From assembly GCA_016735395.1 (NCBI GenBank), contig JAERRO010000004.1:1-32423 (forward strand): a stretch of 32,423 nt of DNA. Direction: 5' to 3'. The notes beneath the pieces were generated by a model, which was not told the origin of the DNA, searched no databases, and saw nothing but the letters and a program-made list of their open reading frames with translations. Positions within the stretch are counted from its first letter, which is position 1, and each line of letters opens with the position of its first letter. This document shows, one piece after another, positions 1 through 32,423 of this stretch. Position numbers and translations under genes: made by a program. Source of the stretch: Alphaproteobacteria bacterium (lineage in GTDB: Bacteria; Pseudomonadota; Alphaproteobacteria; Rs-D84; JAERRO01).

Positions 1-2
1 TT

Positions 3-362
3 TATTTTAATAAGGAAACTACTCTCTCATATTTTAAAGTGCCTGTTAATACAGAATTCGGGCCAGAAAACAAAGATAAATATGTTGTATCTATACAGGC
101 AGAGAAAACTTCTTGGATAAAAGTCGAGAATACACTATCTCAAGAGATAATTTTTTCTCGTCTGTTAGAGCAGGGGAGTGTGTACTATGCTCCGTTAGAA
201 AAAAACCTAGCAGTTAGTGTCCCTCAAGGTGGACTAATTTCTGTTTATTTTAGTCGAGATTTTATCGGTGAATTAGGTAGCGAAGATATGCTAACCCATA
301 AAATACCGCTTGAACAAAATGCTGTTCGACTACATAAAAGCGAAGACGGTACAGTCGAATGA
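3..362 (+). CDS. rodZ: RodZ-like protein, C-terminal DUF4115 domain (5' end outside window)
   Basis: The reading frame is open from the window edge, so only the C-terminal ~119 residues are visible. They look like the periplasmic DUF4115 domain found at the end of alphaproteobacterial RodZ-like helix-turn-helix membrane proteins: a beta-rich stretch with TSWIKVEN, then FSRLLEQGSVYYAP, then a Gly-rich turn. RodZ links MreB to the cell-wall elongation machinery; the cytoplasmic HTH and the membrane segment would lie upstream of the window. The stop codon overlaps the hisS start (ATGA), so the two are translationally coupled. In many Alphaproteobacteria ispG lies between rodZ and hisS; here it is absent. 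The family call rests on a short domain only. Confidence 0.65.
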   Translation, partial: YFNKETTLSYFKVPVNTEFGPENKDKYVVSIQAEKTSWIKVENTLSQEIIFSRLLEQGSVYYAPLEKNLAVSVPQGGLISVYFSRDFIGELGSEDMLTHKIPLEQNAVRLHKSEDGTVE

Positions 363-1747
363 TCGACAAAATAATGACGGTCCCGCTGTCGGGATTTAAA
401 GATAGATTACCGAACGAGGCTATCGTTTTGGATAGAATATTTTCTAACATAAAAAAATCTTTTATGAGATTCGGGTTTGCCCCTATTGAAACTCCTATGA
501 TAGAGAGAAAAGCTATTTTATGTTCGAACACGAATACCGATGTAAAAAAGCAGATATTTAACATAGAAGATAAAGATGCAGGATTAAGGTTCGATCAAAC
601 TATACCGTTAGCAAGATATATTATAAATAATAAAAACGAGATTCCGTTACCGGGGTTACTATTTCAAATTGGAAAGGTCTTTAGAGGAGAACGGCCACAA
701 TCTGGGAGGCTCCGTGAATTTTATCAATGTGATTACGATATTATAAGTACCTCTACACCTATAGATGAACAATTAAAACAAGATGCTTATACCATAAATT
801 TAGGGATCGTTGCCTTTGTAAATGTACTAAATTTAAAACAACTAGATAAGTTGATACAAGACCGTGATATCGCTTTAGATGTTAACAATATAGCGATATA
901 TTTTTTAATATTTGATATATTAAATATCAAGGATAATGACACTCGAGAAAAAATACTGATTGCTATAGATAAAACCGATTATGTTTCCAAAGATACTTTT
1001 ACAGATATAAATTTAGATGAAAATAGTATAATGATTTTAGAAAAATTTTCTAATATAAAATTCGACTTTTTAGGTTCCGATATCAAAACACATTTCGAGC
1101 CTTTATTAAAACTTCTAGGCGATAACAAAGAAATTATAACAATTATAGATAATTTTACAAAGTTGCAAAAGATTTTGTCTACCTACAGAGACATCAATTT
1201 AGGCGACGATAAAATTTCTCGGTCTATAAAATCTTCTTTTGATAAGATAAAATTTTCAGGAAAATTGGTTCGCGGGCAATCGTACTATAGCGGGATAGTC
1301 TTCGAAGGCAAAATAGACTCGTTAAAATCGTCTGTATTAGGGGGAGGGCGATATAATAAACTCACAGAAAATTTAGATCCTAAAACAAAATTAGAAGGAG
1401 TCGGGGCTTCGTTAGGTATCTCTAGAGTCTTCGAATATATATCTAATAAAATTACTGGAGAACAAGTTTCGAGTCCTATATTATTATTTTGCGAGTATGA
1501 GGATAACGATATTTTATTAAAAATTCAGAAAGATCTAAAAATGTGTAATACTAAAATTTTCTTCAGTACAGATTTTAACAAAATGTTGAAGTATATAAAG
1601 AATGAAGTTAGCATTAATGTCGTGATTATATCTAAAAAATGTTCTACCGATGAATGTCAATTCGCGACTGTTAGTAATGGGAAAATCGTTGAACGAGAAA
1701 CATTGCCTATTAAAGATATAGAAAAATATATTATGAGAGATACATAA
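359..1747 (+). CDS. hisS: Histidyl-tRNA synthetase
   Basis: Class II synthetase of 462 residues that charges tRNA-His in the cytoplasm. Motif 2 is near residues 108-125 (FRGERPQSGRLREF), the histidine-binding HisA motif is LVRGQSYYSG (303-312), LGGGRYNKL follows at 327-335, and motif 3 is GASLGISRVFE (349-359) with the expected Arg. An alpha/beta anticodon-binding domain follows from about residue 372 to the end. The presence of both the HisA motif and the anticodon domain argues for a true HisRS and against HisZ, the paralogue that only regulates HisG. The start ATG overlaps the upstream stop codon, and prfA begins 2 nt after the stop, so this is an operon. Confidence 0.92.
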   Translation: MIDKIMTVPLSGFKDRLPNEAIVLDRIFSNIKKSFMRFGFAPIETPMIERKAILCSNTNTDVKKQIFNIEDKDAGLRFDQTIPLARYIINNKNEIPLPGLLFQIGKVFRGERPQSGRLREFYQCDYDIISTSTPIDEQLKQDAYTINLGIVAFVNVLNLKQLDKLIQDRDIALDVNNIAIYFLIFDILNIKDNDTREKILIAIDKTDYVSKDTFTDINLDENSIMILEKFSNIKFDFLGSDIKTHFEPLLKLLGDNKEIITIIDNFTKLQKILSTYRDINLGDDKISRSIKSSFDKIKFSGKLVRGQSYYSGIVFEGKIDSLKSSVLGGGRYNKLTENLDPKTKLEGVGASLGISRVFEYISNKITGEQVSSPILLFCEYEDNDILLKIQKDLKMCNTKIFFSTDFNKMLKYIKNEVSINVVIISKKCSTDECQFATVSNGKIVERETLPIKDIEKYIMRDT

Positions 1748-1749
1748 AT

Positions 1750-2865
1750 ATGGATATCGATATAAAAATTTTAACAAATTTAGTTACAAGATTTGAGGAA
1801 TTAGAGAAATCAGTTTCTACATCCGACGGCTATGGCAATACTAGACAGATGCGGGAATATAAAAAACTCTCGTCTAAAATTCCTGCTGTACAAAAATATA
1901 TAGACGGTTTCGCAGATTTAACAGAACTTCAAGAAATAGTAGACGACAAAAGAACAGAAGTAGAACTACTAGAGTTAGCGAAGGACGAGATAGACGAATT
2001 AAGCGAAGAACTGAAGAGACAAGGGGAGGTATTAAAAATTTCTCTCTTACCCGACGATCCGATAGACGAAAATAATGTCATCATAGAGATTCGTGCTGGA
2101 ACAGGAGGTTCGGAGGCAGGATTGTTTGCTAAAGATCTCTTTTCTATGTATACAACCTTTGGAACGAAGAACGGTTTTGAGGTAGAGCTAATTCAATATA
2201 TGGACGATGAAACTGGGTTAGGATCTTTACGGGAGGCCTCTTTTATAATGAGAAAAAAGGATGCTTATAAAATGTTGAAGTTCGAAGGCGGAACTCACCG
2301 TGTTCAACGAGTACCGAAAACAGAAAATTCTGGAAGAATTCATACTAGCGCAGCGACTGTAGTCATCATTCCGGAAATTACTAACGATGATATACTGGAA
2401 ATTAGTGAAAAAGATCTAAGAGTAGATACTTTCCGTGCAAGTGGAGCAGGCGGGCAAAGTGTTCAGAAAACTAATAGTGCCATTAGATTGACTCATATAC
2501 CGACCGGTATAGTCGTCCAATGTCAAGATGAACGATCTCAAATACAAAACAAGGCCAAAGCTTTAGTCGTTTTAAAGTCTAAAATCTTTAAAGAACAGGA
2601 AGTTAGAAAGAAAAAGAGTTTAGACGATACTAGAAAAAAACAGGTCGGGACTGGTGATAGAAGTGAAAAGATTAGAACTTATAATTTTCCGGAAAAACGT
2701 GTCACAGATCACAGAATTAACTTCGTAATTTATCAATTAGAGGATGTCTTAAATGGCGGTAAGTCTCTAAATATTATACTGGAGGCTCTTCAGGATAGAG
2801 ATAAAATTAACCGACTAGAAAATTTTGATATATCGGATTTATTTATAACACATAATGACAAATAA
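1750..2865 (+). CDS. prfA: Peptide chain release factor 1
   Basis: RF1 of 371 residues, recognising UAG and UAA and releasing the finished protein from the ribosome. The tripeptide anticodon PxT is PKT at 189-191, inside RVQRVPKTENSGRIHTS; this marks RF1 rather than RF2, which has SPF. The catalytic GGQ is at 234-236 in RASGAGGQSVQKTNSAIR, followed by the conserved CQDERSQ. The length is normal for the family. The gene starts 2 nt after hisS and its last 11 nt overlap tadA. PrmC, which methylates the GGQ glutamine and commonly follows prfA, is not next to it. Confidence 0.96.
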   Translation: MDIDIKILTNLVTRFEELEKSVSTSDGYGNTRQMREYKKLSSKIPAVQKYIDGFADLTELQEIVDDKRTEVELLELAKDEIDELSEELKRQGEVLKISLLPDDPIDENNVIIEIRAGTGGSEAGLFAKDLFSMYTTFGTKNGFEVELIQYMDDETGLGSLREASFIMRKKDAYKMLKFEGGTHRVQRVPKTENSGRIHTSAATVVIIPEITNDDILEISEKDLRVDTFRASGAGGQSVQKTNSAIRLTHIPTGIVVQCQDERSQIQNKAKALVVLKSKIFKEQEVRKKKSLDDTRKKQVGTGDRSEKIRTYNFPEKRVTDHRINFVIYQLEDVLNGGKSLNIILEALQDRDKINRLENFDISDLFITHNDK

Positions 2866-3361
2866 GTCGTTTAATTCGTCTATTGATCTGATGAATTATG
2901 TGTATCATCGTGCCTATAAATTGTCTAAAGTGTTGAATTGTAAAGAAATTCCTATATATTGTGTCATCGCAAAATTTGATAAAAGGTCTAACTCGTATAA
3001 AGTCATCGTAGAATCGTCTAATAAAATTGAAACAGACAATTGTTCTATAAAACATGCGGAGATTGTCTGTATTCTAGAGATATTTAAGCTCAAAAGTATA
3101 CGATTTCTAGACGAATATGATATCTTTGTGTCTTTAGAACCTTGTATGATGTGTGCTAGTACTATTTCTTATGCTAGGTTAAAATCGATCCACTTTTACG
3201 AGTTCAATAATGAAGGAGGTTTCTACTCATCTAAAAATCCTCTTTTCTTAACACAGAAACATTTGTTCAGACCCAAGATAATTATACACAAAGTCCAAAA
3301 ATCCAAATCGTATAAGTGTCAAAATATTATCAAGATATTTTTTAAAAAGATAAGAGGCTAG
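2855..3361 (+). CDS. tadA: tRNA-specific adenosine deaminase
   Basis: Zinc deaminase of 168 residues. In this family TadA converts A34 to inosine in tRNA-Arg(ACG). The active site is visible: HAE with H67 as zinc ligand and E69 as proton shuttle, and PCMMC with C97 and C100 as further ligands. The C-terminal stretch (Phe-Phe-Lys-Lys-x-Arg near the end) matches the TadA C-terminal helix. The ATG lies inside the prfA 3' end, an 11-nt overlap, implying coupled translation. The position directly after prfA is the one prmC usually holds. A cytidine or guanine deaminase is less likely because of the TadA-type tail. Confidence 0.85.
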   Translation: MTNKSFNSSIDLMNYVYHRAYKLSKVLNCKEIPIYCVIAKFDKRSNSYKVIVESSNKIETDNCSIKHAEIVCILEIFKLKSIRFLDEYDIFVSLEPCMMCASTISYARLKSIHFYEFNNEGGFYSSKNPLFLTQKHLFRPKIIIHKVQKSKSYKCQNIIKIFFKKIRG

Positions 3362-3362
3362 C

Positions 3363-3626
3363 ATGTGTATAATAAATTATGATCCAAAGTATCCATAATA
3401 TATATTATGCGAAATAGAGACAACCGCTAGATTGTCATTTTCCCCATGGAAGAAATCCTGGAAGTATCGTACAAAAGATACGACTCGGCTCTATAATACT
3501 GAAGACTACCAGAAAGTGTTATTGTACGGGGATCAAGATAAAGGCTTTTATGTTTCTAAAAATTTACAGTTTAACGGCATATATATCGGTTCTAGTTTAT
3601 ACTTAGATTTTCAAAATTACTGTTAA
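3363..3626 (+). pseudogene. Broken or spurious small ORF after tadA (in-frame stop at codon 12)
   Basis: An ATG sits 1 nt after the tadA stop, preceded by an AGAGG ribosome-binding site with good spacing. It encodes MCIINYDPKYP and stops at TAA (3396-3398). The same frame then stays open to 3626, giving 87 codons in all; the later part could restart at TTG 3432. The second part is rich in Lys, Tyr and Trp (for example SFSPWKKSWKYR) and matches no family I know. It may be a decayed gene, a sequencing error at the stop, or chance. The rest of the gap up to alaS (3627-3750) holds no convincing gene; it has a weak TTCG/CGAA hairpin followed by a T run near 3709-3725. Confidence 0.3.
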
Positions 3627-3726
3627 AATATGGCTACTAACTCGTCGGCGATGGAATTTAACTAAAATTTATCAAATATGTTCTGCTTTCAGAGGTATAT
3701 TTTTTTCGTCGTCGAAGATTTTTTTC

Positions 3727-3753
3727 TAACCTTTTGAACTTTAACGATATTTA
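3727..3753. repeat. 27-bp perfect direct repeat, copy 1 (covers the alaS stop codon)
   Basis: This 27-bp stretch is identical to 4023-4049, 296 bp away inside alaS; flanking bases differ on both sides. Copy 1 straddles the 3' end of alaS and provides its TAA stop (3751-3753 on the minus strand). The two copies are in different reading frames relative to alaS. Confidence 0.9.
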
Positions 3754-6453
3754 GTCTTCAACAGATATAGTCATATGAGATAAATCTCCTATAGATTTTA
3801 TGATAAGGTCTAGGTCAATTTTTTTATTGTAGTTGCCGATCCAGAGGTTATTATGCCCTCCTCCTTTGATTTCTTGAAATATTTCTTTAATTTTACCTAT
3901 TATCATATTAAATCTTTCTTCAGAACTGTCTCTATTGGCTATTACCCCTATCGTTTTATCGCATATAGATATGATTATATTGTCCTCTTTAGTGTCTAGT
4001 TTTTCTTGCAAAAACCGTCTCATAACCTTTTGAACTTTAACGATATTTACATATTCTTGTGAGAGGTTAAATAATACAATTTTATGATTATCTAGATGTA
4101 TTTCTTTAGCTTCTAATGACATAACTTTGAACCTTAGATCGTCTATCTCTCTATCGTTAATTTTGTTTTCGTCGATTATAAATTTTAATTTGTCTAGTGT
4201 ATTGTCGTGAGTAGATTTCAAAAGTCTTCTTACATCGTTCTCCTGTTCTATGGTGTTACGGCAAAATTCTATCGCTTTTTCATTAAACAGGCATTCTATT
4301 CTTCGGATTCCTTTGCTTATGGATCTTTCACTCACTATTTTGAAAAGTCCTATTTCTCCAGTAGATTTGACATGAGTTCCACCGCATAACATTGTAGCTA
4401 TTAAATTTTCTTCGTCGAACTTTTTAAAACCTAGTATTCTTATATTGTCCGTATCGTATTTTTCATTGGCGAGCATCAAAGCACCTAATTTTTCTGCCTC
4501 TTTTACTGAACTTACCGTCTTCGTTTCTACATGGTAGTCAGAGGTTATAAATTTATTGACTCCGTCTTCTATTTTATATATTTCTTTTTGAGTTAGTGCC
4601 GAGTTGTGATTAAAATCGAATCTTATTTCGCCGTCACCGATAAAAGAGCCCTTCTGTTCTACGGTCTCTCCTAGTTCTTTCATCAATGTATATAACAAAA
4701 TGTGTGTCCCAGTATGAGAAGCTTCGACACGATTTCTAAAGTCTTTGTTTATATTTACAGATACCGTCTTATCTAAAATTTTGTCATCTGTTTTTATATT
4801 AAATTTTCCGAGGTGAACGAAAACTTCTTTAGATAGGTCTCCATATTTTTGCACATCGGAGACTTCGAACTTAAAATTCTCGTTCTCTATGATACCGATG
4901 TCAGCAATTTGTCCTCCACTTTCTGCATAGAATACCGTTTTATTTAGTATTACAGAGTATTCTTTTTCTGCATCGATTTTATGGAGATCTTCGTCTTTTA
5001 TATTTTGTCCGTCTATATCGAATATATAGAGTATCTTCGAAGTAATAGAATTTTGAGTATATCCTAAAAATTCTGTAGAATTTTTTTGCGATAACTGTTT
5101 AAACATTGTGTCGTCTTTAATTTTCACTTTAGAACTATCTTTAGACAGTCTTTTTTGCTTTTGCATCATTTTATTGAAGGCATCTATATCTACGGTTTTA
5201 TTTTTTTCTCTTAATATATCTTTAGTCACATCTAGAGGGAAACCGAATGTGTCGTATAGTTTGAAGGCACTTTCTCCTGAGAATATAGAAGACTGCGGGG
5301 GTATCAATTTTATCTCTTCTTCTAATAGTAGAATACCTTTTGACATAGTCTTTTTAAAAGATTTTTCTTCGTCTAAAACATACTCATAAATTTGAGTTTT
5401 CCTAGATATCAGTTCACTATAACGACCTCCCATTAGGTCTCCTACACTAGAACAGATATTATATAAAAACGGATCTGTTATACCTAATTTGAAACCGTAG
5501 CGGATAGCTCTACGGATTATCCTTCGTAATACATAACCTCTTCCCTCGTTAGAAGGGACTATGCCGTCTGCTATCATAAAACTAATTGCTCTAGAATGAT
5601 CTGCTATTATCTTCAAGGCGGTCTTTTCTTCTTCCTCTTGAAATTTACTATTACTGTATTTAGGTACTATTTTACCTTTAATTTTTTCTATTAAATCTGT
5701 GAACAGAGATGTATCAAAGTTACTATTTTTTCCTTGTAAAACAGAAGCTATCCTCTCTAGTCCCATTCCTGTGTCTACCGATGGAAATTTTAGAGGTTCT
5801 AACTTTCCGCTCTCGAGTCTATTATATTGTATAAAAACTAAATTCCAGATCTCTGTATACCTTCCTAGATCTTCGTCTTTAGTTCCCGGTTTATCTCCCG
5901 GTATACCCTCACCGTAATCGTAGAAAATTTCTGTACTAGGTCCACACACACCGAACTCTCCTGCTGACCAAAAATTGTCTTCTCCTAAACGGATGATATC
6001 GCTGTCGTTAAGTCCAGCGACTTTACTCCATAATTTCGCAGATTCGTCGTCAGTATGGTGAACAGTTACTAGTAGTCTATCTTTGTCTAGTTTTAGTTCT
6101 TTCGTTAGAAAATTCCAGGCATAAACTATTGCTTCTTCTTTAAAGTAGTCGCCGAACGACCAGTTCCCTAGCATCTCGAAAAATGTATGATGCCGAGAGG
6201 TAAATCCTACATTTTCTAGGTCGTTATGTTTACCCCCTGCCCTCAAACATTTTTGACAAGAAGCTACTCTGTTACTTCGAGGAGTTTCTACACCGAGAAA
6301 AAGGTCTTTAAATGGGACCATTCCTGAGTTGACGAATAATAAACTATCGTCATTTTGTGGGGTTAGAGGGACTGAATCTAAAATTTTGTGATCTAATTTT
6401 TCGAAGAAAGATAAGAACCTCTCCCTGATTTCTTCATAACTATTTTCTATCAT
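3751..6453 (-). CDS. alaS: Alanyl-tRNA synthetase
   Basis: AlaRS of 900 residues (E. coli 876). The class II aminoacylation core is at the N-terminus with RAGGKHNDLENVG and HHTFFEMLGNWSFGDYF at 71-103. The editing domain that removes mischarged Ser and Gly has its zinc site: HTGTH near 578-582 and CGGTH near 688. A C-Ala domain follows, containing GGGHNNLWIG near the C-terminus. The gene stands alone on the minus strand, diverging from the amidase gene, and has its own promoter. The 3' end is odd: the stop codon lies in a 27-bp duplicate of internal alaS sequence, so the last residues may not be ancestral. The core call is certain. Confidence 0.97.
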   Translation of the reverse strand: MIENSYEEIRERFLSFFEKLDHKILDSVPLTPQNDDSLLFVNSGMVPFKDLFLGVETPRSNRVASCQKCLRAGGKHNDLENVGFTSRHHTFFEMLGNWSFGDYFKEEAIVYAWNFLTKELKLDKDRLLVTVHHTDDESAKLWSKVAGLNDSDIIRLGEDNFWSAGEFGVCGPSTEIFYDYGEGIPGDKPGTKDEDLGRYTEIWNLVFIQYNRLESGKLEPLKFPSVDTGMGLERIASVLQGKNSNFDTSLFTDLIEKIKGKIVPKYSNSKFQEEEEKTALKIIADHSRAISFMIADGIVPSNEGRGYVLRRIIRRAIRYGFKLGITDPFLYNICSSVGDLMGGRYSELISRKTQIYEYVLDEEKSFKKTMSKGILLLEEEIKLIPPQSSIFSGESAFKLYDTFGFPLDVTKDILREKNKTVDIDAFNKMMQKQKRLSKDSSKVKIKDDTMFKQLSQKNSTEFLGYTQNSITSKILYIFDIDGQNIKDEDLHKIDAEKEYSVILNKTVFYAESGGQIADIGIIENENFKFEVSDVQKYGDLSKEVFVHLGKFNIKTDDKILDKTVSVNINKDFRNRVEASHTGTHILLYTLMKELGETVEQKGSFIGDGEIRFDFNHNSALTQKEIYKIEDGVNKFITSDYHVETKTVSSVKEAEKLGALMLANEKYDTDNIRILGFKKFDEENLIATMLCGGTHVKSTGEIGLFKIVSERSISKGIRRIECLFNEKAIEFCRNTIEQENDVRRLLKSTHDNTLDKLKFIIDENKINDREIDDLRFKVMSLEAKEIHLDNHKIVLFNLSQEYVNIVKVQKVMRRFLQEKLDTKEDNIIISICDKTIGVIANRDSSEERFNMIIGKIKEIFQEIKGGGHNNLWIGNYNKKIDLDLIIKSIGDLSHMTISVED
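4023..4049. repeat. 27-bp perfect direct repeat, copy 2 (inside alaS)
   Basis: Second copy of the 27-bp repeat, inside alaS, where it encodes part of VNIVKVQKVM. This is presumably the source copy, since it lies within continuous coding sequence. Confidence 0.9.
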
Positions 6454-6475
6454 CTGTTAGCCTTATGATTAAAAG

Positions 6476-6504
6476 ATTTTACCATAATATCGGACTTTTT
6501 GCAA
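6476..6504 (-). promoter_or_regulatory. Predicted sigma-70 promoter of alaS
   Basis: On the minus strand: -35 TTGCAA (6504-6499), a 17-bp spacer, and -10 TAAAAT (6481-6476). The inferred start site lies about 16 nt before the alaS ATG. Confidence 0.55.
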
Positions 6505-6563
6505 CTATATATATAGAAGCAGATATTATAATATTTTTACACCATTTTTATCTCAAAATTTAT

Positions 6564-6592
6564 TTGTAAAGAAAGCGAATTTCTGTTATTAT
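6564..6592 (+). promoter_or_regulatory. Predicted promoter of the amidase gene, giving a leaderless mRNA
   Basis: -35 TTGTAA (6564-6569), 17-bp spacer, -10 TATTAT (6587-6592). Only 5 nt separate the -10 box from the ATG at 6598, so transcription should begin at or next to the start codon. No ribosome-binding site is present. Confidence 0.45.
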
Positions 6593-6597
6593 ATGAT

Positions 6598-7836
6598 ATG
6601 GATAAAAAATATACTAGATTAGATTTTTTGAGAAAAAGTGGAATGACGATTGGCTCTGTAGGACTAATGAGTTCTATAGTTTCCATACCTTCTATAGTAT
6701 ACGGATCTTCAAAGAATCAGTTAAAAAATATGAGATCTATGATATCGAGTGGAAATACTCTAGTATTTTTTACATCGTCTATTCACCCCAAATATAAAAT
6801 AGCTCTTTTCGAAAATCCATTGAGACTTTCTATAGACTTTTCAGGTACGGATCTAGACAAAAAGACATTTCACAAGATAACGAATTCCACTATAAAAAAT
6901 GTGAGGACTGGAAAACAGGCGAACGGAGACACTAGGGTAGTTCTAGATCTGTCTACGACTGTAATGCCTCTAAATTTGTCTACGGATGTGTTAGTTCGAA
7001 AAAGAGGAAGAAATTACGAATTAGCTATAAAATTGACAAAAGTCTCTAGAGTTGCCTTCGCGACTATGGTAGATAAATTACCAGGTATACAGAATAATAA
7101 TAATGTCGCCGAGACGAATGTGAGTCGTACATTTGCGAAAAGTAAAACTCCTAACAAATTTACTATTATAATAGATGCGGGACACGGTGGAAAAGATCCA
7201 GGGGCGGTGGGCAAAAAATATGGGACTTTAGAAAAGAATGTAACCCTCAAGGCTGCCCTATTTTTAGAACAGGAATTAAAGCAAAATAAAAAGTTTAATA
7301 TTATATTGACCCGTAAGACGGATAAATATTTGTTTTTACGGGATCGTGCAGAGATATCTAGTAAATACGATGCTCACCTATTTATATCGCTACATGCAGA
7401 TGCTAGTCCTAGTATAAAGACGAAGGGATTATCTACTTATACTTTGTCTCAGAAGGCTTCCGACGAAGAATCGGAGAAGTTAGCTCAACGAGAAAATGCC
7501 GCTGATCTCATCGGGATAACAGGTAGTTTTAAAGAATATACACCAGATCTACAAGAAGTTTTGAGTTCTCTGTCGCAGAGAAAAGTTCAAGAAGCTAGCA
7601 TAGAATTTGCTAATGCTTTTATATGGTCTGCTAAAAATCTGAAGATGCAGACACTTCCCAACCCCGTTAGATCGGCTGGTTTTGCGGTATTAAAGTCTAA
7701 TACACCGTCTACACTAATAGAGATGGGCTTTTTATCGAATGCTGACGAAGAAACTCTACTACGGAAAGACTCTCATATAAGACGACTTTGTAAAACTTTA
7801 TCTAAAACTATTTCTTCTTATGATTTTTTAACCTGA
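6598..7836 (+). CDS. amiC: N-acetylmuramoyl-L-alanine amidase (AmiC-type: AMIN + Amidase_3)
   Basis: Periplasmic zinc amidase of 412 residues that cuts the bond between MurNAc and the stem peptide, typically to separate daughter cells. An N-terminal signal (residues 1-36) resembles a Tat signal, TRLDFLRK, but the second Arg is Leu. An AMIN domain at about 52-148 would target the enzyme to peptidoglycan or the septum. The Amidase_3 domain runs from about 187 to the end: zinc ligands H196 (DAGHGG), E212 and H266 (SLHAD), and catalytic E375 (LIEMGFLSN). A long insertion between about 300 and 345 is where the autoinhibitory helix of AmiC-type enzymes lies. It diverges from alaS; grpE follows 70 nt later with its own promoter. 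Confidence 0.88.
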   Translation: MDKKYTRLDFLRKSGMTIGSVGLMSSIVSIPSIVYGSSKNQLKNMRSMISSGNTLVFFTSSIHPKYKIALFENPLRLSIDFSGTDLDKKTFHKITNSTIKNVRTGKQANGDTRVVLDLSTTVMPLNLSTDVLVRKRGRNYELAIKLTKVSRVAFATMVDKLPGIQNNNNVAETNVSRTFAKSKTPNKFTIIIDAGHGGKDPGAVGKKYGTLEKNVTLKAALFLEQELKQNKKFNIILTRKTDKYLFLRDRAEISSKYDAHLFISLHADASPSIKTKGLSTYTLSQKASDEESEKLAQRENAADLIGITGSFKEYTPDLQEVLSSLSQRKVQEASIEFANAFIWSAKNLKMQTLPNPVRSAGFAVLKSNTPSTLIEMGFLSNADEETLLRKDSHIRRLCKTLSKTISSYDFLT

Positions 7837-7846
7837 AAATTAGTAG

Positions 7847-7876
7847 TTGATTTTTTACAGATTTTACTTATATAAT
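7847..7876 (+). promoter_or_regulatory. Predicted promoter of grpE
   Basis: -35 TTGATT (7847-7852), 18-bp spacer, -10 TATAAT (7871-7876). A ribosome-binding site AAAGGG is at 7895-7900, 6 nt before the grpE ATG. I see no clear heat-shock (sigma-32) consensus and no CIRCE inverted repeat. Confidence 0.55.
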
Positions 7877-7906
7877 TAATAATCGATTACTATTAAAGGG
7901 ACTACT

Positions 7907-8488
7907 ATGGAAGAAAAAGATTTAAAAAAACATAACGAAGACATTTCTGATGTAAAATGCGACGATGAACTTCAGTCTTGTGCGGGAGGAAATTGTTCTG
8001 CTACCTTCAATCTCGAGGAGTTAGAAGAAAAGGTCAGATATCTTCAAGATGAGTTGGATAAAACTTATGATACTAATGTACGACTATTGGCAGAAATGGA
8101 AAATCTTAAACATAGAACTAAAAACGAAATAGAGTTAAAGGTTAAACAAAGTGTACAGAGTTTTGCACTAGATTTATTACCTGTTATAGACACCTTGGAG
8201 CAAGTAATAAGTACCTCCAGAGATTTAGATGTTGATACTAAAGTACAAGAAGGGTTTGACTTATTCTATAAAAATTTCATCAAAAGTTTTCAAAACAATG
8301 GGATTACTATAGTTACTTCGACAGACGAAAACGGAGAACCTGTTCCTGCAGATCCTAAATATCATCAAATTATAACTGCTGAAGAAAGCAATTTAAAGGC
8401 TAATGTTATTACTCAAGTTTTACAAAACGGTTATATGTTGTTCGATACCGTTTTGAGATCGGCAAAAGTTGCGGTGTCGAAAGGTTAA
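7907..8488 (+). CDS. grpE: GrpE nucleotide exchange factor of DnaK
   Basis: Cytoplasmic cochaperone of 193 residues that releases ADP from DnaK (Hsp70). It has the family plan: an acidic, disordered N-terminus (1-30), a long dimerising helix (about 31-110, with AEMENLKHRTKNEIE), and a C-terminal beta domain ending in NGYMLFDTVLRSAKVAVSKG, the typical GrpE signature. The N-terminus has extra cysteines (residues 24, 31 and 35). hrcA, the usual neighbour, is absent. The 3' end overlaps the convergent radC by 4 nt. Confidence 0.93.
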   Translation: MEEKDLKKHNEDISDVKCDDELQSCAGGNCSATFNLEELEEKVRYLQDELDKTYDTNVRLLAEMENLKHRTKNEIELKVKQSVQSFALDLLPVIDTLEQVISTSRDLDVDTKVQEGFDLFYKNFIKSFQNNGITIVTSTDENGEPVPADPKYHQIITAEESNLKANVITQVLQNGYMLFDTVLRSAKVAVSKG

Positions 8489-9255
8489 TATTCTATACCG
8501 AGTAGAGCCTTTAGTAGTCCTGTATTTCTCATAGATTTAACTTTTGAACCGCTTACCAGAATGTGATCATATAGTGTGATATTTATGACTTTTAAAGCTC
8601 TATAGATTTCTTTAGTAAAATCGAAATCGTATTCTGAAAATATATCACTACCCGATGGATGATTGTGTACAAGCATAACATAAGCTGATCTGTTTATATT
8701 CGCAGTTCTTACAATTTCTTCTAGATATCCGTATGCTCTGTCTGTATATCCTATCGTATGAGTTATGTGGTCTATCATTATAAAATTTATGTCTAGACAT
8801 ATACAGTGAATTTCTTCTTTTTTCTTACCCATCAATATGACCGAGATATATTTTTCTAGTGTACTCCAGTTATCTAGAACAGATTCTTTCTTTAGAATAT
8901 CTGAATGTTTCAAAGAAGAAATAGTAGATATGAGGTTTAACAGAATTGTTATATGTTCGCCTACTCCTTTGAATTTTTGTAGTTCTTCGGGTTGTGCGGT
9001 CAATATTTTATGTATACTGTCATCAAATTTGTGTAATAACATTTTTGATAATTGTTTAGTATCTCTCCGTGGAACTGCATAGCTTAATAATAGTTCTAAC
9101 ATCTCGTATTTTTCTAATTTGTTCTGTTTAAACTTACTTTTTAATCGTTGGCGGTGTCCTGCCATAAACTGTGAGTTTGCAGAAACTTTTTTACATTCTA
9201 CGACTTTTTTACTTTTACTGTTTGTAGTTGTTTTCTTATTTTTCGTTATTTGCAT
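8485..9255 (-). CDS. radC: RadC family protein (JAB/MPN domain)
   Basis: 256 residues. A Lys-rich N-terminus leads into a UPF0758 N-terminal helical region (about 30-110, with a helix-hairpin-helix at KFKGVGEHI), followed by a JAB1/MPN metalloprotease-like domain. The metal motif is H197-x-H199-P-S-G...D210 (HNHPSG). RadC proteins are widespread; the original DNA-repair role is disputed and the function remains uncertain. The gene follows map by 34 nt on the minus strand, the usual alphaproteobacterial order, and is the last gene of the leuS operon. Its stop overlaps the end of grpE. Confidence 0.9.
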   Translation of the reverse strand: MQITKNKKTTTNSKSKKVVECKKVSANSQFMAGHRQRLKSKFKQNKLEKYEMLELLLSYAVPRRDTKQLSKMLLHKFDDSIHKILTAQPEELQKFKGVGEHITILLNLISTISSLKHSDILKKESVLDNWSTLEKYISVILMGKKKEEIHCICLDINFIMIDHITHTIGYTDRAYGYLEEIVRTANINRSAYVMLVHNHPSGSDIFSEYDFDFTKEIYRALKVINITLYDHILVSGSKVKSMRNTGLLKALLGIEY

Positions 9256-9289
9256 ATGAAAAGGTATTTTGTTTTTTTATTATAAATAG

Positions 9290-10051
9290 TTATGTATTAT
9301 GATTTTCTGTAAAAATGACGGTTCCTTCTTCTGTAATTCCTATAGTATGTTCCCATTGTACTGATAATTTTCCGTCTGCGGTTCTAACTGTCCACCCGTC
9401 GTCTTCGAATATGTGCTTAATTTTACCGGCATTTAACATAGGCTCTATAGTAAATATCATCCCTGGTTCTAGAATTATATTATCGTAGGCTTTGTCATAG
9501 TAGTGGACGACTTGAGGATCTTCGTGAAATGTGGTTCCTATTCCGTGTCCACAGAAATCTTCTACTATAGCATAGCCATACGGTTTGACTATAGTCTCGA
9601 TAATTTTACCTACGATAGAAATCGGCATTCCCGGTTCTAGATGATTTATAGAGGACATCATCGCATTATGACAGACTTCTATCAACTGCGAAGATTCTTT
9701 AGAGACCGTTCCGACTTTAAACATTCTACTTGAATCGGCATAGTATCCTTTTAAAATTACGGTGACATCTATATTAACTACATCGCCGTCCTTCAATATA
9801 TCTTTAGTAGAAGGGATACCGTGACAAATTACATCGTTAATCGATGTACATATGGATTTAGGGAAACCTTTATAATTTAGTGGAGCCGATTTTGCACCGT
9901 GATTAAGAGTGAATTTATGAGCCAATCTATCTATTTCTTCTGTAGAAATCCCTGGACGGACAAGTGTACCTATGTAATCTAGAAGATCGCTGGCCAGTTG
10001 ACCGCTGGTTATCATCTTTTTAAAATCTTTCGGTGTATATCTTTTTATCAA
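9290..10051 (-). CDS. map: Methionine aminopeptidase, type I
   Basis: Removes the initiator Met from new proteins in the cytoplasm. The 253-residue pita-bread fold has all five metal ligands: D95 and D106, H169 (in CGHGIGTTFHEDP), E203 (FTIEPM) and E234 (QWEHTIGITE). There is no N-terminal zinc-finger extension and no insert, so it is type Ia. It lies 12 nt after holA and 34 nt before radC on the same strand, within the leuS-lptE-holA-map-radC operon. Confidence 0.96.
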   Translation of the reverse strand: MIKRYTPKDFKKMITSGQLASDLLDYIGTLVRPGISTEEIDRLAHKFTLNHGAKSAPLNYKGFPKSICTSINDVICHGIPSTKDILKDGDVVNIDVTVILKGYYADSSRMFKVGTVSKESSQLIEVCHNAMMSSINHLEPGMPISIVGKIIETIVKPYGYAIVEDFCGHGIGTTFHEDPQVVHYYDKAYDNIILEPGMIFTIEPMLNAGKIKHIFEDDGWTVRTADGKLSVQWEHTIGITEEGTVIFTENHNT

Positions 10052-10063
10052 TTTGTAATCCTC

Positions 10064-11098
10064 TTATAATCTTTTTTTAATATAATTAACTTGTAATGTC
10101 AACCGCATTAATAGTTCTCCTAGAATTACTATGATACTATTTTTATCGGTATTAGATTTCATCATCTTTTCTATTTTATTTAATTTTTCTAAAGTATCAG
10201 ATAGAAGTTCTAATGACAGTTGACATTCATTGAGAACTTGCGATTTATATTTAAAAAATATCTTAAAGAATACTAACTTTATAGCTTCTTGTTCCGTCTT
10301 CCCGCTCTTGACTAAAGCTCTAACTTTTAACAATTTTTCTATATGTGTAGAGAAGACTCTAACGAAGAATATAGGCTCTATATTTTCTTTTAAGTTATCG
10401 AAACTAGTTTGATAATTTTTTATATTGCCGTTTAAAGTACTATGTATAAGATCGTCTACTTGTATATGTGAGAAATTTTTAAAACATTTAGAGACATCAT
10501 TTGAGTTTATATTCCCCTTCTCTATCGTATATAAAATTAACTTTTCTAACATCTGTTTTGTATTTTCTCTATCGTTCCCCAGCAAAAAAACTATATCATC
10601 TACGACATCGGATGAGTATGCGATATTATCTTTTTTTAGTGTCTTTATGACGACTTCTCGAACAGATCGAGGGTTATCGTGGTAGCACCTCACACAACAG
10701 GCTTCACTGTCTTTTTCTAACAATTTATAAAGTTTATGTTTTCTTAAATCTATATCTCCTCCTGTAAATATAATTAGAGCTTCAAAATTTTTATATGCTG
10801 TTAACCACTCTTCGATGATAGAACTAATGTCGTTAGATCCGATTCGGATTTTGACAACTTTTAGCGGATTAAAAAAATTAGGAGTGATAAGCTCTTTTAT
10901 CAGGTTCTCTTGACGGGTAGGATCACCTAGTTCATCTGAGTCGTAGGATAACCACGATATATTTTGATCTCCGTCGAAGAAATCAGAGGCTATTTTCTTA
11001 GATATCTCATTAACGGCACCGTTATCTTGCCCAAAAACAAAAAAGGCCTTATGATCTTTCGACCGTATTTTTGACAATTCGTAGGAGTTAATCGGCAC
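10064..11098 (-). CDS. holA: DNA polymerase III, delta subunit
   Basis: 344 residues, the normal length for HolA, the clamp-loader subunit that opens the beta sliding clamp. The N-terminal AAA+-like domain (about 1-130) contains the conserved FFVFGQDNGAV and the stretch ITPNFFNPLKVVKIR before an acidic strand; a helical collar domain follows. HolA is poorly conserved, so the call is supported by position: it follows lptE with an 11-nt overlap, as in many Alphaproteobacteria, and continues into map. Confidence 0.85.
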   Translation of the reverse strand: MPINSYELSKIRSKDHKAFFVFGQDNGAVNEISKKIASDFFDGDQNISWLSYDSDELGDPTRQENLIKELITPNFFNPLKVVKIRIGSNDISSIIEEWLTAYKNFEALIIFTGGDIDLRKHKLYKLLEKDSEACCVRCYHDNPRSVREVVIKTLKKDNIAYSSDVVDDIVFLLGNDRENTKQMLEKLILYTIEKGNINSNDVSKCFKNFSHIQVDDLIHSTLNGNIKNYQTSFDNLKENIEPIFFVRVFSTHIEKLLKVRALVKSGKTEQEAIKLVFFKIFFKYKSQVLNECQLSLELLSDTLEKLNKIEKMMKSNTDKNSIIVILGELLMRLTLQVNYIKKRL

Positions 11099-11669
11099 TT
11101 TTATTATTCCTGTTAGTTATATCATTTTTTTCGATTGTGTTTAGGCTATCTTGACGGATATAGTGATTAAAATATAGGGCGGTTCTCTGTGAAATTAAAT
11201 CTGCTATAGTTTGAGACATCCTTTCTTCTGCATCTTTTTTAGCATAAGTAGATGACATTAGACTAGATGAAATGTAATAACTGGTCTGATATTTTTCTTT
11301 AAAAGATGTAAATAGTTTGCCAGTTTTTTTGTCGTTTATGTTAACATCGGCCTCGATGAACATTGACACGAAACTAAAAGTTCCGTCTGATTGTTCACCC
11401 TGATATAGATCGCTTGGATATTTTAGAGAGATACTCATAGTATATTTAGGATTACTAGGAATACCTTTTGGATTAAGTTTTAAACGGATCCTGTTGCGGA
11501 TGATGATGCCTAGTTCCCCGTGAATCGGCTCTATATATAATTGTTGAGTAGCTTTTGCAATAGTCATATCATTTTTCTTATCACCATATTTATACATCGG
11601 AGACATAGAACAACTAGTAATTAAAACAGCCAAAATAGAAAAATACATCGCTTTAAGTAATCTCATCAA
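11088..11669 (-). CDS. lptE: LPS assembly lipoprotein LptE
   Basis: 193-residue lipoprotein. The signal peptide ends in a lipobox LITSC with Cys20, followed by SMSPMYKYG; the motif with Pro-Met-Tyr just after the Cys is common in LptE. LptE plugs the LptD barrel that inserts lipopolysaccharide into the outer membrane. The conserved family feature is a secretion-associated alpha/beta sandwich, here about 35-165. The gene lies between leuS (4-nt overlap, ATGA) and holA (11-nt overlap), the standard alphaproteobacterial location. Sequence similarity alone would be weak; context makes the call firm. Confidence 0.85.
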   Translation of the reverse strand: MMRLLKAMYFSILAVLITSCSMSPMYKYGDKKNDMTIAKATQQLYIEPIHGELGIIIRNRIRLKLNPKGIPSNPKYTMSISLKYPSDLYQGEQSDGTFSFVSMFIEADVNINDKKTGKLFTSFKEKYQTSYYISSSLMSSTYAKKDAEERMSQTIADLISQRTALYFNHYIRQDSLNTIEKNDITNRNNKSAD

Positions 11670-14098
11670 AATTCACCTATTATATTTACTATTTTATTCG
11701 GTAGAATTATCCATTTCTTTATTTTACTGGAGACAATATTATGCCTTTCTATTATGCTACTATTTAGCACCGTCGCTTTGATTTTTTCTTCGTCAGCATC
11801 GATATCGATTTCTATATTCCCTCTTAATTTGCCATTTATTTGTATAGGTAATATATAAGAATTTACTCTAGTGTACTTCTCTATATAAAGTGGAAAATTC
11901 TCTTTAGAAATGAATGTTTCGTTTCCTAAATTATGCCAAAGTTCTTCTGTAAAATGTGGTGCGAACGGAGATAATATTTTTAGAAAATCTTCAAACATTT
12001 TTTTATTACACCCTTCTCTTTCTATACTGTTAAAAATTTCCATTAAATTAGCTACTAGGACATTAAATTTATGTCCTTCTAATTTATCATTAAAAGATTT
12101 TAGTATTGTATGAAATACCATTGACACCTTGCTAGAGTTTTTTTCTACAAATTTTTCTCCTCGTGAAAATCTTTCTACCTTCTGTAAAAATCTTGTCAGA
12201 CCTACTATACTAGAACTTTCTAGTGCGGTAGATTGTTCGAAGTCTCCTAGAAACAGAATATATAACCTTGATATATCTGTACCATATTGTGATACTAAAT
12301 CTTCAGGAGATATAGTATTGCCTAGAGATTTAGACATTTTTATTCCACCCTCCGCTAATATCAATCCGTTAAAAGTTCTTTTAGTGTACGGCTCATCGGA
12401 GAATACGGATCCTCCGTCTTTCATTGCCTTGTACCAAAACCTAGAATATAATAAATGTCTTGTAGTATGTTCCATCCCGCCGTTGTATACTGATACTGGC
12501 AACCATTTTTTTAGAATACTTTCTGCGACAAATTCTTTATCGTTGTTGTTATCCAGATACCTCATAAAATACCACGAAGAGCCTGCCCAAGTCGGCATAG
12601 TGTCTGTCTCTCGTTCGGCATAACCTTTACATTTAGGACAACTCGTTTTAACCCAGTCTGTCATTTTAGCAAGCGGAGAGTCTCCTTCTTCTGTAGGTTT
12701 ATAGTCTGTCATCGGAGGTAGTATCAACGGCAGTTGATCTATAGGAAGAGGTTCCCAACCACACTTCTCACAGTACACCATAGGAATAGGCTCGCCCCAA
12801 TATCTTTGTCTTGCGAAACCCCAATCTTGTAATTTGTACTGTGTGGTCTCTTCTATTCCCTCTAATTTACTACTAGATATTTTCTTTTTTGACTCTTCTA
12901 TATTTAAGCCATTTATATCTAATATATTTTTATAACTAGAATTTATATGTCGACCGTCTTTAGTCCAAGCTTCTGAAGAGGTATCTGATTCTATGATAGG
13001 TAAAATTTCTAGTTGAAAGAAGTCGGCGAATTTGTAGTCTCTATCATCGTGAGCCGGCACTCCCATAACTGCTTTAGTACCATAATTTCCTATGACATAG
13101 TCTGCGATAAATACGGGCAACTCTTTTCCTGTAATAGGGTGGATACATACTATAGAGTTTAATTTCTTCCCATTTATCTTTTTGTCTGCACAGAATGTAG
13201 GGTCTAATCTTTCTTTAATTAACTGTTTACACCAGTCTTTAGTATCGTTGTTCTCGTCTTCTAACCATTTCTTTGTGTACATAAATTCTGGAGCTATAGC
13301 TATGAATGAGACTCCGAAGATAGTGTCTACTCTAGTGGTAAATGTTTTTATTATTATAGAAGAATTTTTGACTTTAAAGTCTACCGAAAATCCGGTATTT
13401 TTTCCTATCCAGTTGATCTGCTCTGTAGAAATTCTAGAAGGATAATCGACTTTCTTTAGATCGTCTATAAGTTCGTCTGCATATTGAGTAATTTTTAGAT
13501 TCCATTGTTCTTTTACTCGCCGTTCCACAGGATTCTTGCACCGTTCACAAGCACCCTTCTCTAGATCCTCGTGTGTAAGAGACATTTTGCATTCGTCGCA
13601 CCAAAACATTTCTAGAGGAGATTTATATGCTAAACCTTGTTTATAGAATTGAATAAACATCCACTGAGTCCATTTATAGAAGGACGGATCAGAAGTTTTA
13701 ATTATCCTAGAATAATCGAAACTGTATCCCATCATTTTTAATTGATCGGTAAACTTTTTCGTCGTAATTTCTAACATTTTCTGAGGAGTTTTACCTATTT
13801 TTAAAGAGTATCTTTCTGCAGAGACTCCGAACGAGTCGAATCCTATAGGGTATAGAACATCGAAACCTTTCATCCGTTTATATCTAGCAACAACATCCAT
13901 TCCAGTGTAAGGTCTAGTATGTCCTATGTGCAGACCTTCTCCCGACGGATACGGAAACTCTACAAGCACATAATAAGGATTTTTAGCATTTTTTAATTTC
14001 TCTTGAGAGACCGTATATAGACTATTATGTTCCCATTCACTCTGCCATTTCGATGCTATCTCTTGACTATAGGCCCACTCGTTTTTAATAGAACTCAT
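11666..14098 (-). CDS. leuS: Leucyl-tRNA synthetase, atypical (zinc-rich, non-alphaproteobacterial type)
   Basis: Class I synthetase of 810 residues. HIGH is at 57-60 (PYPSGEGLHIGHTRPYTG) and KMSKS at 587-591. A zinc knuckle with CDEC and CERC follows the first catalytic half, then the CP1 editing domain (from about 230; FTTRVDTIFG), a second zinc ribbon (CEKCGW and CPKCKG), and a C-terminal anticodon domain. The stretch RETDTMPTWAGSSWYFMRY and the first block YPIGFDSFGVSAERY differ from the usual alphaproteobacterial RETDTF...SSWYFARF and HPMGWDAFGLPAEN. The type resembles LeuRS of Firmicutes or Candidate Phyla Radiation bacteria, suggesting replacement by transfer within an otherwise normal operon. 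The start has an AAAGGA ribosome-binding site upstream. Confidence 0.93.
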   Translation of the reverse strand: MSSIKNEWAYSQEIASKWQSEWEHNSLYTVSQEKLKNAKNPYYVLVEFPYPSGEGLHIGHTRPYTGMDVVARYKRMKGFDVLYPIGFDSFGVSAERYSLKIGKTPQKMLEITTKKFTDQLKMMGYSFDYSRIIKTSDPSFYKWTQWMFIQFYKQGLAYKSPLEMFWCDECKMSLTHEDLEKGACERCKNPVERRVKEQWNLKITQYADELIDDLKKVDYPSRISTEQINWIGKNTGFSVDFKVKNSSIIIKTFTTRVDTIFGVSFIAIAPEFMYTKKWLEDENNDTKDWCKQLIKERLDPTFCADKKINGKKLNSIVCIHPITGKELPVFIADYVIGNYGTKAVMGVPAHDDRDYKFADFFQLEILPIIESDTSSEAWTKDGRHINSSYKNILDINGLNIEESKKKISSSKLEGIEETTQYKLQDWGFARQRYWGEPIPMVYCEKCGWEPLPIDQLPLILPPMTDYKPTEEGDSPLAKMTDWVKTSCPKCKGYAERETDTMPTWAGSSWYFMRYLDNNNDKEFVAESILKKWLPVSVYNGGMEHTTRHLLYSRFWYKAMKDGGSVFSDEPYTKRTFNGLILAEGGIKMSKSLGNTISPEDLVSQYGTDISRLYILFLGDFEQSTALESSSIVGLTRFLQKVERFSRGEKFVEKNSSKVSMVFHTILKSFNDKLEGHKFNVLVANLMEIFNSIEREGCNKKMFEDFLKILSPFAPHFTEELWHNLGNETFISKENFPLYIEKYTRVNSYILPIQINGKLRGNIEIDIDADEEKIKATVLNSSIIERHNIVSSKIKKWIILPNKIVNIIGEF

Positions 14099-14189
14099 CG
14101 GTTTTCCTTTTAAAATTCATAACTACACTGTATAATATATATTCGTATTTCACAACCCGCCGAGAAAATAAAAACTGTGTTAATGACAC

Positions 14190-14217
14190 TTGATTTTATT
14201 AGAGGAACAGTCATAAT
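14190..14217 (+). promoter_or_regulatory. Predicted promoter of the tRNA-Thr gene
   Basis: -35 TTGATT (14190-14195), 16-bp spacer, -10 CATAAT (14212-14217); TAATAT with an 18-bp spacer is an alternative. The start site would fall about 10 nt before the tRNA. Confidence 0.45.
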
Positions 14218-14234
14218 ATCATTAAAGTTAAGTC

Positions 14235-14310
<76 letters not shown>

Positions 14311-14361
14311 TATATATCTAGAATCGACAGTTATAGGTTAAGAAATTTGAAACTTCTAATC

Positions 14362-14390
14362 TTGACTTATAGTGAATTATATTATATAAT
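14362..14390 (+). promoter_or_regulatory. Strong predicted sigma-70 promoter of rplY
   Basis: -35 TTGACT (14362-14367), a 17-bp spacer, and a perfect -10 TATAAT (14385-14390). It gives an untranslated leader of about 55 nt, which contains a hairpin, and a ribosome-binding site AAAGGA at 14441-14446. Confidence 0.75.
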
Positions 14391-14394
14391 TTGC

Positions 14395-14428
14395 TTAACC
14401 GCTCAACACCATTGGAGGTTGCGTTTAA
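14395..14428 (+). promoter_or_regulatory. Interrupted hairpin in the rplY leader, possible regulatory element
   Basis: Paired segments, from outside in: TTAA/TTAA, one C-T mismatch, CG/CG, a 2-nt bulge, CAAC/GTTG, a small internal loop, CC/GG, and a 3-nt loop. It sits at the very start of the predicted leader, 24 nt before the rplY ATG. No T run follows, so it is not a terminator. A role as a protein-binding site is a guess. Confidence 0.35.
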
Positions 14429-14452
14429 CTAATATACTATAAAGGACTTCTT

Positions 14453-15100
14453 ATGAAGAAATTAACTGTCGAAGTGGCGACTAGAGAAAAAGCTGGACAA
14501 GGTGCTAGTAGAGCTATTCGTAGAAATAATTTGATACCTGCTGTGATCTATGGACTAAAGAAAGAGTCCTCTATAATTACGGTAGATTTTAAAGGGTTCG
14601 CTAAATTATTAGAGATACCTAAATTAAAAACTACTTTGTTTCTATTAAATAATGGTGGAAAAGAGGAAAAAGTTCTTCTAAAAGATATTCAATATCATAC
14701 GATTAGCAAACAACCTATCCATCTGGATTTTTTACGGATAGATGAGGCAAAACCTATTGCGATAAATATATCTGTTAACATTACGGGACAAGAAGATTCT
14801 ATGGCCATCAAGAAGGGTGCAAATTTGACTATTATATCTCGTGAAGTACCTGTTATAGGACTGATTAAAGATATGGTAGAAGAAGTTACCTTCGATATAA
14901 CGAATTTGAATACTGGAGACTCTATACATACTCAAGATTTACAACTTCCTGATGGATTATCTCTACAACCTAATACAGAAAATATAACCGTTTTAAGTCT
15001 TACTACTATAGAGGACGATGCCGAACAAGAAACTGCGACAAATACTTCTGAAGAGATTACAGAGACATCTGAAAGTAGTGACGAGACTACTAAAGAATAA
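14453..15100 (+). CDS. rplY: Ribosomal protein bL25 (Ctc/TL5 form)
   Basis: 215 residues: the N-terminal L25 domain (about 1-95; RAGQ-like motif at KAGQGASRAIRR, then AVIYG) binds 5S rRNA, and a C-terminal TL5-type beta domain (about 96-185) follows, as in most bacteria except the short E. coli form. The tail is acidic and rich in Thr, Ser and Glu. The gene has its own strong promoter and structured leader, and ends in a bidirectional terminator shared with rluB. pth, often next to rplY, is not here. Confidence 0.93.
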   Translation: MKKLTVEVATREKAGQGASRAIRRNNLIPAVIYGLKKESSIITVDFKGFAKLLEIPKLKTTLFLLNNGGKEEKVLLKDIQYHTISKQPIHLDFLRIDEAKPIAINISVNITGQEDSMAIKKGANLTIISREVPVIGLIKDMVEEVTFDITNLNTGDSIHTQDLQLPDGLSLQPNTENITVLSLTTIEDDAEQETATNTSEEITETSESSDETTKE

Positions 15101-15104
15101 AGTT

Positions 15105-15136
15105 AAAAAAACTTATAATAGATTATAAGTTTTTTT
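15105..15136. terminator. Bidirectional rho-independent terminator (rplY / rluB)
   Basis: Perfect inverted repeat of 15 nt per arm (15105-15119 and 15122-15136) made of A7-CTTATAAT and ATTATAAG-T7, with a 2-nt centre. Each strand ends in a T7 run. It begins 4 nt after the rplY stop and ends directly at the rluB stop, so it serves both convergent genes. Confidence 0.85.
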
Positions 15137-15979
15137 CTAGTTCAAAGTTTTATTATTTTGTTTTTTAAAATTTTTGATTATAGCTTCAAGTTCATAGTCA
15201 AAGGCAGGTCTAGTTCTCCCTACAGGAAGACTACACAGTTTAAAAGGACCGTAAGAAACTCGTACTAATTTAGATACTGTTAACCCTAGTGCTTTCATAA
15301 CATTTCTGATTTCGTTTTTCTTTCCCTCTTTTAATGTAATTTTTAGCCATTTATTTTTAGGTTCACCTTCGGCTATCCGTCTATTATTTTTAGTAGATCT
15401 TTTACTTCCTTTCATTATAAAAATTTCCATAGGAGAATACCTCATACCTTCGACTCTCATATTACCAGATCTTGCATCGTCAAATAGGCCGTCGTTAAAG
15501 TCAACATATAGAGGTACAAAAACTCTGACCTTGTATACCCGTTTAATACCACTTTTGGGAGCTGACATCCACTCTGAAAATAACCCGGAATTAGTTAACA
15601 GTAGCAGTCCTTCAGACATAAAGTCTAGTCGTCCTATGTAAACCAATTTCTGTAATTTTTTAGGTAGTAGATCGTATATATTTTGTCTTCCATCTGGATC
15701 AAATCTAGTAGTTAGAACCTTTGAAGGCTTATGAAATATGACTACTTCTGGTGTATGAGAAATGTTACGGTTGAGTATTTTACTGTCTATATATATGTCG
15801 TCCTCAGGTTGAACGAAATGATTTTCGTCCTCTATCCATGTATTATTTATCCTTACTCTTCTAGCACCTATGACTTCCATGGCTTGTGCATTAGAGCTAA
15901 TACCACAGTGCAGTCCTATCTTCATTAGTTCTTTAGTAATTCGCACTCCGCCATCGACTTCTTCTTGTATTCTTTTCAT
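15137..15979 (-). CDS. rluB: 23S rRNA pseudouridine synthase, RluB/RsuA family
   Basis: 280 residues. An N-terminal S4 RNA-binding domain (about 8-65; ARRVRINN) precedes the pseudouridine synthase domain, whose catalytic motif is GRLDFMSEGLLLLTNSG with the nucleophilic Asp. Further RsuA-family blocks are KRVYKVRV and LKEGKKNEIRNVMKALGLTVSKLVRVSYGPF. The length and S4 domain favour RluB (U2605 of 23S rRNA in E. coli) over RsuA (16S), but the exact target cannot be read from the sequence. It converges on rplY and diverges from yebC. Confidence 0.88.
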   Translation of the reverse strand: MKRIQEEVDGGVRITKELMKIGLHCGISSNAQAMEVIGARRVRINNTWIEDENHFVQPEDDIYIDSKILNRNISHTPEVVIFHKPSKVLTTRFDPDGRQNIYDLLPKKLQKLVYIGRLDFMSEGLLLLTNSGLFSEWMSAPKSGIKRVYKVRVFVPLYVDFNDGLFDDARSGNMRVEGMRYSPMEIFIMKGSKRSTKNNRRIAEGEPKNKWLKITLKEGKKNEIRNVMKALGLTVSKLVRVSYGPFKLCSLPVGRTRPAFDYELEAIIKNFKKQNNKTLN

Positions 15980-16034
15980 CGTTATATTTCCTATAATATT
16001 ATTATATTCTCTAGACAGAGTGTATAATAAAATC

Positions 16035-16063
16035 TTGATTTAGCAAGTAGATAGTAGTATACT
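16035..16063 (+). promoter_or_regulatory. Predicted promoter of yebC-ruvC-adk
   Basis: -35 TTGATT (16035-16040), 17-bp spacer, -10 TATACT (16058-16063). A ribosome-binding site AAGGGA is at 16079-16084, 6 nt before the yebC ATG. Confidence 0.6.
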
Positions 16064-16090
16064 TATTTATAATATACGAAGGGATTTAAG

Positions 16091-16828
16091 ATGGCTGGAC
16101 ATTCAAAATGGAGTAATATTCAACATCGCAAGGGTGCTCAAGATAAGAAAAAGTCCAATATATTTTCAAAGTGTGTCAAAGAAATTACTATTGCTGCAAA
16201 ATTAGGAGATCCTAACCCTGAAAATAATGCCCGTCTACGACTAGCAATACAAAATGCAAAACAAGCTAATATGCCGTTAGACAATATAAAAAGGGCTTTA
16301 GACAAGGCTACTAGTAGTGGAGAAAATCTAGAGGAGGTACGATATGAGGGGTTCGGCAACGGATCTGTCCCTATTATAGTAGACTGTCTTACGGACAATA
16401 CAAATAGGACTTTTACAGAGGTCAAAAATATATTCGGAAAAGGCGGAGGGAATCTTGGATCTGAAGGAAGTGTATCATTTATGTTTAAACATGTAGGTAT
16501 AATCGTCTATCCTGATACTGTAATGGAGTTCGAAAAAATGTTTAATAATGCTATAGAAGCCAGTGCCGAAGATGTTATACATATAGAAGGCGAGAAAAAT
16601 AAAAACGGACTATATAAAATTTTAACTAATGTCAAAGATTTTGGGTCTGCCCTGCCCATCTTAGAAAAATCTATCGGAGAAATTAAAGAGGCTCATCTAG
16701 GATATATACCTATCACGAGAACTGAAGACATAGACGACGAAACTTTAGAAAAGTTATCTCGCTTGATTGAAACTCTAGAAGATCACGACGATGTCCAGCG
16801 AGTTTTCACGGGTGTCGACGATGAATAG
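16091..16828 (+). CDS. yebC: YebC/PmpR family protein (TACO1-like)
   Basis: 245 residues, full length. The N-terminus MAGHSKWSNIQHRKGAQD is the hallmark of the family; a three-domain fold follows, with the conserved GNGSVPIIVDCLTDNTNRT block. Family members have been described as transcription regulators and as ribosome-associated factors easing translation of proline-rich stretches; which applies here cannot be told. It is first in yebC-ruvC-adk, and its stop overlaps the ruvC start by 8 nt. yebC-ruvC is a very common bacterial pair. Confidence 0.95.
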   Translation: MAGHSKWSNIQHRKGAQDKKKSNIFSKCVKEITIAAKLGDPNPENNARLRLAIQNAKQANMPLDNIKRALDKATSSGENLEEVRYEGFGNGSVPIIVDCLTDNTNRTFTEVKNIFGKGGGNLGSEGSVSFMFKHVGIIVYPDTVMEFEKMFNNAIEASAEDVIHIEGEKNKNGLYKILTNVKDFGSALPILEKSIGEIKEAHLGYIPITRTEDIDDETLEKLSRLIETLEDHDDVQRVFTGVDDE

Positions 16829-17318
16829 AAGTCATATTTTAGGGATAGATCCGGGGCTACGGCAGACTGGATGGGCCATTTTAGAAGTAGATAAAAACTC
16901 TTTTCAGTATATATCTAGTGGCACAATAAAGTCTAGATCAGAAGACGATTTGCATAATAGATTATACACCATATATAAAGAACTAGAAAAAGTAATAGAC
17001 GAGTATCAACCTAAAGATGTTGCTATAGAAGAGACTTTTGTTAATAAAAATCCGAAGACAAGTCTTACTCTCGGGCAAACTAGAGGTGCTATTTTGACTG
17101 TTATAGGAAGTAAAGGAAAAAAACTTTTTCACTATACGGCTAATCAGATTAAAAAAATGATCACAGGATACGGACATGCAGATAAGAATGGTATCCAACA
17201 ATCGCTCAAATTCTTTTTTAAAATAGTTCCACCGTTTCAAACTAATGACGAAGCAGATGCGATAGCTATCGCCTTAACTCATTACTTTATAAATTTTAAA
17301 ACTAACGATATAATATAA
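16821..17318 (+). CDS. ruvC: Holliday junction resolvase RuvC
   Basis: 165 residues from the ATG at 16821. An upstream in-frame ATG (16791) would add 10 residues and a 38-nt overlap, but the RuvC fold begins right after the chosen start with HILGIDPGLRQTGWA. Catalytic acidic residues are in LGIDPG, AIEETF, and the C-terminal NDEADAIAIAL. RuvC cuts four-way junctions made by RecA recombination. The start overlaps the yebC stop by 8 nt. ruvA and ruvB, which usually follow, are replaced by an adenylate kinase gene. Confidence 0.94.
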   Translation: MNRSHILGIDPGLRQTGWAILEVDKNSFQYISSGTIKSRSEDDLHNRLYTIYKELEKVIDEYQPKDVAIEETFVNKNPKTSLTLGQTRGAILTVIGSKGKKLFHYTANQIKKMITGYGHADKNGIQQSLKFFFKIVPPFQTNDEADAIAIALTHYFINFKTNDII

Positions 17319-17327
17319 GGAAAATTT

Positions 17328-17927
17328 ATGAAATATGCGATTTTAATAGGAGAACCGAATTCTGGCAAATCGACATTTGCGAATCAGTTTGTCAAAATGG
17401 CGAAGGACAGAGGTCTATTTATTAGCATTTTAAAAACAGGTAACTCTATAAGAGAGTATGTTAAAAAAAATCCTAATAGTGATATAAAAGAGAAAATGAA
17501 TAGAGGCGAACTCGTTGGTAACGAAATACCTAAAGCATATATGATAGAAGAAATTAGAAAATATAATTTGCTAGAGAAAAAACCAGACTTGATTCTAATG
17601 GATGGAACTCCTAGAAATTTATCGCAGAAAGATGAGTTTAAACCTGATGTATTCGACAGATACGGATTAGAATTACATAGTATCATTTTTATATCATTGT
17701 CGGTTGAAGAAATATTTGAAAGAGCCTCTAATAGAGGACGAGACGACGATAAAGTAGAAATCGTCCGGTGTAGAATAGACAATTTTAAAAAAGATACATT
17801 ACCTATGTTAAATTATTATAAAATTACGAACGAATCTAAATTTAGAGAATTAGACGGAAAACTTCCTGTAGAGGATAAAGTCAGACTCAAGTTTATAGAT
17901 GAAATTATAAATTCAATTTTACGATAG
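17328..17927 (+). CDS. adk: Adenylate kinase, short type (divergent)
   Basis: Nucleoside monophosphate kinase of 199 residues. The P-loop is GEPNSGKST (8-16); the NMP-binding part has TGNSIRE (37-43) and RGELVGNE (59-66); DGTPRN (92-97) matches DGFPR; and RGRDDDKVEIVRCRID (136-151) matches the Arg-rich helix after a missing LID, so it is the LID-less short type typical of Alphaproteobacteria. TGD and DGFPR are altered to TGN and DGTPR, so its substrate may differ from AMP. It is 9 nt downstream of ruvC and nearly touches the convergent rnhA (4 nt gap). No other adk is visible to compare with. Confidence 0.72.
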   Translation: MKYAILIGEPNSGKSTFANQFVKMAKDRGLFISILKTGNSIREYVKKNPNSDIKEKMNRGELVGNEIPKAYMIEEIRKYNLLEKKPDLILMDGTPRNLSQKDEFKPDVFDRYGLELHSIIFISLSVEEIFERASNRGRDDDKVEIVRCRIDNFKKDTLPMLNYYKITNESKFRELDGKLPVEDKVRLKFIDEIINSILR

Positions 17928-17931
17928 AATT

Positions 17932-18420
17932 TTAATTTACAAATTTATATTTTTCTGCTTCCGTTCTAGCTATTTCATCTACTGTGTCATTATATAAATC
18001 GTTAGAATGTCCTTTGATCCAGGTTAACTTATAAGGAATATTTATCTCGGATACCTTTGAGATAACTAGATCTAATTTTTCCCATAGATCTCTATTTTTT
18101 ACAGGTTTTTTACTAGCAGTTCTCCAGTTATTAAGTTTCCAGTTTTTCAACCAAGAATCGATAGCATTTATGACATATTTTGAGTCTATAAAAAGTTCTA
18201 CATCGTCGAATTTATCTTTGTCAAAATTATTTACTAACCAATTCATAGCTTCTAAAACTGCTATAGCCTCCATTCTATTATTTGTAGTTTTACTATCTCC
18301 GCCGGATAAGATCGTCTCTTTGGAGTCAGTCGTCGGTAAAATTATAATTGCTCCCCAACCTCCTGGACCGGGATTACCTAAACAAGAACCATCCGTATAA
18401 ATTTTGATAGTCCTGTTCAT
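17932..18420 (-). CDS. rnhA: Ribonuclease HI
   Basis: 162 residues. The catalytic carboxylates are D10 (YTDGSCLGNPG), E51 (NNRMEA), D79 (FIDSKYV) and D148 (DEIA), with H138 in the WIKGHSND loop. The basic handle region, NWKLNNWRTASKKPVKNRD (93-111), is present. RNase HI removes RNA from RNA-DNA hybrids, including R-loops and primers. It lies 19 nt after a tRNA gene on the same strand and seems to share its transcript. No ribosome-binding site is obvious in that short gap. Confidence 0.96.
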   Translation of the reverse strand: MNRTIKIYTDGSCLGNPGPGGWGAIIILPTTDSKETILSGGDSKTTNNRMEAIAVLEAMNWLVNNFDKDKFDDVELFIDSKYVINAIDSWLKNWKLNNWRTASKKPVKNRDLWEKLDLVISKVSEINIPYKLTWIKGHSNDLYNDTVDEIARTEAEKYKFVN

Positions 18421-18439
18421 ATTTTATCTTATCAAATGA

Positions 18440-18516
18440 TGGTGGGGTTGGAAGGACTCGAACCTACGACCGATCCGTTATGAGCGGATAGCTCTAACCA
18501 ACTGAGCTACAACCCC
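18440..18516 (-). tRNA. tRNA with CAT anticodon (elongator Met, or Ile2)
   Basis: A 77-nt cloverleaf: acceptor GGGGTTG/CAACCCC, D arm GCTC/GAGC, anticodon stem ATCCG/CGGAT around CTCATAA, T arm GTAGG with TTCGAGT, discriminator A and an encoded CCA. The paired first position and the absence of the three G-C pairs in the anticodon stem exclude the initiator tRNA. Sequence alone does not separate elongator Met from the Ile2 tRNA whose C34 is changed to lysidine. It is wedged 7 nt after a protein gene and 19 nt before rnhA, all on the same strand. Confidence 0.93.
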
Positions 18517-18523
18517 GTATTAA

Positions 18524-19333
18524 TTATAGAGTACACGATTTTAATTTATTTTCAAATTTTTTCTTAGGAAATCTTATGTCTTTATTTTTATTCATATTTT
18601 GCAAGCAAGTCTTAATTTTAGAATCCGTCAATTTTTTAATATCTTCTACGGATATATAAACCTCATATGAGTTTATCTCCAATATATCATTTTTACTTAT
18701 AAATTCTAAATTGAGACTAGACAGACAACAGGCTGGACAACTAGAAATATCCCCATAGAGTTTTCTATATAGAGTTTTATTGCCGTTCTCGAATAATAGA
18801 TTTTCCCAAGTCTGATTTACTATTACTTTTATTTTGTTATCTACTAGAAAAATTTTATCTATACCTCCGTTACAACGGTTCCCAACTGGAGTCAAACTGT
18901 AAAAGGTTATAATATCGTCAGAACTATGTACATTAATTACTTGTGAAAAAGTCCCGTCTGCTACATTATTTTGCCAAAAAATATGATAGACTTTATTGTC
19001 GTTTAATTGTAAAACATTTTTGTGGATAAATAATCTAGTCTCTTTATGTTTCAGTTTATAGACTTTAAATTTTCTTAGATATACTATATCTCCTTCTATT
19101 TTTTGTCTACATTCTTTTAAAATTTGAGTAGATTCGTGTAGTCTATTGGGAATAAAGGAACCGTCACGAGTAATTTTATTGTTGCTAAATATAATATGAG
19201 AACAAAATCCTTCTGCTATGATGGCTATTTTAGATTTTTTTTGTTCGATGGTTGTAGTTATTATAACGACTATTATGATACAAAGAACTAAACTTAATCC
19301 TATTATATTTTTTAGAGTTTTATTTTTTTTCAT
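18524..19333 (-). CDS. Unknown envelope protein, membrane-anchored and Cys-rich
   Basis: 269 residues, no family recognised. A Lys-rich start and one hydrophobic segment (about 10-29) suggest a signal anchor with the rest in the periplasm. The outer part has eight cysteines (44, 75, 154, 199, 202, 203, 243, 267), including a CPACC cluster, so disulfides or metal binding are plausible. The body is rich in Lys, Asn and Ile with beta-strand-like alternation and no repeats. It begins 17 nt after the beta-barrel gene upstream and ends 7 nt before the CAT tRNA, so it probably belongs to the same transcript; a functional link with the barrel protein is possible but not shown. Confidence 0.6.
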   Translation of the reverse strand: MKKNKTLKNIIGLSLVLCIIIVVIITTTIEQKKSKIAIIAEGFCSHIIFSNNKITRDGSFIPNRLHESTQILKECRQKIEGDIVYLRKFKVYKLKHKETRLFIHKNVLQLNDNKVYHIFWQNNVADGTFSQVINVHSSDDIITFYSLTPVGNRCNGGIDKIFLVDNKIKVIVNQTWENLLFENGNKTLYRKLYGDISSCPACCLSSLNLEFISKNDILEINSYEVYISVEDIKKLTDSKIKTCLQNMNKNKDIRFPKKKFENKLKSCTL

Positions 19334-19350
19334 ATAGATCGACCATATAA

Positions 19351-20604
19351 TTAGTAAAATATATAATACATTCCTACAGAGATGCTATTATTTTTGGAAT
19401 TGATTTTATCGACCATATTGTTATATTCTGTTGTTCCATTAATTTTATACAATATAGAATCCCCATTTCGAACTTGATATTTGTCATATGCTCCGCTCAG
19501 ATAGACACCGACTTTTTTAGAGTCTATCATTGCAAGTCTCAATGTTCCAGCTATATGAATTAGGTTTCCTTCGTCTGCTGTATCGATATAAGACGGATTT
19601 TGTTCATAGTCGGCATCCCTAGTATGTAATATACCTGTGTTTGTAAATTCTTGAACTAGTCCATATGCGATGTCTAGAGTAAACATTCCAGTTTCTGAGA
19701 AAAGATAATCGAACTGCATTCCAAATAGTAATATATTAAAGTCCATATCAGACGATAATGTATCTCCTAGTTTTTTGGTCGAAATAATTGTACCACTAGT
19801 ATCCAAGCCAAAAGTCATTGTATCGTACATAGTCAGATCTTGTTGTGTCCTTTTGTATCCAACATAAGGGGTTAAAAAAACTGTGTTATCGTCTTCATAT
19901 AGTTGAAATTCTATTCCTACTTTTCCTTCTGCCTCGATAATATATCCTCTAGCTTTTCCTATACCTATATACAGCAAACTGTTTGTGACATCGTCGTTTG
20001 TCCCTTCACCATTAGAACTAGAACCCATAGATCCTGATCCTTGTAGAACTAGTCTACTTCCAAATAGAAACGGTAATCTCAAATCTAACTTCAGTTCCGG
20101 TGCCTTAAATACCAGGTTATCAAATTTTGTGATAGACCCAGACATATCGTAGTCCAAGAATTGAGCGACATCAGTAGAAGTAACTTTTAGACCTAATCCG
20201 AAGATACTGTTTGGTTTATAACGATTTCTCTCCTTAGTTTCTTCTGCCCTAATTCTCTTCATTTCAGCCTTATTCCTTTTGATCCTTTCGTCCTCAATAT
20301 TCTTTGCCTTAATTTTTTCTGCCTTAGCCTTCTCTGCTTCAAGCTTTTTAGCCTTTATCTTTTCTGCTTTAATTTTTTCTTTCTCTGCTTTAATTTTTTC
20401 TTTTTCTGCTTTTTTCTTCGCTTTAATTTCCTCTTCCGTAAGTTCTTTCTTTATATTAGTTATGACTTTTATTCTGTCTACTTTTACTTTGTCTGTCTTT
20501 ACTAATTCTCTAAATCCTTGTTTTTCGGTGGCACCATTTACAGAATAGGAAAAAAAACTAACTACGAAAATAGATGAAATAAATAAACTATTAAGAAATT
20601 TCAT
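19351..20604 (-). CDS. Outer-membrane beta-barrel protein with TolA-like coiled-coil arm
   Basis: 417 residues. A signal peptide (about 1-24, FFSYSVNG) is followed by a charged helix-forming stretch (about 52-128) built from repeats like KIKAEKE and KAEKIKAKK, then about 287 residues with the alternating pattern of a transmembrane beta-barrel. The protein ends in GMYYIFY, with the terminal aromatic expected of a BAM-recognised beta-signal. The order (periplasmic coiled coil first, barrel last) suggests an outer-membrane protein with an arm reaching to peptidoglycan or an inner-membrane partner. I cannot assign a family. It has a strong promoter of its own and is the first gene of a run that includes the Cys-rich protein, a tRNA and rnhA. 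Confidence 0.7.
   Translation of the reverse strand: MKFLNSLFISSIFVVSFFSYSVNGATEKQGFRELVKTDKVKVDRIKVITNIKKELTEEEIKAKKKAEKEKIKAEKEKIKAEKIKAKKLEAEKAKAEKIKAKNIEDERIKRNKAEMKRIRAEETKERNRYKPNSIFGLGLKVTSTDVAQFLDYDMSGSITKFDNLVFKAPELKLDLRLPFLFGSRLVLQGSGSMGSSSNGEGTNDDVTNSLLYIGIGKARGYIIEAEGKVGIEFQLYEDDNTVFLTPYVGYKRTQQDLTMYDTMTFGLDTSGTIISTKKLGDTLSSDMDFNILLFGMQFDYLFSETGMFTLDIAYGLVQEFTNTGILHTRDADYEQNPSYIDTADEGNLIHIAGTLRLAMIDSKKVGVYLSGAYDKYQVRNGDSILYKINGTTEYNNMVDKINSKNNSISVGMYYIFY
20366..20407 (-). repeat. Tandem 21-bp repeat coding for the Lys/Glu coiled coil
   Basis: Two neighbouring 21-bp units (20366-20386 and 20387-20407) differ by one base and encode the heptad-like KIKAEKE. Looser copies continue on both sides. 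The repeat makes the arm length prone to change by slippage. Confidence 0.7.
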
Positions 20605-20633
20605 AAACGATGCCTTTTATTAGATAATATTCT

Positions 20634-20662
20634 ATTATAACACTTTATATGAAAATGTACAA
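20634..20662 (-). promoter_or_regulatory. Predicted sigma-70 promoter of the beta-barrel gene
   Basis: On the minus strand: -35 TTGTAC (20662-20657), 17-bp spacer, -10 TATAAT (20639-20634). The leader would be about 23 nt with an AAAGGC-like ribosome-binding site. Confidence 0.65.
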
Positions 20663-20681
20663 CAAAAATTTACTGGCAAAT

Positions 20682-21146
20682 TTAGAATGGAATCTCGTCG
20701 TCTCCGGCAGAATCATTTCCGATGTTACCCTCTGGACTTTTACTCACAGGGTTACTATTTTTGTTATTTCCAGAGAATTCGCTTCCTCCGTCATGTCTAT
20801 CCAACATTAAGAAAGTAGAATTACCGCCTCCCGACAGGACTACTTCTGAAGAGGTCCTTTTAGTCCCTGCATCGTCTGTCCATTGTCTGTATCGCATAGA
20901 ACCTTCTATGTAAACTTTCATACCTTTCTTTAAATATTTTTCGATCACACCTACGAGTCCAGGAATAAATACGACTACTCTGTGCCATTCGGTTTTGTCC
21001 CGTCGTTCTCCAGAACTTTTGTCGATCCAATTTTCTGATGTTGCTACTGAAAAAGATGCTATCTGCAGGTTATCTTTCGTAGATCTTATTTCTGGGTCGC
21101 CACCTAGATTTCCTATTATAGTTATTTTGTTTATACTTCCGGCCAT
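20682..21146 (-). CDS. ssb: Single-stranded DNA-binding protein
   Basis: 154 residues. The N-terminal OB fold (about 1-110) has the typical NKITIIGNLGGDPEIR and FSVATSENW, and KTEWHRVVVF. A Gly/Asn/Ser linker leads to the acidic tip DDEIPF, which recruits partner proteins such as RecO, PriA and exonuclease I. An AAAGGA ribosome-binding site precedes the ATG. It lies 65 nt after the histone-H1-like gene on the same strand. Confidence 0.97.
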   Translation of the reverse strand: MAGSINKITIIGNLGGDPEIRSTKDNLQIASFSVATSENWIDKSSGERRDKTEWHRVVVFIPGLVGVIEKYLKKGMKVYIEGSMRYRQWTDDAGTKRTSSEVVLSGGGNSTFLMLDRHDGGSEFSGNNKNSNPVSKSPEGNIGNDSAGDDEIPF

Positions 21147-21211
21147 AATTTTTCCTTTAAGTTGATTATTTATTGTTTAGATTGTGGTATATATAGAAAA
21201 TAAAAGCAAGT

Positions 21212-21616
21212 CTATTTTTTGGCTTGTGTTGCTTTCTTAGCTACAGGTTTCTTCTTTGATGTAACAGCTTTTTTTGACACGGTAGTTTTTTTAGCTACGG
21301 CTTTCTTTTTCGGTGTCGTTTTACTAGTAAATTGAGAACTATCCTGCATAACTTTAGATAATACGGCACACATAGTATCTTTAAATTCCTTTATAGTCGG
21401 GAGAGAACTCTTCTTATTATTTTTCGAAGGTGAAGACGATTTCATAATAGTTTCTAAAGTTATATTAATTTTATTAACGAGATCTGAAACATAGTTGCTA
21501 TTTTCATTTGCAGTCGGTTTCTTTACTATATCCTTTTTCGACATTGTCTTTTTAGGACGATTCTTCTCCGTCAAAGGTTTTTTAGTATTTGTAGTTTTCT
21601 TTACGGGTGTATTCAT
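21212..21616 (-). CDS. Lys-rich histone-H1-like / nucleoid protein
   Basis: 134 residues. Both ends are basic and disordered: an N-terminal Lys/Thr/Pro-rich arm (1-38) and a C-terminal tail (about 100-134) of repeats such as KKKAVAKKTT, AVTSKKK and PVAKKAT, much like bacterial histone H1 homologues (Hc2, AlgP) and the PhaF tail. A central segment (about 40-98), with NYVSDLVNKINITLETIM and EFKDTMCAVLSKVMQ, is predicted as two amphipathic helices, which could be a dimerising or phasin-like domain. DNA compaction is the likely role; a phasin of the PhaF type is the alternative. It has its own promoter and ribosome-binding site (AGGAG). Confidence 0.6.
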   Translation of the reverse strand: MNTPVKKTTNTKKPLTEKNRPKKTMSKKDIVKKPTANENSNYVSDLVNKINITLETIMKSSSPSKNNKKSSLPTIKEFKDTMCAVLSKVMQDSSQFTSKTTPKKKAVAKKTTVSKKAVTSKKKPVAKKATQAKK

Positions 21617-21640
21617 AGATATCTCCTAGATTGATAATAA

Positions 21641-21669
21641 CCTATATAATAGGATAAAATAAAAGTCAA
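21641..21669 (-). promoter_or_regulatory. Predicted promoter of the H1-like gene
   Basis: On the minus strand: -35 TTGACT (21669-21664), 17-bp spacer, weak -10 TATAGG (21646-21641). AGGAG lies just before the ATG. Confidence 0.4.
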
Positions 21670-21719
21670 TAGAAAATTTTATTGGATCTCGTTCAAATTA
21701 TATTACTGTATAAGTTCAA

Positions 21720-22508
21720 TCAATTTTGCCATTGTACTATTAGATCATCTCCACATTTTTTTAACCATCTTTTGACATCGTCCACAGATCTTTCTTCTTC
21801 GTTATATATAGAGTTTACTAGAATCCAAAAATCTTTTTGATGATGGGCATGAACTAGATGAGACACTTCGTGTGCTATAACATATTCTAGAACTCGTCTC
21901 GGTGCTAGGACAAGAACTTCTGATATTTTTATTTTCATATTATTACTTTGACAGTTTCCCCAACAGGAAGTAAAGCCGGCGATCTTTAATTCTACGGGAG
22001 TTTTTATATCGATGTCTTTTAAAAACTTATTCATAATCGACAAACTAGATGTATACAAAAGTTCTCGTAATTGTCGACGAAGCATTCTGTCAAAATGTTG
22101 TGTTCTAGAAAAGATATAGACGGCTTTACATTTTCCGTCGTCTAATATATAAGACCTTTTGTCCGTCCTATTTTCTAGGTGTATGTTAAAGGGTTCTCCT
22201 AATAAAGATAATACTTTTTTCTCTGCTAAAGGTAGATGACATAAAAGGATTCTTTTACTAAAAACACTTTTTATCCACCCTTGATTTAGATTCCAGAATT
22301 TCTCTAGTTGAAGCAAATTAAAATTAGACTCCCTCATTGAGACTGCGACGACAACCGCATTATGTTTAATAGACAATTTCATTTTTTTAGTTTTGAAAAG
22401 ATTTTGTTTAGTATATTTTACAGAAACTTTGACCTCGTGAATTGTACCTTTGGCATCCACTATTTCGATAGATTCTGGAAGGACTGTTTGAAAAATATTA
22501 TTAGCCAT
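21720..22508 (-). CDS. YgjP-like zinc metallopeptidase (DUF45, M48-type)
   Basis: 262 residues from the ATG at 22508. The zinc motif is HEVSH (H213, E214, H217) with a further His in HHQKDFW (about 222-226), and the family block WGNCQS lies about 20 residues before it. The protein has no membrane segment. The YgjP family's substrate is not established. I reject the TTG at 22544 as start because that hexamer looks like the -35 box of the gene's own promoter. The predicted -10 ends 7 nt before the ATG, so the mRNA would be leaderless. It diverges from the U32 gene. Confidence 0.82.
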   Translation of the reverse strand: MANNIFQTVLPESIEIVDAKGTIHEVKVSVKYTKQNLFKTKKMKLSIKHNAVVVAVSMRESNFNLLQLEKFWNLNQGWIKSVFSKRILLCHLPLAEKKVLSLLGEPFNIHLENRTDKRSYILDDGKCKAVYIFSRTQHFDRMLRRQLRELLYTSSLSIMNKFLKDIDIKTPVELKIAGFTSCWGNCQSNNMKIKISEVLVLAPRRVLEYVIAHEVSHLVHAHHQKDFWILVNSIYNEEERSVDDVKRWLKKCGDDLIVQWQN

Positions 22509-22515
22509 ATTATTG

Positions 22516-22567
22516 ATTTTATACTTATTATTAAATATTTGCAAATATAAAGTATTTAGATTATGTT
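22516..22567. promoter_or_regulatory. Divergent promoter pair sharing one palindromic -35 box
   Basis: TTGCAA at 22539-22544 is its own reverse complement. To the right, a 17-bp spacer leads to -10 TATGTT (22562-22567) and the U32 ATG 6 nt later. To the left, a 17-bp spacer leads to -10 TAAAAT (22521-22516, minus strand) and the metallopeptidase ATG 7 nt later. Neither gene has a ribosome-binding site. Confidence 0.5.
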
Positions 22568-22573
22568 TTTTGA

Positions 22574-23926
22574 ATGATTAAGAAAAAACCTATATTGTTA
22601 TCTCCTGCGGGAACATTAGAAGGATTAAAAACTGCAATTTTATATGGTGCTGATGCTGTCTATTGCGGTCTACCGACTTTTTCTCTTCGTAAGAGATCTG
22701 GAATGACTCTAGAAGATATCAAGGCGGGAGTAAAATTTGTTCACAATTCTAATAAAAAAATCTATATAGCTCTCAATTTATTCGCACAGGAAAAAGATTT
22801 TGCAGTTTTACCCAAAACATTAGAGCTGATCGGAGATCTAAATGTCGACGGTATTATCATAGCGGACCCCGCAATTTTTGATCTAGTAAAAACTCACTTA
22901 CCGAACATCGATATCCATATTTCTACACAGGCTAATGTAAACTCTTCTTTGGGAGTTCATTTTTGGAAAAAAATGGGGGCAACATTATGTGTATTAGCTA
23001 GAGAAGTTAGTTTTGAAGAATTTAAAGAGATAAGAAGAAAATGTCCAGATATAAAACTAGAAATTTTTGTTCACGGAGCTATGTGTATGGCATATTCTGG
23101 ACGATGTTTATTGTCTAATTTTATGGAAGGAAGATTCTCTAATAAAGGACACTGTTCTAATGAGTGTAGAAAAAAATATACCACCTATATTAAAAGAGAA
23201 GATAGTGAAGAATTGTATCCTTTAATTGAAGACGACGATACGACTCAACGGGGTTCGTCGATTATGAATTCTAAAGATCTATGTTTAATGCCACATATAA
23301 AAGAGATAATAGAAAGCGGAGTCGATGCAGTTAAAATCGAGGGCAGAACTAAAAGTGAGTATTATGTCGGGTTGACTACCTATGCATATAGACAAGCCAT
23401 AGATTCATATTTTAATAGTCCCGTTAACTTCGACTTTAAACCTTTTATGAAGATATTAGACACATTACAAAATAGAGGATATACTACTGCTTTTTTCAAT
23501 AATAGTGGTGCCGATAAATCACAATTTTATGATTCAACTTCTTCTATTTCATCTATGAGAGTAGTCGGGGTCGTGAATTTATTCTCTGAAGAAGGGCTAG
23601 AACTAATATTAAAAAATTATGTAGAAATCGATGATATAATACATTTTATAGTCCCTAGACAAAATAAAAAAATATCGATAAAGTTAGAGAGAATAATAAA
23701 TTATCGAAACAAAAAAGATGTAGAAAAATTATCAGCTGGAGCAGATGGTGCTTCTATTTTTATACCGTTTTCTATCTTTACGGAACAGTTAGATATTAGC
23801 ACAGAAGATATAAAAAAATTATTACCTACTTTAACTTTAGCACAAAAAGAATTTCCTTTAACGGATCTCGAGGAGGATTTTTTATCTCGTCGTCAAAAAG
23901 AATTTATACAAGAAAATAAAATTTAA
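22574..23926 (+). CDS. Peptidase U32 family protein (TrhP/YegQ-like)
   Basis: 450 residues. The N-terminal TIM-barrel-like domain starts with LLSPAGTLEGLKTAILYGADAVY-like family sequence. The U32 signature is around residues 164-180 (FVHGAMCMAYSGRCLLSNF), with GHCSNECR after it, supplying the four Cys expected to bind an iron-sulfur cluster. KIEGRTKSEYY is also conserved. Despite the name, well-studied members act in RNA hydroxylation: TrhP at tRNA U34, RlhA on 23S rRNA. Length and layout fit TrhP best, but the target is not provable here. Expressed from a divergent, apparently leaderless promoter; its 3' end overlaps the convergent merR gene by 4 nt. Confidence 0.85.
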   Translation: MIKKKPILLSPAGTLEGLKTAILYGADAVYCGLPTFSLRKRSGMTLEDIKAGVKFVHNSNKKIYIALNLFAQEKDFAVLPKTLELIGDLNVDGIIIADPAIFDLVKTHLPNIDIHISTQANVNSSLGVHFWKKMGATLCVLAREVSFEEFKEIRRKCPDIKLEIFVHGAMCMAYSGRCLLSNFMEGRFSNKGHCSNECRKKYTTYIKREDSEELYPLIEDDDTTQRGSSIMNSKDLCLMPHIKEIIESGVDAVKIEGRTKSEYYVGLTTYAYRQAIDSYFNSPVNFDFKPFMKILDTLQNRGYTTAFFNNSGADKSQFYDSTSSISSMRVVGVVNLFSEEGLELILKNYVEIDDIIHFIVPRQNKKISIKLERIINYRNKKDVEKLSAGADGASIFIPFSIFTEQLDISTEDIKKLLPTLTLAQKEFPLTDLEEDFLSRRQKEFIQENKI

Positions 23927-24471
23927 AGTTCTGCAATTAACTGTTTCATATCGTCAGAGATTTTTTTAAGTTTATCTAGAGACTCATTCATATCGCCGTC
24001 GTTGTTAACATATCTACTATTTTCTGTGATATTACTGCTAAAGTCTTTAGTATCGTTATCATCTTCGATTTTTATATTTAAAAATTCTGTTTTTACATCT
24101 TCGTTATATGTAGTTTCTTCAGTATCTAATTTGGTATAATGTTCCTCTATTTTTCCATCGAAATTATCGCCAAGATATTCATTTACTGTATCGACGGTTT
24201 TTTTTGTTATAGCTTCATCAAAATTATTAACGGGGTCTAAATTTTTTTTGATATGTAAAACTGCTTCCGCTGTAGTCATCCCTTTAATATATAATAGGGA
24301 CTTGATAAATTTAACTAGATCTATAGTTTCTTCGTTATAAAATCTTCTACCGTTTCTATCTTTTATAGGGGATAGCATCGTAAAATTTTTTTCCCAAAAT
24401 CTGATTGTGTGCGACGAGACCCCTACCATCTTCGCGACTTTAGTAATAGACAGAACTTTATTATCAGTCAT
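23923..24471 (-). CDS. MerR-family transcriptional regulator
   Basis: 182 residues. The winged helix-turn-helix is at 6-75: SITKVAKMVGVSSHTIRFWE, then GRRFYNEETIDLVKFIKSLL and KGMTTAEAVLHIKK. The C-terminal half is acidic with a final helix and has no Cys pattern for metal sensing. Its place directly after ihfA (8-nt overlap) in plsX-fabH-ihfA-merR is conserved in Alphaproteobacteria, so it may regulate fatty-acid or envelope genes; the target is not known to me. Confidence 0.85.
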   Translation of the reverse strand: MTDNKVLSITKVAKMVGVSSHTIRFWEKNFTMLSPIKDRNGRRFYNEETIDLVKFIKSLLYIKGMTTAEAVLHIKKNLDPVNNFDEAITKKTVDTVNEYLGDNFDGKIEEHYTKLDTEETTYNEDVKTEFLNIKIEDDNDTKDFSSNITENSRYVNNDGDMNESLDKLKKISDDMKQLIAEL

Positions 24472-24772
24472 TATTTCTATCTTTTATGTCGTCATTTATT
24501 ATGGTTCTCAATTTTTTAGCTGGCCTGAATAAAACTATTACTCTCGGTTTAATCTCAAATTCTTGCATAGTTTTAGGATTTCTTCCAGTTCTAGCAGGTT
24601 TCCTTCTAGTAGAAAAAGTGCCAAAATGTTTAATTTTTACACAACCTGTCTTGACTATTTCTCTATAGACTTCGTTAATAATCATATTGACAATTTCAAG
24701 CATTTTAGAGATATGATACCCAGTTTTATCTGCCATAGCTTCTGCAAGATTCAATCGAGTAATTGTTTTCAT
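24464..24772 (-). CDS. ihfA: Integration host factor, alpha subunit
   Basis: 102 residues, HU/IHF fold. It begins with TITRLNLAEAM; GTFSTRRKPARTGRNPKT contains the DNA-intercalating Pro of the beta-ribbon arm, followed by RVIVLFRPAKKLR. IHF bends DNA sharply at specific sites as an alpha-beta dimer. The plsX-fabH-ihfA-merR context separates it from HU. The stop overlaps the merR start by 8 nt; fabH ends 12 nt upstream. Confidence 0.92.
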   Translation of the reverse strand: MKTITRLNLAEAMADKTGYHISKMLEIVNMIINEVYREIVKTGCVKIKHFGTFSTRRKPARTGRNPKTMQEFEIKPRVIVLFRPAKKLRTIINDDIKDRNND

Positions 24773-24784
24773 ATATCTACTTTG

Positions 24785-25741
24785 TTATAGTCTCAATAAC
24801 AAAGCCCCCCATGTAAATCCGGCACCGAAAGCTGTGAATGCTATTAGGTCTCCTTTTTGGGCTCTACCATTTTCTATCTGTTCATCTAGAGCAATAATTA
24901 TACTAGCAGAACTAGTGTTTCCGTGATGTTCGATCGTAGAAACTACTTTCTCTACTGGGATTTTATAATTTTCTACCATAGCATCGATAATTCTCTGGTT
25001 CGCTTGATGCGGGACGATTAGGTCTATATCTTCGAAGGTCAAATTATTTTTGTTTAGGAGAGTTTGTAAAACTTCCGGCATATCGTTTATAGCATGTTTA
25101 AAAACATCTAGTCCTCGAAAAACCATTCCCTTCTCTTCACTTTCCGGGTCTATAGGCTTATCAGATAAGAGTTTGCCTAATTTTCCATCGGAGCATAAAA
25201 CAGAGTCCATAATTCCTTCTTCTTCGGTGGCTTCAAAAACCATAGCTCCAGCTCCATCTGCGAAGATAGGTGCATATCCACGATCTACATTATCTAGATC
25301 TATAAAATTGGTCATTTTTTCTGCGGACACAAATAAGACTCTTTTATAATCACCCGATTTAATCATAGAACTAACCATCGACATCCCGTAAACTGAACCC
25401 GTACATGCTGCATATATATCTTGTGACATAGTAGTTCTTGGAAAATCTAAAGCACCGTGAATTTGATTAGAGACCGAAGGCCATCTGTTTTCTGAACTAG
25501 CAGTAGAGACTATTATAGCATCGAAGTCTTCAGGTTTTAGTCCTGTTTTTTCTAGAACTCGTTTTACCGCTTGAATACCTAGATCGGCTGTAGTTTCGTT
25601 CTTTTCGGCCCAGTGTCTGTTCTTGATACCTGTCCTAGTTACTATCCATTCGTCGGTAGTATCCATTATTTTAGTCATATCTTCATTACTCATAATTTTT
25701 TTAGGTAAATAGGAAGATACAGCTATCAATTTTGCAAACAT
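24785..25741 (-). CDS. fabH: 3-oxoacyl-ACP synthase III
   Basis: 318 residues. It starts fatty-acid synthesis by condensing acetyl-CoA with malonyl-ACP. The catalytic triad is present: C113 (IYAACTGSVYGM), H245 (VPHQANQRI) and N275 (HHGNTSSAS). GAGFTWGA near the end is also conserved. It has its own promoter in the 71-nt gap after plsX, and ihfA follows after 12 nt. Confidence 0.97.
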   Translation of the reverse strand: MFAKLIAVSSYLPKKIMSNEDMTKIMDTTDEWIVTRTGIKNRHWAEKNETTADLGIQAVKRVLEKTGLKPEDFDAIIVSTASSENRWPSVSNQIHGALDFPRTTMSQDIYAACTGSVYGMSMVSSMIKSGDYKRVLFVSAEKMTNFIDLDNVDRGYAPIFADGAGAMVFEATEEEGIMDSVLCSDGKLGKLLSDKPIDPESEEKGMVFRGLDVFKHAINDMPEVLQTLLNKNNLTFEDIDLIVPHQANQRIIDAMVENYKIPVEKVVSTIEHHGNTSSASIIIALDEQIENGRAQKGDLIAFTAFGAGFTWGALLLRL

Positions 25742-25777
25742 TTTTAATCCTTTATAAATAGATAACAGTTAATAATA

Positions 25778-25806
25778 ATTATAATATAGTTAGAAAAATA
25801 AGTCAA
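25778..25806 (-). promoter_or_regulatory. Strong predicted sigma-70 promoter of fabH-ihfA-merR
   Basis: On the minus strand: -35 TTGACT (25806-25801), 17-bp spacer, perfect -10 TATAAT (25783-25778). An AAAGGA ribosome-binding site precedes the fabH ATG. I saw no FapR/FadR-like operator. Confidence 0.75.
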
Positions 25807-25812
25807 TATAAA

Positions 25813-26862
25813 TTAACTGCTAATAGAATTCGTACTCAATTCTTTTCTAACTTTTAAATTTTCGTTAAGTTTTTTTAAAAAATCTTTCTCTATCAAACTA
25901 ATGGCATATTCTACAGCGACGGAAAAACCTAGAGCATCAGATCCACCGTGACTTTTTACTACCATCCCTTTTAGTCCTAGAAAAATAGCCCCGTTATATT
26001 GTCTTGCATCCATCCTTTTTAGGACGGGTTTTAGTACTATAGATGAAACTAGTCCGACCAGTTTACAAAATATATTTTTCATAAAGGCCTTTTTTAATAG
26101 ACTTTTCATAAAAGAAGCAGTCCCTTCCATCGTCTTTAGAGATATGTTTCCAGAAAATCCGTCCGTTGCGACGACATCTGTATCACCGTCAAATATTTTA
26201 CTAGGTTCGATATAACCTTTGTATTCGAACGGGAGTTTAGAAAGATTCTCTTTTAAAATCGCATTCGCATTTTGTATAGATTTAAACCCTTTAGATTCTT
26301 CTGTACCTATATTCAAGAGGTTGACTATTGGGTGTTTTTTATTATTTATCACCTGTGCATATGTGGCTCCTAGGAAAGCGAAGTCTATCAATTGTTGCTC
26401 GTTAACTTCTAAATTCGCCCCTAGATCTAGCATCGATAGGAAGTCTTTTTTCGTAGGAATTAAAGTTATAATTGCCGGACGATCGATTCCGGCGACGGTA
26501 CTAATTGCAATTTTAGAGAGTCCCATTAGAACCCCGCTATTACCGCTAGATACTATAGCTTGAGCTTTTTTATCTCGTACCATTTTGATAGCATTAAACA
26601 TACTAGTCTCATGCATATATCTGACTACACTAGTAATTGACTCCGATCCCCCTACACTCTTATCACAATGAGTAATGGTTATAAATTTTTTAAGTTTAGG
26701 AAATTCGTCTACGATTTTAGACACCCTATTTTTATCACCGAATAGGTTAAATTTAATCTTATTATTAAATCCAGACTTTTTAACTACAAGAGATAGTCCC
26801 TCGACGACACTACGAGGAGCATTATCACCGCCCATGGCATCTATAGACAAAACAATGTTCAT
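25813..26862 (-). CDS. plsX: Phosphate acyltransferase PlsX
   Basis: 349 residues, usual length. PlsX makes acyl-phosphate from acyl-ACP, the donor for PlsY in phospholipid synthesis. Family blocks are visible: SIDAMGGDNAPRSVVEG at the N-terminus, VSSGNSGVLMGLSK, IPTKKDFLSMLDLGANLEV, and TDGFSGNISLKTMEG. It starts 5 nt after the rpmF stop, as in many bacteria. The fabH promoter lies in the gap that follows it. Confidence 0.97.
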   Translation of the reverse strand: MNIVLSIDAMGGDNAPRSVVEGLSLVVKKSGFNNKIKFNLFGDKNRVSKIVDEFPKLKKFITITHCDKSVGGSESITSVVRYMHETSMFNAIKMVRDKKAQAIVSSGNSGVLMGLSKIAISTVAGIDRPAIITLIPTKKDFLSMLDLGANLEVNEQQLIDFAFLGATYAQVINNKKHPIVNLLNIGTEESKGFKSIQNANAILKENLSKLPFEYKGYIEPSKIFDGDTDVVATDGFSGNISLKTMEGTASFMKSLLKKAFMKNIFCKLVGLVSSIVLKPVLKRMDARQYNGAIFLGLKGMVVKSHGGSDALGFSVAVEYAISLIEKDFLKKLNENLKVRKELSTNSISS

Positions 26863-26867
26863 ACTAA

Positions 26868-27035
26868 TTAAACTATTGATTTTTTATTGTAGTACCCGCA
26901 AGATCCGCAAAGATTATGAGGTCTCTTTATCTCTCCACATTGAGGACACTTCATACCTAACATAACTTTTAGTCCGTAATGAGCTTGCCCCATTCTTTTT
27001 TTAGAATAACTTTTCTTTCCTTTAGGGACTGCCAT
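26868..27035 (-). CDS. rpmF: Ribosomal protein bL32
   Basis: Short gene of 55 residues starting MAVPKGKKSYSKKRMG, the typical L32 N-terminus, followed by a zinc ribbon with four Cys (C30-x2-C33 and C43-x2-C46). The ligands are intact, so this is the zinc-containing form. It is the first gene before plsX (5-nt gap), the standard rpmF-plsX-fabH order, and has its own promoter. Confidence 0.96.
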   Translation of the reverse strand: MAVPKGKKSYSKKRMGQAHYGLKVMLGMKCPQCGEIKRPHNLCGSCGYYNKKSIV

Positions 27036-27073
27036 AAAAAACTCCGTTTTTTTGTTTTTAATATAATAAAAAT

Positions 27074-27102
27074 ACTATAGCTATAAAAATATAGAAAATC
27101 AA
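27074..27102 (-). promoter_or_regulatory. Predicted promoter of rpmF-plsX
   Basis: On the minus strand: -35 TTGATT (27102-27097), 17-bp spacer, -10 TATAGT (27079-27074). The leader is about 30 nt with a CGGAG-like ribosome-binding site. Confidence 0.6.
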
Positions 27103-27114
27103 CTGTTAAATATA

Positions 27115-28428
27115 TTAATTTCTCTCGTTAGAAAATTCTTCATTGGTGTTCTCTTTGTAAGATGTCTGACTCAAGCTTCTAGTCTTCGCCTTCGTAGAAT
27201 TATAGAACTCTTCGATATCCATCTCCTTCCAAAATTTAGACAACTCCGGATTTGCTTCCATCATTGCCTCCGTCTTATGAAGATCCCTCTGCGGGCCTGC
27301 GATGTCCGTAAAGTTCTCGTTTCCTAGTGCCGATAAGACATCTATCATACCTTCAAAATCGTTATCTGATAGATTAGGGTCATCTATTTTAGGTATTATA
27401 GAACATATTTTCATAAATAGTGCCTGCGATACACGGTTATCTATCTGTATACTTCTTTTGTATCCTATATCATTTTCGATTATATCTAGTATAATTTTAT
27501 TTACAATCCCAAGACCAGGATGATCATCAAATTTTAGATCCTTTAGCTCGTTATAAAGTTGACTGTATGTAAAATCTCTATAACGACTCATTATTCCACC
27601 ATATCTATTGCAAGGCTCTGTGTCTTTTAATAGGTCGCTACTACAGTTCATAGATTTAAACCATACAAAAGATAGGTTAGGGTCGTTCGTATCTCTTATT
27701 GCCTGTCTAATCGCTTCTTTTAGGATCCCACTTTCTTCGTTTCTATCTCCAATGGGTAAATCTTCAGGCAATGTCATCCAGTTAGTAATATGTTTAGCCA
27801 AACTAGCTTCCTCTGCTTCTGTTAGAGTTGTATTTCCCTCAGGACTATTTATGACAGTACTCACCAACCCCTTTTTAAGAAATTCTGATATCAATAAATC
27901 CGGGATAATATTATAGAGATGTCCGTGCCCCGTTTTAATCATCGCAGAGATCAAATCGTAGAAATATTCTTTCTTCTCTTCTAGAGTTAACAGTTGATAT
28001 TCACTCATGTTTTTATAATGTCTATAAGAAGGAATTAACAGTTTATTAGTATATGAGCTCGTTATAATTTTACCAGGGGAAGAAAATTCTAGTAGTTCTA
28101 ATACAGTTCTGTATCTGTTCCAGGGGTTATCCTTACCGCTATACCATTCATTATTAAATTTTTTGACAATCCACCCTTCCATTAGGCCTGCACCTGAGTT
28201 AAAGTAAAAGTCGTCATAAATTCTGTCTACATCTGCTTCAGACATTGTGCTACCGTTATCGTTATCGTTGCCTGTATTATTGTCGATAGGTTTAGAGTTA
28301 ATAGTATTAGAATCATTTTCAAGAATATCACAACCTGCCACTATACCACAATTCAGAACTATCAAAGCTGATATCCCTATCTTTTTAACTGTAGGTGCAA
28401 ACTGCTCCATCATTTCTTGTACTGACAT
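27115..28428 (-). CDS. Unknown lipoprotein, 437 residues
   Basis: Family not recognised. The N-terminus has a lipoprotein signal: basic KK, a hydrophobic run, and the lipobox IVAGC with Cys33. The next residue is Asp, which in E. coli keeps lipoproteins in the inner membrane. A disordered Asn/Asp/Gly linker (about 38-62) follows, then a mostly helical, acidic domain (about 63-415) without repeats or a visible catalytic motif; C-terminal residues are Lys/Glu/Asn-rich. It stands alone with its own promoter between recA and rpmF, so neighbours give no clue. Confidence 0.65.
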   Translation of the reverse strand: MSVQEMMEQFAPTVKKIGISALIVLNCGIVAGCDILENDSNTINSKPIDNNTGNDNDNGSTMSEADVDRIYDDFYFNSGAGLMEGWIVKKFNNEWYSGKDNPWNRYRTVLELLEFSSPGKIITSSYTNKLLIPSYRHYKNMSEYQLLTLEEKKEYFYDLISAMIKTGHGHLYNIIPDLLISEFLKKGLVSTVINSPEGNTTLTEAEEASLAKHITNWMTLPEDLPIGDRNEESGILKEAIRQAIRDTNDPNLSFVWFKSMNCSSDLLKDTEPCNRYGGIMSRYRDFTYSQLYNELKDLKFDDHPGLGIVNKIILDIIENDIGYKRSIQIDNRVSQALFMKICSIIPKIDDPNLSDNDFEGMIDVLSALGNENFTDIAGPQRDLHKTEAMMEANPELSKFWKEMDIEEFYNSTKAKTRSLSQTSYKENTNEEFSNERN

Positions 28429-28467
28429 ATAAAACTCCTATATCTTACACAACTTGTGCTTTAATAG

Positions 28468-28496
28468 AATATAGAAGATATAAAACTTAAAGTCAA
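28468..28496 (-). promoter_or_regulatory. Predicted sigma-70 promoter of the unknown lipoprotein gene
   Basis: On the minus strand: -35 TTGACT (28496-28491), 17-bp spacer, -10 TATATT (28473-28468). An AGGAG ribosome-binding site lies before the ATG at 28428. The match is good, which supports real expression. Confidence 0.65.
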
Positions 28497-28563
28497 GTAC
28501 AATTGACAAAAAAATTTTATCTGTATCGAGGTATCTAAAGGGACTTTACTAATATTATAAAAG

Positions 28564-29703
28564 TCATTTTTTACTTTTACCCTTCTTAATAGACGATTTA
28601 ACTCCTTCTATGGCATCGTCGCTAGCATCTATTTCGTCGCTGTCCATTTGCACGGCTTTCTTCAGATCTTCTACATTCCGCATAATTTTCTGTATTATTT
28701 CTTCTGCGACCTCTGGATTATCCCGCAGATATTTTTTCACTACTTCTTTCCCCTGCCCTAGTCGTTCGTCGTTATATGAGTACCAACTTCCAGCTTTATC
28801 TATTATGCTCATTTTGGTCCCTAGATTTACGATTTCGGCTTCTTTAGAAATTCCTAGACCGTACATGATGTCGAATTCTACCGTTTTAAAAGGCGGAGCG
28901 ACTTTATTCTTGACGACTTTAACTCTAGTCTCTGTTCCTATAGGAGAATCGTTTTCTATAATATTAGTAATCTTACGAATTTCCATTCGGACACTAGAAT
29001 AAAATTTCAAAGCATTTCCACCTGTAGTAGTTTCTGGATTACCGTACATGACTCCTATTTTCATACGAATCTGATTGATAAATATGACGATAGCATTAGA
29101 TCTAGAGACAGAACCCGCCAACTTTTTAAGAGCTAGCGACATAAGTCTAGCTTGAGATCCTATCTGTGAAGCTCCCATTTCTCCGTTCAGTTCTGATTGT
29201 GGGATAAGTGCAGCGACTGAATCTATAACGATAACATCTACTGTTCCTGACCGTAATAACATATCGGTGATATCTAGAGCTTCTTCTCCGCTACTAGGTT
29301 GACTTAAAACTAATTCTTTAATATTGATACCGAGTTTCTCTGCATATTGAGGATCTAGAGCATGTTCTGCATCTATAAAGGCTGCATTTCCGCCTAATTT
29401 TTGTGCTTCTGCGACTACATGAAGAGCCAATGTAGTTTTTCCGGAACTTTCAGGTCCATAGATTTCTATAATTCTACCTTTAGGTAATCCTCCTATACCG
29501 AGGGCTATGTCAAGTCCTATAGAACCTGTAGGGATAAATTCTAGATCTTGAGCCTTCCCGTCTAGATTAGTCACGGCACCCTTTCCGTATTCTCTTTCTA
29601 TAGAGGATAGTACTGCCTCTAAAGCTCTCTTTTTATCACTAGAAGACGAGTATGCTCCTACTGAAAGATCTTTTTTAACTTTTGTAGATTTCTTTAGAAC
29701 CAT
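28564..29703 (-). CDS. recA: Recombinase RecA
   Basis: 379 residues, somewhat longer than E. coli RecA (353) owing to a Lys/Ser-rich N-terminal extension and a basic tail (KKGKSKK). The Walker A motif is GPESSGKTT (83-91), Walker B is [12 protein letters not shown], and the L2-type stretch [12 protein letters not shown] follows. It forms filaments on single-stranded DNA, pairs homologues and normally triggers LexA cleavage. It starts 21 nt after the ppi gene, with an AAAGG site in the gap but no room for a separate promoter, so it is likely co-transcribed. Confidence 0.98.
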
Positions 29704-29724
29704 CTTGATGCCTTTATGTTTTAT

Positions 29725-30303
29725 TTATTCTGTAATTTTGGTAGTAGACATTTTAACTATCTTATCTGGATCGACTACCATACCATTGTTATGTTGTTCT
29801 CCTAGCTTTATCTTGTCTACAAATTCCATACCATTTATGACTTCACCGAACACTGTATATTTACCATCGAGGAAAGTCGCATCTTTTAGAACTATAAAGA
29901 ATTGTGAATCTTGAGAATTTGTTTGTCCCGAATTGGCCATAGAAACTATACCACGGTTATGCGGAGAACTAGAAAACTCGTCGACTATATTTTTACCGGA
30001 TCCGCCAGTTCCTGTTCCAGTAGGATCTCCAGTTTGAGCCATAAAGCCGTCTATGACTCTATGAAAAACTATACCGTCGTAGAAACCTTCATCGGCTAGT
30101 CTAGTAATTTGTTCTACTGTTTTAGGGGCTATCTCCGATTTTAGTTTAATCTCTACTACTCCGTGTTTAGTCTGTAGATATAACATATCATTAGATTTTG
30201 CGCTTATTTTATTCATAAATAAAACTCCTATTATTAAAGCAGACAGAAACACCAAAATTTTTACATAATTCTTATAATTTGAGATAAAAAATTTGAATGA
30301 CAT
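29725..30303 (-). CDS. Cyclophilin-type peptidyl-prolyl isomerase, membrane-anchored
   Basis: 192 residues. One hydrophobic segment at about 14-33 is a signal anchor or signal peptide, placing the enzyme in the periplasm. The cyclophilin domain (about 40-190) has FHRVIDGFMAQTGDPTGTGTGG and the active-site stretch SMANSGQTNSQDSQFFI. The catalytic Arg lies in FHRVI. It would speed proline isomerisation in exported proteins, like PpiA. It lies between polA and recA on one strand. Confidence 0.93.
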   Translation of the reverse strand: MSFKFFISNYKNYVKILVFLSALIIGVLFMNKISAKSNDMLYLQTKHGVVEIKLKSEIAPKTVEQITRLADEGFYDGIVFHRVIDGFMAQTGDPTGTGTGGSGKNIVDEFSSSPHNRGIVSMANSGQTNSQDSQFFIVLKDATFLDGKYTVFGEVINGMEFVDKIKLGEQHNNGMVVDPDKIVKMSTTKITE

Positions 30304-30332
30304 ATCTACTCCTATTTTGTTAACTAACTATA

Positions 30333-30362
30333 TAGATACTTTAAACAGTAATCTAAAGTCAA
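30333..30362 (-). promoter_or_regulatory. Possible promoter of the ppi-recA pair
   Basis: On the minus strand: -35 TTGACT (30362-30357), 18-bp spacer, weak -10 TATCTA (30338-30333). An AGGAG site precedes the ppi ATG. No LexA-type GTTC-N7-GTTC box is evident. Confidence 0.35.
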
Positions 30363-30382
30363 CGATTATTTATATATAATTG

Positions 30383-32383
30383 CTAATAATTATCGACTTC
30401 AGTCTCTACTTTAAGAGGAACTGACAAATCGGGGTTGTCTTGTGATACCTCTACGATTATAGAGACGACTTTATCGACATCGTTTTCGCTACATTCTATA
30501 GTTAATCTGTTGCAGGTTTCCGCCGATAATTTTGCATCGAGATTTTGTATTTTTATGTTTTTAAATATCTCTACTATTTTATAGTTTAAGATATCTTCTT
30601 TATGCTTTTGCAGTATAAAATCGGAAGAATTTTTCCGTACGAAATCTTTCTGTATGGAATTATTTTTATCGTTAAAAAACCGTCTCCGCCCCCAAGGAGT
30701 TTCTGCAAAGCCAAAATGTGATACTTTCTCGTAGGACTTTTCTATGAACAATTTTACCTCTGGTGAAACTTCGTAGTAGTCTTCTAATATGGTGTCTTCT
30801 TCTTGTAGTTCTCCGTTAGATTTATTTTTTAATTTAAAAACTGAATGTTCTATTTCTTTATGTAGGTCTTTATCGTTTTTAAAAATTTCTTTTAAGTGTG
30901 ATACATCTGCGATGTCTGCTATCAATCTTAATTCTATTTGCGGATAATTTACGATGACAGATTTTCTATTATCGCTTTTAATACTGTCTAATTTCTTGTT
31001 AGTCGACAAGAACGACAAAGGGAGATCTATTTTATGATATAGATCTGTCCTATTTTTATCTAATAATGAAATCAAATTATCGTAGACACCTGTTAGCTTT
31101 AGATAGTCATCTTTAGTGATTAGAGAGAAAAAAGAGGCTAATCCATCGCGGGAGTTATCTTCTAACGGTCCTATCGTCAAGTCCGACAATAAAGATATAT
31201 CGTAAAATCTTGAGATATTGTTTACATCGACGGCATCGTTATCTAGAAGGATTCTCCAAATATCTTTAATATTATCTGTAATCACTTTTAGACCACTTGA
31301 AACGACTACGGCTAGGACTTCGAGAATATCTGCATTGTCTACTTTAATTCCTACTATAGTTTTATCTTTATATTGCCAGGCGACACGACAAAGATTTTGT
31401 TCTTTATCGACTATGACTATGACTCTAGTAGCATCTTTTTGCTGTTTTTTCCACGAATCGACGGAGATCGTTTCTAGATTATTCTCATTATGTAGTATTT
31501 CTCTACTACTATAACAGTACTCTTTAACAAGTTTTATTAGAAACGGTGCTTCCAGTTCTTTTCGTATAAATTCGATGGCAGTCTTTTCATCTAGTCTATA
31601 TTTATCTTGTAGGACTGACTGATATTCTAAATTGACATCGTTAATTAGTGTTGCAAGTTCTCTTGACAAAAATGCATTAGCTCTATGTTCTTCCAGAGCC
31701 AGTCGAGTACTTGGTTTTATTTTAGTTAGGTTATCATAGATATTTTCTAGAGTTCCGAATCTAGAGATTAAATCTACAGCACCTTTAGCACCAATACTCC
31801 TCACACCAGGTATATTGTCGCTAGCATCACCAACTAGAGATTGATATGTAGTCATCTGTTTCGGATCTACTCCCATCTTATCCTTTACACCGCAACTATT
31901 GATAGTTATCTTTTTAAAGGGATCATATATAGAAATTCTATCGCCTACTACCTGCATTAGATCTTTGTCGGCGGAGACTATATATACTATGGATTTGTCA
32001 TTGTTATCTACGATGTGTTGTGCCATAGACACTATTAGATCGTCTGCTTCAAATGTATCTTTTTTTAAACAAGGTATACATAGACCTTCACATACTATAG
32101 GTAATTTTTCTAATTGCATTTTCAAATTTGGATCTTTCTCTGATCTATTAGCTTTATAATCTTTAAATATGTTGTGTCTAAAAGTCTTTACGGGACTATC
32201 ACTAGCGACTATAAAATTTGCCCCTTTATAGTCGTCAATCAGATTTAACAAAGTTTTAGTCAGACCCCAGACTGCATTGGTAGGAAAATTATCGGATCTT
32301 CTTTTCAGATCTTTTATACCATAAAAGGTTCTAAACATTAAATATGTTCCGTCGATTATAAAATATGTATTTTTATAGTTCAT
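30383..32383 (-). CDS. polA: DNA polymerase I with intact 5' nuclease but degenerate polymerase domain
   Basis: 666 residues against about 930 in E. coli. The 5'-3' exonuclease domain (1-290) keeps every expected carboxylate: D11, D62, E112, D114, D115, D139, D141, D186 and D189 (GDASDNIPGV). The middle part (about 305-425) follows the 3'-5' exonuclease fold but lacks the DxE pair. The polymerase part (about 430-666) lacks the thumb (about 150 residues missing) and the O-helix with its Lys and Tyr. Motif A reads NYPQIELR (479-486; normally DYSQIELR), and the motif C position reads TCNRL (623-627; normally VHDEL). ETPWGRRR (561-568) survives. So it can probably trim flaps and RNA primers but not polymerise. 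The frame is free of stops. It is upstream of ppi and recA on one strand. Confidence 0.92.
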   Translation of the reverse strand: MNYKNTYFIIDGTYLMFRTFYGIKDLKRRSDNFPTNAVWGLTKTLLNLIDDYKGANFIVASDSPVKTFRHNIFKDYKANRSEKDPNLKMQLEKLPIVCEGLCIPCLKKDTFEADDLIVSMAQHIVDNNDKSIVYIVSADKDLMQVVGDRISIYDPFKKITINSCGVKDKMGVDPKQMTTYQSLVGDASDNIPGVRSIGAKGAVDLISRFGTLENIYDNLTKIKPSTRLALEEHRANAFLSRELATLINDVNLEYQSVLQDKYRLDEKTAIEFIRKELEAPFLIKLVKEYCYSSREILHNENNLETISVDSWKKQQKDATRVIVIVDKEQNLCRVAWQYKDKTIVGIKVDNADILEVLAVVVSSGLKVITDNIKDIWRILLDNDAVDVNNISRFYDISLLSDLTIGPLEDNSRDGLASFFSLITKDDYLKLTGVYDNLISLLDKNRTDLYHKIDLPLSFLSTNKKLDSIKSDNRKSVIVNYPQIELRLIADIADVSHLKEIFKNDKDLHKEIEHSVFKLKNKSNGELQEEDTILEDYYEVSPEVKLFIEKSYEKVSHFGFAETPWGRRRFFNDKNNSIQKDFVRKNSSDFILQKHKEDILNYKIVEIFKNIKIQNLDAKLSAETCNRLTIECSENDVDKVVSIIVEVSQDNPDLSVPLKVETEVDNY

Positions 32384-32391
32384 AAAAGTAT

Positions 32392-32418
32392 ATTATATAT
32401 ATAGAACGATATATACAA
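32392..32418 (-). promoter_or_regulatory. Possible polA promoter, near-leaderless
   Basis: On the minus strand: -10 TATAAT (32397-32392) only 8 nt before the polA ATG, with TTGTAT (32418-32413) at a short 15-bp spacing. No ribosome-binding site is present. The spacing is below optimum, so the -35 is doubtful. Confidence 0.35.
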
Positions 32419-32423
32419 GTATT

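Follow-up and report, generated by a model that had tools for sequence, protein, structure and literature searches.

The window analysed here, a stretch of 32,423 nucleotides (positions 1 to 32,423 of contig JAERRO010000004.1 of Alphaproteobacteria bacterium, GCA_016735395.1), carries a polA-derived gene whose product joins an intact 5' nuclease to a DNA polymerase I (Pol I) remnant that has lost its catalytic residues, and selection has held the reading frame of this remnant open after catalysis was lost. We consider it probable that Pol I has here been pared down to a flap endonuclease, to which a dead palm-like tail is still attached, and that gaps are filled by DnaE. The evidence base for this state is one draft genome (674 kb, 23 contigs, 93.5% complete) that has no close relative, scans for one having given only distant PolA proteins, and the gene starts 40 bases from a contig end. 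The features of the gene and one further ORF of the window are collected in Table 1. This further, rnhA-like ORF is putatively the other primer-removal nuclease of the genome. Adjoining recA, the window also holds a 437-aa ORF (27115-28428, minus strand) with a lipoprotein-like N-terminus and no assigned function.

Table 1 Features of the polA-derived gene and an rnhA-like ORF in the window
Feature	Position	Strand	Remarks
polA-derived ORF, 666 aa	30383..32383	-	5' nuclease fused to a polymerase remnant predicted to be catalytically dead; stop-free
5' nuclease (FEN) domain, residues 1-255	31619..32383	-	nine metal-ligand acids intact; pLDDT mostly >90
Linker and 3'-5' exonuclease remnant, residues 291-462	30998..31513	-	DTET and YxxED motifs lost; low-confidence model
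Thumb/N-terminal palm deletion junction, ~residues 456/457	31013..31018	-	~140 aa missing relative to relatives
Palm remnant, residues 463-666	30386..30997	-	modelled as a Pol I palm without fingers
Motif A, Asn479 (AAT) for the catalytic Asp	30947..30949	-	codon read directly
O-helix (RRKAKAINFGIIYG) in-frame deletion junction, ~residues 517/518	30830..30835	-	from the alignment
Motif C, C624-N625-R626 for H-D-E	30506..30514	-	codons read directly
rnhA-like ORF (RNase HI-like)	17932..18420	-	identity by reading the translation, without a family search

The 5' nuclease is intact and the polymerase half is predicted to be inactive

The nine metal-ligand acids of the 5' nuclease (D11, D62, E112, D114, D115, D139, D141, D186, and D189) could each be matched, with the codons read, to their Taq counterparts (D18, D67, E117, D119, D120, D142, D144, D188, and D191), in agreement with a preliminary description of this DNA. 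Aligned with 34 intact polymerases, some from the same order and some from other bacteria, this half keeps 31 of 33 invariant residues; its Pfam N and C domains score 139.9 and 92.7 bits, both well above the cut-off, and a Foldseek comparison with E. coli ExoIX gave a TM-score of about 0.9 (normalised by target). The protein thus has the active site and fold of a solo flap endonuclease of the ExoIX/Exo type, from which the polymerase-derived palm remnant sets it apart. With bacterial Pol I (PolA1) it shares the N-terminal FEN-like 5' nuclease and its metal-ligand acids, while the motif A Asp, the motif C Asp-Glu, the O-helix, and the thumb are all missing.

The losses in the polymerase half are extensive. 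Motif A reads VNYPQIELR (LDYSQIELR in Taq) and motif C, residues 623-627, reads TCNRL (VHDEL in Taq), so that the metal ligands are replaced (D479N, D625N, and E626R), and H624 is lost as well. Two further catalytic or DNA-contact residues are changed (R584K and N588D). The alignment with 36 homologues showed deletion of the O-helix (RRKAKAINFGIIYG), of the thumb with the N-terminal palm (about 140 aa), of most of the 3'-5' exonuclease, and of the C-terminal W-x-(D/E)AH; a block of about 15 residues preceding motif A is also gone. The preliminary description was therefore right about the replaced residues and their coordinates and about the missing fingers O-helix and thumb. The catalytic losses occur in none of the other homologues of the alignment. 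Compared with the 34 intact polymerases, the palm keeps 11 of 27 invariant residues and has lost 16; Y480, Q482, R486, D506, H508, Y536, G565, R566, Q592, and D597 are still present. Pfam DNA_pol_A (PF00476) still matches in two pieces with 83.7 bits (gathering cut-off 34.3), skipping profile positions 1-150 and 201-221, and both NCBIfam equivalogs for DNA polymerase I stay below their cut-offs (NF004397, 340 against 720 bits; TIGR00593, 318.5 against 600 bits). Judged from the sequence, the polymerase half is predicted to be dead, that is, to bind neither metals nor dNTPs and to make no DNA, and the same prediction holds for the 3'-5' exonuclease.

Structure prediction gave a full-length model that is confident in the nuclease, poor in the middle (about residues 294-470), and fairly confident in the palm. 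Modelled alone, the palm reached a pLDDT of 82.6 and a pTM of 0.76, and Foldseek placed it near Bst and Taq Pol I with a TM-score of about 0.84 over the query. Because the AlphaFold input alignment consists of intact homologues and biases the model to the palm fold, these values suggest compatibility with a palm fold rather than proof of folding.

The genome searches recovered DnaE as the sole DNA polymerase

The genome search recovered the window copy as the only DNA_pol_A gene, as the preliminary description had it, in an assembly whose missing 6% could hide another. It also recovered a single 5' nuclease, so that there is one PolA and one FEN. Profile searches for Pol B, Y, and X, which were positive in control genomes, had no match here, and Pol B and Y are likewise absent in the relatives tested. 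One DnaE (Pol III alpha) was found. The idea that a second complete polymerase makes this polA redundant was thus rejected at 93.5% completeness. Because DnaE is the only polymerase found and the polymerase half of PolA appears dead, gap filling, and indeed all DNA synthesis, would fall to DnaE. Of the gap-filling enzymes proposed in the preliminary description, Pol III is therefore supported by inference, and the Pol II/IV types drop out as absent from the genome. Cells with a FEN can do without the Pol I polymerase (PMC12926913), and B. subtilis DnaE replicates an Okazaki fragment by strand displacement with the help of FEN (PMC13082043); these precedents make a takeover of synthesis by DnaE plausible.

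The reading frame of the tail is protected by selection

When the palm codons of seven intact relatives were mutated neutrally down to the invariant-residue count of the window protein (frameshifts not counted), the mean number of stops was 7.6-8.9 and all 1050 runs acquired at least one, whereas the window palm has no stop. For the tail of 376 codons, neutral change at 50-59% replacement should yield 14-17 stops, and again none was observed. The earlier remark that about 370 downstream residues stay open without stops, which was taken to suggest selection, is borne out by both calculations: the frame has stayed open longer than neutral decay allows. Furthermore, the in-frame codon score of residues 291-666 was 0.185, compared with 0.193 for the nuclease part and a mean of 0.219 (sd 0.037, chunks) for other genes, and the codon-position composition of the tail matches that of the nuclease part and other genes. 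With its open frame, coding-like composition, and lack of any stop-free neutral counterpart in 1050 runs, the gene does not behave as a pseudogene. Since the loss of invariant catalytic residues is expected only once the enzyme is inactive, the absence of stops means that the frame was protected from then on; selection has kept the tail reading frame open past the loss of catalysis.

The opposite pattern, a broken frame with conserved residues, is seen in three polA genes of family f5 (G108, G105, and G092), whose frames are broken by one or two frame changes and whose parts are 61-73% identical to an intact relative. As candidates for further dead PolA proteins they were rejected, being frameshifted but well conserved. 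These three loci (L218, L219, and L220) are either recent pseudogenes or sequence errors.

The protection of the chain does not demonstrably extend to the palm fold. Hydrophobic-class palm positions are kept at 47 of 63 sites, which matches the neutral runs (0.70-0.74), and a conserved hydrophobic core was therefore rejected as proof of selection on the fold. On the window branch, the palm accumulated 3.1 and the nuclease 1.5 substitutions per site; relative to the rest of the tree the values are 0.225 and 0.096, about 2.3 times faster for the palm, which reflects relaxed constraint. Both the neutral-like core and the faster branch would suit a transitional relic, in which a useless polymerase half is heading for deletion towards a solo nuclease as in family f2, with the frame still whole because the loss happened recently or truncated products carried a transient cost. 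We regard this reading as possible, if doubtful, since the loss of 16 of the 27 invariant palm residues is unexpected before inactivation, under neutrality the palm should hold about 8 stops and the whole tail about 15, where zero are seen, and codon usage is still coding-like.

Solo 5' nucleases in other alphaproteobacteria

The relatives provide further support for such a relic. Within the same order, families f4, f5, and f6 have full Pol I proteins of about 810-940 aa. Family f6 includes the MAG 'Rickettsiaceae bacterium 4572_127', and the polA genes of G012 and L075 are identical. Family f2 has a solo 5' nuclease only (330 aa in G001 and an open frame of 347 aa in G006), with 35% and 38% identity, respectively, to the window nuclease. 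Elsewhere in the class, solo nucleases with frames of 296-316 aa occur in G346, G327, G410, and G204 (families f55, f28, f144, and f21), two of which, G410 and G204, are single-contig 600-kb genomes. With f2, five other families thus end as solo nucleases of about 300-350 aa, in which the tail is dispensable. In an AlaS tree, f2 groups with f4, which has an intact PolA (bootstrap 79), and the window, whose own placement beside another long branch is uncertain, is not joined to f2. A shared ancestry of the polymerase loss was accordingly rejected, and the grouping of f2 with f4 apart from the window suggests that the loss probably occurred several times independently, as the relic reading would have it.

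The AlaS proteins themselves differ in length: those of family f5 (L203, L206, L209, and L210) have frames of about 580-700 aa instead of the usual 880 or so, the part past the catalytic core being shortened, and the window AlaS has 900 aa.

A second frame-intact, motif-dead PolA was not seen among about 520 alphaproteobacterial genomes, a survey in which weak scorers were examined individually (with G198 as an ambiguous case) and full scorers were assessed by score. Four candidates (G254, G477, G325, and G466) were rejected because they look split by contig ends or frame, and three short ones (G176, G098, and G186) because their frames run into contig ends. In G003, a second, divergent DNA_pol_A gene (C9:55707-56876; 194 bits, 677-aa frame) lies beside an intact polA and is possibly of phage origin. 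G002 (84% complete), G020 (98%), and the f97 genomes G280 and G375 (96-97%) yielded no DNA_pol_A domain and no 5' nuclease; these bacteria need another route of primer removal, or the gene lies in the missing sequence.

Discussion

In the reading we favour, a flap endonuclease with a dead tail, the N-terminal 5' nuclease, given its intact active site, would trim RNA primers and 5' flaps, the single DnaE would extend Okazaki fragments and repair gaps, and ligase would seal them. The tail would be a palm without fingers or thumb that is still translated in a protected frame, most likely retained because it makes the nuclease more stable or gives it an adjacent surface that binds duplex weakly. 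Stronger, and in our view rather unlikely, is the proposal of a family A pseudo-polymerase, in which the flap endonuclease would have recruited the dead palm as an appendage with a structural or DNA-holding role. Such a scaffold claim is weakened by the neutral-like core, the faster palm branch, and the dropping of the tail in other reduced alphaproteobacteria. That the contig is chimeric or wrongly assembled, or that the fingers region contains sequence errors, is very improbable: the assembly is a draft in 23 contigs and the gene lies close to a contig end, but clean codons have taken the place of both motif A and motif C, which lie about 435 bp apart, the gene is homogeneous in frame, codon usage, and composition, and many separate lesions agree. 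To our knowledge, no family A polymerase works without metal ligands, O-helix, and thumb. A still-active polymerase with an unusual active site, as in archaeal PolB2, which according to the available text of PMC2527604 and PMC8764526 was considered inactive at first and later proved to act in translesion synthesis, has a negligible chance here, because the protein lacks the two metal ligands and, along with them, the dNTP-binding O-helix and the thumb, a damage far larger than that of PolB2.

Where the polymerase is lost and the 5' nuclease kept, what is known is mainly the end point, the solo nuclease. Mollicutes Exo is a truncated PolA of this type (PMC4007778; solo nucleases also in PMC12926913), and resembles the present case in its small genome, a Pol I brought down to the 5' nuclease, and synthesis thought to be done by Pol III; unlike these proteins, which have no polymerase half, the window protein retains about 370 residues in frame, including the dead palm. 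The solo nucleases of G001 and G006 likewise come from the same order and have a homologous 5' nuclease, but they lack the tail. In strains of the endosymbiont Cardinium, polA domains were repeatedly lost in part, the polymerase and proofreading parts going and the 5' nuclease staying (PMC12842512, in its available parts), which resembles the window protein and also fits a relic. The same parts describe deletions of domain fragments, not active-site replacement in a retained palm, and call polymerase-domain absence with the exonuclease retained 'not well known'. The window protein would thus represent a rare snapshot of polymerase shedding, an in-between state with the catalytic residues gone and the chain still encoded unbroken, in a genome whose replication and repair seem to depend on DnaE as the single DNA polymerase. 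It makes testable both a non-catalytic role of the Pol I polymerase domain for the nuclease and the order in which Pol I is dismantled in reduced genomes.

Catalytically dead polymerase folds kept beside an active module or partner are known from the C-terminal half of eukaryotic Pol epsilon (PMC2669801 and PMC7308368, as far as their accessible text goes) and from ImuB (PMC6511836). Those belong to families B and Y and are conserved across clades, whereas the window protein belongs to family A and is known from the sequence of one genome alone. By analogy, the dead module of Pol epsilon may be its nearest functional parallel, and if the pseudo-polymerase proposal were true, the tail would be the bacterial counterpart of that module.

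The suggestion in the preliminary description that the tail binds the beta-clamp found no support: across the 666 aa, none of three patterns for a clamp motif of the QxxLF type, as in beta-clamp-binding PolA (PolA2/APEX-like), matched. The solo 5' nuclease of G001 (family f2; L159:3985-4977), in contrast to the window protein, has ...PQQGDLF as its very last residues, a beta-clamp-binding motif of the QxDLF type that is absent in the nucleases of G006, G346, and G327. This motif suggests that in G001 recruitment by the clamp replaces the polymerase, as for FEN1 with PCNA.
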